A stretch of 64,000 nucleotides of DNA from Sporomusa sphaeroides DSM 2875 (GTDB lineage: Bacteria > Bacillota > Negativicutes > Sporomusales > Sporomusaceae), in assembly GCF_001941975.2 (NCBI RefSeq), contig NZ_CP146991.1, forward strand, positions 3,469,001 through 3,533,000, read 5' to 3'. The first letter of the stretch is position 1. Each line of letters begins with the position of its first letter. Of the stretch, positions 1-64,000 are shown piece by piece. The translations under genes were made by a program, and so were the position numbers. Below the pieces are notes generated by a model. That model searched no databases and was not told the DNA's origin. It was given only the letters and a program-made list of their open reading frames with translations.

Positions 1-1358
1 AACCGTACAATATCATCTTCCTCAAGATAACTGCCGTTTTGCACCTCAATAATCTCCAGCGGCAGCCTGCCGGGATTCACCAAGCGATGCTTAGTAGAAG
101 GCGGAATATATACACTTTCATTGACATGCACCATCTGCTCCTGCTCACCGATGGTAACCTTGGCCGTACCACCGATAACAATCCAGTGTTCGCTGCGATG
201 ATAGTGCAATTGCAGACTGAGCTGCTGACCAGGCATAACAACAATCTTTTTCATTTTGTAGCCGATGCCTTCACCCAGTACCGTGTAACTGCCCCAAGGC
301 CGGTACATGGTGGTATGCTCATCCACTTCGCGCCGTCCGCGCTCCCTCAATTCAGTAACCACATCCTTGACCTTCTGCGACTCGCCGCGCTTGGCGACAA
401 CAATAACATCATCGGTTTCCACCACCAGCACATCTTCCAGGCCAATGCCGGCAATCAGTCGGCTCTTGCCCAGCATCAGTGTATTGGCGCAGTCAATGGG
501 CAGGCAATCGCCTTTGAGTGCATTGCCGGAGTGATCTTTTTCCAGCACATCATAAATGGCGTCCCAGGAACCAATGTCATTCCAGTAAGCGGTAAGCGGC
601 GCCATAACCACCCGCGCCGACTTTTCAGCTACCGCATAGTCAATCGAGATACCAGGCATGTCCGCAAAATGGTCAAGGACTTCCGGCAACGGTGCCGACA
701 TCAGTTGATAGATTTCCGGGGCATGTTCACACAGTTCCTCCATAAGGCACCCTGCAGTAAAGGCGAACATCCCGGAGTTCCAATAATAATTGCCTGCAGC
801 AAGATAGCTCTCAGCCGTCGCTTTATCTGGCTTTTCCCGGAAAGAATCTACCCGATAGCCTAAGCCAAAAGCTCCGCCTGTCTGAATATAACCGTAGCCT
901 GTCTCAGGTTTATCCGGTTTAATCCCCAGGGTAACCACCTTTTCCTGCGCTGCCAGGTCAACGGCCTGCCGTATATTTTTAATGAAAATATCGACAGGCT
1001 GGATAATATGGTCGGCCGGAGTAACGAATAACACCTCACCGGCAGCAGTCCCCAGTTCAGCCTCGCAAAACTTTGCCGCCAGCGCGATTGCCGGTGCCGT
1101 ATTGCGGGCAACAGGCTCAAGCAGTATGTGGGCACCGCTTGCGCCACAGGCCGCCAGTTCGGTCTTGACATGGTGAATATATTCCTTATTGGTTACGACA
1201 ACAATGTCAGCTGGTTTGAGCAAAGGCAGAAAACGCTTTACTGTTTGCGTTAAGAGTGAATCAGAGTCACCCAGTTTTAAAAACTGCTTAGGCAGGCAGG
1301 TACGGGATAAGGGAAACAGGCGCGTACCACCGCCGCCGGCAAGAATGATAAGTTTCAT
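1..1358 (-). CDS. manC: Mannose-1-phosphate guanylyltransferase, 3' end cut by window
   Basis: Makes GDP-mannose from mannose-1-phosphate and GTP in the cytosol, the precursor used by the gmd/fcl pair upstream on this strand. 452 codons are visible with no stop, so the C-terminus lies beyond base 1. The ATG at 1358 follows a good AAGGAG site. Residues 1-20 hold the nucleotidyltransferase signature GGGGTRLFPLSR followed by LPKQF. FVTPADH and FREKP follow in the catalytic domain. From about residue 350 there is a cupin-type isomerase domain (PGQQLSLQLHYHRSEHW), as in the type II PMI/GMP family, so it may also interconvert fructose-6-P and mannose-6-P. It is the last gene of the O-antigen cluster in this window and has its own extended -10 promoter. 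Confidence 0.95.
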   Translation of the reverse strand, partial: MKLIILAGGGGTRLFPLSRTCLPKQFLKLGDSDSLLTQTVKRFLPLLKPADIVVVTNKEYIHHVKTELAACGASGAHILLEPVARNTAPAIALAAKFCEAELGTAAGEVLFVTPADHIIQPVDIFIKNIRQAVDLAAQEKVVTLGIKPDKPETGYGYIQTGGAFGLGYRVDSFREKPDKATAESYLAAGNYYWNSGMFAFTAGCLMEELCEHAPEIYQLMSAPLPEVLDHFADMPGISIDYAVAEKSARVVMAPLTAYWNDIGSWDAIYDVLEKDHSGNALKGDCLPIDCANTLMLGKSRLIAGIGLEDVLVVETDDVIVVAKRGESQKVKDVVTELRERGRREVDEHTTMYRPWGSYTVLGEGIGYKMKKIVVMPGQQLSLQLHYHRSEHWIVIGGTAKVTIGEQEQMVHVNESVYIPPSTKHRLVNPGRLPLEIIEVQNGSYLEEDDIVR

Positions 1359-1409
1359 CGACAATTGGTCTCCTTTTTGCTTCTGAAATAAATGGCAAAA
1401 TATAGCCTT

Positions 1410-1437
1410 ATTATACCATATTCTTGTTAAAACAACA
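1410..1437 (-). promoter_or_regulatory. Probable manC promoter with extended -10
   Basis: Reading on the minus strand, TGGTATAAT gives an extended -10 (hexamer at 1410-1415) about 50 nt before the manC start. A weak -35 (TGTTGT, 1432-1437) sits 16 nt upstream. This gives manC a promoter of its own, separate from the epimerase gene by the oppositely oriented gene at 1534. Confidence 0.5.
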
Positions 1438-1533
1438 CCGCTGCCATGAGTAAAAGGTATCCACTTGTCAGACTTGTCAGAAAGAGTTATCATGTAATTA
1501 TTATCCTATCGCTATTTACTTGGAGGTAATATT

Positions 1534-2199
1534 TTGAACACACATCGGTTCCGCTGGGTTACACCAGCGTCTTGTCTTTGTTTAGCTGTATTTCTGGTTT
1601 CTATCAGCCTGGGCTGGCTGCTGCCGGCAGAGTATGGCAATGAAAATGGGCCAATAGAATGGCTGCAAGTCGTCGTGCTGGGTGTTGCAGCCCTGGTCTC
1701 CATAAGCGCGCTGTTTCAAACCGGTCTATCCCCAACCCGCCGCCGGCTATTTGCCTGGACAAGCATCCTCTGGCTGCTGAACATCGCCCGTGAGCTAAGC
1801 TGGGGCCGGGTTTTTTATCCGAACGGCACCGGCGGCTTCCTGCGTCTGAAAGATATCTGGTTCGGGCCCTATGTCTACCCAACCATTGCCATTATCCTCG
1901 TTGCCGCTTTCGGGTATTTCTTCGCCAAAGGCTTGCACAGGGAACTGGTGCCTTGGCTTAAGCAAGGCATACTCCCTGCCCTGGATTTTGTCATCCTTCT
2001 AGTCGCTGCGGTAACTGCCGATATAATCGAGCACCATAGCAGCGGTCTGTTTGGTGCAAAAATAGAGCTTTTTGAGGAACTGGGAGAATTAGCGGCGTAT
2101 GTTGCCATACTTTGTTTTATGATTGATGTGGTTTTAAATAAACAGTTTCGGCATAACCAGCCATTGTATGTGTTTAAACGGAGAGGAAGGTGGATCTGA
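1534..2199 (+). CDS. Hypothetical six-helix membrane protein
   Basis: I do not recognise the family. The 221-residue protein starts with TTG, chosen because GGAGGT sits 7 nt before it and no in-frame ATG follows nearby. Hydrophobic stretches lie at about residues 12-30, 43-62, 72-86, 113-130, 146-165 and 184-201, so it is an integral inner-membrane protein. Charged motifs lie between helices: RELSWGR near residue 86 and an acidic ELFEELGELAAY near 178. It is the only plus-strand gene in the first 23 kb and is wedged between manC and the epimerase. It may be an insertion into the O-antigen cluster. A 9-bp tandem repeat (ACTTGTCAG twice) lies about 60 nt upstream, in the possible promoter zone. 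Confidence 0.75.
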   Translation: MNTHRFRWVTPASCLCLAVFLVSISLGWLLPAEYGNENGPIEWLQVVVLGVAALVSISALFQTGLSPTRRRLFAWTSILWLLNIARELSWGRVFYPNGTGGFLRLKDIWFGPYVYPTIAIILVAAFGYFFAKGLHRELVPWLKQGILPALDFVILLVAAVTADIIEHHSSGLFGAKIELFEELGELAAYVAILCFMIDVVLNKQFRHNQPLYVFKRRGRWI

Positions 2200-2204
2200 A
2201 GAAA

Positions 2205-2239
2205 CTAAGGAGCAGCGCTGATTATAGCCTGCTCCTTAG
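2205..2239. terminator. Hairpin between convergent genes
   Basis: An 11-bp perfect stem (CTAAGGAGCAG with its complement) and a 13-nt loop lie between the plus-strand gene ending at 2199 and the minus-strand epimerase. The right arm contains the epimerase stop codon. T-richness after the stem is modest on both strands, so it is a plausible but not textbook bidirectional terminator. Confidence 0.55.
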
Positions 2240-3279
2240 CCTTTGTCCAAATTATAATACTTACAGTACCAATCGACAAACTGCTGTAAGCCGTCTTCAA
2301 TCGTTGTTTCCGGCTTAAATCCCACAGCTTGCTGCAATAAGTCGGTAGAGGCGTAGGTAGCAGGCACGTCGCCTGGCTTAATAGGCTCAAATATCTTATC
2401 AAAGACTATCTCTCTGCCTGTAGCCTTGCTTAAACATTTCTCCAGCGTTGCAATAAATACCATCAGCTTCTCAGGACGATTGTTGCCGATATTGAAAACC
2501 CGGTGCAGCGAAGTAGTACCGCCACTGGGAGGGTTAGCCAAAAGCCGTTCAATCCCTTCGACAATATCATCAATATAGGTAAAATCCCGATAAAGATCGT
2601 TTGCCAGATCACCATTATTGAATATCCTAATTGGTTCACCGGCAAAATATTTTTGCGTAAAACCAAAATACGCCATATCAGGACGCCCCATTGGACCGTA
2701 CACGGTGAAGAATCGTAGCCCGGTAGCCGGAATCTGATAAAGATGACTGTATGTATATGCCATTAACTCGTTCGATTTTTTCGTAGCCGCATAAAGTGAC
2801 ACAGGATTGTCCACAAAATCAGCTTCAGAAAATGGCACCTTCTTATTTGCACCATAAACAGAACTCGAAGATGCATAGACCAGGTGCTTTACCGGATTAA
2901 ACCTGCAAGCTTCAAGGATATTATAAAACCCGATGACATTGCTTTGCATATAAGCATCCGGGTTCTCAATAGAATAACGCACACCGGCCTGGGCTGCGAG
3001 ATTGACTACAATATCGGGCTTGTACGCTGCAAAAGTCTGCATAATTACAGACTTATCAGCAATATTTTCCTTGATGAAGATAAACTTTTCAAAGGGAGTA
3101 AGTTGCTCTAAGCGAGCGTACTTAAGCTTAACATCATAATAATCATTTATATTATCAATACCAATCACACGGCAACCTTGTTCCAGCAGTTTTTTAGCCA
3201 AGAAGTATCCGATAAACCCTGCTGCACCGGTAATGAGGTAGGTTTTAGCTCTATCCAAAGGTTCATAATCTGCTTTCAT
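2236..3279 (-). CDS. UDP-glucuronate 4-epimerase-like NAD-dependent epimerase
   Basis: Short-chain dehydrogenase of the extended NAD(P)-binding epimerase family, 347 residues. The Rossmann motif TGAAGFIG is near residue 18, followed by IDNINDYYDVKLKYARL, which is typical of the UDP-GlcA to UDP-GalA epimerases (CapI/GAE type). The catalytic YAATK (YxxxK) lies near residue 150 and there is a TVYGPMGRPDMA segment further on. It follows ugd by 25 nt, so it would act directly on the UDP-glucuronate that Ugd makes, giving UDP-galacturonate for the O-chain. GGGGAG 8 nt before the ATG supports the start. UDP-glucose 4-epimerase is the less likely alternative. Confidence 0.88.
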   Translation of the reverse strand: MKADYEPLDRAKTYLITGAAGFIGYFLAKKLLEQGCRVIGIDNINDYYDVKLKYARLEQLTPFEKFIFIKENIADKSVIMQTFAAYKPDIVVNLAAQAGVRYSIENPDAYMQSNVIGFYNILEACRFNPVKHLVYASSSSVYGANKKVPFSEADFVDNPVSLYAATKKSNELMAYTYSHLYQIPATGLRFFTVYGPMGRPDMAYFGFTQKYFAGEPIRIFNNGDLANDLYRDFTYIDDIVEGIERLLANPPSGGTTSLHRVFNIGNNRPEKLMVFIATLEKCLSKATGREIVFDKIFEPIKPGDVPATYASTDLLQQAVGFKPETTIEDGLQQFVDWYCKYYNLDKG

Positions 3280-3304
3280 TTCCTGAGCTCCCCACTCTTA
3301 GATT

Positions 3305-4621
3305 TTACTTTCTCCCAATTGAGTGATACTCTACTCCCGCAGCTTTCATTGCTACAGTTTCATAGATGTTTCGGCCATCATACACCAAAGGAGTTCTCAT
3401 TAACTTCTTATATGCCTCAGGGTTCACAGCTTTTATTTCGCCCCACTCGGTAAATATAAAGCAGACATTAGCACCACTAAGCGCGTCCTCCACATTCTCA
3501 ACGTACTTTATACTTCCCCTGCCATTTTTTCCTTCAGGATATTTTTGTTTGAAATTATCCAGGCCAACAGGGTCATACGCCCAAATATCGGCCCCCTGCG
3601 ATAACAATAATGGCACATTTTCAAGCGACGGCGCTTCCCGTAAGTCATCAGTCCCTGGCTTAAAGGTAAGTCCTAGAATAGCCACCTTCAAACCATTAAA
3701 GGTAATAAGGCGTTGGCTGGCTTTCTTAAATAATATAGTCTTCTGAGCCGTATTTACATCAATAGCCGCTTTGACTGTCTTGAGCTCATAGCCATTCTGC
3801 CTGGCAAGATACTCCAGCGCTTTGGTGTCCTTAGGAAAACAAGAGCCGCCATAACCAATACCGGCATTAAGAAATTTATTGCCAATACGCTCATCATAGC
3901 TCATGCCTTTAGCCACATCCTGAACATTGGCACCCACCAACTCACAAAGGTTGGCGATGTCATTCATATAAGAAATCTTGAGTGCAAGAAAATCATTAGA
4001 AGCATACTTAATCATCTCGGCCGATCTTCTGCTTACCGAAACAATCGGTAGCTGGAACGGTTCATATATCTTCATAAGCATTGCTTCCGCCCATTTGCTC
4101 TCCGTCCCTATAATAATTCTCGCTGCCTGCATGGTATCATATACAGCCGTACCTTGCGCCAAAAATTCAGGGTTAGATGCCACCTCTATTTTTACGTCAT
4201 TAACCAGGAAATCTCTAATAAACTGTTCTACTTTATCATTAGTTCCGACAGGAACTGTCGATTTTACTACAACCAGGCAGTCTTTGTCCACATTCTCCGC
4301 AATCTGCCTTGCAACTGTAGCTATATAGGAAAGGTCGGCAGAGCCGTCCGGCTGCTCCGGCGTTCCTACACCAATGAAGATTGCGTCTGCCTCCCGATAG
4401 GCTGCAGCATAATCACAGGTGTAGTGCAATCTACCGGCTGCATAGTTTTTTTGCATCAACTCTTCAAGCCCAGCCTCATAAATGGGGGAGAGCCCTCGCT
4501 TCATAATCTCAACCTTATGTTCATCAATATCAACACAGGTTACTTGATGACCGACTTCGGCAAAACATACGCCTGCAACCAAGCCGACATAGCCGGTCCC
4601 TGCTACTGCGATTTTATACAT
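3305..4621 (-). CDS. ugd: UDP-glucose 6-dehydrogenase
   Basis: Oxidises UDP-glucose to UDP-glucuronate with two NAD+. The 438 residues match the usual length. GTGYVGLVAG at residues 8-17 is the NAD site, KSTVPVGT and ASNPEFLAQGTA are family blocks, and GGSCFPKDT near residue 260 carries the catalytic cysteine. TFKPGTDDLREAPS marks the C-terminal UDP-binding domain. It lies between fcl and the epimerase on the same strand with short gaps, and so supplies the uronic acid branch of the O-antigen sugar pool. Confidence 0.96.
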   Translation of the reverse strand: MYKIAVAGTGYVGLVAGVCFAEVGHQVTCVDIDEHKVEIMKRGLSPIYEAGLEELMQKNYAAGRLHYTCDYAAAYREADAIFIGVGTPEQPDGSADLSYIATVARQIAENVDKDCLVVVKSTVPVGTNDKVEQFIRDFLVNDVKIEVASNPEFLAQGTAVYDTMQAARIIIGTESKWAEAMLMKIYEPFQLPIVSVSRRSAEMIKYASNDFLALKISYMNDIANLCELVGANVQDVAKGMSYDERIGNKFLNAGIGYGGSCFPKDTKALEYLARQNGYELKTVKAAIDVNTAQKTILFKKASQRLITFNGLKVAILGLTFKPGTDDLREAPSLENVPLLLSQGADIWAYDPVGLDNFKQKYPEGKNGRGSIKYVENVEDALSGANVCFIFTEWGEIKAVNPEAYKKLMRTPLVYDGRNIYETVAMKAAGVEYHSIGRK

Positions 4622-4690
4622 AGTTATCTTCCTTTACTTTTGCTCAAATATTATGTCACATTTCTTTTTCAGTTTAAGTCAGCCTGTCTA

Positions 4691-5635
4691 TTAAACTAAA
4701 ACTCCGTTTTTGTAATTCTGGCAAAACCATTCATACGTTGCCTGTATGCCTATATGCAAATTAGTCTTGGCAGTCCAGCCAAGACTATTTATATATGTCA
4801 CATCATTAATCTTGACCGGTGTTCCATCCGGTTTTGAAGGATCAAAGCATATGTCGCCTTGATAGCCGGTAACTTCTTTAATAGTAGTTGCCAGTTCCTG
4901 AATTGTAATCCCTACGCCAGTACCAATATTGATAATTTTACTATCCTCATAATGATTCATAAGATACACACAGGCGTCTGCCAGATCATCGACATACAAA
5001 AATTCCCGCACAGGGGTACCGGTCCCCCATATAGTAACAAAAGGAGCTTGACTGACCTTAGCCTCATGAAACTTGCGAATTAACGCCGGAAGAACATGAG
5101 ATGTTTGTAAGTTGAAATTATCATTAGGCCCATAAAGATTCGTCGGCATTACAGATATATACTTGGTGTCATACTGCTGATTATAAGCTTGACATAATTT
5201 TATCCCCGCAATTTTCGCTATTGCATAGGCATCATTTGTCGGTTCTAATGGACCAGTCAGTAAAGACTCTTCTTTTATCGGCTGCTCAGCCATCTGAGGA
5301 TAAATACAAGAGCTGCCTAAAAACAGTAGCTTTTGTACTTTGTTTCTCCAGGCATTATGAATTATATTGGTTTCAATCATCAGGTTTTCATAAATAAAAT
5401 CGGCAGGAGCTGTGGAGTTAGCCAGAATACCACCGACTTTTGCTGCAGCTAAAAAAACATAATCCGGCTTCTCGCTGGCAAAGAAATCAGCTACAGCCCG
5501 CTGTTCAAGTAAATCCACCGCCTGCCTGGTAACTGTCAATAGATTAGTATATCCTTCTTTTTCCAGAGCACGGACAATGGCTGAACCGACAAGCCCGCGA
5601 TGTCCAGCCACATAAATTTTTGCTTGTTTATCCAT
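4691..5635 (-). CDS. fcl: GDP-L-fucose synthase
   Basis: Epimerase-reductase turning GDP-4-keto-6-deoxymannose into GDP-L-fucose. I place the start at the ATG at 5635 (AGGTG 9 nt upstream, 314 residues). The longer open frame to 5713 would run into gmd and adds an N-terminus unlike the family. Residues 7-16 read [10 protein letters not shown] (NADPH site), YAIAKIAG holds the YxxxK pair, and [10 protein letters not shown] and [10 protein letters not shown] are fucose-synthase hallmarks. It directly follows gmd (16-nt gap), the usual pairing, and serves the GT11 fucosyltransferase in this cluster. Confidence 0.96.
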
Positions 5636-5651
5636 ACGATTACTCACCTGA

Positions 5652-6740
5652 CTATTCATTATATTGCCGTACTTCAAAACCATTTTTTTCGCAAAGAACA
5701 TCCCGCTCCGCACTTTTCAAATCTTCCCGTACCATCATTGATACAAGTTCATCCAAAGTAGTCTTTGGCTCCCAGCCTAATTTAACTTTGGCTTTACTAG
5801 GATCGCCTAACAACAACTCTACTTCTGTAGGACGAAAATAACGAGGATCCACCTCAACAAGAACTTTGCCAGTGGCTTTATCTATCCCTTTCTCCTCGAC
5901 ACCGCTGCCCTGCCATAGTATCTCTATACCGATTTCTTGGAATGCCAGTTCCACAAAATCGCGAACCTTCGTCGTTTGTCCTGTCGCAATGACAAAGTCT
6001 TCAGCCTGCTCCTGCTGCAAAATCAGCCACATAGCTTCTACATAATCTTTGGCAAAGCCCCAGTCGCGTTTGGCATCCAGGTTGCCAAGATATAGTTTAT
6101 TCTGCATACCCAGCTTAATCCGCGCAACAGCACGGGTTATTTTACGTGTAACAAACGTCTCTCCACGCAGCGGTGACTCATGGTTAAACAAGATACCATT
6201 ACAGGCATACATACCATAGGCCTCACGATAGTTCACAGTAATCCAATAGGCATATAGTTTTGCTGCCGCATACGGGCTGCGCGGATAAAATGGCGTAGTT
6301 TCCTTTTGCGGAGTCTCCTGAACCAGGCCATAGAGTTCGCTGGTGGAAGCCTGGTAAAATTTTGTTTTCTTCTCTAAGCCAAGGATACGAATGGCTTCCA
6401 GTATACGCAGCGTTCCCAGCGCATCCGCATTGGCCGTATATTCAGGTGTGTCAAAAGACACCTGCACATGACTTTGAGCAGCCAAGTTGTAGATTTCATC
6501 CGGCTGTACCTGCTGGATAATCCGAATGAGATTAGTGGAATCAGTCATATCACCGTAATGCAGGAAAAATTTCACATCATCCTCATGCTGATCCTTGTAA
6601 ATATGATCGATACGATCGGTATTAAATAGTGAAGTGCGACGCTTGATACCGTGTACTTCATAGCCTTTTTCCAGTAAAAATTCCGCTAAGTAGGCTCCGT
6701 CTTGACCAGTAATGCCAGTGATAAGTGCTCTTTTTTGCAT
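5652..6740 (-). CDS. gmd: GDP-mannose 4,6-dehydratase
   Basis: Dehydrates GDP-D-mannose to the 4-keto-6-deoxy sugar, the first step to GDP-L-fucose. The start at 6740 (MQKRALITG) is preferred over an upstream frame extension because GGGGAGAAG lies just before it and the Rossmann motif [10 protein letters not shown] then begins near residue 8, as is normal. [14 protein letters not shown], the ASTSELYG block and the YAAAK catalytic pair are all present. At 362 residues it is full length. Transcribed upstream of fcl and fed by the ManC product. Confidence 0.97.
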
Positions 6741-7005
6741 AAAATTCTTCTCCCCAATCATTGTATTTAACAAAGTACTTCGGCCAAATAGCATCATACC
6801 TTCACACACTACGCTAAATCGTCACTCTAATTTGCGGACTACTATCTTCGCCCAACTGAATGCGCCCTATAATTTCAGCTATGTCCATGGAACTCTTTCC
6901 GCTTACCCCTACACTCATTGGTAAATATACATAACAATCGCCAGCCTTGGCACGACATTATCATGCTTTATGAGCAGGTTTTAAACTGTCACGTGGTAAG
7001 GCCAA

Positions 7006-7764
7006 TTAAAAATGCTTCCTTAATCCTTTTAGTGCATAGTAACAAAAATAGTAGAAAGACTTTGCAAAGGACAGCTTTTCACTTTTTCGATACACATTCC
7101 ATGTCCATTTTAAACTTTTAAACTTATTCCCGCTTAAAGAATTCAAGTTTTTCCTATATCTTGCTAAATCTTCTTTCAAACCATAAGCATATAATCCTTT
7201 TTTTAGTATGCTAAGCCAGGTAATATAATCTTCATGTCGTTGTGACGGCATGTGAATATCCGGCACAAACTTTCTATCAATCATAACAGTTAAACAGCCG
7301 ATTAAATTTCCCTTTAACAATTCTCTATAACCAATTCGAGCTTCCACATCAATAAGCTTTCCCGGTTTATCTGCCGTATCTGTAAATTGGCGGTATTGCG
7401 TATACGACATAGGCACCTGATAAGTTCGCATAAATTCAACTTGTTGCGCTAATTTACTTGTCAGCCATAGATCATCGCTGTCTAAAAAGGCAATGTATCT
7501 CCCTTTAGCTGACTGAATTCCTTTATTTCGCGCTTCAGCTACACCTACATTTGCAGCCATTTGTACTAATTTTATCCTTTTATCTGCTTTAGTATAGCGT
7601 TCAACAATACTTACAGATTTATCCTTTGATTGATCATCGATAATAATCAATTCCCAAAATGGATACGTTTGATTAATTACTGATTGAATACTTTTTTCAA
7701 TATAGTCCTCACTATCATACATGGGCATAACAACAGAGACTAAGTCAGCTTCAAAGTGTTTCAT
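7006..7764 (-). CDS. Family 2 glycosyltransferase
   Basis: Inverting GT-A fold transferase of 252 residues, probably cytosolic or membrane-associated. It opens with VVMPMYDSEDYIEKSIQSV, then IIDDQSKDKS, and carries the metal-binding LDSDDLW near residue 95. The C-terminus is basic and aromatic (YYFCYYALKGLRKHF) and probably touches the membrane. The donor and acceptor cannot be told from sequence. It sits 265 bp from gmd at the nucleotide-sugar end of the cluster and belongs to the O-chain assembly set. Confidence 0.88.
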   Translation of the reverse strand: MKHFEADLVSVVMPMYDSEDYIEKSIQSVINQTYPFWELIIIDDQSKDKSVSIVERYTKADKRIKLVQMAANVGVAEARNKGIQSAKGRYIAFLDSDDLWLTSKLAQQVEFMRTYQVPMSYTQYRQFTDTADKPGKLIDVEARIGYRELLKGNLIGCLTVMIDRKFVPDIHMPSQRHEDYITWLSILKKGLYAYGLKEDLARYRKNLNSLSGNKFKSLKWTWNVYRKSEKLSFAKSFYYFCYYALKGLRKHF

Positions 7765-7818
7765 GAAAAGACCACACCTAAAATTAAAATATTAGTTTAT
7801 TGTAAGATAAATTTATAT

Positions 7819-8988
7819 TCATTCTTTTTCATCCCTTGCATATAGACTTATCATTTCCAACATATTGTCTATATTATCAGAGGAATATATTTTGCGAAAC
7901 TTTTGAACTTGCAATAAATCATAAACTGGTTTTTTTAATGCTTCTTCTATATACCCAGAAAATTGTTCCGCATTATCTGTATACTTGATAAATGAAAGTA
8001 TATCTTTAGAAATTCCTCTAACACCTTTATTTGTTGATACAATTGACTTCCCTGTTGATAACATCTCTAATATTTTAATGTTCACGCCACTGCCATGAAA
8101 AATCGGATTTATTAGGACTTTTCCTTTTGATAAAACCTCTTTTATATCTTTGGGATTAGGTAACACTTCAATTTTATAAGTTTCACAAAACTTAATAAAT
8201 TCTTTTGAAGGATTACTTCCAGCAAAAACAATTTTATACTCTTTTTCCAAATAAGGAATACAATTTATTACAAACCATTTCAACCCATATATATTGTTAG
8301 GCCAACATAGTCCACCAATAAACAGGATGTCAAATTCATAACTTTTAGACTCAGTAAACTTATCATCTATAATAGGATTTTGTAAAAAAACATTATTGGG
8401 CATATCTAAACGCTCATAATCATCTTGAGATATTTCAAATATTATATGGCTCTGATTTCTAATAAACTTTTCTATTTTTTTAACTCTGTCTATGTTAATA
8501 TATCTTACTGCTTTATACGCCAAATTTTTCTCTGACATATACAAGGCTTTTGCATATAAATACTCTACATTATGGGATCTATATACAAATATTATTTTTT
8601 CACTAAATAAATTCATTATTTCCAACGCACATATGCTTCCTGCAATTCCATCTAATAATAAAACTTGTGGTGAAAATAATAACAGTTCACTTTTCAAATT
8701 TTCCATATCTAAACCCGATATTCGTCGATCCACAATATAAGATGGATATTTACTTAATATAATATTAGCGATATTATGGCAACGCCTATACACTATTATC
8801 CGTTCTACATATTTTCCTATTTCTTGATATTCTTGTTGACTAGGTTCACGATCCAACCATGTTATCAAAAAAATTTTAACTCCACGAGAATGTAAGGCTT
8901 TTATTCTCGTCCACATATCAACCCTACCACCATTATTAGGTGGATACGGGAAATCATGTGCAATTATAACCATTTTAAATCCATACAT
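7819..8988 (-). CDS. GT4-like glycosyltransferase
   Basis: GT-B fold transferase of 389 residues. The N-terminal half starts MVIIAHDFPYPPNNGGRVDM, typical of family 4/1 enzymes. The C-terminal half has LFIGGLCWPNN, then INPIFHGSGVNIKILEMLSTG and KSIVSTNKGVRGI, the donor-binding E-x7-E type region. The open frame begins with a TTG, but the ATG two codons later (8988) has AGGATG at better spacing. The base composition is very AT-rich (like its neighbours to 13 kb), suggesting this block was acquired separately. It resembles the product of the gene at 11746 in length and in the GSGVKIKVLE block. Confidence 0.85.
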   Translation of the reverse strand: MYGFKMVIIAHDFPYPPNNGGRVDMWTRIKALHSRGVKIFLITWLDREPSQQEYQEIGKYVERIIVYRRCHNIANIILSKYPSYIVDRRISGLDMENLKSELLLFSPQVLLLDGIAGSICALEIMNLFSEKIIFVYRSHNVEYLYAKALYMSEKNLAYKAVRYINIDRVKKIEKFIRNQSHIIFEISQDDYERLDMPNNVFLQNPIIDDKFTESKSYEFDILFIGGLCWPNNIYGLKWFVINCIPYLEKEYKIVFAGSNPSKEFIKFCETYKIEVLPNPKDIKEVLSKGKVLINPIFHGSGVNIKILEMLSTGKSIVSTNKGVRGISKDILSFIKYTDNAEQFSGYIEEALKKPVYDLLQVQKFRKIYSSDNIDNMLEMISLYARDEKE

Positions 8989-9005
8989 GTTCAATCATCC
9001 TAAAA

Positions 9006-10028
9006 CTACAATTTTGAATATATGTCAATAAGATTTTTAGCTATGGAATTCCAATAATATTGACTTACAACTCCATCTCTTATTGTTCGTTTTTCATTTA
9101 CAATTTTAAGCATAGATTTAGCTATATCATTTACATCTTTATGATCAACATAATATGGAATATCGTTTAAATATTCTCTAATCGGGGGACAATCTCCAAC
9201 CAAAACATTGCAACCTAAACTCACAGCCTCTAAATTAGATAAGCCTGGGGTTTCAAGTTTACTGGGCATAGCGTGAAATAATGCACCTTTATACGCAGAA
9301 TAAATTATATTTCTATCATCAATAAACGGAATATGTATAATTTTTTCACTGTGTCTGTTAAAAAGTGATATCACTTCTTTTTTATATTCTTCGCTTTCAG
9401 TGCGAAAATCCCCAATAATAACCAAAGGAACTTTGATTTTTGATAACAAAAATCCTTTTATCAAATTGAGTGTATTTTTCCTTTCATCAATCATTCCAAC
9501 ATTTATAATATATTCTGATTTAATATTATAAATGTTTTTAAATAGCGTAGGAGATACATCTTCTTTTTTTACAAAGTCAATACCGTTATAAATAACTTTA
9601 AATTTTTTAGAGTCTTTTATCCCATATAAATATTTAATCTGATTTAATTCTGAAATACTATTAGGCAAAATAACATCTGCTAAGTCAAGAGCATCTTTAC
9701 AAAGAATCTCTCTCGCTCTGCCCCCGCCTATAAAATTTAATAAGGTCATATATATTTTTGCTAATCTTTTTATTTTATCATCATAAAAAAAGACAGGCGA
9801 CAAAACAACTTTTATATTTTTCAAATGAGCATAATTAATAATATTTTTTGTTGCATAATTCATTCCAACAATATGTAATATTTCATATTTTTCTTCCATA
9901 TTATGTGAATTCAAAAAAGAAATGTCAATACCTTGTTTTGATACATACTCAACATACTTTTGGGCTTGAATCTCGGCTCCACCATAAACAACAGACCAAG
10001 GATATCTAGTTAGTACTTTTATCTTCAT
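9006..10028 (-). CDS. GT4-like glycosyltransferase
   Basis: GT-B fold enzyme. The start is taken at 10028 (MKIKVLTRYPWSVVYGGAE), where the family N-terminus begins. The upstream extension to 10115 is really the tail of the preceding frameshifted gene in another frame. VIYNGIDF, then NVGMIDERKNTLNLIKGF, and PGLSNLEAVSLGCNVLVGD in the C-terminal domain show a retaining GT4 donor site. It is 340 residues long. The ATG overlaps the end of the broken GT2 frame by 23 nt, as expected of a tightly packed operon. Confidence 0.86.
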   Translation of the reverse strand: MKIKVLTRYPWSVVYGGAEIQAQKYVEYVSKQGIDISFLNSHNMEEKYEILHIVGMNYATKNIINYAHLKNIKVVLSPVFFYDDKIKRLAKIYMTLLNFIGGGRAREILCKDALDLADVILPNSISELNQIKYLYGIKDSKKFKVIYNGIDFVKKEDVSPTLFKNIYNIKSEYIINVGMIDERKNTLNLIKGFLLSKIKVPLVIIGDFRTESEEYKKEVISLFNRHSEKIIHIPFIDDRNIIYSAYKGALFHAMPSKLETPGLSNLEAVSLGCNVLVGDCPPIREYLNDIPYYVDHKDVNDIAKSMLKIVNEKRTIRDGVVSQYYWNSIAKNLIDIYSKL

Positions 10029-10876
10029 TATATTTTTTATTCCTTTTTTTATGCTCTTGTATACATTTTTGTGCGATTTTATCATATTCACATATAATTG
10101 AATTCCTAGGTACAATCGTTTTGCTTTGTTTCATTAAAAAATATTTTGCTCCTACACAAATATTATATCCACATTTGAGTAACGTATATATTAATCCATA
10201 TGTTTTATCCTTATATCCTTTCTTTAAAAAAAATTTTAAAACTTCTTTAATATTTTTAATAACTAATTTATAAAAAATATTTTTTTCATTGTTTTAAATA
10301 TAATGCTTTTGCCTCAATCGTAGTATACCTGTTAAGTTTTTCCAGAAAGTGTTCAACATCAATATAGCCAAAATGAATAAAGGATAACTCCTTATTTTCA
10401 ATAAAATAAATTTTTGCCTTATAATCAATTTGAAAAAACGAATGTATATTATCAGAATAGCTAACAATATTTCTTTTGAAAAACCGTATATGTGGATTTT
10501 CTAGAGGTGCGCAGTCTCCGCCTATTATAGCATGCCCAAAAAAATAATTGAAATGTGGTATCGAAACTGCATCATAATAATTTTCTTTCATGATTTTAAT
10601 TAATATATTTTTTAAGTCGACAGGAACAATTTCATCTGCATCTACTGATAATATCCATTCATTGGTTGCTAAACTTAATCCGTAACTTCTAGCTGGATCA
10701 GCATATTCCATTTGTTCGAAAAAAAATATTTTATCAGTATATTCTTTTGCAATTTGAACTGTTTTGTCCTTACTATGCATATCAATAATAATAATTTCAT
10801 CTACCCATTTGACGCACTCTAAACAATTTCTTATATTTTTTTCCTCATTTAAAGTATGGATAATTACACTAATCAT
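10006..10876 (-). pseudogene. Family 2 glycosyltransferase split by a frameshift
   Basis: The first part (10286-10876) encodes a WaaE-like GT2: ISVIIHTLNEEKNIRNCL, VDEIIIIDMHSKDKT, VDADEIVP, then NRYTTIEAKALYLKQ and a stop at 10286. A second frame is open without a stop from 10293 to 10006 (95 codons in very AT-rich DNA). It continues with KEVLKFFLKKGYKDKTYGL and CVGAKYFLMKQ. The intact GT2 at 29906 has the matching C-terminus LLDFLKRYILKGGFRDGMPG then FAKLYE, so the two pieces are one gene broken by a one-base indel around 10288-10298, next to an A-run. ATG 10876 (AAGGTG upstream) is preferred over GTG 10885. A sequencing error is possible. Confidence 0.8.
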
Positions 10877-11714
10877 ACTTTTCACCTTTTCCCTTACACC
10901 ATCTACAATAAGGGTTAGTACATATATGTTCTTCCCAATTACATTTTAGTAATATGGGTCTAATGATTCCTAATATAGATAATAATCTTTTTATATATCC
11001 CTTTATGTAAATGTTTTTAGCTATTTTATTTACGTTTATGCCATATTTAGTCATAATATTTTTATGTTCTATATTTCCATTCTTATTTGTAGAACTAACC
11101 CCCATCATACTAAAAAACACAACAGGAATATCTATAAATTTAAAAGAAACATTTTGATCAAATAAAAAAAAGAGAAAAAAGTCATAATCGGCAGCAATCT
11201 TGTAATTTATATTAAACTTTTTCTTTGAAAATAATTTTCTCTTGCAAAACATCCCTGGATGTGGAATCATTTCTCCATTATAGTTCAAGTTATCTCGGCT
11301 AACATGATTATTCGATTTCGCCTGTATAAATAATGTATCATTGATGTTTAAAATATTAGCAGATAAAATATCTTCTCCATGAATCATTGAAACTATTTCA
11401 TCAATAATATAATCGTTAACTAATGCATCATCTGCACCTAAAAATTGAATATAATCTCCTGTCGCAATATCAATGCCCTTATTCATAGCATCATAAATTC
11501 CATTATCCGGCTCGCTAATCCAATAAGCAATTTTATCTTCATATTTTTTTATAATATCAATTGTTCCGTCCGTCGAATTACCATCAATAATAATATATTC
11601 GATATTAGGATACGTTTGATTTACTACACTATAAATTGTCTGTTCTATCGTTTTTACAGCATTATAGCATACTGTGATAATGCTAATTTTCCAAAAATAC
11701 TGTTTCCGTATCAT
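10869..11714 (-). CDS. Family 2 glycosyltransferase (WcaA-like)
   Basis: A 281-residue GT-A transferase: ISIITVCYNAVKTIEQTI, IIIDGNSTDGTIDII, then EPDNGIYDAMNKGI, the signature of the colanic-acid WcaA/amylovoran-type subgroup, and LGADDAL as the metal site. The C-terminus ends in an unusual Cys-rich tail (CNWEEHICTNPYCRWC), which could bind a metal. Substrate unknown. It overlaps the start of the next (frameshifted) GT2 by 8 nt. AT-rich like its neighbours. Confidence 0.87.
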   Translation of the reverse strand: MIRKQYFWKISIITVCYNAVKTIEQTIYSVVNQTYPNIEYIIIDGNSTDGTIDIIKKYEDKIAYWISEPDNGIYDAMNKGIDIATGDYIQFLGADDALVNDYIIDEIVSMIHGEDILSANILNINDTLFIQAKSNNHVSRDNLNYNGEMIPHPGMFCKRKLFSKKKFNINYKIAADYDFFLFFLFDQNVSFKFIDIPVVFFSMMGVSSTNKNGNIEHKNIMTKYGINVNKIAKNIYIKGYIKRLLSILGIIRPILLKCNWEEHICTNPYCRWCKGKGEKYD

Positions 11715-11745
11715 ATATGTATTACCTTAACTTCCATGATTTCTT

Positions 11746-12909
11746 TCAGTCAATATAAATATCGGGTTTATGGAGTAAAACCTTTCTGGCATTTTTAATA
11801 AAGCTTACTTTTCGGTTTGGAACACTGTTTAATTCTATAATATTTTTTATAAATTCATTATCATCTTCAACACAAAAACCACCAGCAAATAATTCATTAG
11901 GATAACCAACCATACTTTCTTTAAAAAGAATGACGGGTATCCCTTTTACAATACTTTCTAATACTTTTATCTTCACTCCACTTCCTAACTTGTTAGGCAC
12001 AATTACTAAATCGCTTTTTTTTATATATTCATCTACTGACTTAACTGAGCCTGTAACAATTATCCTATCTGAATTATATTGCCTTATTCTATAGTCTGGG
12101 TTTGCTCCGACAATATATAATTTATATCTATTATCTAATTCCAATAATTTATTGAATATATTCTCAATAAAATATTGAACGCCCTGAACATTAGGATACC
12201 AGGACATACTTCCAAGAAATAAAAGATTAAAAGTTGGCTGTAATAGTTCTTCCTCATTTTTAATTTGAGGAAATGCAAAATAAGGACGAATAATACTTGA
12301 AACCTTATTGTTTTCATTTGAAAGCGCTTTAAGCTCTAGAACATCTTCTTGACATAATCCCCATAAATAATCTACATTCTTAATTGCTTTTTTTTCATAT
12401 GATTTTAAATTAAAATTAAAAATTCCCATTTTTAGTTTTTCTTTGCAGTTATTTACATACTTTATGTTTTCTATTAAATTCTTGTATTCTACATTATGGG
12501 CTAATAGGATTATTTTAGTTTGGGTTCGATCAATCAGGTACTCTGCAGACTTAAATATAGAATACATACGTAGATGATCTATGATAATATAATCGTAATT
12601 ATTACTATTTAGTAAATATTGGAACTGATCTTGCATATTCTTTGTATCCATATGTATTCGATTTCCATATTTGAAATACAATAAATAGTCATGTTTTAGA
12701 GTAGTTGAGTATTTAACTATTCTGATTGAAGAAAGTTTATCTTTTATTCTAAGATAATTTTCGTCCTTTTCTATCTTTTCTTTTTCACCAAACGCAAGAA
12801 CATCTATAGAATATAATTCAGATAAAATATCTACAATTCCAGCAGAGAAAATCGAATCTCCAGCGATACAAGGAAAAATATTTCCTGTTAAAAAAAGTAA
12901 TTTTTTCAT
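11746..12909 (-). CDS. GT4-like glycosyltransferase
   Basis: GT-B fold protein of 387 residues starting MKKLLFLTGNIFPCIAGDS. Donor-domain blocks FLGSMSWYPNVQGVQYFI and VIVPNKLGSGVKIKVLESI are the same as those of sugar transferases with a PEP-CTERM/stp1-type GT4 domain. HNVEYKN lies in the acceptor half. It is related to the product of the gene at 7819 (shared HNVEY, WPN/YPN, GSGV blocks), so the two may be distant duplicates with different linkages. Substrate unknown. AT-rich. Confidence 0.85.
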   Translation of the reverse strand: MKKLLFLTGNIFPCIAGDSIFSAGIVDILSELYSIDVLAFGEKEKIEKDENYLRIKDKLSSIRIVKYSTTLKHDYLLYFKYGNRIHMDTKNMQDQFQYLLNSNNYDYIIIDHLRMYSIFKSAEYLIDRTQTKIILLAHNVEYKNLIENIKYVNNCKEKLKMGIFNFNLKSYEKKAIKNVDYLWGLCQEDVLELKALSNENNKVSSIIRPYFAFPQIKNEEELLQPTFNLLFLGSMSWYPNVQGVQYFIENIFNKLLELDNRYKLYIVGANPDYRIRQYNSDRIIVTGSVKSVDEYIKKSDLVIVPNKLGSGVKIKVLESIVKGIPVILFKESMVGYPNELFAGGFCVEDDNEFIKNIIELNSVPNRKVSFIKNARKVLLHKPDIYID

Positions 12910-12987
12910 TTTTCACCTACGTGATTGTATAAATTTATTTAATCTATAAATCCTATCTATCTAAAAATCATTTCATATATTATGAAA

Positions 12988-13890
12988 TTACTTCGAAAAT
13001 AATTTGTCCGCAATCCCGCCTACAGTATAAAAAAAATTCCGAAAAGAATAGTAAACTCTTCTTCTAAAAGGTTCCCGGCGATATCTTATATAAAGCCGAA
13101 AAGAACTAACAAAACTCCTTAATAGAATTAACAGATAGTCCCACACTGAATGTTCTAAAGAAAATATTTTATTAGAACATTTCCCACAGTTATACTCAGA
13201 TTTCAATAACCAGCATAGCGCCATTTTATATGAAGCAATAAGGTGATATACTTTAATACTTGGGACGTAATAAATCGTATGTCCACTGTTGGCTAACACT
13301 AACATTAAGTGAGTTTCTTCTCCATATGCAAGTGCACTGCCTTTCATACCAAGATTAACATCGAAAGATATTCCATTATTAAATATACTACGATGGTATG
13401 TCATATTGCTACCGCAGATCCATTCATACTTTACATCAATTTCTCGCTCCTCATAACAAATTTCAAATTTTCCATATTCAGGTGGAAACCAATCTGGAGG
13501 TAATTTTAAGGTAAATGGGTAGTAAGGGCCTCCAAAAACTTTAATGCTAGGCTGTCTTTGAGTAAAGCTTACAATTTGTTCACACCAATCTGGAAATGCC
13601 TTAGCGTCATCATCAATATAAGCGATGTATTCTCCCTTAGCCTCAAGCCACCCTCTATTTCTGGCGTGACTAAGACCTTGATGAAACTCTGTAACCATTC
13701 TGACGTTAGGGTATTGGTCACAAAAACTTTGGGACACTAATTTAGTATCGTCAGTTGAATTATTATCAACAATTATAACTTCGTATATTTGTTGAGCTAA
13801 AGTTTGAGATACTAGAGACTTTATACATGTTTCCAATAGGTTAACCCGATTGAAAGTACAAACGACTACAGATAATTGTACCTTATCCAT
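12988..13890 (-). CDS. Family 2 glycosyltransferase
   Basis: A 300-residue GT-A enzyme: LSVVVCTFNRVNLLETCIKS, VDNNSTDDTKLV, and YIDDDAKAFPDW as the metal-binding DDD motif. GMKGSALAYGEETHL near residue 190 is the acceptor-binding ED-type block of galactosyl/rhamnosyl-type enzymes. The C-terminus is basic and hydrophobic and probably membrane-attached. It lies in tandem with the GT2 at 13906 (15-nt gap). The linkage formed cannot be assigned. Confidence 0.87.
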   Translation of the reverse strand: MDKVQLSVVVCTFNRVNLLETCIKSLVSQTLAQQIYEVIIVDNNSTDDTKLVSQSFCDQYPNVRMVTEFHQGLSHARNRGWLEAKGEYIAYIDDDAKAFPDWCEQIVSFTQRQPSIKVFGGPYYPFTLKLPPDWFPPEYGKFEICYEEREIDVKYEWICGSNMTYHRSIFNNGISFDVNLGMKGSALAYGEETHLMLVLANSGHTIYYVPSIKVYHLIASYKMALCWLLKSEYNCGKCSNKIFSLEHSVWDYLLILLRSFVSSFRLYIRYRREPFRRRVYYSFRNFFYTVGGIADKLFSK

Positions 13891-13905
13891 ATAAACTCTC
13901 CCTAC

Positions 13906-14997
13906 TCACCTAATACAGTTTAATAGCAACTGTATACTACGTTTATAAAAAGTCGCTCTCTTTTGCTCACTTAATCCCAACGTCAAGAATCCCCACAAAG
14001 CGAGCCATCTTGTTCCAATAGCATTTATACAACAGGAAAACCAAACATCTACAAGCGTTCTAACATGTACAGTTTCAGAACCAACGCTAAAACTCTTTAT
14101 TGATAAAATTCTCAACCATTTTTGTGTACGTTTTAGAGTTACCAAACTCACGGGAAACTTTCTATTACATATGTTTTTGTGAATTTCGTAAAATTCGTCA
14201 GTTAATTCAACTCCCAACTGAGATAAAAGCAATTTACGAGCCCTATCAGCAAAGTGGATTTGAGCATCATTGTGCTTTCTTCCTATTTGGTTTTCTGATA
14301 AACGATATTTTACCAATGGTTCTGGAATGTTTGCCAACCTAACAACTCCTGAACAACGAATCCATAGTTCATAATCTTGCGAATATCGATACTCTTCGTT
14401 ATAGCATAATCCCAATTTGCACAACAGATTACGACGGAAAATAACCGTAGAATGAGCTAAGCTATTATAAAATAAAAGCCTACTGGTAATTTCATTATGT
14501 TCAATAGGATATTGCCATATCTCATGTCTTACACCAAAAGTTTCGACCCAACTCCCGCAAACACCAATATCCGAATGCTCTTTCATAAACTGAACCTGTT
14601 TTTCCAGACGTTCGTCCAGACTAATATCGTCACTATCCATTCGTGCGATATATTCTCCTTGTGATAACGCAATCCCCTTATTAAGGGATACTGTCAGTCC
14701 TAAGTTAACTTCGTTATCTATCAATCGAATACGAGGGTCAGAATATGACTGAATAATGCTTCTGCTAGTATCAGTGCTTGCATCATTAATTATCAATAAC
14801 TCAAAATTTTTGTACGACTGTTTTAAAATACTCTCAATAGCTTCTCTTAAATATTGTTCTCCATTGTAAACTGACATAAGTACAGTTACTTTTGGACATT
14901 TACTTGCAAGGTCAGTTTCCCATTCTAACATATACTGTTCCACACTGCTCCACCTCATTACGTTTATAAATGTTTCGCAGGTCAAAGAAAAAATCAC
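13906..14997 (-). CDS. Family 2 glycosyltransferase
   Basis: GT-A transferase with VTVLMSVYNGEQYLREAI, LIINDASTDTSRSI, ARMDSDDISLDERLEKQ and YSQDYELWIR, the last typical of the acceptor-site D in this subgroup. The frame opens with GTG at 14997 (363 residues). ATGs at 14958 and 14931 are possible true starts, since the conserved domain begins only at about residue 36 and no start has a strong ribosome site. It probably adds an O-chain sugar. Confidence 0.85.
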   Translation of the reverse strand: MIFSLTCETFINVMRWSSVEQYMLEWETDLASKCPKVTVLMSVYNGEQYLREAIESILKQSYKNFELLIINDASTDTSRSIIQSYSDPRIRLIDNEVNLGLTVSLNKGIALSQGEYIARMDSDDISLDERLEKQVQFMKEHSDIGVCGSWVETFGVRHEIWQYPIEHNEITSRLLFYNSLAHSTVIFRRNLLCKLGLCYNEEYRYSQDYELWIRCSGVVRLANIPEPLVKYRLSENQIGRKHNDAQIHFADRARKLLLSQLGVELTDEFYEIHKNICNRKFPVSLVTLKRTQKWLRILSIKSFSVGSETVHVRTLVDVWFSCCINAIGTRWLALWGFLTLGLSEQKRATFYKRSIQLLLNCIR

Positions 14998-15028
14998 CTT
15001 TCAATGTCGAAAGCATTCGCTTTCTAAT

Positions 15029-16882
15029 CTAACTGTTCTTATCAAACCAAAGCGCCGTTACTAATAATATCCAAGTTTTGTAATTGTCTTCCTGTGCCAA
15101 TTTTTGCGTTTCATTATAATCTACAGCTTCAAATATCTTAGATTTATTATTATTTAAATATTCTTTTCTTAATTTGATTACTGATGAGCGTTTAAGCCAT
15201 TGTCCTACGGGAGCACCAAATCCTTGCTTTGATCTGGTTCTTATAGCTTCCGTCCATTCTGCCTGATAGGCTTTCCTTAATACTATCTTATCTTCATCCT
15301 TGGTTAGCTTCATGGAATGTGGCAATAAAATACAAAATGAAGCAAAATCCACATCTAGAAACGGTGCTCTTAATTCAAGGCTATTGGCCATTGATGCACG
15401 GTCGATTTTAACTAAAATATCTCCTGGCATATAATCAAGCAAATCCATTTTTAATACATCATTGATATTCTTTTCTGGACTACATATATTTTGTTCACAC
15501 TTAATTCGATCGTAATTATCATCATTTAATTTTTCCCGTGACACCGGTCTAAAAATTCTCTTTAACTCATCATCGCTAAAATATGTGTTTTGTGCTGCAT
15601 GAGCAGTTATTATATTATCATACTTTCTTTTGAATACTTCACATTGTAGATTCATAGACAATCGTTGATATTGCTTAAGCTTCAATTGTGCAGCTATTCT
15701 AGCTGCAATTCGTAGCGTAAAATAACGCAAATGATCACCCTTAGCCTTATCCAAACCTAATAATGACTTATACCAACTGTATCCTCCTAGTAACTCATCT
15801 CCCCCATCACCGGTAAGAATCACTTTCATATGTTGACTCGCCAATTTCGATAGTAAATAAGTAGGAATATTGGAAGAGTCCGCGAAAGGTTCATCATACA
15901 CTTCATTCATCTTTAAGAGCATTTCGCCAATATCTACATTTTTAGCAGTTAATTCTTGATGTTTTGTCCTATATTTGTTAGCAATTTCCATCGCATATGG
16001 TCCTTCATTAAAACCATCCTCAAAGCCAAAAGAAAATGTATGTAAATCTTTTTTATATTTACTAGCAACAGCAACCACTGTACTAGAATCTAATCCACCG
16101 CTTAAAAATGCCCCTACTGGCACATCAGCCACCAGTTGCTTCTCAATAGCACAAGAAAACAAACGCTTAAATTCACTACAGGCATCGTCCAAGGTTATTG
16201 AATTATCAGTTGTTGGCAAGTTCCAATAACGCTGGATTTCTAAGTTTCCTTGACGATATTTCAAGTAGTGTGCCGGAGGCAATGTATAAATATTTTCATA
16301 TATCGTTTGATATGGGTGAACGTACAAGTGCTGTAAATAATGTGCTAGAGAGTGATAGTCTATTCTGGGTTGCACTAAGCCAGAAGCCAAAATCGCTTTG
16401 ATCTCAGATGCAAAAATAAATTCTCCACTTTCGCCCATGGCGTAAAAAAATGGTTTTTCACCGAAACGATCCCGGGCCGCAAAAAGTGTTCTGTTTTCTT
16501 CATCCCATAAAGCAAACGCGTACATACCCGGTATTTTTTTTAAACAAGCAACATTATCTCTTGCATATAAAGCTAAAATTACTTCGGTATCTGATTGGGT
16601 TTTAAAGGGATACTCAAGCACTTCAGTCTTAATATTCTTATAACCGTAAATTTCTCCGTTAAAAACAATATGATTAGCACATTTAGCACATTTCATCGGC
16701 TGCTTTCCCGTAGACAAATCTACAATACTTAATCGCCGATGTCCCAATGCACAATTCCCAATAAGTGCTATCCCCTCATCATCTGGGCCACGGTGATGAA
16801 TAGACGTAAGCATTTTGCGTAAGACTCCCTCATATAGCTCGATCCGAGTATTATTGCTAATGATTCCAGCTATTCCACACAC
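15029..16882 (-). CDS. asnB: AsnB-like glutamine amidotransferase
   Basis: 617-residue asparagine-synthase family protein. The N-terminus MCGIAGII exposes Cys2 as the glutaminase nucleophile, and HHRGPDDEG and GHRRLSIVD belong to the class II amidotransferase domain. The synthetase half has LSGGLDSS (PP-loop, ATP) and later LTGDGGDELLGGY. It starts with GTG, one base from the stop of the upstream GT11 gene, so translation is coupled. Inside an O-antigen cluster with ugd and a uronate epimerase, it more likely amidates a uronic acid (as the AsnB homologue WbpS does in Pseudomonas) than makes free asparagine. That role is inference. Confidence 0.92.
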   Translation of the reverse strand: MCGIAGIISNNTRIELYEGVLRKMLTSIHHRGPDDEGIALIGNCALGHRRLSIVDLSTGKQPMKCAKCANHIVFNGEIYGYKNIKTEVLEYPFKTQSDTEVILALYARDNVACLKKIPGMYAFALWDEENRTLFAARDRFGEKPFFYAMGESGEFIFASEIKAILASGLVQPRIDYHSLAHYLQHLYVHPYQTIYENIYTLPPAHYLKYRQGNLEIQRYWNLPTTDNSITLDDACSEFKRLFSCAIEKQLVADVPVGAFLSGGLDSSTVVAVASKYKKDLHTFSFGFEDGFNEGPYAMEIANKYRTKHQELTAKNVDIGEMLLKMNEVYDEPFADSSNIPTYLLSKLASQHMKVILTGDGGDELLGGYSWYKSLLGLDKAKGDHLRYFTLRIAARIAAQLKLKQYQRLSMNLQCEVFKRKYDNIITAHAAQNTYFSDDELKRIFRPVSREKLNDDNYDRIKCEQNICSPEKNINDVLKMDLLDYMPGDILVKIDRASMANSLELRAPFLDVDFASFCILLPHSMKLTKDEDKIVLRKAYQAEWTEAIRTRSKQGFGAPVGQWLKRSSVIKLRKEYLNNNKSKIFEAVDYNETQKLAQEDNYKTWILLVTALWFDKNS

Positions 16883-17761
16883 CTATAGCTTCACCCACTT
16901 ATCAGGAATTAAATCCCTAGTATCATAGTCCTTTACTCTAAACCATTGCTCCGGAGAAATTACTATTTTTTTAGAATTTTGATTTAACCAAGCCCCCCAC
17001 CAGCTAAATGAACTATTAGCAATGATATTATGTTTACATATACTCATCAGTATCATATCTTCATAAGAATGTTCTCCATCATTATGATCAACAATAACTA
17101 TATTAGAGCTGCTACTAAAATGGTGACGTACCCACGCAAGACAGTCAGAAAAGATATAATATTTTACATCGCTTTTATTTCTCGCTATATAGTCCATCGC
17201 TTTATTGTAATACTCTATTGGCATTACGCCATGTACTTTATTAGCTTCTGGATTTGTTACATAATCGCTACGCCGAATATGAAGTGATATAGATTCATTT
17301 CTAGTAATTTCTTCTGCTAAGCTTCGACTCTCATAACTCATTTCCGCTTTTAAAGAAAAATCCTGTCGGATAACATCCTCTATCGCCTTAAAATATTTCT
17401 CACTTTGCCAATAACCTGCTAAATATAAATTTCCTTCCATCTCCAAAACAAGAGAATCAAAGTGAAATTGCCTTTCTCTTACAACTGTTAAATCAATTGT
17501 TTTTTTATCAATTCCAATTTTTCCCATCAATACTCTTAGTTTTTGCTTCCATCCATCAAGTCGAAGTGCTGCAAGTTCGCTTGCAGTTGCAAATCCCTCA
17601 GAAATATTAAAACAGTCAAGCTCATACTTACGAAGCTTGTCCCCCCGAAATGTATAGGTATCGAGTTTAAAAGTAGTATTTAGTTTAATAGATAAGTACC
17701 TACCTAAAGCATACTGAAACATCTGATTTCCTAATCCGCCGTTTAACTGGACAATTACCAT
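16883..17761 (-). CDS. Alpha-1,2-fucosyltransferase, family GT11
   Basis: Transfers L-fucose from GDP-fucose to a galactose-type acceptor. The 292 residues start VIVQLNGGLGNQMFQYALGR, the GT11 hallmark. SLHIRRSDYV near residue 150 is the conserved HxRRxD donor motif, and ANSSFSWWGAWLN near 260 is the third family motif. All three are intact. It fits the gmd-fcl pair that makes its donor at the other end of the cluster, so the O-chain should carry fucose. Confidence 0.93.
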   Translation of the reverse strand: MVIVQLNGGLGNQMFQYALGRYLSIKLNTTFKLDTYTFRGDKLRKYELDCFNISEGFATASELAALRLDGWKQKLRVLMGKIGIDKKTIDLTVVRERQFHFDSLVLEMEGNLYLAGYWQSEKYFKAIEDVIRQDFSLKAEMSYESRSLAEEITRNESISLHIRRSDYVTNPEANKVHGVMPIEYYNKAMDYIARNKSDVKYYIFSDCLAWVRHHFSSSSNIVIVDHNDGEHSYEDMILMSICKHNIIANSSFSWWGAWLNQNSKKIVISPEQWFRVKDYDTRDLIPDKWVKL

Positions 17762-17764
17762 CTA

Positions 17765-18463
17765 CTATTCCTTTCTAGCAAACACATGACAGCCAAAATA
17801 CAACATTTCGTTTGACCCCGTATCCTGGCGACTTAATCTATCAAGCCGTTTCAACAGTTGCTTTTCAATCCAACGTTCCAATAGATTAGCTTTGCAGTTT
17901 GTGTATTTATTTGCGACTCCATCAATTCTTCGCACTTCCTGAGCTAAAAACTCAAAATAATTTCCATTCTTTTCAAGTTCAATAATATGAAATCCATATG
18001 CAGGCAAATGTTTTTCATACCAATAGCTATTAAACCCAGACACGAAATGAAAAGGAGCAAAATGTGTTAGACTACAAAACGGAGCAGTAAGTAATAGTAC
18101 ACCTTGTGGTTTAATTAATCGTGAGAACTCTTTCAACGCTAATAAAGGATCCGGAAGATGCTCAAATACCTCTGTGCACATAATAGCATCAAAGGATGCA
18201 TCAGGTCTTGGTATACTGATAATGTCAGAAACAATATCCAAATTATCCTGATTCCATGAACCAGTCTGTAAACCTTTGTTATCTCCGGAACCGTTGTATT
18301 GCCCGAAGTCCTGCGAAACATAGCGAAGGTGTGTGCAATACGGCTTAAACTTTCGTTCACCAGCTCCGGCATCGAGTATAAGGCATCCATCTGGGATCTC
18401 TTGCAACTTCGTCTCAATCCATGTTTTACGATTTGTCTCGTTTTGTAAACCAACCAGTGCCAT
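17765..18463 (-). CDS. SAM-dependent methyltransferase (type 11)
   Basis: A 232-residue class I methyltransferase: ILDAGAGERKFKPYC is SAM motif I, and CTEVFEHLPDPLLALKEFSR with GVLLLTAPF are motifs II/III. The target is unknown. Context points to sugar methylation of the O-chain. It overlaps the following DUF268 gene by one base and is part of a three-gene methyltransferase set beside Wzt. Confidence 0.85.
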   Translation of the reverse strand: MALVGLQNETNRKTWIETKLQEIPDGCLILDAGAGERKFKPYCTHLRYVSQDFGQYNGSGDNKGLQTGSWNQDNLDIVSDIISIPRPDASFDAIMCTEVFEHLPDPLLALKEFSRLIKPQGVLLLTAPFCSLTHFAPFHFVSGFNSYWYEKHLPAYGFHIIELEKNGNYFEFLAQEVRRIDGVANKYTNCKANLLERWIEKQLLKRLDRLSRQDTGSNEMLYFGCHVFARKE

Positions 18464-19254
18464 TAATTTTTCCTCCTAAACCAGAAGCACCCACATCCGT
18501 AGTTCTGTTGATTTGCCATTTCCTTTGTAGCATTTCTAATAAAGCCGTACTTAATATGCAAGTCTGGCACAAGCGAAAACTCCTTTAACTCAAATTCAGA
18601 AAATACTTCAATAATTTGGTCATATGAATATATTCGATGCGCATTAAACATAGTTTTAGGCTTCCCTATAGGAACAACAAAAAGAAGGTCACCGTTTACA
18701 GCTAATACTCGTTTCAGTTCCGAAATAGCTTTTAAGTCACCACATGGATCAATCATATCTCCATATCGCCCTAGACCAATATGCTCTACTACATGCATAC
18801 ACGATAGAGAATGTACAGTCTTATCTTCGAAAGGTAAGTTTAGTAAATCGCCTTTTTTTGACTGTAAATTGCCTAACTGTAAAATTGCTTGCCGATAATC
18901 ATAAAAATCCACAGGAATAAACGCCGAAACTATACTGATAAAAGCCAGACTTGAGGATATATCAATATGTTTTTCTGGCTTTTGTACAGCTAGAATTCTA
19001 GCTGCCCATGCAGGATGGTAAATATAATGAGAATCGAAGCCAGTTGTTGATGTCCAATCATTTAAACATGGATGTCTCTCTGACCAACGAAGTTTGTTTC
19101 CATTTTGTTGAAAGAGTTTTTTGTTGTAATGGGAGAATTCATAATAGAAGCGGCATGCTTTCTTTATAGGTAATATCATAGACAAAAGTTTCTGATAAAC
19201 TAAGCTAATTCCTGGTACTTTTTTTACTTGCGCCTTAGCATATTCCCATTCCAT
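18463..19254 (-). CDS. DUF268 protein, methyltransferase-like
   Basis: A 263-residue protein of the DUF268 family, judged from SLSCMHVVEHIGLGRYGDMI, AISELKRVLAVNGDLLFVVP and the Cys-rich terminus YGCGCFWFRR. The central part reads like a degenerate class I methyltransferase (the HVVEHIGLG block occupies the motif II position). A short basic and hydrophobic N-terminus may attach it to the membrane. DUF268 proteins commonly occur in polysaccharide clusters. No reaction is established. It lies between two other methyltransferases. Confidence 0.78.
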   Translation of the reverse strand: MEWEYAKAQVKKVPGISLVYQKLLSMILPIKKACRFYYEFSHYNKKLFQQNGNKLRWSERHPCLNDWTSTTGFDSHYIYHPAWAARILAVQKPEKHIDISSSLAFISIVSAFIPVDFYDYRQAILQLGNLQSKKGDLLNLPFEDKTVHSLSCMHVVEHIGLGRYGDMIDPCGDLKAISELKRVLAVNGDLLFVVPIGKPKTMFNAHRIYSYDQIIEVFSEFELKEFSLVPDLHIKYGFIRNATKEMANQQNYGCGCFWFRRKN

Positions 19255-19286
19255 AACATTCCCTCTTTCGTTCCCATCCGCAGATT

Positions 19287-19961
19287 CTATCTATTTTTCC
19301 AAATACTCTCATCTACAAATATCGTATTAATATAAGTATCAGCATAAACAAAATACCTTTGCTGCAACATATAATCAATAATATCATCCAATTTTTTTTC
19401 AGTTTTGTCCTCAGTATATGAAAGAGTCTCTATGCAAAACACTTTGGGGCGAATTATATTAAAGTCAATCGACTTCAAAATACTTAACTCATACCCCTCT
19501 ACATCCAGCGATATAAAATCTGGAACAAAATACTTCTTTGATATTTCACTAATTGTAATGAGTGAAATTGGAATAACCTTTTTTATCTGTTGCTTTCCGT
19601 ATGAAGCATAACGTAATGCCGTTTCTTGACAAAATGTATTCAGTGTATTAGTTGACATAACATAAAAATTTGCTTCGGTTTCCTCACCTATCCCAATTCC
19701 CGCATTTAAACATATATCCTTACCTCTAGTTCTTTTTATTGCTGGGAACAAGTCTGGATCAGGTTCAATACATATTCCGCTTGAACCCTTATTATAAAAG
19801 TAATAAGTGTTATTCAAATGAATTGGGTGATTAGTCCCGATGTCAAAATAGGTAGGTTTATCAATTTTAAGGCTATGAAATATGAATGCTACTATAATAT
19901 CTTCACCACACTGAGCAAAGGTTTTTTGACCATGCCTGTCTTTTAAAAAAAATGAATTCAT
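19287..19961 (-). CDS. FkbM-family methyltransferase
   Basis: A 224-residue FkbM-type O-methyltransferase. YFDIGTNHPIHLNNTYYFY is the SAM-binding start, CIEPDPDLFPAI follows, and ISLDVEGYELSILKSID is the family's most conserved block. It stops 7 nt before the wzt start on the transcribed strand order, directly next to the exporter. In ABC-exported O-antigens a terminal methyl group often sets chain length and is recognised by Wzt, so a capping role is plausible (inference). Confidence 0.88.
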   Translation of the reverse strand: MNSFFLKDRHGQKTFAQCGEDIIVAFIFHSLKIDKPTYFDIGTNHPIHLNNTYYFYNKGSSGICIEPDPDLFPAIKRTRGKDICLNAGIGIGEETEANFYVMSTNTLNTFCQETALRYASYGKQQIKKVIPISLITISEISKKYFVPDFISLDVEGYELSILKSIDFNIIRPKVFCIETLSYTEDKTEKKLDDIIDYMLQQRYFVYADTYINTIFVDESIWKNR

Positions 19962-19968
19962 ATATATG

Positions 19969-21273
19969 TTACTCTACCTTTCTGTTAAAAGAATTCCATC
20001 TAATTATTGGATTTAAAACTGTAGGTCTCTTATATAATAGATAAGGAGAATCACTCAAACCTCCTACAATTTCCAAGGAAATACTTGGCGGTGATTTTAA
20101 GGGCTGAAATAACCACTTTCGAAAATGCACTCCCCCAATTAATTCAATTCTATATTTCCCTTCATTTAAAAGCCTTTTAGGCAGATTCGAATACAAAACA
20201 TTTGAGCCCACTATTAGTGTTGGCCATTCTTCTTCGCTCTCGTCAGTCTGATATGACCAATATAAACACTCACCACTATCTGTATATATCGCATAACCAA
20301 CTGTCAATGCTTTATCAATCTTCTTAATCTGAGCTTCTATAAAAATGAAAGCATCTTGATCATTCCGTATGGGGGTTGGTAGTAACTTACCATCTTTATC
20401 ACCAATATACATTTTTACAGGATAAAAATAAGGATTGCTAAATTCTTTCTCCTTATTCTCCCATAGCGTAAATTGGCTATATTCATTTTTATATAAATAA
20501 TCCTTAATAATATCTCTAACCGTAAAGGATTTGCTTTTTATTTGCCCGTTTTCGATCAGAATCGCACTAGAACATAATTGTTCAATAGCAACCATGTTAT
20601 GACTAACAAATAATACAGTTCTTCCCTGTTGGCCTACATCTTTCATCTTGCCTAAACATTTTTTTTGAAACTCTATATCCCCTACAGCCAGCACCTCATC
20701 GACAATAAGAATTTCAGGATCTAGATGCGCAGCTACAGCAAAAGCTAAACGTACATACATTCCCGATGAATATCTTTTTACAGGAGTATCTATAAACTTA
20801 GATATTTCCGCGAAGTCTACTATCTCGTCAAATTTGCGATCTATCTCAGCCTTACGCATACCTAGAATAGCTCCATTTAGATATACGTTTTCTCTCCCAG
20901 TCAGTTCCGGATGAAAACCTGTACCAACCTCCAATAAACTTGCCACTCTACCCTTTATTTTTATCTGCCCACTAGTAGGCCCCGTCACACGCGATAATAT
21001 CTTAAGAAGCGTAGATTTGCCCGCTCCATTGCGACCAATAATACCAACAATATCTCCTTGATTAATCTCAAATGAGACATCTCTAAGCGCCCAAAAGCTG
21101 TTATCTTCGCCTATCTGTGACACATCCCATTGACCTAGCTTTGAGTTCGGGTCTTCTTTACCCTTAAGCCTCGCCCACCAACTCTGCAAATCCCGATACA
21201 ACGTACCGGAACCAATAGTACCTAATTGATATTGCTTTGACAAATTCTCAACCTTTATCACTGTATCTGACAT
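19969..21273 (-). CDS. wzt: O-antigen ABC exporter ATPase with cargo-binding domain
   Basis: Nucleotide-binding subunit of the Wzm-Wzt exporter, 434 residues from the ATG at 21273 (GTGAGGA just upstream; the GTG at 21291 overlaps the wzm stop and lacks a site). Walker A GRNGAGKST is at about residues 80-88, the signature YSSGMYVRLAF and Walker B EILIVDEVLAVGD follow. Residues from about 280 form a C-terminal beta-rich domain (LYWSYQTDESEEEW, LIGGVHFRKWLF) like the carbohydrate-binding domain of E. coli O9a Wzt, which reads the non-reducing end of the finished chain. Confidence 0.94.
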   Translation of the reverse strand: MSDTVIKVENLSKQYQLGTIGSGTLYRDLQSWWARLKGKEDPNSKLGQWDVSQIGEDNSFWALRDVSFEINQGDIVGIIGRNGAGKSTLLKILSRVTGPTSGQIKIKGRVASLLEVGTGFHPELTGRENVYLNGAILGMRKAEIDRKFDEIVDFAEISKFIDTPVKRYSSGMYVRLAFAVAAHLDPEILIVDEVLAVGDIEFQKKCLGKMKDVGQQGRTVLFVSHNMVAIEQLCSSAILIENGQIKSKSFTVRDIIKDYLYKNEYSQFTLWENKEKEFSNPYFYPVKMYIGDKDGKLLPTPIRNDQDAFIFIEAQIKKIDKALTVGYAIYTDSGECLYWSYQTDESEEEWPTLIVGSNVLYSNLPKRLLNEGKYRIELIGGVHFRKWLFQPLKSPPSISLEIVGGLSDSPYLLYKRPTVLNPIIRWNSFNRKVE

Positions 21274-21287
21274 AATATCCTCACTTA

Positions 21288-22139
21288 TCACACTGTATCC
21301 ATAAAGTTTTTCTCAACTTTACTGAATAGAATAATACCAACCATGAATAAAATTACGGTAATTGCACCGCTAACAAGCCAGTACCATAAAGGAATCATCT
21401 GCCCTCCAAGAAAGGCGTAGCGAAAGATTTCGATAATCGCTGTCATGGGATTAAGGACTAAAACCCAGCTCATGAATCCACTTGCCATGGAAACTGGATA
21501 TACTACCGGTGTGGCATACATCCAAAGCTGAGCACCAAAAGTAACTAATAACGATAAGTCACGGTATTTGGTCGTCATAGAAGACACTATAATACCGCAC
21601 CCTAGCCCCAAACAGCCCATTTGCAGTACCAAAAGTGGTGTAACTAAGATCCATAAATTAGGAGCAACTGCTGCCCCCTGGAGCATAAAGAAGATTAGTA
21701 GCGCTAAAAATAGTGCAAATTGAATTCCGAATGATAACATATTGGTAATCACCACGCCAATAGGTATAACTAGCCTGGGAAAATACACTTTACCAAAAAT
21801 ACCAGCATTGGCCACAAAGGTATTAGAGGTAGTATTTAAACAAGCCGCAAAGTAATTCCACATAACTGTTCCCGATAAATAAAATAAGACTTGGGGCAAC
21901 CCATTCGTTGGCAATTTAGCAATCTGGCCAAACACAATAGTAAATACAATAGTAGTAAGTAACGGCTGCAGTAAAAACCATAGTGGCCCTAAGATGGTTT
22001 GTTTATAAAAAGCCACAAAATCACGTTTTACCATCATTGCAATTAAATCACGATAGTGCCAAAGTCCTTTAAAATCAATATCAAACCATCCATTACTTGG
22101 TTTAATAATACTTGTCCATTGTTCCTGTTCTAGATGCAT
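21288..22139 (-). CDS. wzm: O-antigen ABC exporter permease
   Basis: Membrane subunit of the polysaccharide exporter, 283 residues with about six membrane segments. The N-terminal amphipathic region precedes LIAMMVKRDFVAFYKQTILG, the ABC-2 permease hallmark, and FYLSGTVMWNYFAACL is also conserved. It moves undecaprenyl-linked O-chain across the inner membrane with Wzt, whose gene follows 14 nt downstream. The Wzm/Wzt pair and absence of Wzx/Wzy in the window place this O-antigen in the ABC-dependent pathway. Confidence 0.94.
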   Translation of the reverse strand: MHLEQEQWTSIIKPSNGWFDIDFKGLWHYRDLIAMMVKRDFVAFYKQTILGPLWFLLQPLLTTIVFTIVFGQIAKLPTNGLPQVLFYLSGTVMWNYFAACLNTTSNTFVANAGIFGKVYFPRLVIPIGVVITNMLSFGIQFALFLALLIFFMLQGAAVAPNLWILVTPLLVLQMGCLGLGCGIIVSSMTTKYRDLSLLVTFGAQLWMYATPVVYPVSMASGFMSWVLVLNPMTAIIEIFRYAFLGGQMIPLWYWLVSGAITVILFMVGIILFSKVEKNFMDTV

Positions 22140-22215
22140 TCCATTCTCCTGTTAATTAATCGAATAATTCCTATTCTTTGTTTAGTATATCGCAAATCCT
22201 TCTTTCAGCGAAAAC

Positions 22216-23592
22216 TCATCCTATCTCATTGATCTCGTATCTGGACAAATCAACTTTTTCACCCTTCTCTCTTACACCCTCTGTACTGCTCTTGATCATC
22301 AAAACTCGTATTGTCTGCAACATAATAACCAAATCTGTTACTATATTGCACTTTTGTATATAAATCAAATCATAAATAAGTTTGTCATAGGGTGTGGTAT
22401 TGTATTTACCATTCACTTGTGCCAATCCGGTAATGCCTGGTTTAACATTATGGCGATACAAATATTCCGGGATTTCCGCTTTAAACTGTTCGACAAAGAA
22501 GGGTCGCTCCGGTCTGGGTCCCACAATGCTCATATCTCCCATTAATACATTAAAAAGCTGGGGCAGCTCGTCTAAGCGAGTAGTGCGGAAAAATTTTCCT
22601 AGTTTTGTAATGCGAGGGTCATTTTCCGTTGCCAAAACCGGACCTGACCATTTTTCAGCGTCTTGTCTCATACTGCGAAATTTATATACCTTAAATGGTT
22701 TCTCATCGCGCCCTGTGCGAATTTGGCTGTAAAAAACAGGGCCCCTGCTATCAAGTTTTATTGCAATAGCTATCAATAGCATAATCGGACATAATACCGA
22801 GAGTGCTATAGCAGAAACTAAGATATCCATGATACGTTTTAAAGAGCGTTGTTCAAGATTGGGTTTTAGATATCGGGGGCAAAACACAGGAATGTCGTCA
22901 ATTTTGTCTAGTTCCACACTACTGCAAAACAATTCATACACGTCAGGAATTAAAAATACCTGCTTGCCATGTTTATGGCAAAAGTGGACTATTTCCGCTT
23001 TATCTTTTAATCCCATATCAGAACAAACAATAATTAAATCAATGGTTTCTGCAATTTTTTGCCAGGGATCATCTTCATAATTATTGCATATATATCTCAC
23101 CTTGTAATTTAACTGTGGTTGGGCGTTTAACCTGGTAATAAGCCTAACACATTCCGCTTCACTGCCAATTAGAAGTGCATTTCGGGGATTGATTCTCGCC
23201 CTTTCAATTCGCCAAAACATATATTTCCAAAGAGCCAGTAGTAAGAATTGCAAAACAGCGGTAACAACTAACACACTGCGTGAATAAGCAAATTCTCGCA
23301 GAAAAAAACTGGCAGCCATCATAATGATGAAAAGATTAAATATTGTTACAGCTAAGCTTAACAACAACTCACTATATCTTTTTCGTGAAAGTGTGAATAA
23401 ACCATTAATATTAAATAAAATACCTGCTGTTATAATCATCACCGGAGACATAGTATAATAAATCGTAGCATCAGGTTTAGGTGTGTAATATGAAAAGACT
23501 ATAGCAACAGCCAAATATGTTGATAACAATAATATCCCCATATCGCCTATTAGTAGTATTAGCTTGCGTAACATTGGAAATCGCCTTTGCAT
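22216..23592 (-). CDS. Polyprenyl-phosphate sugar-1-phosphate transferase
   Basis: Starts O-chain synthesis by moving a hexose-1-phosphate onto undecaprenyl phosphate. The 458 residues have about four N-terminal helices (to residue 115), a CoA-binding-like middle domain (ALLIGSEAECVRLI), and the bacterial sugar transferase domain from residue 250: KRIMDILVSAIALSVLCP, PVFYSQIRTGRDEKPFKVYK, TRLDELPQLFNVL, GPRPERP and PGITGLAQVNG. This is the WbaP/WcaJ architecture. It is first in the cluster's transcription order. Confidence 0.93.
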   Translation of the reverse strand: MQRRFPMLRKLILLIGDMGILLLSTYLAVAIVFSYYTPKPDATIYYTMSPVMIITAGILFNINGLFTLSRKRYSELLLSLAVTIFNLFIIMMAASFFLREFAYSRSVLVVTAVLQFLLLALWKYMFWRIERARINPRNALLIGSEAECVRLITRLNAQPQLNYKVRYICNNYEDDPWQKIAETIDLIIVCSDMGLKDKAEIVHFCHKHGKQVFLIPDVYELFCSSVELDKIDDIPVFCPRYLKPNLEQRSLKRIMDILVSAIALSVLCPIMLLIAIAIKLDSRGPVFYSQIRTGRDEKPFKVYKFRSMRQDAEKWSGPVLATENDPRITKLGKFFRTTRLDELPQLFNVLMGDMSIVGPRPERPFFVEQFKAEIPEYLYRHNVKPGITGLAQVNGKYNTTPYDKLIYDLIYIQKCNIVTDLVIMLQTIRVLMIKSSTEGVREKGEKVDLSRYEINEIG

Positions 23593-23927
23593 AATTTCGC
23601 CTCACAATAATCATTTCGGTTCTTAGGTAGTTTTGCAAATTAAGCTGTACGATAACTTGTGTTTTCTACATTTTATTATTAGTTCCCTCCTATTTTCGAA
23701 ATGCAATTACTACCATCAACACAACTGAATTGCATACGCCCCATATATTATATATGGGGCGTATTTTATGTTAGACTTAATTATACACTAAAACACAGAA
23801 ACTGCCAATAAAATGAGGCTGTTATACTACAAAAAAGCAAAAGGATTCCCATTATTAATATAGAATATTAAGATTACATGATTTGTAAGAATTTATTCTA
23901 ATATACCGTTTAGCAAGGAGTGAAATT
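23593..23927. other. 335-bp divergent intergenic region
   Basis: The stretch separates the sugar transferase (minus) from the PIG-L gene (plus) and should hold both promoters. It is AT-rich and I see no single convincing -35/-10 pair. AAGGAG ahead of the PIG-L TTG start is clear. The only sharp structure is the hairpin at 23734-23764. No open frame with a plausible start was found. Confidence 0.6.
23734..23764. repeat. Perfect 14-bp inverted repeat
   Basis: ATACGCCCCATATA and its exact complement flank a 3-nt loop, followed by TTTTA on the plus strand. Neither neighbouring gene ends here, so it is not an ordinary terminator of either. It could be a regulator-binding palindrome, an insulator or the trace of a lost gene's terminator. 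Confidence 0.8.
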
Positions 23928-25352
23928 TTGTTAACAATATTCTTGGTTTTGATTTCTATTTTACTTGTTGGGGGATTAGTTTATTTTAAATACCGCCAGC
24001 AAACACAAGAAACAGCTTACGACATACAACCCGAAAGGGTGTTATTTTATGATTTCACTAATCCAAATTTAATTTTATCCAGAGGTAAAAAAATATTGGT
24101 ATTAGCCCCGCATGAAGATGATGAGGCTTTAATGTGTTCGGGCATTATCGAACATGCTTTAACAAACGGTGCTGACATAAAAGTTGCGGTAATTTCCAAT
24201 GGTGATAAAAAAGGACGGAAAGCCGGCCTAACCCGCATCAGGGAAACCCTTAAAGCCATGGAATATTTAGGGTTGCCTTCTTCTAATATCATCTTTTTAG
24301 GCTATGGTGATACGGAAAAGAACAGCAATAGTTTCATGAACAAGCTTTATAACGCTGAAACAGATACTACAGTGGTTTCATCCTACGTCGACACTCAAAC
24401 ATATAGTACCCCTGAGACCCCGGAATATCATTATCAAAAGCATGGTGTTCATGGAACCTACAACCGGGCGACCTTCCGTCAGGACATGGAAGAAATTATT
24501 GAGGAATGCAGACCGGACTATATTTTCGTTACATCACTTTATGATACCCACCCTGATCATTTCATGTTGTATAAATTTACAGTTGAGTCAATCATTCACC
24601 TTAAACGCAATAATCCTGAATTTTCGCCAATTATGTATGAATATCTCATCCATTCCCATGACGGCGATGATCATTGGCCGGCACGCAACCCTAAAAATGG
24701 TTTTCTTACTCCCTTTTCCAAACCAAATACATTGGATACCCATACATTATTAGATTGGGAAAAACGTGAAATCTTTTTGCTGCCCATGAATATGCAAAAA
24801 GTTCCGCTGTTAAAAAACAAGAAATATATAACCATAAGTAAGTATCGCAGCCAGAAACCTGCAGCTAATAATAAGTACCTGTACTCCTATGTAAAAAGAG
24901 ACGAGATTTTCTGGAAAAAGGATTTTTCTAATATTGCCTGTTTAGCAAATGTTAGCGTTTCTTCTGAGAATGAGTCAACCAATCAGCTTGGAATCAAAGC
25001 AATTGATGGTATTGCCGATGGTTATCCACGCTTTCCCACTAATGAATGGGCAACAAAAGGAGAAACCTCAGGGGCATGGATTCAATTAAGCTGGCTCCAA
25101 ACCTATACCATTAATAAGATTGTTCTTTATGACCGGCCAAATTTGAATGATCATATTACCGGCGCGGTCCTTACATTCAGCGATGGTAGTTTGATCAAAA
25201 CCGGGCCGCTGCCGAATAATGGCAGCGCTTGTGAAATTAGTTTTTCTGCTAAAAAAATCAATTGGTTTAAATTAACGGTTGAATCAGCTGAAGGAAGTAA
25301 TGTAGGCTTAGCTGAGATTGAAGTTTATGAGGAGAAGAACAATGCAAATTAA
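23928..25352 (+). CDS. Membrane-anchored PIG-L deacetylase with F5/8-type C domain
   Basis: 474 residues starting at TTG 23928 with AAGGAG upstream. Residues 2-20 form one membrane helix, so the rest probably faces outside the cytoplasm. The PIG-L zinc domain follows: LVLAPHEDDEALMCSG (AHPDDE-type motif) near residue 60, LTRIRETLKAMEYLG, and TSLYDTHPDHFMLY near 205. Residues about 345-470 look like a discoidin/F5/8-type carbohydrate-binding domain (IKAIDGIADGYP, TYTINKIVLYDRP, FKLTVESAEG). It likely N-deacetylates a surface sugar. It overlaps the GT4 gene at 25342 by 11 nt. Confidence 0.85.
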   Translation: MLTIFLVLISILLVGGLVYFKYRQQTQETAYDIQPERVLFYDFTNPNLILSRGKKILVLAPHEDDEALMCSGIIEHALTNGADIKVAVISNGDKKGRKAGLTRIRETLKAMEYLGLPSSNIIFLGYGDTEKNSNSFMNKLYNAETDTTVVSSYVDTQTYSTPETPEYHYQKHGVHGTYNRATFRQDMEEIIEECRPDYIFVTSLYDTHPDHFMLYKFTVESIIHLKRNNPEFSPIMYEYLIHSHDGDDHWPARNPKNGFLTPFSKPNTLDTHTLLDWEKREIFLLPMNMQKVPLLKNKKYITISKYRSQKPAANNKYLYSYVKRDEIFWKKDFSNIACLANVSVSSENESTNQLGIKAIDGIADGYPRFPTNEWATKGETSGAWIQLSWLQTYTINKIVLYDRPNLNDHITGAVLTFSDGSLIKTGPLPNNGSACEISFSAKKINWFKLTVESAEGSNVGLAEIEVYEEKNNAN

Positions 25353-26523
25353 TGTATTACACATGGCTCACCTGGCAATTAGATACGGTGCGGAAAAGCA
25401 GTTATTGGATTATTTGACACTCGCAAAATCAACTTCGAGTGAAATCCGCCATCATGTCTGTGCATTGCGGATTAGCAAGCCGATATATGAAGAATTAAAC
25501 AGCCTGGGCATTCCTGTGATTACTACCCGCCTATGGCCCTGGAATATATTTTCATTTCTAAATTTTGCAAAAAAACACGATATTCATATTTTACATGTTC
25601 ATAACCAACTGCGTTTCCCGCTGCGTTCAAGGATTTTGCCAAAATTGGCCGGAGTCCCATTAATCATTGAGCATGAACACGGAATGGTTTGGAACACGTC
25701 TTCAACACAATTGATTAAATGGACAAATAAATTAGTGAATGCCAACATCTGCAATTCTCATGCTGCCAAAATTATGTTAGAGCGAAAATGTAACATTGAT
25801 GCCAAGGTAATCTACAATGGAATTCCACTACCGCCGGAGCAAACAGAAGCCCCGGCTCAATTGAAAACTGAACTGGGGCTTAGTGAAACTACTGCTATAG
25901 TCGGGTTTGTAGGCCGGTTAAACAACCCTAAAGGGGCGGAAGCTTTTATAAGAATGATTCCAAAAGTAATTCAAGCGGTTCCGCACACTGCCTTTATTGT
26001 GATTGGTGACGGCCCCATGCGTTCTTCCCTGGAAACGGAAGCAAAAGTTCTGGGAATCAACGACCAAATATATTTTTTAGGCTATCAGAAAAATGCCTAT
26101 CATTTAATGAAACAACTGGATGTCGTGGTGGTTCCATCGTTTAGAGAAGCCTTTGGCAATGTTGCTATCGAAGCCGCCCTGGCAAAAAAGCCGGTAATCG
26201 CCTCCAATGTTGACGGAATTGCAGAAACTGTGATTGACGGCAAGACCGGTTTTTTAGTCGATTGTACAGAACCCATTCAACGCCAAAAAGGAACAAATAG
26301 TCTCCCTAAGGCTGTAGTAGATGGGCGTACCAAGGAGCTCAGGTCACCCAAACTACCCAACACTGAAATACTCGCTGAAAAAGTGATTCACTGTTTACAA
26401 ACCCCTGAGTTGGCTGTCACATTAGGTAATAACGCTTATGCAAGAGCGGTGCAGGAATTTTCTTTAGAGCGCTACTGCAAGGATTTGGACAATTTTTACA
26501 GAGAGTTAACCCATTATAAATAA
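25342..26523 (+). CDS. GT4 glycosyltransferase
   Basis: 393-residue GT-B enzyme from ATG 25342 (AGGAGAAGA upstream; longer frame rejected). MAHLAIRYGAEKQLLDYL opens the acceptor domain. FVGRLNNPKGAEAFIRMI, GDGPMRSSLE, and SFREAFGNVAIEAALAKKPVIAS carry the donor-site E-x7-E. Between GFLVDCTEP and EILAEKVIH there are about 30 extra residues (IQRQKGTN to SPKLPN) where relatives have a short loop, an in-frame insertion. It shares its transcript with the PIG-L deacetylase and converges on the GT9 gene, overlapping it by 10 nt. Confidence 0.88.
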   Translation: MQINVLHMAHLAIRYGAEKQLLDYLTLAKSTSSEIRHHVCALRISKPIYEELNSLGIPVITTRLWPWNIFSFLNFAKKHDIHILHVHNQLRFPLRSRILPKLAGVPLIIEHEHGMVWNTSSTQLIKWTNKLVNANICNSHAAKIMLERKCNIDAKVIYNGIPLPPEQTEAPAQLKTELGLSETTAIVGFVGRLNNPKGAEAFIRMIPKVIQAVPHTAFIVIGDGPMRSSLETEAKVLGINDQIYFLGYQKNAYHLMKQLDVVVVPSFREAFGNVAIEAALAKKPVIASNVDGIAETVIDGKTGFLVDCTEPIQRQKGTNSLPKAVVDGRTKELRSPKLPNTEILAEKVIHCLQTPELAVTLGNNAYARAVQEFSLERYCKDLDNFYRELTHYK

Positions 26524-27521
26524 TTTTTTGAGAATTGTTTGTTGCAAGCTTCATATACCTTATCCACGGTAATGGCTTTTAAACATGTCTCTTTGTCACA
26601 AAAGGATATACGTCCGTCGCAGGGACTGCATTTTTCACACTGAGCTAAAATAATACTTTTTTTTACAGGTGCCCAATGCTTTGCCGAAGTCGGTCCATAA
26701 ATCCCGACTATGGGGGTATCTACTGCTGCCGCTATATGGATAGGTCCGCTGCAGCCACCAATAAACAAACTTGATCGTCTGATGATTTCGGCCATTTGTT
26801 TGAGTGTTGTCTGCCCCAAGAAGCTGACTGCACCCGTAATCGCATCAGTCCTGGCGGCATCTACCGCCTCACCAATCAAAACAATTTCATAGGACGGATT
26901 TTTAGTTTTAAGCCGTTGTATCAGTTCATTATAATAGCTTAGTGGCCAGTTTTTAGGAGCCCAGGAGGTAAATGGAGCAATAGCAATAAAACCGCGTGCT
27001 GAGTTAATCGCATGTTTTTGCAATAGGTGTTCGGCATAAATTCTGTCTTTCTCATCCACCGGACCAATGTACAATCTGGATAAATCACCTTCTAGCGTAA
27101 TTCCAGTACTGTTTTTGATAATGTTGCTATAATTATAGGGTTCATATATCATTTCATAGTTGAGATCCCGTTCTACGGGATTGGTCATAAAAAATTTCCT
27201 TTTATGTCTAAGGCCGGCTCGAATCGGTATACGGGCCAAGTATGCCATAAGCGCAGTACGATATTTAAAGTCCAGACATAAAGCCAAATCATACTTCCAA
27301 ATTTTCTTAACAATACTTAATACACTATGTTTCTTTTTATTATAAGCAATAATCTCATCCACGAAAGGCAGGCCATCAACTATTGGCAGCGCATAGTCAG
27401 AGATCATCAGCGTGAGTTTACTATCAGGAAATTTTTCTCTCAAAGCTTTTAATACCGGTGTTGTTAACACCGTATCCCCAATTCCCGCCCGGTTACTTAT
27501 AAGAATTTTTTTATATGGCAC
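26514..27521 (-). CDS. GT9 heptosyltransferase-family protein
   Basis: ADP-heptose:LPS heptosyltransferase-like, 335 residues. ILISNRAGIGDTVLTTPVLKAL at the N-terminus, IGEAVDAARTDA near the middle, and FIGGCSGPIHIAAAVDTPIVG then YGPTSAKHWAP in the donor domain are GT9 hallmarks. The end holds a CEKCSPCDGRISFCDKETC cysteine cluster shared with WaaC/WaaF relatives. It should add a heptose or similar sugar to the LPS inner core at the cytoplasmic face. The exact step cannot be assigned among the three GT9 genes here. Confidence 0.88.
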   Translation of the reverse strand: MPYKKILISNRAGIGDTVLTTPVLKALREKFPDSKLTLMISDYALPIVDGLPFVDEIIAYNKKKHSVLSIVKKIWKYDLALCLDFKYRTALMAYLARIPIRAGLRHKRKFFMTNPVERDLNYEMIYEPYNYSNIIKNSTGITLEGDLSRLYIGPVDEKDRIYAEHLLQKHAINSARGFIAIAPFTSWAPKNWPLSYYNELIQRLKTKNPSYEIVLIGEAVDAARTDAITGAVSFLGQTTLKQMAEIIRRSSLFIGGCSGPIHIAAAVDTPIVGIYGPTSAKHWAPVKKSIILAQCEKCSPCDGRISFCDKETCLKAITVDKVYEACNKQFSKNYL

Positions 27522-27804
27522 AACATGACCTCCCCTACATCACTGTGTCGACTTGTCGCTCTGCTAGCTGCTTTCTGCCATAAATGTTCCACCCGGATTG
27601 TCCATATACAGCTAGAGCCATTTTATTTGAATTTAAATTTGGTGTCAATTACAGATCTGCCTATATCAAAGTTACTAGCCGTAAATCTGCGAAGGATTCC
27701 CCTAATCCATATCGAGTTAATTAAAAATTAAAATGCCAATTTGGTGTTAACTAAGGGTAAAAAGATATTTTTTTGAAATGTGCTTTCAAACAGGGAGAGA
27801 TGAA

Positions 27805-28602
27805 ATGAATACAAAACTACATAGTGAGCAATATAATTCTGCTATTAAACTATACTATCAGGACGACTTACCTCATAAGCTGGCGGAAAAAATTATTGAT
27901 TGTGTCTGGATAAATCCTGATCAGCTTAAACAGGAAGAGGATTTCGAACTGATTCAGGAAACAAAAGCCAGGGTATTCCGGATGAAGTTTGGCAACCAGA
28001 CCTATTACCTGAAAAACTATGCCTACCGGAATAGTTCCAAAGTCATCAAAAATATGCTCAGGCCGGTAGATGCCCTTAAATGTTTTAAAATAGGGATGAA
28101 ATTACTGCATGCTGATATAGCAACAGCTAAACCGGTACTGTCATTAACGATGAGAAGAAATGCATGGTTAGTTGACAGCATCTTTGTAACCCCGGAAGTT
28201 CCGGGCATAGATTTATATACCTATTTATCAAAAAACAGCAGTGATCTCCAACTGCGGACAATGCTTATTAAAAAGATCGCTGTCATCTGGAGTAAGTTAG
28301 TCAATCATAATCTGGTACACTTGGATCCCTGGCTGGGGAATTTCATGATTTATCCTATAAAAAGCGATCTTCAGCTTGAATTAATCGATATTGATAATAT
28401 TTATTCATTACCCTATCTACCACAAAAACTGCTGGTAATGAAAAATCTATCCAAGCTTAGAAGCAAACAAGCCAATAGTTTTGCGGCAACACAAGCTGAA
28501 ATTGATTTATTTCTTGATGAGTTTCGTCCGCGATGCAATGCGTGCCAGGGTTCCCCGTATTTTCAGCTTGCATTATCTCACTTCATTAAGAAATCACACT
28601 AA
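27805..28602 (+). CDS. LPS kinase-like protein (Kdo/WaaP/RfaY superfamily)
   Basis: 265 residues from ATG 27805 (GGGAGA upstream). The fold signs are weak but coherent: ETKARVFRMKFGNQTYYLKNY would hold the beta-3 lysine, NLVHLDPWLGNFMI is the catalytic loop (HxD then N), and LELIDIDN the metal-binding aspartate. This is the pattern of the lipopolysaccharide kinase family, which phosphorylates Kdo or heptose in the core. It sits between a heptosyltransferase and the O-antigen ligase. It could instead be a non-LPS aminoglycoside-kinase-like protein. Confidence 0.72.
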   Translation: MNTKLHSEQYNSAIKLYYQDDLPHKLAEKIIDCVWINPDQLKQEEDFELIQETKARVFRMKFGNQTYYLKNYAYRNSSKVIKNMLRPVDALKCFKIGMKLLHADIATAKPVLSLTMRRNAWLVDSIFVTPEVPGIDLYTYLSKNSSDLQLRTMLIKKIAVIWSKLVNHNLVHLDPWLGNFMIYPIKSDLQLELIDIDNIYSLPYLPQKLLVMKNLSKLRSKQANSFAATQAEIDLFLDEFRPRCNACQGSPYFQLALSHFIKKSH

Positions 28603-28612
28603 ACTGCCAGCC

Positions 28613-29803
28613 TCACAAGCGTCTGTTTTCCCGATTATTATATATACTGCCTGACACCAGCATCAGCCCGACAATAAACCAATATAACCGGGTAACCGCA
28701 GAATTGCCAAAGTTAAACTCGGTAAGTCCTTGCATAAGCAAACCGACAGTAACAAAAAAACAACCTGCCGCCCAGATATTGGCCGGGGATAACCGGTACC
28801 GATGCCAGGAAATATACAAAATGTATCCGAACATATATACAAAGCCTGTCAAGCCCAGAATTCCTGTTTCGGCTGCCATATGGACAAAGTTATTATGAGC
28901 ATGTGATAACTCCGGTTGTTTTGCCGCCGGTAAAACGTATTTTCCCTGATAGAGGGTTTCAAAGTTATCGGGTCCGACACCTGTTAACGGATGATCCTTG
29001 AACATATTCCAGCCGCTTTGCCAAAGCAGAAGCCTTTCGGCATTTGAACGTTCAGTAAGATCGGTAATACTAGCTACTCTTTTCTCCAGCGCCGGCGTTG
29101 CCCCGATCACTATACCTACTCCCAGACAAACTATTACAATACTTGGCAGAATATACTTATGCTTTTTTATATTCATAAGTCCGTAGAGCAGCAGGCTAAC
29201 AGCTACCGCCACCCAGGCTCCTCTGGTAGCGTTAAAGACCAGCGCCAGCAGGGAAATCAGGAGAACTATCGCTAATAGCATCCGTTTCCTTTTCTCTAAA
29301 TATCCCTTAGCTGTAACCATTACAAATAATAACGGAATCATCTGAACCAGATATCCGGCCAGGATCATGGCATTGGCGCCAAATGCCGCTGCCCGCTGCT
29401 GTCCATGTATCCCCTGCCAAATAGTATAACTGCCGGCAATAAATATGGATACACTGAGAGCCAGCAGAACTACAACCATTTGTTGCGGTTTTTTTATAAA
29501 AAGCACCACCAGAAAGAGCGGTACCATGCGGTAAAAATATTTCCAAACCTGGGCGAAACCAGTTGCTGAATCATAAGCGGCTAAAGCTGATATTAGTAAG
29601 GTAAGAAAGAAAAATAGCAGCGCTTGCACCAGTCCCCGGTCCATATCCGGTTTTTCCGGCTGCTTCACCAGTCGGATAACCGCTAAAATAACCGCCAGCG
29701 ACAACGCAATACTGGTTCCGGCAATTGAAATACAGGAAAACAAGGCATAACAAGTTAGCATATAAAAAATTGCCTTGTCCAAAAAAGCGATATTACTCAT
29801 CAT
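28613..29803 (-). CDS. waaL: O-antigen ligase family protein
   Basis: 396-residue polytopic inner-membrane protein with about ten to twelve helices. A long periplasmic segment near residues 265-305 contains SGWNMFKDHPLTGVGPDNFETL and LSHAHNNFVHMAAETG, the Wzy_C/WaaL signature with the conserved His. It would join finished undecaprenyl-linked O-chain to the lipid A-core on the periplasmic side, the step after Wzm-Wzt export. A Wzy polymerase is the alternative, less likely in an ABC-type system. Confidence 0.86.
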   Translation of the reverse strand: MMSNIAFLDKAIFYMLTCYALFSCISIAGTSIALSLAVILAVIRLVKQPEKPDMDRGLVQALLFFFLTLLISALAAYDSATGFAQVWKYFYRMVPLFLVVLFIKKPQQMVVVLLALSVSIFIAGSYTIWQGIHGQQRAAAFGANAMILAGYLVQMIPLLFVMVTAKGYLEKRKRMLLAIVLLISLLALVFNATRGAWVAVAVSLLLYGLMNIKKHKYILPSIVIVCLGVGIVIGATPALEKRVASITDLTERSNAERLLLWQSGWNMFKDHPLTGVGPDNFETLYQGKYVLPAAKQPELSHAHNNFVHMAAETGILGLTGFVYMFGYILYISWHRYRLSPANIWAAGCFFVTVGLLMQGLTEFNFGNSAVTRLYWFIVGLMLVSGSIYNNRENRRL

Positions 29804-29905
29804 AGCACTTCCTTTGTATTAATTTTTTTGTATTCCTGATTGTAATTTCCTTAGTGGAGTGATACCATAAGTAATGGCCAAAGACAATAGAAAGAAGGGT
29901 ATAAT

Positions 29906-30643
29906 GTGGGCGTGAGTGCAGCCATTATAACATGTAACGAAGAAGCAAATATTAAACGTTGCCTTGAATCCATCACCTGGGTGGATGAAATTATAATCGT
30001 AGACTCCGGCAGTACTGACAGGACACTGGAAATCGCCAGACAGTATACCGACAAGATATACCACCAGGATTGGCTGGGGTTTGCCGAGCAGCGGAATGTG
30101 TCGCTCACAAAAGTAACCGGTGACTGGATCTTAATTATTGATGCTGACGAAGAAGTAACACCGGCATTACGGAATGCCATCCTGCACATGACGCAGGCTG
30201 CAACCAATCATGCTGCCTTTACGATTACAAGAAAAAATATTTTTATGGGAAAAGTCCTCAATTCCTATGTTGAAAAAAAATTGCGCCTTTTTAAGGGCGG
30301 AATTTTAACCTTTCATGGTCAGGTACACGAAGCCGCTATCTTTAACGGCTCTACCGGCCATCTATCCGGCGGCACGTTGATTCACCACCAATATACTGAT
30401 TTGGAAGCTCAGCTTGCTAAAATGAACACCTATTCCACCCTGGCTGCCCGGGAACGCTATGCCGCTAACAAAAAATATGGAGTTCTTGCTTTGGTGGTTC
30501 GCCCCTTGCTTGATTTTTTAAAGCGCTATATTTTAAAAGGTGGTTTTCGCGATGGTATGCCTGGGTTTATTTCGGCAGTTTTACGGGCATTCTATACCTT
30601 TTCCAGGTTTGCAAAACTATATGAGTTGCATAAGAAATCATAA
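29906..30643 (+). CDS. WaaE-like family 2 core glycosyltransferase
   Basis: 245 residues starting at GTG 29906 (AAGAAGGG 8 nt upstream; the overlapping ATG two bases earlier is out of frame). AAIITCNEEANIKRCLESI, VDEIIIVDSGSTDRT, LIIDADEEVTP and MNTYSTLAARERYA match the WaaE/KdtX group, which adds beta-glucose to inner-core heptose. The C-terminal LKRYILKGGFRDGMPG and FAKLYELHKKS are complete here and show what the broken gene at 10006 has lost. A strong terminator follows immediately. Confidence 0.9.
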   Translation: MGVSAAIITCNEEANIKRCLESITWVDEIIIVDSGSTDRTLEIARQYTDKIYHQDWLGFAEQRNVSLTKVTGDWILIIDADEEVTPALRNAILHMTQAATNHAAFTITRKNIFMGKVLNSYVEKKLRLFKGGILTFHGQVHEAAIFNGSTGHLSGGTLIHHQYTDLEAQLAKMNTYSTLAARERYAANKKYGVLALVVRPLLDFLKRYILKGGFRDGMPGFISAVLRAFYTFSRFAKLYELHKKS

Positions 30644-30683
30644 AGATGGGGCGCGGCTGAGCACTGCGCCCTATCTTTTTTTT
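30644..30683 (+). terminator. Rho-independent terminator
   Basis: AGATGGGGCGC pairs with GCGCCCTATCT (one mismatch), followed by a run of eight T on the plus strand, right after the stop of the GT2 gene at 29906-30643. Confidence 0.9.
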
Positions 30684-30691
30684 GTTCTGAC

Positions 30692-31660
30692 TTATATAAC
30701 TTTGAGTTTGGCAACCAAATCCCATAGCAAGGGGTTTTGAGAACAAACAACCCGGTATTTGATCCTGTCAACCAGTTTTAACTGTTCGACATCAAGCTGT
30801 GCAAAATCCTTGCCAAAATCAGCTTCCATTAACTCACGTACTTCTGCTTGATGTCCTTTTTTTAACATCCGCCACAGAAACTTAAATACTTTATACGCTA
30901 TACGCTGCTGAAATATATTTTCCAGTTGTGAAACGCTGTCTACGCCTGCCTTCTGTACGAGTACTGCCGCTGCCGCTCTTTTTAGGCCCAAGATGGCATG
31001 GATGTGCTTCTGCCAATTCCATTGAGAATTGATGGCAGATCCGGCCCTAATCCGGTACTGCATTAATTCTCGTGGCACAGCCTGTACTTCAGCAACAGCA
31101 ACGAGTTTAATAATAAATTCCTGATCCTGCCCGATAAGGCACCCTTCGGTAAACCGGATATTATTTTGTTCAATCACCGACTTGTCAACAAGCAAGCACC
31201 CTATATGTACTTGGGTCTTGCCTCGGATTACAGCTTCTAAAATATCACCACTGACATATGGATAGCTAAATTTAGATTTTAACCCCACATCATACAGATG
31301 CAAATAGCCACAATAAGCCATTGCTGTGCCGGCCGCCTGTTTAGCGGCCAGCAATTCAGCAAGAAAGGTTGGCTCCCATAAATCGTCACCGTCGAGAAAT
31401 GCAATATATTTCCCTGTTGCCGCATTAAGTCCGGCATTTCTTGCACCGGCTGAGCCGCTATTCTTTTGACAAAGCAATTGAACCCGTTGGTCGCTTACCG
31501 CTATCGCTTGCACAATGTTTGGTGTTTCATCTTTTGATCCATCATCAATGACCAACAATTGCCAATCAGTATACGTCTGGCGCTGCACAGACATAATACT
31601 GTCACTAATGTATTTCTCCAGATTATAGGCAGGCATAATGATGGATATTCGTTCACTCAT
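30692..31660 (-). CDS. Family 2 glycosyltransferase
   Basis: 322-residue GT-A protein: ISIIMPAYNLEKYISDSIMSV, LVIDDGSKDETPNIV, NSGSAGARNAGLNAATGKY and AFLDGDDLWEPTFL (metal site). GQDQEFIIKL lies at the acceptor-aspartate position. It is transcribed ahead of the heptosyltransferase-hldE-lptD group and so probably extends the LPS core rather than the O-chain. Its end lies 8 nt beyond the plus-strand terminator at 30644. Confidence 0.87.
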   Translation of the reverse strand: MSERISIIMPAYNLEKYISDSIMSVQRQTYTDWQLLVIDDGSKDETPNIVQAIAVSDQRVQLLCQKNSGSAGARNAGLNAATGKYIAFLDGDDLWEPTFLAELLAAKQAAGTAMAYCGYLHLYDVGLKSKFSYPYVSGDILEAVIRGKTQVHIGCLLVDKSVIEQNNIRFTEGCLIGQDQEFIIKLVAVAEVQAVPRELMQYRIRAGSAINSQWNWQKHIHAILGLKRAAAAVLVQKAGVDSVSQLENIFQQRIAYKVFKFLWRMLKKGHQAEVRELMEADFGKDFAQLDVEQLKLVDRIKYRVVCSQNPLLWDLVAKLKVI

Positions 31661-31691
31661 CCTGACACTTCCCCGTATTTTTGTTCTTATA

Positions 31692-32717
31692 CTACACTTT
31701 TATAAAGTTCTTAACGGCTTGAAAAACCGCCGCAGGCGCTATCTCAGCCATACAATCAATGGCTTGCGGACACTTTCTTTTCCAGCATCCCTGACATGCG
31801 TGGCTTACTGTCAATACCTGATGATTGTCTCCATAAGGCCCATTTCTTAATGAGTCCGTCGGGCCAAATAACGCGATTACCGGAGTATTCATCGCTGCCG
31901 CCAGGTGCATGGGCCCGGTGTCACCGGCAACAACGGTCTTGGCGTTTTTAAGAATATAGGCTAACTGCTTCAGAGTGGTTTTACCTGTTAAGTCCACCGG
32001 CGGAATTGTCATGTTGGCAATAATTTCATCCATAGCGGTTTTATCGGCATGGGTGCCAACAAAGACGGGGATTATTTGCTTTTCAAATAGCTTTTCGGCT
32101 AATTGGGCAAAATGTCCCGGCGGCCAGCATTTGTTCGGCCAATTGGTTCCCGGAATTAGTACGACATAGGGTTTCGTTATGTCCAGTCCGGCTTGTTTAG
32201 CGATAGCTTGCGTCAAAACAGCTTCCTTTTCGGTAATAGTTACGGTAAATTCCGGCTCAGTAATGTGGCAGCCTACTGCTCTGACAACATCGAGATAGCG
32301 GTCAACAACATGACCGGCGCTGTTCGGCCCGCAGACTTTTTGACTTATTTTGTCGCTGAATTCCCGGGCATTGCAGTACACAAGCCGCTTGGGTGCGCCG
32401 CTCAAATACGCAATTGCCGCACTCTTAAATAAGCCCTGCAGGTCGAGGACAAGGTCAAACCGCTGTTTACGCAATGTACTAGCCAAACCGGGAACATAGC
32501 TGAAGAAGCCGCCCGGAGTTTTGCATTGGGCTTTATCAAAAATAATAATTTCATCGATATTGGGGTTATTAGTCAACAAATCATAAGCCGGTTTCTCCAC
32601 TATCCAGGTAATGCGGGCCTCAGGGTAACAGGCTTTTAAGGCTGACGCCACCGGCAAGGCGTGAATGCAATCACCGATGGCGCTTAGTTTGACAATAAGA
32701 ATGTTGTGATAGCTCAA
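31692..32717 (-). CDS. GT9 LPS heptosyltransferase (WaaC/WaaF-like)
   Basis: 341 residues. ILIVKLSAIGDCIHALPVASAL and ITWIVEKPAYDLL at the N-terminus, LDLQGLFKSAAIAYLSG, IPGTNWPNKCWPPGHFA, and VVAGDTGPMHLAAAMNTP with ALFGPTD in the donor domain are all classic GT9. The end carries CQGCWKRKCPQAIDC. Because it is immediately followed by the two heptose-activation genes it is the best candidate for heptosyltransferase I of the inner core. Substrate order is inference. Confidence 0.92.
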   Translation of the reverse strand: MSYHNILIVKLSAIGDCIHALPVASALKACYPEARITWIVEKPAYDLLTNNPNIDEIIIFDKAQCKTPGGFFSYVPGLASTLRKQRFDLVLDLQGLFKSAAIAYLSGAPKRLVYCNAREFSDKISQKVCGPNSAGHVVDRYLDVVRAVGCHITEPEFTVTITEKEAVLTQAIAKQAGLDITKPYVVLIPGTNWPNKCWPPGHFAQLAEKLFEKQIIPVFVGTHADKTAMDEIIANMTIPPVDLTGKTTLKQLAYILKNAKTVVAGDTGPMHLAAAMNTPVIALFGPTDSLRNGPYGDNHQVLTVSHACQGCWKRKCPQAIDCMAEIAPAAVFQAVKNFIKV

Positions 32718-32738
32718 GAAATACCTCCTGCATGAATC

Positions 32739-33221
32739 TCACTTTTCAGTGCCGTTATAATCGTTCATCCTGCTAATGATATTACTTGACGACCGTCCAG
32801 GCACCTCAGGTACCAGTACCGTACGGCCACCCTGGGCGGCGACAATTTTGCTTTCAGGTAATTTTTCGATGGTATAGTCGCCGCCTTTGGCGTAGATATC
32901 AGGTTTTATCTCGGTCACAATATTTTCGGCAGTGGTCTCTTGAAAGATAACTACATAATCCACAGCAGCCAAAGCAGCCAGTACTTCAGCCCTGTCTTCC
33001 TGGCAATTAACCGGTCTGGCAGGGCCTTTGAGATTGCGTACCGATTGGTCGCTGTTGAGGCCGACGATAAGGCAGTCGCCTAAAGCGCGGGCAGCCGCGA
33101 GATAGCGGACATGTCCGGCGTGAAGTATATCGAAGCAGCCGTTAGTAAAAACTATGGTTTTACCGGCTGCCTTTATGTTCCTGGCAATTGCCGCTATATC
33201 TGCTCTGGTGATGATCTTCAT
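32739..33221 (-). CDS. hldC: Heptose-1-phosphate adenylyltransferase (HldE C-domain type)
   Basis: 160-residue nucleotidyltransferase: TNGCFDILHAGHVRYLAAA has the HxGH motif, then VGLNSDQSVRNLKGPARPV and PGRSSSNIISRM (ISSTxxR type). It transfers AMP to D-glycero-D-manno-heptose-1-phosphate to give the ADP-heptose precursor. In many proteobacteria this is the C-terminal half of HldE. Here it is separate and its start overlaps the kinase stop by 4 nt, so translation is coupled. Confidence 0.94.
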   Translation of the reverse strand: MKIITRADIAAIARNIKAAGKTIVFTNGCFDILHAGHVRYLAAARALGDCLIVGLNSDQSVRNLKGPARPVNCQEDRAEVLAALAAVDYVVIFQETTAENIVTEIKPDIYAKGGDYTIEKLPESKIVAAQGGRTVLVPEVPGRSSSNIISRMNDYNGTEK

Positions 33222-34216
33222 TGTGTGTATTCTCCAATGGCTGTTCTAAGTTCTGCCGGGGTGGCAGTGGCTGTCCCTGGTTTGCGGACAACAACACCGG
33301 CGGCAAGGTTGGCTAAACAAGCGGCATCATAGTAGGAAGCACCGGCGGCTAGCGCTAGCATCATCGTGACAACAACGGTATCCCCGGCACCGGTGACATC
33401 GTAGACTTCACTTTTGTTGCTGACCGGAATATGAGAAACTGAGCCGGAGCGTTCAAACAAAGTCATGCCTTCCGGACCTTGGGTAATTAATACAGCTTGA
33501 GCAGCAAGCCGCTCAAGCAGAAGTTGCCCAGCCTTACTGAGCGATTTTTGGTCATGGACGGCAAAATCCACGGCACTGGCCGCTTCTGATTCATTCTGCT
33601 TAACCAGCTTAATGCCCTTATAGTCCATAATGTTATAACGAGAGTCCACCATTGAGGGTATCCCTGTCTGGTTACAGGCTTCAATAACCATTTTTTTTAA
33701 GTCCGGAGAAACGGAGAAACCGCCGTAGTCACTCATGACTACGGCATCCATATTGCGGATATTTTCCCGGACATAGCCGAGGAGCTGTTGCTCAATACCA
33801 GCGGCCAGTGCTCGCTTGCATTCACAGTCAATCCGGACAACCTGCTGACGCACAGTTGCCTGCCCGCCCGCCATTACCCTGGTTTTCGTAATAGTGGGAC
33901 GGGAGGTATCAATAATAAATCCCTGAGTATTGACGTTTTTGCTATTTAAGACTTGAGTAAGCTGCTGACCGGCGTTGTCGCCGCCAATGATGCCGACAGC
34001 ATGCACCTGTCCTCCTAAGGTTACCGCATTATGAACAGCATTGGCCGCACCACCGGGAACCACTGTTTCGCCGCAGTGCTCAAGAATGAGGACAGGTGCC
34101 TCCCTGGAAATGCGGGAGATTTTTCCTTCCAGATAGATATCGGCTACCATGTCGCCAATGACCATGATTTTTTTATTTTGGAAGTTGTCTATAAGCCGGG
34201 CTAAGTGTTGGGACAC
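33218..34216 (-). CDS. hldA: D-glycero-D-manno-heptose-7-phosphate kinase (HldE N-domain type)
   Basis: 332-residue PfkB/ribokinase-family sugar kinase. MVIGDMVADIYLEGKISRIS and PVLILEHCGETVVPGGAANA form the substrate lid, and DVTGAGDTVVVTMMLA carries the GAGD catalytic aspartate. It phosphorylates heptose-7-P at C1. gmhA, gmhB and hldD, needed for the other heptose steps, are not in this window. It sits between lptD and the adenylyltransferase, all on the minus strand. Confidence 0.94.
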   Translation of the reverse strand: MSQHLARLIDNFQNKKIMVIGDMVADIYLEGKISRISREAPVLILEHCGETVVPGGAANAVHNAVTLGGQVHAVGIIGGDNAGQQLTQVLNSKNVNTQGFIIDTSRPTITKTRVMAGGQATVRQQVVRIDCECKRALAAGIEQQLLGYVRENIRNMDAVVMSDYGGFSVSPDLKKMVIEACNQTGIPSMVDSRYNIMDYKGIKLVKQNESEAASAVDFAVHDQKSLSKAGQLLLERLAAQAVLITQGPEGMTLFERSGSVSHIPVSNKSEVYDVTGAGDTVVVTMMLALAAGASYYDAACLANLAAGVVVRKPGTATATPAELRTAIGEYTQ

Positions 34217-34243
34217 AAGTTAGGCTCCTTTCGGGAAAATAGA

Positions 34244-35653
34244 TTACCAGCGGGTGGTACTGATGTCAAATTTGATTTGGTCGCGTTCGGCCCGATAGGT
34301 GATGGCTGCCTGCCAGCAATGAAGATTCCTGTACCAGGTGTAGTCTACATCCTCTACGCGTTTGTTATCCAGGTCATAGCTATGTCTTACGCCGATTGTA
34401 TTCATTTTGTCAATTTTGTAGGTGAAGCCGGAAACAAGCTCACGGCTAAGATCATCACTATCATACTCGAACAAGGTCTCATTGTTCTTGGTATAATGAT
34501 AGCCTACCCAGGTATTGAATCGTTCAGACCATCTTTTATCGACAGTAGCATCAAACTTAAAGATGTTTTGCGAAGAGTTATCATAGCTTTCACGTATATG
34601 TTCAATACCGGTTCCCAGATACAAGTTCATAGTATCATTCAGTTTTATAGGATTGTGCCTAAAGTACAACTCGTATTCCTGATGCCAGCTTGTTTTATCG
34701 TCATCTGTCCACTTGCCGTAAATGGCCGTAAAGGAGTAGCTGACAGGCATCCTCCCCAGTTGGCGCGGATGGTAGGTCAATTTGAACTCCGGCTCTTTCT
34801 TAATCCAGTTGTCGTCGTCATCAAGAAAATGTCCTTGGGCTACTCCAATAGAGTAATTTTCCTCGCGCTGAATAATACCAAAGCTCGGTTTAAAATCTGC
34901 TTTGGTATAGTAATCAAGATTAGCATAGGCAGAAAGCCTATTAGTCAGCGGATAATCAATATGCTGCTTTATATATATCCCCTGTTCACTGTCATAGCCG
35001 ATTCGGGGAAAGGAAGATTCCCCCCCCTCTCCAATAGACTGCCGGTATCTCGGCAAAGAAAAAATAACCTTATTGCCAATCCAAAACTTAGCGTTATAGG
35101 CAATCATTTGATCGCCAGGCCAGATTTCAATTTTATCGGCGCTTACGTGGTAGTCAGGTACTTTGGCCGGACAATTGGTGGTGGATCCGTGGTCGATGAC
35201 ATACTGCTCTGGGTAGATGTTGATAACATCCCCGGCAACATATTTACGGCCGATTTTCCCTTTGACATTCTCCATGCTGCCAGTTTTCAGCTTGTAGTTA
35301 TACAGAGTGTGGTGACCTGTCAGATGAGAATCAGGCTGGGAAAAACGAGCTTCGTCGTTGATCCAGATTTCACTTAATTTCGCATTGCCGTTAACTAGTT
35401 CGGCTTCCACCTTCTGCCCCTGGTTGGTGATTACAACATTTCCCTCTGCGCGAATATCACCTGTTTCATCACTGAAGGACAGGTTGTCGGCTTCTATTAC
35501 AATCGGAGCTTTCGGAGCCTGTGGGGCTTGCTCCGCAGTAACTGTTTGCGCAGGTTGGGTTGTTGGGGTTTCTTGCGCCTGGCTGGCATGGGGTGCACTA
35601 AAGACTATGGTTAACGCCAAGAGTCCCAGAATAATTTTATTATTATTAGGCAT
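34244..35653 (-). CDS. lptD: LPS-assembly outer-membrane protein LptD (short form)
   Basis: 469 residues: a signal peptide (cleavage near residue 26, SQAQE), a Pro/Gln/Ala linker, an OstA/LptA-like beta-jellyroll (IVIEADNLSFSDETGDIRAEGNVVI), then a barrel rich in alternating aromatics and ending in TRW. The C-terminal NLHCWQAAITYRAERDQIKF is the most LptD-like segment. It inserts LPS into the outer leaflet. It is much shorter than proteobacterial LptD (about 780 residues), and no lptE is visible. Upstream of hldA on the same strand. Confidence 0.86.
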   Translation of the reverse strand: MPNNNKIILGLLALTIVFSAPHASQAQETPTTQPAQTVTAEQAPQAPKAPIVIEADNLSFSDETGDIRAEGNVVITNQGQKVEAELVNGNAKLSEIWINDEARFSQPDSHLTGHHTLYNYKLKTGSMENVKGKIGRKYVAGDVINIYPEQYVIDHGSTTNCPAKVPDYHVSADKIEIWPGDQMIAYNAKFWIGNKVIFSLPRYRQSIGEGGESSFPRIGYDSEQGIYIKQHIDYPLTNRLSAYANLDYYTKADFKPSFGIIQREENYSIGVAQGHFLDDDDNWIKKEPEFKLTYHPRQLGRMPVSYSFTAIYGKWTDDDKTSWHQEYELYFRHNPIKLNDTMNLYLGTGIEHIRESYDNSSQNIFKFDATVDKRWSERFNTWVGYHYTKNNETLFEYDSDDLSRELVSGFTYKIDKMNTIGVRHSYDLDNKRVEDVDYTWYRNLHCWQAAITYRAERDQIKFDISTTRW

Positions 35654-35753
35654 AGCGCTTAGTATTCTCCTATCCTAGATAAAAAGTTACACATCTAATT
35701 TTTATTCGCTATATATCGCGCTATTCCTTTATATGATACCTAGTAATATGTAG

Positions 35754-35779
35754 AAAAGCCGCTAAAAAGCGGCTTTTTT
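35754..35779 (-). terminator. Terminator hairpin between two envelope genes
   Basis: AAGCCGCT pairs with AGCGGCTT around a 4-nt A loop, with A/T tracts on both sides, so it can work in either direction. On the minus strand it closes the gene at 35796-36722, lying 17 nt after its stop, and separates it from lptD. Confidence 0.78.
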
Positions 35780-35795
35780 TTAGGATATTTACCTG

Positions 35796-36722
35796 TTAAT
35801 TTACAGTAATGCCATATATTTCGACGTCTTCCTTGGTTTGTACGTAGGTTTGGCTGCCAATAGGAATTTCGACATCCTTGCCACTGACAAAAGCACCACC
35901 AATAACGCCTACCGGTCCAAGGACAATCATGCCGGCAACACTGGCGCCCGCGGCTGTGGCCAGTGATTTGGTTTCTTTTTCGGCTTTTTCGCCAACAAAG
36001 ATAGCAATGGTTTTGCCATCCACGGTTTTAAGGGTATCAAAGCTTACTTCGAGCTTGGCATCACGGCCAAAATTTTTCCTGGGACTCACCTTTACTACTT
36101 TGCCGCTTCCGGTACTTCCTTTTGGCAGGACAAGGACATTGCCAACATATACGTCTTCAGCCACGGCTAAGGCCACACGGTCGCCTGCGCGGCTTTGCTT
36201 GCTGTGCAGGGTGGAAAGGGTTTTGATTTTGATTAAGGTATCCTGGGGAATGAGAGTGCTGGCAACTTCAACTTCTCCGTCGGTATATGCAAGCTGGAGA
36301 AGTTTGTCCAGGCGGCCTTGTAACGAGCCGGCTTCAGCACTGCCATTCATTATAGTTTCGAGATTGTCGATTCTCGCCTTGATGGAGTTATCGCTTACAC
36401 TATGGGTCAATGTCCATTCCACTGAATTTAGTTTGGTAAGCATAGATGGAGTAGCTTCGCTTGTTTCAAGAACATCGGTATACAACTCGTCAACGCGTGG
36501 CAGTAAAGCTTCCTGGGTTTCACTGCCATAGACATCTTCTTCGATTTTGGTTATCCGGTCAGCCACTGCACCGGTTTGGGGTGTGCCATAAACGGCTTTT
36601 TCGACTACCGCCAGTTTGCCGATAACGGTAAGGTCAGCTGATTGAGCCGATACAGGAACGGCAAGTGCCGTGATTAGCAGCATCATGACGGTGAACAAGG
36701 CTGTTATTTTTTTGTTGGACAT
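35796..36722 (-). CDS. Exported protein with VYG repeats, unknown function
   Basis: 308 residues. Residues 1-26 are a signal peptide (LITALAVPVSAQS), so it is exported. Residues 30-150 contain three or four loose repeats of about 40 residues with the pattern R-I/V-x2-I/L-E then VYG or similar (VEKAVYG, IEEDVYG, LETIMNG), probably helical pairs. Residues 170-240 look beta-rich (AGDRVALAVAEDVYVGNVLV, PKGSTGSGKVV), and a Gly/Ala-rich hydrophobic stretch (residues 255-280) could sit in a membrane. GGGAGG precedes the ATG. It lies between lptD and the porins, suggesting an envelope role. The function is not known to me. Confidence 0.75.
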   Translation of the reverse strand: MSNKKITALFTVMMLLITALAVPVSAQSADLTVIGKLAVVEKAVYGTPQTGAVADRITKIEEDVYGSETQEALLPRVDELYTDVLETSEATPSMLTKLNSVEWTLTHSVSDNSIKARIDNLETIMNGSAEAGSLQGRLDKLLQLAYTDGEVEVASTLIPQDTLIKIKTLSTLHSKQSRAGDRVALAVAEDVYVGNVLVLPKGSTGSGKVVKVSPRKNFGRDAKLEVSFDTLKTVDGKTIAIFVGEKAEKETKSLATAAGASVAGMIVLGPVGVIGGAFVSGKDVEIPIGSQTYVQTKEDVEIYGITVN

Positions 36723-36830
36723 TTAGATTCCTCCCATGAAAAATTGTGTAATATGATTAATTCGTCATGAAAGATAAATATTCCTGCTTAATAAAATGTT
36801 ATCGTGCCTTTTAGTGTTGTGCTCTTTTTA

Positions 36831-36856
36831 GGACAAGGGACCTGTCCCCTTGTCCC
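36831..36856. repeat. REP-like palindrome
   Basis: GGACAAGGG and CCCTTGTCC form a 9-bp perfect stem. Nested within it GGGACCTGTCCC is itself a palindrome, so two alternative hairpins are possible. The GGGACA/TGTCCC pattern resembles the short extragenic palindromes that accompany RAYT-type transposases in many genomes. Only one copy was seen here. Confidence 0.6.
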
Positions 36857-36884
36857 AGTCACGGTGTGCCCCTCACCTTACCGC

Positions 36885-36921
36885 AAAAAACTCCTTTGCC
36901 AATAAGGCAAAGGAGTTTTTT
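36885..36921 (-). terminator. Terminator of first SLH porin
   Basis: CTCCTTTGCC pairs with GGCAAAGGAG, extended by A/T pairs to about 15 bp, loop of 5 nt and a T6 tail on the minus strand. It ends 14 nt before the porin stop codon boundary at 36935. Confidence 0.93.
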
Positions 36922-36934
36922 AACAGTTTGCAGT

Positions 36935-38236
36935 TTAGAAGAAGAATTCTACTTGGGCACGGAATTTTTTCAAATCAACTTTATCGAGTTCGGCGACAGC
37001 ATTGTTGGTTTCGCCATCGAAATACAGAGCCTTGAGAAGAATGTTCTTTTGTGGAACATAACCAAAGCCTACTTCTACGCCTTTGAAGCCATCGCCGCCA
37101 AAGGTATTGCTGACCATCCAAGTGGAATCAATAGTTGCAGCCTGTTCAACATTCAGATAAGTTGCCCAAGTGCCGAAGGAGCCTTTGTTTTGTTTATTAG
37201 CGCCTTTGAACCAGAGACCTGCCTGATAAGCAGTGTCTTGTTCGTCTGCATCAGATTTAGCATAAGAAGCTTGAAGAACCAAATTTTTGGCTACCTTAGT
37301 GTCGAAACCAAGTTCCCATATTTTAAGAGTATTCTCAGCTCCATCCCAGAAATTCCCACTAAGACTGTCCTTATTAGTAAGATCAGCATGATAGTAAGCA
37401 GCATTAAGGTTGGTAGCTTTCGAAGTGGCATAACCTAATCCAACAAAAGCAAGATTAACATCGGCTATCCCAGCATCAGTGATATTTCCAGCGCCATCAA
37501 GTTCTACTCCACCCATTTTGTTATCTTCTTTACCGTATATCAGAGTGGTTTTCAACTTTTTGCCAAACTCGAATTTCGCGCCGTCAACAAAGCTATCAAT
37601 AACAGTACCGTATACAGGAACTACATCAAAACGACCAAGGGTTGCCTTAGTTCCCAAAAGAGGACCTTGTACGTTAAGGATATCAAACCTATTATCCGCG
37701 TTACTGGTTCCTGATTCTCTCATATTTTCGAATGCTTCGTAGCGGATATTGGCAGTCCAATCTTCATTGATAGCACCATGAGCGTATATACGGGCACGTG
37801 CTTTTAAGTCACTGCTTTTTCCAGCAGAGTCTTTATCAGTATTATTATAGCGGAAACGAACATCGCCGTCAAACTTAACATTGCCAACTTTCTTTTCAAG
37901 GTTGTCAACGCGAACACCCAGGTTGTTCAGTTCTGCACCATATTCAGCAGCCAGAGCGTCGATGGTTTTTTGAGTTTCAGCATCGGCTTTTTCGCTGTTA
38001 GCCATAGCTTTAGCAATGATGGTAGCCATTTCATAACGGGTCATAGTTTTGTCACCTTTGTAGGTGCCGTCGCCATAACCGGATACTACGCCGGCTTGGG
38101 CAAGCTTGGAAACTGCGTCATAGGACCAGTGTTTTGCGGGAACATCAACGAACGGGTTAGCAGGTGCTGCCAGCGCGGTGCCGGCAACGCTCATTGCAAA
38201 TACTGCTGCAAGAGCCATAGCGGTTTGTCTTTTCAT
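36935..38236 (-). CDS. OmpM-type porin with N-terminal SLH domain
   Basis: 433 residues: signal peptide to AAP near residue 24, one SLH domain at about 26-80 (FVDVPAKHWSYDAVSKLAQAG, then YGDGTYKGDKTMTRYEMA), a coiled coil at about 85-118 (AELNNLGVRVDNLEKKVGNV), then a beta-barrel of alternating polar/aromatic strands ending in VEFFF. In Negativicutes such proteins tie the outer membrane to peptidoglycan polyamines through the SLH domain and form channels. Residues 1-122 are the same as in the next paralogue except position 43, while the barrels differ. It has its own promoter, a structured leader and a terminator. Confidence 0.93.
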   Translation of the reverse strand: MKRQTAMALAAVFAMSVAGTALAAPANPFVDVPAKHWSYDAVSKLAQAGVVSGYGDGTYKGDKTMTRYEMATIIAKAMANSEKADAETQKTIDALAAEYGAELNNLGVRVDNLEKKVGNVKFDGDVRFRYNNTDKDSAGKSSDLKARARIYAHGAINEDWTANIRYEAFENMRESGTSNADNRFDILNVQGPLLGTKATLGRFDVVPVYGTVIDSFVDGAKFEFGKKLKTTLIYGKEDNKMGGVELDGAGNITDAGIADVNLAFVGLGYATSKATNLNAAYYHADLTNKDSLSGNFWDGAENTLKIWELGFDTKVAKNLVLQASYAKSDADEQDTAYQAGLWFKGANKQNKGSFGTWATYLNVEQAATIDSTWMVSNTFGGDGFKGVEVGFGYVPQKNILLKALYFDGETNNAVAELDKVDLKKFRAQVEFFF

Positions 38237-38246
38237 TGTGATTGTG

Positions 38247-38315
38247 CCTCCTTAGGTTTTTGTTTTTTTGTTTTGAGCCTCCTAAGAAGTCTGATCAGAG
38301 TGTCCATGTTTCCTC
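38247..38315 (-). promoter_or_regulatory. Porin leader RNA element, copy 1
   Basis: On the transcript, a 5-bp hairpin CAGAG/CTCTG with loop GAAACATGGACA (within 38296-38317) is followed 8 nt later by CTTCTTAGG (38281-38289). That segment pairs over 9 bp (one G-U) with CCTAAGGAG, the Shine-Dalgarno region of the porin (38247-38256). An A-rich 24-nt loop separates the partners. Closing this helix would hide the ribosome site. The same arrangement occurs before the other two porins. Confidence 0.75.
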
Positions 38316-38347
38316 TGCTTTTTCTTCTCAGTCCGCTCTTACATGTT

Positions 38348-38384
38348 ATTATATTCTACAGCAGGAAGCATATTCCTGCTGTAG
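38348..38384 (-). promoter_or_regulatory. Porin promoter -10 with adjoining 12-bp palindrome
   Basis: TATAAT (38348-38353, minus strand) lies about 110 nt before the start of the first porin. Directly upstream, occupying the expected -35 zone, is CTACAGCAGGAA-gcata-TTCCTGCTGTAG (38356-38384), a perfect 12-bp inverted repeat. A recognisable -35 is lacking, so the palindrome may be an activator or repressor site. Confidence 0.6.
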
Positions 38385-38394
38385 ACGCAAATTT

Positions 38395-38433
38395 TGTAAA
38401 AAAAATTTCCCGCCACTGCTGACGGGAAATTTT
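38395..38433 (-). terminator. Terminator of second SLH porin
   Basis: AAAATTTCCCG pairs perfectly (11 bp) with CGGGAAATTTT around a 10-nt loop, followed by seven T on the minus strand, 10 nt after the stop of the porin at 38443. Confidence 0.9.
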
Positions 38434-38442
38434 CAACCGTTT

Positions 38443-39660
38443 TTAGAAGAAGAATTCTATTTCGCTTCTGAAGAATTCACCTTTATCTTTTTTATTGATT
38501 GTACCTTCCAAATCAGTATACGAGGTAGTCCACAGGATATTTTTCTTCAGCACATAATCAAAGCCGATTTCATACCCCTTGCCGCCTTCGCCATCATCCA
38601 GAATGCCGGTATCGAGAGTGGAGGAAAGCACGGTATTCTTTTCAAGATCGCGATAGTTGGCCCAAACGCCAAAGCTGCCTGCATGTTCGACATCCGACCC
38701 TTTATAGGAAAGCTGCGTGAAGAAGCCTTTATCCTGTTCATCGGTATCGCTTTTCAAGTATACGCCGCTGAGATTGACGTTAGGATTAAATTGATAATCC
38801 AAGCCTACTTCATACAGCTTCACTTTTTCACCATCCTGGGAATCAATATGGAAATACGCGCCTTTGGCGTTCAATTTATCACTGAATGCATAGCCCAGGT
38901 TGGCAATATAGAGGTCATCCTGACCGGGATCTGATGTATATTCTTGATTACCGGCAAACAGGTCTACCCTGAGCTTATTGCCAAAGCTGACCATGGCGCC
39001 TTCGACATAATCATCAAGGGCAATGCCATAAGCAGGAACAGCGTCAAAGCGACCGGCTGTAACATCGAAGACTCCCGCCTTGCCGGTCAGGTATAAGTGA
39101 TCCATTTCAGCATCGCTATCAGTGCCACTGGCTCTTACATCTTCTTCACCCGAAAATCTTCCTGTAAATGCCCAGTCTTCATTAATTTGCGCATTTACAT
39201 TCAGCCGGGCCCGCATGGTTTGGCCCATGTTGCTGCCTTTTACCCCACTATTTTTCAACTCTGCATGCTCATATCTGGCTCGAATTTCTCCGGAGAATTT
39301 AACATTACCAACTTTCTTCTCCAGGTTGTCCACACGAACACCCAAGTTATTCAGTTCTGCGCCGTATTCAGCAGCAAGAGCGTCGATAGTTTTTTGAGTT
39401 TCAGCATCGGCTTTTTCACTGTTAGCCATAGCTTTAGCGATGATGGTAGCCATTTCATAACGGGTCATGGTTTTGTCACCTTTGTAGGTGCCGTCGCCAT
39501 AACCGGATACTACACCGGCTTGGGCAAGCTTGGTAACAGCGTCATAGGACCAGTGTTTTGCAGGAACGTCAACAAACGGATTGGCAGGTGCTGCCAGCGC
39601 GGTGCCGGCAACGCTCATCGCAAATACTGCTGCAAGAGCCATAGCGGTTTGTCTTTTCAT
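38443..39660 (-). CDS. OmpM-type porin with N-terminal SLH domain, paralogue
   Basis: 405 residues with the same plan: signal peptide, SLH domain at 26-80, coiled coil to about 120, barrel ending in IEFFF. The first 122 residues match the downstream paralogue except T43 for S43, and the DNA around the start (AGGAGG to about codon 120) is nearly the same too. After GNVKF the barrels diverge sharply (SGEIRARYEH against DGDVRFRYNN). This suggests a duplicated module whose front half is kept uniform by gene conversion. It has its own leader element and terminator, so the two are separate transcripts. Confidence 0.93.
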   Translation of the reverse strand: MKRQTAMALAAVFAMSVAGTALAAPANPFVDVPAKHWSYDAVTKLAQAGVVSGYGDGTYKGDKTMTRYEMATIIAKAMANSEKADAETQKTIDALAAEYGAELNNLGVRVDNLEKKVGNVKFSGEIRARYEHAELKNSGVKGSNMGQTMRARLNVNAQINEDWAFTGRFSGEEDVRASGTDSDAEMDHLYLTGKAGVFDVTAGRFDAVPAYGIALDDYVEGAMVSFGNKLRVDLFAGNQEYTSDPGQDDLYIANLGYAFSDKLNAKGAYFHIDSQDGEKVKLYEVGLDYQFNPNVNLSGVYLKSDTDEQDKGFFTQLSYKGSDVEHAGSFGVWANYRDLEKNTVLSSTLDTGILDDGEGGKGYEIGFDYVLKKNILWTTSYTDLEGTINKKDKGEFFRSEIEFFF

Positions 39661-39670
39661 TGTGATTGTA

Positions 39671-39744
39671 CCTCCTTAGGTTTTGGAAATTTCGATTTTG
39701 AGCAGTCGCCTAAGAAGTAACCAATTGAGTGTCCAAGTTTCCTC
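39671..39744 (-). promoter_or_regulatory. Porin leader RNA element, copy 2
   Basis: Hairpin TTGAG/CTCAA with loop GAAACTTGGACA (box 39727-39744), then CTTCTTAGG at 39709-39717, able to pair with CCTAAGGAG of the ribosome site (39671-39680). The stem's outer two pairs are T-A, T-A where copy 1 has C-G, A-T, a compensating change. Upstream of the box, CCAAGAAG could alternatively pair with CTTCTTAGG and free the ribosome site. That competing fold is inference. Confidence 0.75.
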
Positions 39745-39899
39745 AAAAATTCTTCTTGGGTTTATGCTCTTATCTTAACGCCTGCTTTTATTCAGACGCA
39801 AAGAACAAGGATTTTTAACAATATAGGATTTTTTTCTTATATTTGTGAAATGTTCTACATGGGAAACATAATTCCTGCTTATTGATAAATTTTCAGTAA

Positions 39900-40316
39900 T
39901 TATAGCTGATCGGCAAAATATCGTTCAGCCAGAATCACGGCAGCGTAATCGTCCACCGGGACCGGCGGCACTTGCAAAGTGGTGGGGATGAAACGTTTCA
40001 GGCCCTGGGGCGGATTATCGCGCCAGTAACGTTTGCGGGCCTCATCGGTGGAACGGTATTCATTAACAGGAATTACAGTTAGCTTGTGGCCGTTTATTCG
40101 AATTGTATCAAGTTCTTCCCGAGCGGTGGCCGATGTGGTACTACTGCCAATAATTACAGTGGTGAGCTTATAGGTTGCAGCCAGGTTAGCTGCAGCAGCG
40201 GCTAGTCCAGGGGTTGCAATAATGGTTTTGCAGATAATGCCCTGTTCTTTATGTACTACAGCCAAGCCGCATTTTTCCCTGCCCGGGTCGATGGCTACCA
40301 CCATATCTTCCGCCAC
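39900..40316 (-). CDS. YqgF/RuvX-like RNase H fold protein
   Basis: 138 residues. MVVAIDPGREKCGLAVV supplies the first catalytic Asp of the RuvC/YqgF fold, TTVIIGSSTTSATARE the central strand, VIPVNEYRSTDEARKRYW the Glu, and PVDDYAAVILAERYF the final Asp. The family trims pre-16S rRNA or resolves junctions, but this member is a divergent stand-alone version and the true yqgF is probably elsewhere. It is housekeeping in character and lies among envelope genes without obvious link. ATG at M1 or M5. Confidence 0.8.
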   Translation of the reverse strand: MAEDMVVAIDPGREKCGLAVVHKEQGIICKTIIATPGLAAAAANLAATYKLTTVIIGSSTTSATAREELDTIRINGHKLTVIPVNEYRSTDEARKRYWRDNPPQGLKRFIPTTLQVPPVPVDDYAAVILAERYFADQL

Positions 40317-40473
40317 GTTATTGTTCGCTCCTCATTTATACGCATAAAACCAGTGAAAAGTTCCTGGTATTTAAGAAATCAGCGTCTTATTAAGAATCAT
40401 TTTCAATAAGCTAGATACATTATTGCAAACCTACCCTTTTTTGTCAAGTATTTTTTCCAGTACCCACACACCT

Positions 40474-41502
40474 TCATCTTATCGATACCTCATCCAGTGC
40501 AGTTTTTGTAGCAGATATCACCTGTTCTATGCTGATATCTGCTACAAACTTTCCTTGCTGTGGTCTTATCGCCCATTCAAGATGCCGGTAAGGGCCAATA
40601 CGGCGGTGGTCGGTTGGACCAACCAGCATAACCGTACGCTTGCCTGCCGCCAATGCCGCATGCATTAAACCGGTATCGCCGCCGATAACGATTGAGGATA
40701 GTGTCGTCAGCCCGACAGTTGTGACAAAGTCGGTTTGCCCGGCCGCTACCGGAAACTGCTCCGCAACGGCGTTCAGTTTTTCCCGATCTTCCGGTCCGCC
40801 GCCAAAGATCACTTGCAAGCCCTGAGTTCTCCAATACTCCGCTAAGATAGCATACCGCTCTAACGGCCAGGCCTTACCGGCAATGCCGTCACCGGTAAAC
40901 GGCTGAATAAATACAACCGGTTTTTGCAAGGATAGTCCCCAATTACTAAACAGCGTGTTTGCTTTTTCCTGATTTTCCGGTGGGATGATATATTCATTCT
41001 TAACTGGAAAGCAGGTTAAGCCGCCTTTTTTCAGCAGCAGCAGATTTTGGTCAATCCGATGCAGGTCAGGCAAATCGCTGACGGAAGAAGCCAGCGAAGA
41101 AAGTCTGACGGCTGTATTAGTATACAACCGCTCGCGCAGCGTATTGCTGGATTTAATCGAGCCCCAGCGATGCTTTATGCCGCTCAGCCACAGTAAAACC
41201 GCATTGCCGCTATTGCCGGAAAAATCTATTGCCAATTGAAATTTACTATTTTTTACTTTATCTAGTATGTCGTTGCCTGCTTTCCAAAGCTTTAAAACAT
41301 TTTCACTTTTATTTTGAGTAACCCAAACCTCGTCAAGACCGGGAAATCCTTTTAAAACCTGAGCATAGTTTTCCTTCACCAAAAAACTGATTTTGCTGTT
41401 CGGAAAATTAGCCCGCAACAGGTAATACGCAGGAAGAGTAAAAATAATATCCCCGATAGCGCCTCGCCGGATCATCAGGATGCTCTCTATCTGATCGTGC
41501 AC
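40474..41502 (-). CDS. GT9 heptosyltransferase-family protein
   Basis: 342 residues from GTG 41502, chosen because GAGGAGGA sits 8 nt upstream. The longer frame from 41565 would start only about 10 nt after the likely transcription start. ILMIRRGAIGDIIFTLPAYYLL, QLAIDFSGNSGNAVLLWLSG, FIQPFTGDGIAGKAWPLERY, FGGGPEDREKLNA and VIGGDTGLMHAALAAGKR with VGPTDHRRIGPY are GT9 blocks. A third heptosyltransferase-like enzyme for the LPS core. It lacks the Cys cluster of the other two. It has its own promoter. Confidence 0.9.
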   Translation of the reverse strand: MHDQIESILMIRRGAIGDIIFTLPAYYLLRANFPNSKISFLVKENYAQVLKGFPGLDEVWVTQNKSENVLKLWKAGNDILDKVKNSKFQLAIDFSGNSGNAVLLWLSGIKHRWGSIKSSNTLRERLYTNTAVRLSSLASSVSDLPDLHRIDQNLLLLKKGGLTCFPVKNEYIIPPENQEKANTLFSNWGLSLQKPVVFIQPFTGDGIAGKAWPLERYAILAEYWRTQGLQVIFGGGPEDREKLNAVAEQFPVAAGQTDFVTTVGLTTLSSIVIGGDTGLMHAALAAGKRTVMLVGPTDHRRIGPYRHLEWAIRPQQGKFVADISIEQVISATKTALDEVSIR

Positions 41503-41581
41503 TAAACAAGTCCTCCTCTTTGTTAAAAATGGAACTTCTATTGACGTTGATTCGGGCTGGACCATAATTCAAAGGTATTTT

Positions 41582-41610
41582 ATCATATCATGACAGAAGG
41601 GAGCAACCAA
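41582..41610 (-). promoter_or_regulatory. Sigma-A-type promoter of the GT9 gene
   Basis: TTGGTT (41605-41610), 17-nt spacer, TATGAT (41582-41587) on the minus strand. Start of transcription would be near 41575, some 70 nt before the GTG start at 41502. Confidence 0.65.
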
Positions 41611-41672
41611 ATGCAATATTATGTACGTTCGAATAAGTAGAAATACCTAGCGAGTAACGTAGCATAGCATAC

Positions 41673-41699
41673 AAAAAGGACGCCCGAAGGCGTCCTTAA
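41673..41699 (-). terminator. Terminator of third SLH porin
   Basis: AAGGACGCC pairs with GGCGTCCTT around a 4-nt loop, with a T5 tail on the minus strand, 18 nt past the porin stop at 41717. Confidence 0.93.
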
Positions 41700-41716
41700 T
41701 GCTGCGGAATGCATTA

Positions 41717-42868
41717 TTAGAATTTAACGTTGATGGCAGCCTGAGTACGAGCACCACCGTCGATTTCAGTACCGTCTTGTTTTTCGAAGTCTTGGTATTT
41801 AAGGTTCAAAGTAGTGTTTTTAGCAAGTGCGCGGTCATATCTTACTTCAAGACCTTTGTAACCGTCTTCGTCTTTGAGGGTCTGGATATCATTGTGCATA
41901 CCGGAGTATGCGGAGTTAGCGCCGTCTTCTACGTCACGGTACAGGGCAGTCAGGCCAAGCTTGTTGAATTTCAGGCCATAAGCGGCAGCATTGGCGTCAG
42001 TGTTGCCTTGGTCAACATTGTAGAATTCGCCAAGGGCAGTTACGCTGTTGGTCAGCTTAATGCCTACGTTAGCGCCATACACATCTACATCATTGGTTGC
42101 TGTGTCATATTTTACATAGTCGGCAGTAATATCAGCTGCGCCCAGTTTCATACCGTATTCAGCACCATATACTTCGTTGCTGTCTTTCAAATGACCGGCA
42201 AACAGTTTCAGGTTACCGATTTCGGAAGCAATACCAGTCATCGCAGCGTCATGCAGGAAGCCATTGCCAAGTACCAGGTCCTGACGGCCAATGGTGTTAG
42301 TCAGGCCAAGAGCGTCGAAGCTTACATTGGCGGTGTCAAGTTTGATACCGGTTTTGGTAGTGAAGTCGTCGTTATAGTTCATGTTGTCGCTAGTCAGACG
42401 GGCATTGAATTTCAGGTTGTCGTTGATTTTGCCGTCAAAGCTTACACGGGCACGGAAATCAGTGTTGTCATAGCTGTCGCTGGCGCCATAACGTACACGA
42501 GCGTCACCGGAAATTTTAACCATGTTGTCAACTTTTTTGTCAATAGCTTCTACTTTGATACCCATGCTGTTCAGTTCGGTAGCAAATTCTTTGGACAGTT
42601 GATCCACAGTTTCTTTTTGGTCGCTGTTGAGGTCCTTTTGCATAGCAGCAGCAACAATGGAAGCCATTTCGTAACGGCTGACGGTTTTGTCACCTTTGAA
42701 GGTACCATCTTCATAGCCTGTTACCACACCGGCTTGCGCCAATTTGTTTACTGCATCATAAGCCCAGTGTTTTGCAGGAACATCGGAGAAGGGGTTAGCG
42801 AAAGCAGGAACAGCGAAGGCTACGGTGAGAGCGCTGGTTACAGCTAGTTTAAGAAGTCTTTTGTTCAT
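41717..42868 (-). CDS. OmpM-type porin with N-terminal SLH domain, third copy
   Basis: 383 residues. Signal peptide to AFA near 24, SLH domain (FSDVPAKHWAYDAVNKLAQAGVV, YEDGTFKGDKTVSRYEMASIV), coiled coil (ELNSMGIKVEAIDKKVDNMV), then a barrel opening ISGDARVRYGASDSYDNTD. It has the same architecture as the two porins at 36935 and 38443 but is clearly older in divergence (about two thirds similar in the SLH part). The ribosome site is GGGGGA rather than AGGAGG, yet the leader element is retained with a matching change. Promoter at 43042-43070. Confidence 0.93.
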   Translation of the reverse strand: MNKRLLKLAVTSALTVAFAVPAFANPFSDVPAKHWAYDAVNKLAQAGVVTGYEDGTFKGDKTVSRYEMASIVAAAMQKDLNSDQKETVDQLSKEFATELNSMGIKVEAIDKKVDNMVKISGDARVRYGASDSYDNTDFRARVSFDGKINDNLKFNARLTSDNMNYNDDFTTKTGIKLDTANVSFDALGLTNTIGRQDLVLGNGFLHDAAMTGIASEIGNLKLFAGHLKDSNEVYGAEYGMKLGAADITADYVKYDTATNDVDVYGANVGIKLTNSVTALGEFYNVDQGNTDANAAAYGLKFNKLGLTALYRDVEDGANSAYSGMHNDIQTLKDEDGYKGLEVRYDRALAKNTTLNLKYQDFEKQDGTEIDGGARTQAAINVKF

Positions 42869-42876
42869 TAGAGAAT

Positions 42877-42977
42877 CCCCCTTGAGATATTTTTAATTTT
42901 GCGGGTGTTGCCACCGGCATACCGGGAGGTCCACCCGTTCAAGGGGGAGGCTTTCGAATGAGTGTCCACGTTTCCTC
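42877..42977 (-). promoter_or_regulatory. Porin leader RNA element, copy 3
   Basis: Box at 42960-42977: stem TGAG/CTCA with loop GAAACGTGGACA. Twelve nt on, TCCCCCTTGA (42939-42948) is perfectly complementary over 10 bp to TCAAGGGGGA, the ribosome site (42876-42885). Both partners differ from copies 1 and 2 but still pair, a strong covariation. The connecting loop folds into its own hairpin, CGGGTG/CACCCG enclosing CCGG/CCGG (42902-42937). Confidence 0.78.
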
Positions 42978-43041
42978 AATCTGTCCTTCCTCTCTGCAGG
43001 GCTTTTTTCTCGATACGCACCTGCCGCATTCCGCAGGTTTT

Positions 43042-43070
43042 ATATTAACATAATTTCGACACTCTTTCAA
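43042..43070 (-). promoter_or_regulatory. Sigma-A-type promoter of third porin
   Basis: TTGAAA (43065-43070), 17-nt spacer, TAATAT (43042-43047) on the minus strand, giving a leader of about 165 nt. AGCAGGAATCC ends just before the -35. Confidence 0.8.
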
Positions 43071-43208
43071 GGATTCCTGCTAAAACCGCAGTTGTAAGTT
43101 TTGGTAAAATCCTTGTTTTATAAGCATTTATTGGCAATGCCTTCGTGTCTTGACAGTTGTTATGTTGTTTACATAATCAACTTTCATGTTACTATAGATT
43201 CGCCTAAA

Positions 43209-43241
43209 AAAGAAAGAATCCTGCTTGATAAGCAGGATTCT
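43209..43241 (-). terminator. Terminator of the lipid A/Lpt gene cluster
   Basis: A perfect 12-bp stem (AGAATCCTGCTT and complement) with a 3-nt loop, followed on the minus strand by a T-rich tail, 12 nt after the stop of the DUF3084 gene. It closes the long minus-strand unit that begins at lpxC. Confidence 0.93.
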
Positions 43242-43252
43242 CAGGTGGTAAG

Positions 43253-44524
43253 TTATGGAACGCTTTTAATGCCAATTTTGATTCGTATAGGTCCGACGGT
43301 GTAAGTGTCCTGTTCGGTTACGGCAGAAAGCTCGATCTTGCCGCGGTGCCGCCCGACTTTGTTGATGTTTTCAAACAGTTCGGAGCCGCTCATACTGCCG
43401 ACTGTTCCTTGGATGGGGTCAGGCAGGATGCCTTTTTTGACAGCGGCCATATTAACTTGCTGCAGGAACGCCATGACGGTTTCTTCAGCCTGTTGCGGCT
43501 CACCTGTCATGGTAACCACTTCACGGTAGACGGTCTCATCTTTGCGGTAAATGAGGTGGTTGGGGAACAGTTCCAGACGGCCGATAACCGGTTCGCCGTA
43601 TACGGTGTTGCCTACTGCCGAGATACGGACAATGACCTCCTGGTTGGTTTGGGCAATCAAAGCCGCTGCTTGTTCGAAGTCGGCACGGGCAACCCATAAT
43701 ATTTCCAGTTTCTTGTCAGCTACATTAAGTTTATCCAGAAGCATAGCATTGGTTTTGTAGATAGCTTCACCTAATGCTCCGGCGGTATCCTCCGGCCCAT
43801 TGCCGCCCTCCACCACGGTGGTGGCCAATACTTCACCGGTACGGAATACCACGGTGCCTTCTTTGGCAATTTGGAGGCCTTGTTTGAGATTTGTCGCCAC
43901 TTCGTTCAAATGGTCAAGGTCACTTTGCAGTTCTGTTTTGGCGGTGTTCAGTTCATCTATTGTAGTAGTAAGACCGGCAACGCGGTCATCCAATTCTTGT
44001 TTGGTGGCCTGCAGGCTTTTGATATTCTGCTGGTAGGCGACTAAATCACGCCGGGCTGCGGCATAATCTGTCTGGAGCACCGCTAAAGCAGCCGAAGCCT
44101 TGTCACGTTCGCTGGTTACTTCGTTCAGCTCAGCCTTGCTGCGGTTTAACTGGTCAACGGTTTCTTTGACCTTGGTGCTGACGGCTGTATATTCAGCCGT
44201 TTTGGTTTCAAGCTCGGCGCGGCTTAGTTCTAGTTCCTGGGTTTTTGAACCTACTTCGCTGTTTAGGAATACCAGTTGGGCTTTGAGCTCTTCCATGCCA
44301 AACAGCGCCGTACGGACATCCCAGGATACAGCCGTCATTAAGCCCAGAGTAGCGGCTGAAATCAGAATCCCGGTAACAATGGTAACAATAATTGAGGTGT
44401 GCTTGGGCCTGAGACCAAAGATACTGAGTTTTTTCTTTCCCACTTTGGTGCCTAGTTTGTCGCCAATATAGGCAATGGCTCCGCCCATCACGGCAATTAT
44501 AGCAATCAATGCCAAACCATACAT
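43253..44524 (-). CDS. DUF3084 coiled-coil membrane protein
   Basis: 423 residues from ATG 44524 (GAGGAGGG 5 nt upstream; the longer frame to 44608 is rejected). Two membrane helices lie at about residues 1-20 and 42-65, joined by a basic cytosolic loop (KVGKKKLSIFGLRPKH). Residues about 75-205 are a long coiled coil, and a globular C-terminus (FRTGEVLATTVVEG, FPNHLIYRKDETVYRE) follows. It belongs to the DUF3084 family, function unknown. Position at the end of the Lpt operon hints at an envelope or LPS-transport accessory role. Confidence 0.85.
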   Translation of the reverse strand: MYGLALIAIIAVMGGAIAYIGDKLGTKVGKKKLSIFGLRPKHTSIIVTIVTGILISAATLGLMTAVSWDVRTALFGMEELKAQLVFLNSEVGSKTQELELSRAELETKTAEYTAVSTKVKETVDQLNRSKAELNEVTSERDKASAALAVLQTDYAAARRDLVAYQQNIKSLQATKQELDDRVAGLTTTIDELNTAKTELQSDLDHLNEVATNLKQGLQIAKEGTVVFRTGEVLATTVVEGGNGPEDTAGALGEAIYKTNAMLLDKLNVADKKLEILWVARADFEQAAALIAQTNQEVIVRISAVGNTVYGEPVIGRLELFPNHLIYRKDETVYREVVTMTGEPQQAEETVMAFLQQVNMAAVKKGILPDPIQGTVGSMSGSELFENINKVGRHRGKIELSAVTEQDTYTVGPIRIKIGIKSVP

Positions 44525-44647
44525 GGTATCCCTCCTCTCTATAGAAACCTGGCACGTGCGGCCGCTATACAACGCTGCGACGCTGGCGCTTAACCTCCGC
44601 TTATGCATAACGGCCGCCCGCGCCTCAGTAATGGTAACGGTTTTTCT

Positions 44648-45736
44648 TTACTTGGAGGCCTTGTAAATCAAATATATCCCGGCAATGGTACCGGCAATGT
44701 TGGGCAGCCAGGCTGCGAGCAGCGGCGGCAGGGCCCCGCCCTGCCCTAAGGCGCCGGATATGGTCAGTACCGTATAGTACATGAAAATGATGATAATGCT
44801 TAACCCAAAACCGATGGAGGAGCTTGAACGGTTAGGCGACAGGCCCAACGGCGTACCGATCAGGGCGAAAACAAAGCTGGCCATAGGGATAGCCACCCGC
44901 TGATAGAGTTCGACTTCATATTTGCCGGTACTGACATATTCTTGTTTCAGAACGGCAATTTGCTCTTTCAGTTCCTGCATGGTCATTTCATCCGGTTTTT
45001 TTTGCTCCTGGGAAATGGTTTGCGGATTTTTTTCAATCGGCATTACCTGCTCCTGAAACTTAAGAATCCTGCCGACCTTGCCTTCGGTAGAAAGGTCGGT
45101 GATGGTGCCATTATACATAACCCAACGGTCTTCCGCCCATTTGGCGGTCTCAGCGCTTTGCACCCTTACCAGGCGTCCGTTCTCGAATTCCTGAACAGAT
45201 ACTTTATTCATGGTGTTGGTATCTGCCATGAAGTTTTGGGCATAGGTCAAACGTTCAATGTTGCTGCCTTTAACGTCTTTGACGATAATGTGCTCCTGTG
45301 ATTTTGGCCGGGACTGTTTTTCTATTTCATACCGCACAATATAACTATAACTCGCATTGGCGGCCGGCACAACCTTTTCGTTAAGGGCAATGGCGGCCAC
45401 GCTGACAACCATCGCGGTAATGATAACCGGAATGGTCAGCCGGAAAAAGCTAAGTCCGCCTGAACGCATGGCCGTTATCTCGCTGGAACTGGACAACCGG
45501 CTAAAAGACAATAGCGCCGCCAGCAGCATGGACATCGGAAATGTCAGGACGACAATCCCCGGCAAGCTATAGACAAACAGTTTGACGACCGTGGTGATGG
45601 GTGCACCATATTTCGTAACATATTGGGCAATCCTAAACAGCGTGCTGGTACCGATAAAAATGCTGGAAAAGGCGGCGATACCGAAAAAAAACGGGCCAAG
45701 CAGCTCTTTGAGGATGTATTTGTCAAGTATACGCAT
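44648..45736 (-). CDS. lptF: LPS export ABC permease LptF/LptG family
   Basis: 362 residues with the YjgP/YjgQ plan: three helices (to about residue 115), a periplasmic jellyroll (KDVKGSNIERLTYAQNF through MYNGTITDLS), then three helices. It opens MRILDKYILKELLGPFFFG, the family signature, and TFPMSMLLAALLSFSRLSSSSEITAMRSGG contains the LptB-coupling helix (given here only as a family block). It extracts LPS from the inner membrane with LptB. Only one such permease is encoded here, so it may act as a homodimer or pair with a gene elsewhere. Confidence 0.93.
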   Translation of the reverse strand: MRILDKYILKELLGPFFFGIAAFSSIFIGTSTLFRIAQYVTKYGAPITTVVKLFVYSLPGIVVLTFPMSMLLAALLSFSRLSSSSEITAMRSGGLSFFRLTIPVIITAMVVSVAAIALNEKVVPAANASYSYIVRYEIEKQSRPKSQEHIIVKDVKGSNIERLTYAQNFMADTNTMNKVSVQEFENGRLVRVQSAETAKWAEDRWVMYNGTITDLSTEGKVGRILKFQEQVMPIEKNPQTISQEQKKPDEMTMQELKEQIAVLKQEYVSTGKYEVELYQRVAIPMASFVFALIGTPLGLSPNRSSSSIGFGLSIIIIFMYYTVLTISGALGQGGALPPLLAAWLPNIAGTIAGIYLIYKASK

Positions 45737-45747
45737 GAAATTCTCCC

Positions 45748-46467
45748 TTACAAGCTGAAGTTGTGGCCAAGATAGTATTTTCTCGCGACTTCGCTGTTGG
45801 CAATGGTATCACTGTCGCCGTCAATAAGGATTTGCCCTTCATTAAGGATATAGGCTTTATCAACAATACTCAGGGTTTCCCTGACATTATGGTCGGTAAT
45901 GAGTACGCCGATGCCGCGTTGTTTGAGATAGCTGATAATTGCCTGGATATCGGCTACCGCGATCGGGTCAACACCGGCAAAGGGCTCGTCCAACAGAATA
46001 AAACCCGGGTCGGTAGCCAGCGCTCTGGCGATTTCCACCCGCCGGCGTTCGCCGCCTGAGAGTTCGGAGCCTTTGCGCTTACGGACATGGTCAACATGAA
46101 ATTCCTGCAGCAGGCTTTCCATTTTGACGTTGGCCTCATCAACAGTTAACCTGGTGGTTTCCAGGATGGCCATAATATTGTCTTCTACCGTAAGTTTGCG
46201 AAAAATGGAGGCTTCCTGCGGCAAATAGCCGATGCCGTAACGGGAACGCTGATACATTGGCATATGGGTTATTTCTTCATCATTAATAAATATCTGACCA
46301 CTGCTGGGACGCTCCAGGCCGACAATCATATAGAAGGTGGTGGTCTTCCCTGCACCATTTGCGCCCAGGAGACCGACAATTTGTCCCTGGTCCACACGCA
46401 GGCTGACACCGTCGACCACATTACGGGTTTTAAAGGTTTTGATCAAGTCACGGGTTTCGATATACAT
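45748..46467 (-). CDS. lptB: LPS export ABC ATPase LptB
   Basis: 239 residues. Walker [11 protein letters not shown], then [14 protein letters not shown], signature [15 protein letters not shown], Walker [14 protein letters not shown] and [14 protein letters not shown] (switch His). Every block matches LptB. It powers the LptB-F/G complex that drives LPS through LptC-LptA-LptD. It lies 11 nt upstream of lptF and 68 nt downstream of lptA. Confidence 0.97.
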
Positions 46468-46535
46468 ATCGCCAACATCCTCACTAGCTATCTATTCGGC
46501 ATTAACAAATATTACAGGCGCAATCGTTTCCCCGG

Positions 46536-47276
46536 TTACTGCGGGGTAATGACAAGCTGGTTGCGGCCGCCGCTGGCGTCCATGGCCTTGTCATCAAGCC
46601 GCAGGGTCAGTGTCTCTCCAACCAGAACATTGCCATCCTGGACGGCACGGGCATTGCCTGTCAGGATAACCTTGCTCTGTCCCTTGGGTTCCCCGTAGTA
46701 GGTCGCCATATTGGCGGTGGCGTCAAGCTTGCGCACCTGGCTGACAATATGAACCGAGCCGGTGCCGGTGGCACTATTTTCGTTGATAAAAGCTTCAATT
46801 TTATCGGCAGTCATGGTGCCGTCAGGCATTTCAATCCTGCCGCTTTCCGGCACCAGAACATATTGCGTCTCTGGGAAATACTCCACCTGCGGACCGGTAA
46901 GGCGTTTGTCGCCCTTAGTCAGAACGGCATCCCCCCTGGCAATCAGATGGGAGTTGTTTTTGTAGGTCTGTACCTGGACGGCACTCAGGGTGGCATCCTG
47001 ATTCACGGCATGTACACCGCCGGTAAGCTGGCCTTCCTGACTTTTAACATTGTATTTGGCTTCAGCGCCGGTCATTACTGTCTGGCCCTGGGTGATGCGG
47101 ACCCCGCCGGTAGCATGCATGATACCGCTGGGCGCATCGTATTCAATGGCATTGGCCGTAATCTCGACAGGCGTTTTGGCTGCAGGCTGCGGCGCAGCCC
47201 CGGCAAGCAAACTGCCGACGCTTAAGGTTATCGCCGTAAATACAGTGAGTAATGTACACTTTTTATTGTTTCTCAT
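46536..47276 (-). CDS. lptA: LptA/OstA-like periplasmic LPS carrier
   Basis: 246 residues with a signal peptide (LSVGSLLAGAAPQPA). Repeating OstA motifs follow: VEITANAIEYDAPSGIMHATGGV, MTGAEAKYNVKSQEGQLTGGV, LIARGDAVLTKGDKRLTG and MTADKIEAFINENSATGTG. These form the beta-jellyroll that bridges the periplasm. Longer than E. coli LptA (185), with room for an extra jellyroll repeat. Starts one base from the lptC stop. Confidence 0.92.
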   Translation of the reverse strand: MRNNKKCTLLTVFTAITLSVGSLLAGAAPQPAAKTPVEITANAIEYDAPSGIMHATGGVRITQGQTVMTGAEAKYNVKSQEGQLTGGVHAVNQDATLSAVQVQTYKNNSHLIARGDAVLTKGDKRLTGPQVEYFPETQYVLVPESGRIEMPDGTMTADKIEAFINENSATGTGSVHIVSQVRKLDATANMATYYGEPKGQSKVILTGNARAVQDGNVLVGETLTLRLDDKAMDASGGRNQLVITPQ

Positions 47277-47830
47277 TAATTCTTCCCTCCTGTAACGACC
47301 TTAGCGTTGCCATAGATTTTGAATTTTTCCATTTTATCATCGGTTTCCAGCTTATCGCCGGTAATGGTGGTATCGCCTCTGGTCAAAGTAACGCCGCCAA
47401 CACCGGTAAAGTGCTTGGGTTCCCCCGACCACCAGGCCTCAGGTGCGGTAAATACCGCCCCGTTGCTGTTTATGGCTCTGATATTCCCTTGCATGGAAAT
47501 GTCGCGTGTTTTGGTATCAAGTGTCGCCCGGTTGGCGCTGATATCCACTGTACCGTCTTTTTCCCGGTAAAAGGTTCCTTTAAGGTTATTCAGATATATG
47601 GTGTTTCCCGTGGGAGCAGCCTCAATGGTATCGGCATTCAGTTCCCACAGTTTTTTACCATCCTCTTCTTCGACAATGGTGCTTCCGGAAAATGTAAGGT
47701 TAAGCGGAGCTTGAGACGGGGTTGCCGGGGAATCGGTTGAATCGGCGGCACTCCCCCAGAAGAAGTAGTAGACTCCTCCTGTCAGGATCAGCAGCGCGCA
47801 GGCAATTGCAAAATATCGCTTGCTCTTCAA
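47276..47830 (-). CDS. lptC: LPS transport protein LptC
   Basis: 184 residues with one N-terminal membrane helix (residues 6-26) and a periplasmic OstA-type domain: LTFSGSTIVEEEDGKKLWEL, NTIYLNNLKGTFYREKDG, FTAPEAWWSGEPKHFTGVG and TTITGDKLETDDKMEKFKIYG. It passes LPS from LptB-F/G to LptA. It overlaps the acyltransferase start/stop by 4 nt, showing translational coupling. Confidence 0.92.
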   Translation of the reverse strand: MKSKRYFAIACALLILTGGVYYFFWGSAADSTDSPATPSQAPLNLTFSGSTIVEEEDGKKLWELNADTIEAAPTGNTIYLNNLKGTFYREKDGTVDISANRATLDTKTRDISMQGNIRAINSNGAVFTAPEAWWSGEPKHFTGVGGVTLTRGDTTITGDKLETDDKMEKFKIYGNAKVVTGGKN

Positions 47831-48708
47831 GAAGACTTCACCTCAGTATTCCAGCGCTTTTTAAACCATAGCCATTCATCAGGATAGTCTTTGACTGCTG
47901 ACTCAATGATTCTGGTCATGCGTTCGGTCATAGTATATAAATCGGCCTCCGGATTGCCGGTGTCTTCAAAATAAATGGGCGGCTCCAGCATGATGCGGTG
48001 GGTGCCGTCAGGGTTGCGGACAATAAAGCCCGGTACCACAGGGGCTTTGAATTTGCGGGCAAAAACGGCCGGCCCCAGCGGGGTTGCCGCAGGTTTTCCT
48101 AAAAAATCAACAAATACGCCGTCATGGCCGGCGTCCTGATCGGCAAAAAAAGCCAGCATTTTGCCTTTTTTTAATGCTCTGGCGGCGCCGATAATTTCAC
48201 TGGTGCCGCTGGCAAACAGTTCTATGCCAAACAACTCGCGGTGTTCATTCAATATCCTGGTATGGTGCTCATTGGGCTGAGCCTTTATGATGTCGGCAAC
48301 AGGAAAACCTTCCAGCGCCAAGGCTGCGCCAAACCATTCCCAGTTGCCCAGATGGCCTGTCAGAAAAACAACGCCCTTTTTCCCGGCCAGCGCCTCCTCC
48401 AGGTAATGGCGATTTTCAATGGTGATATAGCGCCTGACCTTTTCCTGGGTCAAAGCCGGCATATGCAGGACTTCGAGGAAGGTCTGACCTAATTTGATAA
48501 AAGATTTTTTTATCATGGCTTCGGCTTCAGGCTGCGACAGCCCGAGCCGCTCCCTGCTCTGTTCAATGGCCCGGATACGCTGTTTTTTGGCGATCCGGTA
48601 ATAGAGCCGGCCAAGGATCCTGCCGGTAGAAAGCAAGACCGGATGTGGCAGCAGGCACACCAAGCGGCTGGCTAGTTTCCATATATGATATTGCCATTCA
48701 TTTGCCAT
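47827..48708 (-). CDS. lpxL: Lipid A late acyltransferase (LpxL/HtrB family)
   Basis: 293-residue membrane-associated acyltransferase that adds a secondary acyl chain to Kdo2-lipid IVA. FLTGHLGNWEWFGAAL carries the HxxxxE-type catalytic motif, FFADQDAGHDGVFVDFLG and ATPLGPAVFARKFKAPVVPGF are conserved in the family, and the N-terminal LVCLLPHPVLLSTGRILGR is hydrophobic. Only one late acyltransferase is present here, so either it acts twice or the lipid A is penta-acylated (inference). Confidence 0.92.
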   Translation of the reverse strand: MANEWQYHIWKLASRLVCLLPHPVLLSTGRILGRLYYRIAKKQRIRAIEQSRERLGLSQPEAEAMIKKSFIKLGQTFLEVLHMPALTQEKVRRYITIENRHYLEEALAGKKGVVFLTGHLGNWEWFGAALALEGFPVADIIKAQPNEHHTRILNEHRELFGIELFASGTSEIIGAARALKKGKMLAFFADQDAGHDGVFVDFLGKPAATPLGPAVFARKFKAPVVPGFIVRNPDGTHRIMLEPPIYFEDTGNPEADLYTMTERMTRIIESAVKDYPDEWLWFKKRWNTEVKSS

Positions 48709-48750
48709 GTGTCTGCTCCTTTCTCCAAGAGATGCTCTTGGTACTATTTA

Positions 48751-49296
48751 CTACTGTTCCAGGCTGAACCTGTCTTTGCTCAGATATTCGGCAATTATCC
48801 TGTCCCATTTTCCCTGCGCCTTGAGAATATGCTCAATAATCTCACGGACAGCACCATCGCCGCCCGGCCGGCCGGAAATGTATCTGGCCACTGCTTTCAC
48901 TTCGGCCACGGCATTGGCCACCGCGCAGGGAAAGCCAATCTGCACCATGACAGGCAGGTCATTGATGTCATCGCCCACATAGGCTATCTGCTCCGGGGTC
49001 AGGGCATGCTTTTTTATAAGCTCCTGCATGGCCGTAACTTTATCGGCGGCGCCTTGATGGATGTCGCCGATGTTGAGCTCGGTGCCGCGGCGGCGTACGA
49101 TTTCACTGTTACGTCCGGTGATGATGGCCGTCTTTAAGCCGGCCTTGTGCGCCAGTGATATTCCCATACCGTCCTGACAATGGAACGCCTTTAGCGCCTC
49201 CCCTTCCTGGCCGAAGATAATATGGCCGCCGGTCAGCACTCCATCCACATCAAAAATGATAAGCTTAACCTGGGCAGCATAGGGGACACTATTCAT
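48751..49296 (-). CDS. kdsC: 3-deoxy-D-manno-octulosonate 8-phosphate phosphatase
   Basis: 181-residue HAD phosphatase of the KdsC type: LIIFDVDGVLTGGHI with the DxDx(T/V) nucleophile pair, FHCQDGMGISLAHKAGLKTAIITGR, and AYVGDDINDLPVM as the last motif. It removes phosphate from Kdo-8-P. It shares a base with the kdsD stop, in order kdsA-kdsD-kdsC. Confidence 0.96.
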   Translation of the reverse strand: MNSVPYAAQVKLIIFDVDGVLTGGHIIFGQEGEALKAFHCQDGMGISLAHKAGLKTAIITGRNSEIVRRRGTELNIGDIHQGAADKVTAMQELIKKHALTPEQIAYVGDDINDLPVMVQIGFPCAVANAVAEVKAVARYISGRPGGDGAVREIIEHILKAQGKWDRIIAEYLSKDRFSLEQ

Positions 49297-50270
49297 TATA
49301 CCACTCCTTGACGTAATAAGTCAGTAAGGTGAATGATACCAATTGCACGAAATTCACTGTCAACTACTGGCAGCACGGTAATGGGGCGCGGTTTGTTTTT
49401 TTCCATAAAATTAAGAGCCTGGGCTGCCAGCCTGTCTTTAGTAATGGTGCGGGGCTCTCTGGTCATTAGCCCGGCTACCGGTTTATCCAGGAAATCATGT
49501 CCTTTTTCCAGACTGCGGCGAATGTCGCCATCAGTTAACAATCCCACAAGTTTCATGCTCGCCAGTGACTCAACTACTAAAACAGCGCCAAGTCCCTGGG
49601 CGGTAATGGAAAATAATGCTTCTTTTACCGTCTTGTCCGGTGTTACCGCCGGCAAATCACTGCCGCCATGCATGACATTTTCTACGGTAAGCAGCAGCTT
49701 GCGTCCCAAGGCACCGCCAGGGTGGTAGAGGGCAAAGTCCTCCGGGGTGAAGTTACGGGCCGATAATAACGCAATCGCCAGGGCGTCGCCCATGGCCAGG
49801 GTGGCGGTAGTGCTGGCAGTAGGGGCTAACCCGAGCGGGCAGGCTTCTTTGGCTACCGCCACATCAAGAAAAACATCTGCATTCTGTGCCAGGGTGGATT
49901 TGGCGCGGCCTGTCATGGCAATAATCGGCGTACCAATGCGTTTAAGGGTTGGCAGCAGGCCAATCACTTCATTGGTTTCACCGCTGTTGGAAATAGCCAG
50001 GACAATATCATGAGCGGTAACCATCCCCAGGTCGCCATGAATGCCTTCGGCCGGATGAAGAAAAAAGGCCGGCGTACCGGTGCTGGCCAGGGTTGCAGCT
50101 ATCTTTTTGCCAATAATACCGGATTTCCCCATACCGCTGACAACCACCCGGCCCGAGCAATTTATAATCATTCTCATTGCAATGGTAAATTGTTCATTGA
50201 TCCGGGGAATTAAGGCACGAATGGCTTCCGCCTCCAGCTCTAAACAAGCACGGGCATGTTCAATAGGCAT
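49296..50270 (-). CDS. kdsD: D-arabinose 5-phosphate isomerase
   Basis: 324 residues from ATG 50270 (AAGGAGG upstream; frame extends to 50303 but into the palindromic element). An SIS domain (VVVSGMGKSGIIGKKIAATLAS, PAEGIHGDLGM, SNSGETNEVI) is followed by two CBS domains (VVESLASMKLVGLLTDGDIRRSL; PRPITVLPVVDSEFRAIGII, both cited only as blocks). It converts ribulose-5-P to arabinose-5-P, the first Kdo-specific step. Confidence 0.95.
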   Translation of the reverse strand: MPIEHARACLELEAEAIRALIPRINEQFTIAMRMIINCSGRVVVSGMGKSGIIGKKIAATLASTGTPAFFLHPAEGIHGDLGMVTAHDIVLAISNSGETNEVIGLLPTLKRIGTPIIAMTGRAKSTLAQNADVFLDVAVAKEACPLGLAPTASTTATLAMGDALAIALLSARNFTPEDFALYHPGGALGRKLLLTVENVMHGGSDLPAVTPDKTVKEALFSITAQGLGAVLVVESLASMKLVGLLTDGDIRRSLEKGHDFLDKPVAGLMTREPRTITKDRLAAQALNFMEKNKPRPITVLPVVDSEFRAIGIIHLTDLLRQGVV

Positions 50271-50287
50271 TGTAATTTCCTCCTTAA

Positions 50288-50481
50288 AACACGGGATTGA
50301 CACCTGGTGCTGCAGCCGGTGATGTTATGCAGTATATCACCGGCACTTTTGCCGCCATGCTTTGTTGTCGTCGCCTTACATATGTCCGATATGCGCGGCT
50401 CCTCCGCCGCGCCTGGCGACAAAACTGCTCGGAGCTATACTGCATAACATCACCGGCTGCAGCACTTGGCAATCCCGTGTT
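50288..50481. repeat. About 195-bp palindromic element between kdsD and kdsA
   Basis: Outer arms AACACGGGATTG (50288-50299) and CAATCCCGTGTT (50470-50481) are perfect complements, as are 29-bp inner arms at 50307-50335 and 50437-50465. The centre includes a further stem, GCGCGG/CCGCGC. It exactly fills the gap between the kdsA stop and the kdsD ribosome site. It could fold into one long hairpin in DNA or mRNA. It looks like a non-autonomous mobile palindrome, with no coding potential that I trust. Confidence 0.9.
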
Positions 50482-50483
50482 CC

Positions 50484-51308
50484 TTACTTATGTTTTCTTA
50501 CTGCATCATCGATGGCGATTACATCCTGCAGCAGTGCTTCCAATTTGTCGACATAGAGCATATTGGCGGCATCTGACTTGCCTTCCGGCGGATTGTCATG
50601 AACTTCCATGAACAGCATGTCAACCCCGGCAGCAACTGCCGCTCTGGTCAGGTAGGGCACAAATTCGCGTTGTCCGCTGGAACTGGTGCCGGCGCCGCCG
50701 GGCAGCTGGACACTGTGGGTGGCATCAAATACCACCGGATAACCCAGGGACCGCATAATCGGCAGAGAGCGGAAATCCACTACCAGATTATTATAGCCGA
50801 AGGTAGCGCCCCGTTCTGTCAGCAAAATATTGCGATTGCCGGCTTCTTCCAGCTTGGCAATGACATTTTTCATATCAAGCGGTGCCAGAAACTGGCCCTT
50901 TTTTACATTAACGGCTTTACCGGTGCGGCCCGCCTCATATACCAGGTCGGTCTGACGGCAGAGGAATGCCGGTATCTGGAGAATATCCAGAACTTCGGCT
51001 GCGGCTTCAATCTGGGTGACACAATGAATATCACTGACCACCGGCACTTGCAGCTCTTTTTTAATATGCGCCAGGATGCTCAGGCCTTCTTTCAGACCGG
51101 GACCGCGGAAAGAATTATAGGAAGAACGGTTTGCTTTATCATAGGACGCTTTAAAAATATAAGGAATCTGCAAGCGGCCGGCGATTTCCTTGATAGACCG
51201 GCCGATGGCCAGGGTGCGTTCAGGATCTTCGATAACACAGGGTCCGGCAATCAGCACAATAGGGTTCTGTCCGCCAACTGTGATGTTTTGAATTTGTACG
51301 GTATGCAT
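50484..51308 (-). CDS. kdsA: 3-deoxy-8-phosphooctulonate synthase
   Basis: 274 residues. VLIAGPCVIEDPERTLAIG, YIFKASYDKANRSSYNSFRG, SDIHCVTQIEAAAEVLDILQ, and FDATHSVQLPGGAG are the KdsA blocks for PEP and arabinose-5-P binding. It condenses these to Kdo-8-P. ATHSVQ and the Cys in GPCVIE suggest the metal-dependent class, though this needs an alignment. It is the most upstream of kdsA-kdsD-kdsC, 21 nt after kdsB. Confidence 0.96.
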   Translation of the reverse strand: MHTVQIQNITVGGQNPIVLIAGPCVIEDPERTLAIGRSIKEIAGRLQIPYIFKASYDKANRSSYNSFRGPGLKEGLSILAHIKKELQVPVVSDIHCVTQIEAAAEVLDILQIPAFLCRQTDLVYEAGRTGKAVNVKKGQFLAPLDMKNVIAKLEEAGNRNILLTERGATFGYNNLVVDFRSLPIMRSLGYPVVFDATHSVQLPGGAGTSSSGQREFVPYLTRAAVAAGVDMLFMEVHDNPPEGKSDAANMLYVDKLEALLQDVIAIDDAVRKHK

Positions 51309-51328
51309 AGTTTCGCCTCCTGAATATA

Positions 51329-52072
51329 TTACCTTTGTAAAGTCTGAAAATAGGTATTCACCTTTTCCAGTTCTTCCGGGGTATCAACACCGATGGATTT
51401 AAAGTCGGTTTTAAGCACTTTAATTTTGTGGCCATGCTCCAATGCCCGGAGCTGCTCCAGCGACTCGGTCACTTCCAGCGGTGTCGGCGGCAGTTTCGCA
51501 TAGTTAAGGAGAAATTCGCGCCGGTAGGCGTAAATGCCGATATGCTTGTACACCGGCAACTGACCGTCAGGCAGCTTGGCATTACGGGGATATGGCAGCA
51601 GGGAACGCGAAAAATAGAGTGCGTAGCCATCGACAGCAGTCACTACCTTTACCGCGCTGGGCAGATTATATTCGCTTTTGTCCATTTCCGTCATGAGGGT
51701 TGCCATATTGAGTTCCGGGCAATTATCAAAAGCGCCGGCCAAAAGGTCAATGACTTCCGGCGCTATAAGCGGTTCATCGCCCTGTACATTAATAATGATA
51801 TCGGTTTCAGGATACTCTGCGGCAACTTCCGCCAGGCGGTCGGTGCCTGTCGGATGCGCCGGTGAAGTCATCATTACCTGACCGCCAAACTCTTTGACCG
51901 CCTGATATACCAGTTCATGGTCTGTCGCTACCAGCACCAGGTCCGGGCGTTTAGCCTGTTTGGCCCGCTCATACACATGCTGAACCATAGGTTTGCCGGC
52001 AATTAATGCCAGCGGCTTGCCCGGCAGCCGGGTAGAGAAATACCGTGCCGGAATTACACATAAAACCTTCAT
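51329..52072 (-). CDS. kdsB: CMP-Kdo synthetase
   Basis: 247 residues from ATG 52072. The earlier ATG at 52090 would overlap the upstream stop. CVIPARYFSTRLPGKPLALIAG is the nucleotide-binding start (first 20 residues), then VATDHELVYQAV, TGTDRLAEVA, NVQGDEPLIAPEVID and KHIGIYAYRREFL. It activates Kdo with CTP for the WaaA transferase encoded immediately upstream. Confidence 0.97.
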   Translation of the reverse strand: MKVLCVIPARYFSTRLPGKPLALIAGKPMVQHVYERAKQAKRPDLVLVATDHELVYQAVKEFGGQVMMTSPAHPTGTDRLAEVAAEYPETDIIINVQGDEPLIAPEVIDLLAGAFDNCPELNMATLMTEMDKSEYNLPSAVKVVTAVDGYALYFSRSLLPYPRNAKLPDGQLPVYKHIGIYAYRREFLLNYAKLPPTPLEVTESLEQLRALEHGHKIKVLKTDFKSIGVDTPEELEKVNTYFQTLQR

Positions 52073-52074
52073 TA

Positions 52075-54570
52075 TTACATACCCCCGCATTCGGAATAGG
52101 GTTTTGCCACTTCATTGATCATTGCCATAAGTTTTTCACAACCGTCATGGAATCTGACTTCAATGGACAAGACATACACAGGCAGCGACCGCTCGGAGTG
52201 AATAAACTCTGACGGGATTTTAACCGCGTCTTTGTCGGTGGTAATGAGCGCCGCCACTTGATTGTCAATGGCCTTTTGCATAATCCACTGCATTTCCGCC
52301 ATGGTATAGTCATGGTGGTCAGGATACCGCACCGCGTCTACCACCACTCCGCCTAAATCCGTAATGGTCTTTTCAAAGGAGGACGGATTGCCGATGGCCG
52401 AAAATGGCAGAATGTAGCGGTCTTGGATGACAGTTAACGGCACATGTTCAGAAGCGACACCTTTGGACCATTCCGCAATTTCAATAAAACACTGCGGCGT
52501 ATGTGTACTCTCAACAATCAATGCTTCATTGTTGTATTTTGCCAGGGTTTCCCTGATGGTCTCCTTGGCCTCATCTGTCGCCTGATCCACCTTGGTCAAG
52601 AGGAAGGCATTGGCCCGGTTTAAATTAGCCAGCGGTTCCCGCAGGGTGCCGCGCGGCAGCAAGCAATTATTGCCGAAAACATTCAGCGCATCAATAAGCA
52701 GAATATCGAGATCACGCTGGAGCAACCAGTGCTGATAGGCATCATCCAGGATGATTATCTCGGCCTGCAGGTTGTTTACCGCATATTCACCGGTGATATA
52801 ACGGTTGCGGCCAATAATTACCGGTACTCCCGGCAGGCTTTTGGCCAGCAGGTAAGCTTCATCGCCGGCCTCACCGGCCGACATATAAATTTTCCGGCCG
52901 TCAGATACTACACCGACCTCCCCTTTCCAGCTGGCCCGGTAACCGCGGTTTAGGATTACCACCCGGTGACCCATGTCCCGGATGATGGCGGCCAACCGCT
53001 GGGCGGTGGGAGTTTTGCCGGTTCCGCCTACGGTAATATTACCCAGGCTGATTACCTTACAGGGCAGGCGATAGGATTTTAATATTCCTGACCGGTAGAG
53101 GGCCAGTTTGATGGAAACACCGAACCCGTACAACACCGACATGCCGCGGAGCACAGCCAGCAGCACGGCGGCAAACAGCCCGTGTTTTTCACCATGCACC
53201 AGTTTGTACAGATATATTTGCGGGGCTTCCCGGTGCGGCATCTTATGGTCTGTGCCTTTGCCCCGCTGGTGTGCCGGAGAGGTTTCAAGCACTTCTTTCA
53301 ACAGTAAAGCGCTTTTCCGGGATGCACCCTGGTTTTCGCTGATAATGGCCAGCGCCGCCTGGCCCATTTCTTGTATTTTCTCCGGATTGTGCAGCAGGCT
53401 GCGGATGGTTGCCGTCAAATCGGCGCTGTCCTTTACGGTCAGGCAGGCACCACCGTCAGACAGCATGGCATAGCTGGTTTTAAAGTTAAACATGTGCGGG
53501 CCGACCAGAATGGGTTTACCGTGAGCGGCAGGTTCCAGAATATTATGCCCGCCGCGGGGAACCAGGCTGCCGCCGGTATAGACAATATCGGCCACACCGT
53601 AAATTTTTCCCAGTTCACCGATGGTATCAATAATAATGATGTTGGGCAGAACGGCAGCCCTGTCTGCCGGCAGCCTGGTGCGCCGGACAGCCTGCAGGTC
53701 ATAGTCTGCCGCCAGTTCAATGATTTCTTCGGCCCGCATAATATCGCGTGGGGCAACGACCAACTGGCTGTCGGGAAATTCCGCGATAATCTGACTAAAG
53801 GCCGTAAACAGCGCTTCTTCTTCGCCCTTGTGCGTGCTGCCTGCCACAATAATCGAACCCGATTCCCGCAAATGCAGGGTATGATATAAAGCGGTCTTTT
53901 CCTCGCCGCTCAGGGTGGTATAGCTTTGATCGAATTTCGTGTTACCGGTAATCACTACCCTCCGGGGATCGGCGCCAAGCTTCATAATATACTCGGCATC
54001 AATGGGGGATTGCATGCAGAACTGAACAATAGTACCCAGCATGTCTTTGAGCACACCCCGGAAATAGGTGTAACGGCTCAGGCTTTTTTCGCTGATTCGC
54101 CCATTGACCATGATGACCGGGATCTTCATGACTTTGGCGGTTTTCAGGAAGTTCGGCCATAATTCGGTTTCGACCAGCAGAAAAACCCTGGGACGGATTT
54201 TGGAAATAACCGCACGGCTGAGAAACGGCAGATCAAGGGGAAAATAGATGATGCCGTCAGCTTCGGGAATAATCCGTTTGGCCATATCATAGCCGGAGGC
54301 CGTAACTACCGATACCAGTACCGGTTTGCCAGGAAGCTCCCGCTTTATCTCCTTGACTACCGGACTGGTAGCAACAATTTCGCCCACCGAGGCGGCATGC
54401 AGCCAAATAGCATCTTTGCCGGCCAGTTTAGCCACCGTTTCCTCAGGCAGTCTGCCCAGGCTCTGCTTCAAACGCTCGGCAAAGCCCTCCTCGCGAATTG
54501 TCCTTACGACAAACACCGGCAGAGCCAGAATAAACAGCAATACTGCTGCAATGTTATAAATAAGATACAT
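52075..54570 (-). CDS. waaA-lpxK: Fused Kdo transferase (WaaA) and lipid A 4'-kinase (LpxK)
   Basis: A single 831-residue frame with two enzymes. Residues 1-435: a membrane helix, then WLHAASVGEIVATSPVVKEI, ETELWPNFLKTAKVMKIPVI and GNTKFDQSY, GGSLVPRGGHNILEPAA, the GT30 Kdo transferase. Residues 445-831: LGNITVGGTGKTP (P-loop, about 510-521), RGYRASWKGEVGVVSDG, GDEAYLLAKSLPGVPVI and LDDAYQHWLLQRDLDI, the LpxK kinase. A short charged linker (KGTDHKMPHRE) joins them. The fusion order matches neither the order of the pathway (LpxK acts first) nor usual separate genes. Confidence 0.95.
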   Translation of the reverse strand: MYLIYNIAAVLLFILALPVFVVRTIREEGFAERLKQSLGRLPEETVAKLAGKDAIWLHAASVGEIVATSPVVKEIKRELPGKPVLVSVVTASGYDMAKRIIPEADGIIYFPLDLPFLSRAVISKIRPRVFLLVETELWPNFLKTAKVMKIPVIMVNGRISEKSLSRYTYFRGVLKDMLGTIVQFCMQSPIDAEYIMKLGADPRRVVITGNTKFDQSYTTLSGEEKTALYHTLHLRESGSIIVAGSTHKGEEEALFTAFSQIIAEFPDSQLVVAPRDIMRAEEIIELAADYDLQAVRRTRLPADRAAVLPNIIIIDTIGELGKIYGVADIVYTGGSLVPRGGHNILEPAAHGKPILVGPHMFNFKTSYAMLSDGGACLTVKDSADLTATIRSLLHNPEKIQEMGQAALAIISENQGASRKSALLLKEVLETSPAHQRGKGTDHKMPHREAPQIYLYKLVHGEKHGLFAAVLLAVLRGMSVLYGFGVSIKLALYRSGILKSYRLPCKVISLGNITVGGTGKTPTAQRLAAIIRDMGHRVVILNRGYRASWKGEVGVVSDGRKIYMSAGEAGDEAYLLAKSLPGVPVIIGRNRYITGEYAVNNLQAEIIILDDAYQHWLLQRDLDILLIDALNVFGNNCLLPRGTLREPLANLNRANAFLLTKVDQATDEAKETIRETLAKYNNEALIVESTHTPQCFIEIAEWSKGVASEHVPLTVIQDRYILPFSAIGNPSSFEKTITDLGGVVVDAVRYPDHHDYTMAEMQWIMQKAIDNQVAALITTDKDAVKIPSEFIHSERSLPVYVLSIEVRFHDGCEKLMAMINEVAKPYSECGGM

Positions 54571-54582
54571 ATTGATACCTCT

Positions 54583-56307
54583 TTATTTATTAGCAAACTG
54601 CACCTGGTACAGCTTGCTGTACAATCCGCCTGCAGTCAGCAGTTGCTCATGAATGCCGCGTTCGATAATGCGCCCTTTGTCCATTACCAGAATGATATCG
54701 GCCCGCTGTACGGTTGACAGGCGATGGGCAATAACAAACGAGGTGCGGTTGACCATAAGTTTGTCCAGTGCGTCTTGCACCAGTTTCTCACTTTCGGTGT
54801 CCAGCGCCGAGGTGGCTTCATCCAGAATCAGTACCCGGGGGTCTTTGAGGATTGCCCTGGCAATGGCAATGCGCTGGCGCTGCCCGCCGGAGAGCTTGGA
54901 GCCGCGTTCACCAATCTGCGTGTTATATCCTTCCGGCATGCCTATAATAAACTCATGCGCGTTGGCGGCCTTGGCGGCGGCAAGAATGGCTGCCTCGCCG
55001 GCCTTGAGATCGCCATATAATATATTTTCATATACCGAGCCGTTAAACAGGACAGTTTCCTGGGGCACGATACCAATTTGCTCACGCAGTGATGCCAGGG
55101 TGACGGTCTTAATATCGTAGCCGTCAATGGTTATGCGGCCGCTCATGGGGTCATAGAACCGCGGAATGAGGTTGGCAATAGTGGTTTTACCGGCACCGCT
55201 CGGCCCGACGATGGCAACCATCTGGCCGGGTTCCACGGTCAGCGATACATCGGCAAGTGCCATTTCGCCCGGCTTATAGGAAAAATTCACCTGTTCAAAG
55301 GTTAACCGGCCGGTGATGCGCGGCAATTCCTTCGCGCCAGGCATATCTTTAATTTCAGGTTCGGTATCGAGAACGTCAAACACCCGCTGTGCCGCTGCCA
55401 GCGCCCGCTGGATATTGGAATACACCCGGCTCAGGCGTTTGATGGGATTGGTAATATTGACAACATAGATTAAAAAGGCAATAAGCGCTCCTGACGACAG
55501 ATTGCCGTAAATGACCTCACGCCCGCCATACCAAATGATGAGGGTAACACCAATGGCCCCTAAAAACTCAATAATCGGCGTTAAGGTGGCACTAAGCTGC
55601 GCCGTTTTCATCTGTGCCCGGAAATTCGAATAGTTTTCCCGGTTAAAACGTCCGATTTCATATTCTTCGCGGACAAAGGATTTTATGACCCTTACAGCCG
55701 AAATGGTTTCCTGGAGAACAGAGGTAATATCGGCCGCCCGCTCCTGCGTTATCCGGCTGGCGGTTCGCAGGCGTTTGCCGAAAATATTGATGGCCTGCGC
55801 CACCAGCGGCATGGTAATCAAAGTCAGCAAGGCCAGTTTCCAGTGGATATAGAACATGGCCGCCATTGAACCAATTAATATCGCCGACTCGGTCACCAGC
55901 TCAATGACACTTTCAACAAGCGCATTTTGCAGGGCAGCCACGTCATTGGTGACATAGCTCATAATACTGCCTGTCTGCCGCTTTTCAAAATACGACAGTG
56001 ACAGGCGCTGAAAATGGCGGTATAACCCCTCCCGGATATCAATAACTACCCTCTGACCAATATAGGACATCAGGTAGTTTTGGCCAAAAAAGAAAAAACC
56101 GCGCAGTAAGTAAACTGCCACAATACCCCCGGCAATGATGTTCAGCTTATACATGTCCTTGGCGGTCAGTACATCGTCAATTACATTTTGAATAATCCAG
56201 GGCAGCACCAGATTGGTGCCTGACGCTACCAGAATACAGACAATGGCCATGATAAAGCGCGGCAGGTATGGTCTGATATATTGTAACAATCGCAGATAAA
56301 GATTCAT
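54583..56307 (-). CDS. msbA: Lipid A/LPS flippase MsbA, ABC half-transporter
   Basis: 574 residues: six membrane helices (to about 310), then the nucleotide-binding domain with Walker A VGPSGAGKTT, signature LSGGQRQRIAIARAI, Walker B VLILDEATSALD and the switch IAHRLSTVQRADI. It flips core-lipid A across the inner membrane. Placed between lpxB and waaA-lpxK in the lipid A operon, which supports MsbA over other half-transporters. Confidence 0.94.
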   Translation of the reverse strand: MNLYLRLLQYIRPYLPRFIMAIVCILVASGTNLVLPWIIQNVIDDVLTAKDMYKLNIIAGGIVAVYLLRGFFFFGQNYLMSYIGQRVVIDIREGLYRHFQRLSLSYFEKRQTGSIMSYVTNDVAALQNALVESVIELVTESAILIGSMAAMFYIHWKLALLTLITMPLVAQAINIFGKRLRTASRITQERAADITSVLQETISAVRVIKSFVREEYEIGRFNRENYSNFRAQMKTAQLSATLTPIIEFLGAIGVTLIIWYGGREVIYGNLSSGALIAFLIYVVNITNPIKRLSRVYSNIQRALAAAQRVFDVLDTEPEIKDMPGAKELPRITGRLTFEQVNFSYKPGEMALADVSLTVEPGQMVAIVGPSGAGKTTIANLIPRFYDPMSGRITIDGYDIKTVTLASLREQIGIVPQETVLFNGSVYENILYGDLKAGEAAILAAAKAANAHEFIIGMPEGYNTQIGERGSKLSGGQRQRIAIARAILKDPRVLILDEATSALDTESEKLVQDALDKLMVNRTSFVIAHRLSTVQRADIILVMDKGRIIERGIHEQLLTAGGLYSKLYQVQFANK

Positions 56308-56367
56308 CTAGTTTAACCTCATAATTTGAAATAACAGCGGGTTAGTAGTCCGTTTAAACTTGGCAGA

Positions 56368-57504
56368 CTACCGTCTTGCCTGCGCCACTTCCAGGATAAC
56401 TTCGGCTACTCTGTGCACAGCACCGGTTTGCCCAAGTTTCTCCTTTACTTCCGCTAAGTCTGCCAGTACTTTTTCCCGCACAGTGTGATCGGTCAGCAAG
56501 ACAAGAGTCTCAGCGGCAATCGTGCCAGGGTTGGCCTCGCCTTGCAGCAGTTCCGGCACAATCCTCCGCCCGGCCACAATGTTCGGCAAGCCGATATTCG
56601 GTATTTTTACCAGGAGTTTCCCCAGCAGATAGGTAAGTGCCGCCATTTTATAAATAATGACAGTAGGCACTCCCATTAGCGAAGTCTCCAGGGTGGCTGT
56701 GCCTGAGGATGCGATAGCAACATCGGCTATCCCCATTAAATCATAGGTGTGCTCAGTTGTCAGGGTAACATCCATAGTATAACCATCAATCATATTTTGC
56801 AGCATTTCCCGGGAAATTGTCGAGGCAACCGGCAAAAAAATCCGGCAGTCAGGCACTTGCCCGGCAACCTGCTGGCAAGCCTCCAGCATAACGGGCAGCA
56901 GGCTGCTGACTTCCTGCTCACGGCTGCCTGGCATCAACAACACTACCGGCTGACCTGGACGTACATTAAAAAACCGGTAAGCTTCTTCTTTAGCCAATGA
57001 CGGTTTGACAATATCCACCAGCGGATGCCCGACGAAGGTTACATTGGCTCCGGCCTCACGGTACACTTCAGCCTCAAACGGAAAAATGGCTGCCAGCTTA
57101 TCGACCAGCCCGGCCACGTCCTTCGCCCGGCCGCGCCGCCACGCCCAGGCGGAAGGGCTGATATACGAGACAACCGGAATGCCTTTTGCCTTAGCGATTT
57201 TTGCCAGTCTCAGATTAAAATCCGGATAGTCGATAATTACCAGAACATCCGGACGTTCCTGATCCATAAGTGCCGCAAGATTATCCCGTAACGCAAATAA
57301 TTTTCCCAGGTTTTTGACGACTTCCACAAAACCAATAACCCCCAGGCCGGCTATGTCATAGTTCACAGTAACACCGGCGTCCCGCATCGCCTTGCCGCCC
57401 ATCCCGAAAAGTTCAATATTGGGTTCAAGCAGTTTCAAAGCGGCGGCAACGCTGGCGCCATGCAGGTCGCCGGAGGCTTCGCCGACTGAGATCATTATTT
57501 TCAT
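56368..57504 (-). CDS. lpxB: Lipid A disaccharide synthase
   Basis: 378-residue GT19 enzyme: ISVGEASGDLHGASVAAAL, FGMGGKAMRDAGV, GLGVIGFVEVVKNL, YPDFNLRLAKIAKAKGIPV, YISPSAWAWRRGRAK and LMPGSREQEVSSLLP. It joins UDP-2,3-diacylglucosamine and lipid X. Follows lpxI closely, so substrate and enzyme are made together. Confidence 0.97.
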   Translation of the reverse strand: MKIMISVGEASGDLHGASVAAALKLLEPNIELFGMGGKAMRDAGVTVNYDIAGLGVIGFVEVVKNLGKLFALRDNLAALMDQERPDVLVIIDYPDFNLRLAKIAKAKGIPVVSYISPSAWAWRRGRAKDVAGLVDKLAAIFPFEAEVYREAGANVTFVGHPLVDIVKPSLAKEEAYRFFNVRPGQPVVLLMPGSREQEVSSLLPVMLEACQQVAGQVPDCRIFLPVASTISREMLQNMIDGYTMDVTLTTEHTYDLMGIADVAIASSGTATLETSLMGVPTVIIYKMAALTYLLGKLLVKIPNIGLPNIVAGRRIVPELLQGEANPGTIAAETLVLLTDHTVREKVLADLAEVKEKLGQTGAVHRVAEVILEVAQARR

Positions 57505-57529
57505 AGTATCCTCCGAAAGTTGGTTTCTC

Positions 57530-58333
57530 CTACATTACCACAATACATATTCCGTGCTTGTCAGCCTGTTCAATCACTGTTTGCCTGTCCACCAGCAGAG
57601 TTTTGCCTGCCTCCATCACCAAAGCGGCTGCACCGCTTTCAAGCATGGCTGCCAGTGTATCAGGCCCCACACAAGGTACATCAAAGCGTGAATCCTGTTT
57701 GGGTTTAGCGGCCTTAGCGACAATAGCGGCGCCCCGCCCCAGCTGGCCGCCGCGCCGGATGCAGGCATCGGTTCCCTCAATGGCTTCCACCGCCAGTACG
57801 GCTTTATTTTTGACAATTACAGTTTGCCCAATATCCAGGCCGCCTATTTTGCGGGCCATATCCAGGCCAAACTCCATATCTGCCAGTTGCTCCGGGGTAG
57901 GCTCCAGCCGGGTAAGTACGCCTGCCGGCGGCATCAGCTGCCTGATGAATTCTGTCTGGTCAAGCACCCCGATACCTTCACCTGCCAACTCCTGTACCAA
58001 GGCCAGCATAACCGTGTCGTCGTTCAAATCCTTGAGTCCGGCGAGCAGCTGCTGCATGCGGGCATCAGGCCGGGCCGAACCACTGAATAAATGCTCTTTG
58101 GTAACCTTGCCCAGCATGGTAACTTGTTGTACGGCTTCTTGTTTCAGCAGGGCCAGCAGCTTGTCCAGCTGGCCTAAACCGACAGTATGGAATTTGTCGG
58201 CGGCTGTGCTTAGTTCCTCATCTACCCCTGGCGCAACACTTACGGCAATCACGGCAAAGCCCATGCCGCGAGCGGCACGGGCAAATTCAACCGGCAACCG
58301 GCCAATACCGGCAATAAGTCCTATTGTCTTCAT
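57530..58333 (-). CDS. lpxI: UDP-2,3-diacylglucosamine pyrophosphatase LpxI
   Basis: 267 residues from ATG 58333 (AAGGTGGGG upstream). The frame continues to 58381 but through a stem-loop. MKTIGLIAGIGRLPVEFARAARG, LLALLKQEAVQQVTMLGKVTKE, and GGAAIVAKAAKPKQDSRFDVPCVGPDTLAAM (blocks) identify LpxI (DUF1009), the lipid X-forming alternative to LpxH. LpxH is not seen. Lies between lpxA and lpxB. Confidence 0.95.
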   Translation of the reverse strand: MKTIGLIAGIGRLPVEFARAARGMGFAVIAVSVAPGVDEELSTAADKFHTVGLGQLDKLLALLKQEAVQQVTMLGKVTKEHLFSGSARPDARMQQLLAGLKDLNDDTVMLALVQELAGEGIGVLDQTEFIRQLMPPAGVLTRLEPTPEQLADMEFGLDMARKIGGLDIGQTVIVKNKAVLAVEAIEGTDACIRRGGQLGRGAAIVAKAAKPKQDSRFDVPCVGPDTLAAMLESGAAALVMEAGKTLLVDRQTVIEQADKHGICIVVM

Positions 58334-58353
58334 ACTGGTCCCCACCTTATGTA

Positions 58354-58383
58354 GCTTGATGCAGCCTGAAAGCCGCATCAAGC
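58354..58383 (-). promoter_or_regulatory. Stem-loop in the lpxA-lpxI spacer
   Basis: GCTTGATGC and GCATCAAGC form a perfect 9-bp stem with a 12-nt loop, about 20 nt before the lpxI start and 56 nt after the lpxA stop, with no T-run. It may be an mRNA processing or stability site. Confidence 0.55.
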
Positions 58384-58439
58384 GCTGTATAGTTTCAAAT
58401 TAGTAGTATAGGTTTTGCCAAGCAAGGCTTAGCTATGCG

Positions 58440-59261
58440 TTAATTGTCCGCATCCTTGCGTCCGCGGCAAATGCCGCGTTCAGCATTGCGGAGAAAACGC
58501 ATCATATGCTCAATTTCTTCACAGGAATCAAGTTCCTGTTCCATTACGGCAATGGCCTGGGTCAACGTCAGACCTGAACGGTAAAGAATCCGGTAGGCCT
58601 TCTTGAGGTTGCGGCGGGTAGTCTCATTCATGCCGGCACGTGACAGGCCGACATTATTGAGGCCGCAGACTTTAGCCGGATGCCCGTCAACAATAACAAA
58701 CGGCGGTACATCCTGAACCACTTTCGAAGCCCCGCCAATCATGGCGTTGCGGCCGATTTTTACAAATTGATGCACACCGGTCAAGCCGCCAATGACTACC
58801 CGGTCCTCTACCACCACGTGACCGGCTAAGGTTGCCGCATTCGACATAATAACATGATTGCCGACAATGCAGTTATGAGCCACATGGGTATATGCCTGGA
58901 GCAGGCAATTGCTGCCCACCCGGGTTTCTTCCCCTTCGCCGGTAGCCCGGTTAATTGTCACAAACTCGCGGATTTTGGTGTTATCGCCAATAAATACATA
59001 GCTTTTTTCCCCACGGAATTTCAAATCCTGCGGTTCGGTGCCAATAGAGGCACTGGGAAAAATAACACAATTTTTGCCGATACTGGTCCAGCCGTCGATT
59101 ACGACATGGGCGCCAATTTGCGTCCCGTCGCCGATGAGCACATTTTCGCCAATAACGGCATAGGCTCCTATTTCAACATCTTTGCCGATACGGGCATTGG
59201 GATGAACAACTGCAGTTTCGTGTATCTTACGTAATGGTATTACAACCGCTTCCGGTTTCAT
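58440..59261 (-). CDS. lpxA: UDP-N-acetylglucosamine acyltransferase
   Basis: 273 residues. A left-handed beta-helix of hexapeptide repeats (IGKDVEIGAYAVIGENVLIG) runs to about residue 190. HNCIVGNHVIMSNAATLAGH and GLTGVHQFVKIGRNAMIGG hold the catalytic His. The C-terminal helical domain includes VGLSRAGM and AYRILYRSGLTLTQAI. First reaction of lipid A synthesis. Confidence 0.97.
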   Translation of the reverse strand: MKPEAVVIPLRKIHETAVVHPNARIGKDVEIGAYAVIGENVLIGDGTQIGAHVVIDGWTSIGKNCVIFPSASIGTEPQDLKFRGEKSYVFIGDNTKIREFVTINRATGEGEETRVGSNCLLQAYTHVAHNCIVGNHVIMSNAATLAGHVVVEDRVVIGGLTGVHQFVKIGRNAMIGGASKVVQDVPPFVIVDGHPAKVCGLNNVGLSRAGMNETTRRNLKKAYRILYRSGLTLTQAIAVMEQELDSCEEIEHMMRFLRNAERGICRGRKDADN

Positions 59262-59536
59262 ACGATAATCAACTCCCCACTAAATTAGAACTTGTAAGCA
59301 GGTCTCATAGTTCGTTTCTTTCTATTTATATATATTCCGACTGAGCAGTCGAAAAACGGCATGCTAAAATTAGGCAAAATAACCTTAATCAAAGCACTAA
59401 GCTGCATTTTTGCCGATTAGCACGCAGATTTCAGTGGATATATCGGTTTTTCAGCTATTATCGTGTGTCGTTCTGAGGTTAAGCCTCCGGCTAAGAGCCA
59501 CTAACCGTTGGGCCTAACACCCCGGTTAAAGCGGCT
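59262..59536. other. 275-bp structured fabZ-lpxA spacer
   Basis: Unusually long for this tight operon. Contains an imperfect inverted repeat: GCATGCTAA plus GGCAAAAT on the left (about 59362-59382) faces ATTTTTGCC plus TTAGCACGC on the right (about 59408-59431), with GAAAAACGG / CGGTTTTTC as outer arms. A further GTTAAAG/CTTTAAC stem overlaps the fabZ stop. No open frame of note. It may be a decayed mobile palindrome or an RNA structure. Confidence 0.55.
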
Positions 59537-59968
59537 TTAACGTGAATTGAGGGCAAACAGAAATTCGGCTTCGGCTACAACCTGTCCGTCGACAAAGGCT
59601 TCAGCCCAAACTTTACCGACACTGCCACGGACTTTTATGATCTCAGCTACCATGCGAAGCTGGTCGCCGGGAGTTACAGGCTTTCTGAATTTAATCTTTT
59701 CCATGCCTGCGAAGTAGGCTATCTTTCCCCGATTTTCTTCCGGATATAACAAGGCTACCCCTCCAACCTGAGCCATAGCCTCAAGAATAATCACTCCCGG
59801 CATAATAGGCTTTTCCGGAAAATGCCCCATAAAAAAGTGTTCATTAATCGATACATTTTTTATGCCTACTGCCCGTTTCATCGGCTCCAGCTCAATAATA
59901 CGATCAACAAGCAGCATGGGGTAACGGTGCGGAATAATCGCCTGAATTTCGGTTGCTGATAAAATCAC
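59537..59968 (-). CDS. fabZ: (3R)-hydroxyacyl-ACP dehydratase FabZ
   Basis: 143 residues from GTG 59968, which has GAGGAGG 9 nt upstream. The TTG at 59992 lacks a site. [17 protein letters not shown], the catalytic [20 protein letters not shown] (His and Glu) and [15 protein letters not shown] are all intact. It shares 3-hydroxyacyl-ACP with LpxA and LpxC branches, hence its place between lpxC and lpxA. Confidence 0.96.
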
Positions 59969-59992
59969 GGAAAAACGCCTCCTCAAAATCAA

Positions 59993-60820
59993 TCACATAC
60001 TTGCTTTTATTATCTCTTTCGCCAGTGCGGTATTGAGCGCATGGCTTGACTTTACGGCAATAACATGGCCGGCTATCCGGCCTGCCAGTGCCAAATCACC
60101 GATTACATCTAAAATTTTATGCCGGACCAGTTCATCAGGGAACCTGAGCGGCGTTAAGCATTTCTCATCATCATATACTACTGCGTTGTCTAAGCTCCCG
60201 CCCAAAGCCAGACCTTGTGCCTTGAGGGCTTCCACCTCGTGCATAAAGCCGATGGTACGGGCAGGTGCCAGTTCCCGGGCAAACACTTCAGGAGTTATCT
60301 CATAGTCACCAAACTGAACGCCCAGCAGCGGGTGCGGGTTAATGGAAGTAAAGGTAATGCGAAATCCGTCATAAGGCAAAATAGCAATAAATTTGTCCGG
60401 ATAACGCACAGCAATGGTTTCTTTCACAACAATCGGCGGCCGGCGAAGCTCATCCTGCCGGATGATGCCGGCCGACTCCATCAGCCGGAGAAAGGGCAGC
60501 GAGCTGCCGTCGGCAACCGGCGGTTCCACCGAAGATATTTCTACAAAACAATTATCAATATCCATCGCATAGAAAGCGGCTAACAGATGTTCCACGGTAA
60601 AAACCTTGGCGTCACCGCTCTCTAAGGTAGTGGCCCGCATAGCATTGGTTACATTGACTGCCCGCGCAGCTACACGCGGCAGCCCGGCAAGATCGGTGCG
60701 GACAAATACAATACCGCTGTCAGCCGGAGCCGGCTTGAGTGCAATGGTTACATCCCGCCCGGAATGCAGACCAATGCCGGTATACATTACGCGAGACGCT
60801 ACTGTGGTTTGGCGTTCCAT
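59993..60820 (-). CDS. lpxC: UDP-3-O-acyl-N-acetylglucosamine deacetylase
   Basis: 275 residues. GIGLHSGRDVTI, VFTVEHLLAAFYAMDIDN (zinc His), PVADGSSLPFLRL and HKILDVIGDLALAG (zinc His and Asp) with HVIAVKSSHALN are all LpxC motifs. The committed step of lipid A synthesis. First gene of the operon. GGAGGA precedes its ATG and a clear promoter lies just upstream. Confidence 0.97.
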   Translation of the reverse strand: MERQTTVASRVMYTGIGLHSGRDVTIALKPAPADSGIVFVRTDLAGLPRVAARAVNVTNAMRATTLESGDAKVFTVEHLLAAFYAMDIDNCFVEISSVEPPVADGSSLPFLRLMESAGIIRQDELRRPPIVVKETIAVRYPDKFIAILPYDGFRITFTSINPHPLLGVQFGDYEITPEVFARELAPARTIGFMHEVEALKAQGLALGGSLDNAVVYDDEKCLTPLRFPDELVRHKILDVIGDLALAGRIAGHVIAVKSSHALNTALAKEIIKASM

Positions 60821-60852
60821 TAGGTTCCTCCTGAATTGTCTAATACCAATTT

Positions 60853-60881
60853 ATTCTACAGGAATTTGAGAAATTACGCAA
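60853..60881 (-). promoter_or_regulatory. Promoter of the lpxC-led operon
   Basis: TTGCGT (60876-60881), 17-nt spacer and TAGAAT (60853-60858) on the minus strand, start of transcription near 60846, some 26 nt before the lpxC ATG. It is the only good promoter I find for the long lipid A/Kdo/Lpt unit. Confidence 0.7.
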
Positions 60882-60906
60882 GCATGGATTGTAGAGGAAG
60901 GCATTG

Positions 60907-61680
60907 TCAGGCGCTGCGTTTGCCGGAGAGCGTACGGGCGCTGGTATTGAGCTGGTATTCGATCAGCTCTTTATACTGGCAGCCGACGTGGGAAACAGGG
61001 TTAACAAATACCTGGCTGGGTACCCCGGCTTCGACAATCGTGCCCTTTTCCATAAGCACAATGCGGTCGGCCACATGCAGGGCAAAGGCTATTTCGTGAG
61101 TAACCACCAGCATGGTGGCTGCACGGTATTTAGCCAGTTCCTCCATGACTACCAGCACTTCCCGCACCAGCATCGGATCAAGCGAAGCCGTCGGCTCATC
61201 CCATAGCATCAGTTCAGGTTCGAAGGCCAGTGCCCGGGCGATACCCACCCGCTGCTGCTGACCGCCGGACAACTGTCCGGGCTTGTGTTCTCTGAACTGC
61301 TCCATCCCCACTTTGGTCAGTGCGGCGACAGCCTTGTCATAGGCCGCCTCTTTGGACTGCCCCCCCATAACCAGGCCCAGCATAACATTCTCAACAGCAC
61401 TCAGCCGGTTAATGAGGTTAAATTGTTGAAATACATAGCCAATGCGTTTACGCATATGGCGTAAGCCGGTATCATCTAATTGGGTCATTTCCACGCCGTC
61501 AACCAGGACTGAACCGGCATCCGGCTCAATCAACCGGTTAATGGTGCGAATGGTGGTTGACTTGCCGCAGCCTGACGGCCCCATGATAACAACGGTTTCC
61601 CCTTTTGCTACCGCCAGATTCAGGTTGTCAACGGCGACAAGGCTGCCGAATTTCTTGGTTAGGTGCCGGATATTGAGCAC
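60907..61680 (-). CDS. Amino-acid-type ABC transporter ATPase (GlnQ-like)
   Basis: 257 residues from GTG 61680 (AAGGGGG upstream). The ATG at 61704 lacks a ribosome site. Walker A GPSGCGKST, MRKRIGYVFQQFNLI, signature LSGGQQQRVGIARALAF, Walker B LMLWDEPTASLDP, and VVTHEIAFALHVADR are like the polar amino-acid family. No partner permease or binding protein of that family is nearby. The only neighbour is the large membrane protein at 61715, which ends 35 nt upstream, so it may serve that instead. Confidence 0.88.
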   Translation of the reverse strand: MLNIRHLTKKFGSLVAVDNLNLAVAKGETVVIMGPSGCGKSTTIRTINRLIEPDAGSVLVDGVEMTQLDDTGLRHMRKRIGYVFQQFNLINRLSAVENVMLGLVMGGQSKEAAYDKAVAALTKVGMEQFREHKPGQLSGGQQQRVGIARALAFEPELMLWDEPTASLDPMLVREVLVVMEELAKYRAATMLVVTHEIAFALHVADRIVLMEKGTIVEAGVPSQVFVNPVSHVGCQYKELIEYQLNTSARTLSGKRSA

Positions 61681-61714
61681 ACGGCTCACCCCCTTAGATA
61701 ACATGTTGAATATA

Positions 61715-64000
61715 TTACTTGAATTTCACTTTGCGCTGATTGAGTTTTTGCATCAGTCCCGGGCGACCGCCCGGAATAACAATCTCGCGCATAATTTCAT
61801 CTGCCGACAAGCCCAGAGCTTCACCGGCCATAACTTCTTCATCGGCAATCGGACTGATTTTTTCAGTATAACAGGCCACTAAAAAGCCAAGTACGGCTCC
61901 CACTAGCGGCACACCCACCCAGGGCAGATAGGGAATGCCGCCGCCGGCCAACAGGAAGATGGCTGTCAGCAGCAGAGCGCCTACACCCATTCCATAACAG
62001 CGTTCCGGGACGGTAAAGATACCTGTCAGCCGGGCCACTGTCCGGCGCCAACCGGTTGCAGGAACTTGTTGATTGAGCCGTTTGCGGCGGATAACGGTCA
62101 TAATACCGGTATGGTCCAGTCCCAGGAACAGGATGGTGGCAATAATGGCCGTCATCCCGGCCAGAATGCTTTTTACTTCGGTAAGCACCTGGTACAACTC
62201 ACCGCGCGGGTCGGGCTCGATGATTCCTAACGCCGTCGAATACAGGGAGGCATTGTTGTGGCCTGCCTGCTTGTGCACAACCGGTGCCACAGCATTAATG
62301 TCAATATGGCCGGTAGTTAGAATCTGAATACGGGCGCCGGGAATTACCTGTCCGGCAATAAATTTATCCAGGATATTAATGGAATGGCTGATTTCCTCAT
62401 CTTTAAGGTCTGGAACGGCACTGGCCAGATAGGCAATTTGGGCGGCAATCACCGGCACATCAATTTGCTGCAATTGTCCCAGATGGCTATTGGCGCTGGC
62501 AAGGCTGGTTCTGGCCCCGTTAACGTCAAAGGCTTTCAGCGTATTGAGGCTGGTTTGACCATTAACAGCAATATTATCAAGAACAGATTTGGCGCGGCGG
62601 GCATTGTCCGCCACACTGTCAAGCTGAGCTAGATTTGTGCTCAGTGTAATGAGATTTTGCTGCGCGCCGCTGACATTGTTGACCGTTTTATCCACATCGC
62701 CATTGACCAACCGGACTACCTGCAGCGTATTGACCAAACTGCCTAACGTGTTGGACGAATTGTCAAGCTGGCTGCGAATATTGCTGGTATCAATACCGGC
62801 AAGCGCGCTCGTGGCCGTCTGAATCGTGCCGCCGGCTGCCTGCAGGCCGGATAAGGTTTGTTCTAGAGCGTTAATCCCGCTGTCATAGTGTTCCAGAGTC
62901 CCCAGGGCAATACCACTCATACTCTTAGCATCTTGCGCAAAGCCGGGAATTTGTCCGACCAGTTTGCCTGTTTCACCAAGCGCCTGGCCCAGCTCCTGGC
63001 GCGGATTCTTGTAGACGGCAGTCGCCGTTTGTCCGCTTACCATATTGTTCTCCAGCTTATAGCCCTGGATGCTGCCTGACGGATTAGCCAGCCAGGAAGC
63101 GTCCCCCTCGGTTATGCGGCCTTCCACTTTGCCGCCTGTGTCTGCTGCCGTAATCTCGGCCACAACATTTCCTTTGGCAGGCGTGCTGCCGGCCTGTGGC
63201 GGTTCGGCTGCAGTCCCCTGAAAGACAACAATATCCCCTTTGCCCAGTTCGGTACCGGCAGCCGGGGTAATGGTAATTTTCGACCCATAGGCCTGCAGGA
63301 AGCGTTTAAGCTCCAGCATGGTGCTCACCATGTACGTCATATCGTCATTGTTGCCGTCAACAGATACGTTCTGCGCATACGCTAGCTGCAGTTCCTGTTG
63401 TATCGCCCCGGCAATGCTTTCTCCCAGACGCAGCGGGTTGGCAGGTTCACTGCCTACCGGAAAGCTAATTTCAATTACCTGATAATCTGCCAGCAGCGAC
63501 TTAATCGCGGTATTGACAGCCGCCGATTTATCAAGCGAGTTTAAAATAACCCCGACAGAGGAGCCGTCGCGAAAGGTGAAGCGAACGCCGTCCATCTGTG
63601 AGATTTTATCTAAAAGCATATTTCTCGCTCCCTCCGGCACACCACGCACAGTCAGGCGCGGGTCAGTCATCACCCCGACACTTGCACCGCCGGGAATGCC
63701 GCCAAAGGTTTTCGACAGTTCCTCATATACGGTTTTGGTTTTAAAGGTCTCAGGCAAAGCAATGAAGAAGGGGGTCTTACCGGTAATGGTTGGTCCTTCT
63801 TTGATTTTGCCGCCTGGGAATACTTCATTGACAATCTTGGCAATATGAACAGCCGCATCCTCGCGGTTTTCTTCTCTGATCTGAAGTAATATGTCATATT
63901 CCCCATAGTCGCCCACAAGGCTGGCCAGGGTTTTCGAAAAGTACGTGTTGGCAGCCATGGAGACCGAACTGGCTAACAGGGTACCGATGAGTACACTGAT
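61715..64000 (-). CDS. Large membrane protein, 5' end cut by window
   Basis: The frame enters from the right edge with no start: 14 codons before the first Met read ISVLIGTLLASSVS, a membrane helix, so the true start is beyond 64000. About 760 residues are visible. A long extracytoplasmic region contains two related alpha-beta segments (about 20-170: ILLQIREENREDAAVHIAKIV; later a LNSLDKSAAVNTAIKSLLADY block), then a heptad-like, Ser/Asn-rich helical part (about 330-520: LEQTLSGLQAAGG, SNTLGSLVNTLQVV). Three or four helices near the C-terminus (GMTAIIATILFLGL; GALLLTAIFLLAGGGIPYLP) follow. I do not recognise the family with confidence. The layout resembles a permease or envelope-spanning export factor paired with the adjoining ATPase. 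Confidence 0.7.
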   Translation of the reverse strand: MSVLIGTLLASSVSMAANTYFSKTLASLVGDYGEYDILLQIREENREDAAVHIAKIVNEVFPGGKIKEGPTITGKTPFFIALPETFKTKTVYEELSKTFGGIPGGASVGVMTDPRLTVRGVPEGARNMLLDKISQMDGVRFTFRDGSSVGVILNSLDKSAAVNTAIKSLLADYQVIEISFPVGSEPANPLRLGESIAGAIQQELQLAYAQNVSVDGNNDDMTYMVSTMLELKRFLQAYGSKITITPAAGTELGKGDIVVFQGTAAEPPQAGSTPAKGNVVAEITAADTGGKVEGRITEGDASWLANPSGSIQGYKLENNMVSGQTATAVYKNPRQELGQALGETGKLVGQIPGFAQDAKSMSGIALGTLEHYDSGINALEQTLSGLQAAGGTIQTATSALAGIDTSNIRSQLDNSSNTLGSLVNTLQVVRLVNGDVDKTVNNVSGAQQNLITLSTNLAQLDSVADNARRAKSVLDNIAVNGQTSLNTLKAFDVNGARTSLASANSHLGQLQQIDVPVIAAQIAYLASAVPDLKDEEISHSINILDKFIAGQVIPGARIQILTTGHIDINAVAPVVHKQAGHNNASLYSTALGIIEPDPRGELYQVLTEVKSILAGMTAIIATILFLGLDHTGIMTVIRRKRLNQQVPATGWRRTVARLTGIFTVPERCYGMGVGALLLTAIFLLAGGGIPYLPWVGVPLVGAVLGFLVACYTEKISPIADEEVMAGEALGLSADEIMREIVIPGGRPGLMQKLNQRKVKFK

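Follow-up and report, generated by a model that had tools for sequence, protein, structure and literature searches.

A palindromic element between kdsA and kdsD of Sporomusa sphaeroides is probably an IS630-moved MITE that carries a conserved module structured on one strand

The gap between kdsA and kdsD in Sporomusa sphaeroides DSM 2875 measures 213 nt and is largely taken up by a long palindrome, which raises the question of what kind of sequence this is and what, if anything, it may be doing there. The window analysed was a stretch of 64,000 nucleotides (contig NZ_CP146991.1, positions 3,469,001 to 3,533,000), and all features at this locus are read on the minus strand. kdsA (50484..51308) lies upstream of the element and kdsD (49296..50270) downstream; the open reading frame of the latter is listed from an upstream GTG, and its start was set at the ATG (50270-50268) behind the ribosome site. 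Pfam domains were consistent with the names given to genes in this region: DAHP_synth_1 for kdsA, SIS and CBS for kdsD, HAD-like hydrolase for kdsC, CTP_transf_3 for kdsB and Lip_A_acyltrans for lpxL.

A first-pass annotation, made from the letters alone, had described the gap as filled by a palindrome with two nested sets of perfect arms. The palindrome is present and spans 194 nt (50288-50481), with a minus-strand folding energy of -129.6 kcal/mol compared to -65.6 kcal/mol (sd 4.3) for shuffled sequence (z -14.8; none of 200 dinucleotide shuffles folded as well). Its outer arms (50288-50299 and 50470-50481) are perfect over 12 bp, as annotated. The inner arms, of which 50430..50465 is the 5' arm and 50307..50342 the 3' arm as read on the minus strand, are complementary at 34 of 36 positions and have a longest perfect run of 30 bp instead of the 29 bp given. 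One edge lies just beyond the kdsD ribosome site, where the annotation had placed it, and the other stands 2 bases, not 3, before the kdsA stop triplet (50484-50486).

Separate origins are probable for the outer and the inner arms. Other copies show that a 159-bp segment (50307..50465, beginning with G-T, ending with A-C and bearing what we call family A arms) has ends of its own, so the outer 12-bp arms were assigned to the surrounding DNA and probably derive from an older small hairpin. The element probably inserted into the loop of that hairpin, which would explain the nested appearance. The stem CGGGATTG/CAATCCCG, as in the outer arm, was found at four further places in the genome, where the hairpins are flanked by A and T runs and have a terminator-like look. 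The 159-bp element is without a transposase gene and is crossed merely by mechanical short open reading frames. Judging by the position of TA in other copies, its target duplications would have decayed to AA at the left end (50466..50467) and to CA at the right end (50305..50306), so that the element ends here read CAAG and CCAG. Between the arms lies a conserved structured core of 84 nt (50343..50426), matched by our covariance model R1 with 101.4 bits (cmsearch, E = 2.1e-25), as expected for one of the 52 sequences used to build the model; it was the sole R1 match within the window up to E 5. Elsewhere in the window, direct repeats of 159-300 nt in two or three copies, 77-94% identical, were seen at 37836-42799.

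Searching the whole genome (G000; other G numbers denote comparison genomes and L numbers extracted loci) with the window element produced 37 matches, which on recounting represented 27 distinct core-bearing copies. The remaining matches were either arms alone or one palindrome read a second time, and two were short palindromes lacking the core (L106, L107). kdsA was located in seven congeners; their kdsA-kdsD gap was 12-28 nt long and lacked the element in every case, and the covariance model detected no core at these seven loci; an eighth congener (G002) yielded just a distant kdsA paralogue and was left out of this count. Sites downstream of lspA and downstream of rimO, both occupied in G000, were each empty in 8 of 8 congeners. 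The comparison of filled and empty sites at lspA, the sole alignable one, fits duplication of a TA dinucleotide, yet the empty sites were 1 nt longer than predicted in all eight congeners. The search for dispersed copies and empty sites that the first-pass annotation had proposed thus favoured its suggestion of a non-autonomous mobile element, as did the TA ends and IS630-like terminal repeats described below, and mobility is well supported on this comparative evidence. Two observations were made at related loci. In G006, the covariance model gave a weak match to the core (32.9 bits, over 148 nt) upstream of lspA (L135:2111-2258), on the opposite side from the G000 copy. By eye, the kdsA-kdsD junction of other genera (L039, L040, L042, L045, L047, L054) contained unrelated repeat-like sequences, which gives it the look of a place where insertions are tolerated.

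Both ends could be placed in 123 of 140 distinct copies from many genomes, which begin with G-T, end with A-C and have TA on either side, usually within CTAG. Placement rewarded TAGT and ACTA, and the bases further out, which fell outside this rule, form the independent part of the pattern: C preceded the left TA in 98 and G followed the right TA in 78 of the 123 copies. Several copies adjoin the CTAG end of another copy (e.g. L105, L232, L234). In six loci (L008, L013, L015, L019, L020, L080) the reading frame upstream terminates at the TAG contained in the CTAG end of the element.

Ends of this kind resemble those of the IS630 family, whose transposases carry a DDE_3 domain. Genes with this domain gave two matches in G000 and were present in 3 of 11 other genomes searched. 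Recognisable CTAGT ends were found at 5 of 14 DDE_3 loci (L137, L141 and L144-L146) and were of three types: CTAGTACTCCAYCAA at L137, CTAGTGACTYGCCAAAGTT at L141 and CTAGTGTAGTGACAT / CTAGTGTATCGACAC at L144-L146. The IS630-type elements of Sporomusaceae (L137, L141, L144) share with the core-bearing copies CTAGT...ACTAG ends and an inner sequence resembling the arms, but differ from them in carrying a DDE_3 transposase, and no DDE_3 locus contained a core match in a covariance model search. When ends were paired with arms (L137 with L267, L141 with L095 and L227, L144 with L164 and L175), 13-19 of 21 inner positions were identical, compared to shuffled means of 5.0-6.3; these pairs were picked after viewing, and the partners of L137 and L144 were chosen by eye before scoring and come from other organisms, the source of L267 and of L164 and L175 being a metagenomic viral contig and another class. 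In an unselected comparison with the arms in hand, L141 alone exceeded the shuffled maximum (23 of 28 positions against 18), while L137 and L144 did not. L141 is located in G006, a genome that also has copies of the matching arm family (L212, L222, L234, L245). Family A arms, those of the window copy, were not found among the 14 DDE_3 loci. Taken at sequence level, the element is probably a MITE moved by IS630-family transposases, the mover being deduced from its ends.

Among described systems, the repeat unit of pneumococcus (RUP) is one of the closest: it is likewise a short gene-less repeat with a TA target and with ends similar to those of an IS630-family element, and IS630-Spn1 has been proposed as its mover (in the portions of PMC2229807 and PMC3049150 available to us). 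RUP is reported there as 107 bp long in Streptococcus pneumoniae, whereas the present element is ~160 bp long, has several arm families around one structured core and is found in hosts across the phylum. Correia or NEMIS elements of Neisseria are also MITEs with TA termini, target duplications, a transcribed hairpin and size variants, but belong to a different host, and the available part of PMC2229807 describes no conserved core across families with different ends. ERIC or IRU sequences of enterobacteria share the TA termini, and an orientation-dependent effect on messages has been reported for them; they are, however, tabulated at 127 bp with 7-bp terminal repeats, unlike the 30-bp perfect arm run and IS630-like ends seen here (partial text of PMC2229807 and PMC3049150). 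As far as these accounts go, the element works like RUP and Correia elements but is not filed as RUP, being set apart by its shared core across different ends.

The core itself, as read from the alignment, is a real module and the notable part of the element; being conserved and strand-specific, it could not be recognised from the single sequence on which the first-pass annotation was based. Fifty-two copies could be aligned without gaps over 84 columns with a mean column identity of 87%; 13 of 65 copies, with inserted, truncated, shifted or most diverged cores, were left out. Under the RNAalifold structure 97.0% of cells were paired, compared to 88.3% after shuffling, and 92 two-sided cells were counted against 31.7 (none of 500 shuffles was as high), while structures slid along the same alignment paired just 32.8-48.3%. 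At pair 29-53 of the inner helix, C-G, G-C, U-A and A-U all occur. Tandem G-A mismatches between invariant G-C pairs (columns 23/59 and 24/58; 26/56 and 27/55) were present in 48-51 of the 52 copies, and AGGCG...CAAC around the tandem G-A loop was the most constant part of the core across the phylum. The same core is common to copies with different arm families, its columns remaining conserved where the arms diverge. A core variant with an extra ~80-nt domain on the 3' side, which has inverted repeats of its own, was seen in L022, L023, L024 and L025 (around 1501-1650).

With strict filters, and with a covariance model whose E-values are rough, the core was matched in 66 of 300 genomes and 32 of 97 genera of the class, and in 18 of 398 genomes of a phylum sample, 14 of these 18 being outside the class. 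Within Sporomusa, 4 of 9 genomes were without a core match. Rfam 15 gave no match in the window at 49800-51000 up to E 5 and none overlapping the core in eight diverse loci up to E 1, and a known RNA family was rejected as the identity of the core. One weak match to Chloroflexi-1 RNA (L008:2773-2848, E 0.2, below gathering) was located outside the element. In the open-access literature searched, no listed title or abstract described the element, and none was about it among the papers listed for a sequence fragment. A phage origin was not indicated by annotated phages, in which the window element had no match; a single plasmid match, in Sporomusa termitida, covered 26% of the query. A pattern scan of viral contigs returned 8 loci, of which 5 were such palindromes by eye and 3 seemed to be chance matches in coding sequence (two identical in the part read).

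The core strand and its complement were not equivalent. Arm mismatches outside the core, read on the core strand, were G-T in 331 and A-C in 87 cases across 125 copies whose ends were placed without wobble credit. Per copy, G-T was ahead in 96, equal in 20 and behind in 9. This count superseded an earlier one (175:30), for which 54 of 65 copies had been used and their ends trimmed according to how the core strand folds. The ratio of G-T to A-C was 109:23 for copies whose core is codirectional with both flanking genes, 86:35 for those whose core opposes both, and 60:15 in 23 arm-cluster representatives. Furthermore, in 64 of 65 copies the core strand gave the better fold of the two strands, a comparison in which trimming on the core-strand fold favours that strand somewhat. 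Within seven clusters with four or more members (112 of 139 copies), changes on both sides of paired positions preserved the pair in 465 cases and broke it in 99, and single changes gave G-U 271 times against A-C 125 times; both tallies count sequences, not independent events, and since related copies are not independent, the pair counts overstate the number of events.

An orthologous copy in two Sporomusa species (L063 and L075) allowed a direct comparison. Ten pairs differ between the two: five are compensated doubles, two are single changes that still pair and three are broken. Over the inner 46 nt of the core the two copies show no difference, whereas their flanks are 79-85% identical. The gene downstream, an aminotransferase gene that by its protein sequence resembles dapL, adjoins a copy that has possibly been domesticated.

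Because double-stranded DNA is blind to the difference between G-T and A-C, the asymmetry points to selection, or a strand-specific process, acting on a single strand. As the excess of G-T was observed in both gene orientations, selection on a single strand is suggested, with RNA more likely than ssDNA; strand-biased deamination was disfavoured as its source on the same ground. Palindrome correction at the DNA level could give rise to compensatory changes, but not to the excess of G-T over A-C.

From the computed dispersal, empty sites, ends, covariation, strand asymmetry and spread, we arrived at the following reading. An IS630-family transposase would recognise the element ends, the two arms representing its long terminal repeats, and would move it, probably by cut-and-paste, into TA, mostly within CTAG. 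The centre would be the 84-nt module, adopting a specific structure on one strand only, with a covarying stem, tandem G-A internal loops and a short, nearly invariant hairpin. That elements with different arms carry the same module in hosts throughout the phylum makes it probable that the module is under selection in its own right. Its active form is most likely an RNA, which would be produced each time transcription of an inserted copy follows the core strand. We place the probability that the element is an IS630-moved MITE carrying a conserved module with a structured single strand, most likely RNA, at roughly 70%; the transposase, the preference for RNA over ssDNA and any effect on kdsD are what we infer within it. 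A further step, which we advance tentatively and with the odds leaning against it, is that the core represents an RNA (or folded ssDNA) module found throughout the phylum, which differently ended IS630-moved elements keep because it is helpful for their spread or tolerance, for instance through a host factor that engages the tandem G-A helix.

The kdsA-kdsD copy may also be read as a hairpin kept at this place to regulate the kds-lpx operon, whether by attenuation, as a site of RNase processing or by stabilising the message; the first-pass annotation had likewise suggested that it could damp or tune expression of kdsD-kdsC-lpxL. Since mRNA and core strand coincide here, the operon message is expected to contain the hairpin after the kdsA stop and ahead of the kdsD ribosome site, and it is this very stable fold that lies in the mRNA sense; effects on messages have been reported for ERIC and Correia elements (PMC2229807 and PMC3049150, as far as the available text goes). 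On the other hand, the short gaps of the seven congeners mark the insertion as lineage-specific and dispensable for them. An intrinsic terminator was rejected, since a scan of 50150-50650, allowing loops of 3-8 only, found none; the outer stem is followed on the minus strand by just TTTT. Copies elsewhere also occur in both orientations: among 146 copies in several genomes, with flanking genes taken from our own ORF calls without annotation, the core pointed the same way as both neighbours in 49 cases and opposite to both in 45. Any role in host mRNA can therefore not be a general one, and a general mRNA-sense role was rejected. A sense bias suggested by G000 alone (21 of 24 downstream genes) was gone once other genomes were added. 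Orientation relative to flanking genes varied by genome (20 with and 2 against in G000 and G006, 5 and 18 in G004, G014 and G035; Fisher p = 3e-6, groups chosen after seeing the data). We consider maintenance as an operon regulator doubtful.

Less probable still is that the core works as ssDNA, with a hairpin extruded during replication or transfer and a protein binding the folded DNA, as HUH transposases and integron integrases do with their sites. DNA hairpins also tolerate G-T and tandem G-A pairs, and the asymmetry is there whichever way the flanking genes point, both of which this unlikely alternative would accommodate. Nevertheless, the ends and TA targets resemble IS630, a double-strand cut-and-paste family, and none of the three Y1 transposase genes found in G000 has a copy beside it. 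Nor was there a strong replication-strand bias: 17 of 27 G000 copies, counted by hand, were on the presumed leading strand, with the contig start, where a dnaA-like frame is followed by a dnaN-like one, taken as the presumed origin and the midpoint as the terminus.

An ordinary neutral MITE, its core a functionless relic of a common ancestor, is disfavoured and in our view quite improbable. Core-less arm palindromes do exist (L106 and L107 again), some diverged copies have part of the core, its G-A helix, replaced (L166, L167, L177), and bacterial MITEs usually form hairpins with a high degree of base pairing (PMC2229807, in the part available). A relic would, however, fit poorly with core columns that stay conserved while arms diverge, with the covariation and one-strand wobble preference, or with the identity of the inner core between L063 and L075 amid diverged flanks. 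Finally, the first-pass suggestion of a REP-like unit, i.e. a REP/BIME-type element spread by a Y1 (RAYT) transposase, is scarcely credible: G000 does have three Y1_Tnp genes (open frames of 249-266 aa), but their 400-bp flanks contain no such palindrome by eye, the 3-kb loci around them have no core match, and the element is long and ends in TA/CTAG. One Y1 transposase gene (L111) is flanked on either side by GGGACAAGG/CCTTGTCCC repeats, which belong to another repeat family.

Returning to the reading of an IS630-moved MITE with a module structured on one strand, its meaning lies in how such elements are viewed. The usual view of bacterial MITEs is that of deleted transposons in which the ends are the working parts. 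Here, a single structured core has been kept in numerous genera and in several families of arms, together with covariation and a strong preference for wobble on one strand. If the proposal that the core helps differently ended elements is true, bacterial MITEs would be carriers of a shared structured nucleic-acid part and not mere deleted transposons, a logic like that of the conserved RNA body of eukaryotic SINEs. Should the core work as RNA, its place within repeats would have kept a widespread structured RNA from being noticed; should folded DNA be its working form, the movement of IS630-type MITEs would include a single-strand step that had not been suspected. In either case, the question can be tested with the covariance model.
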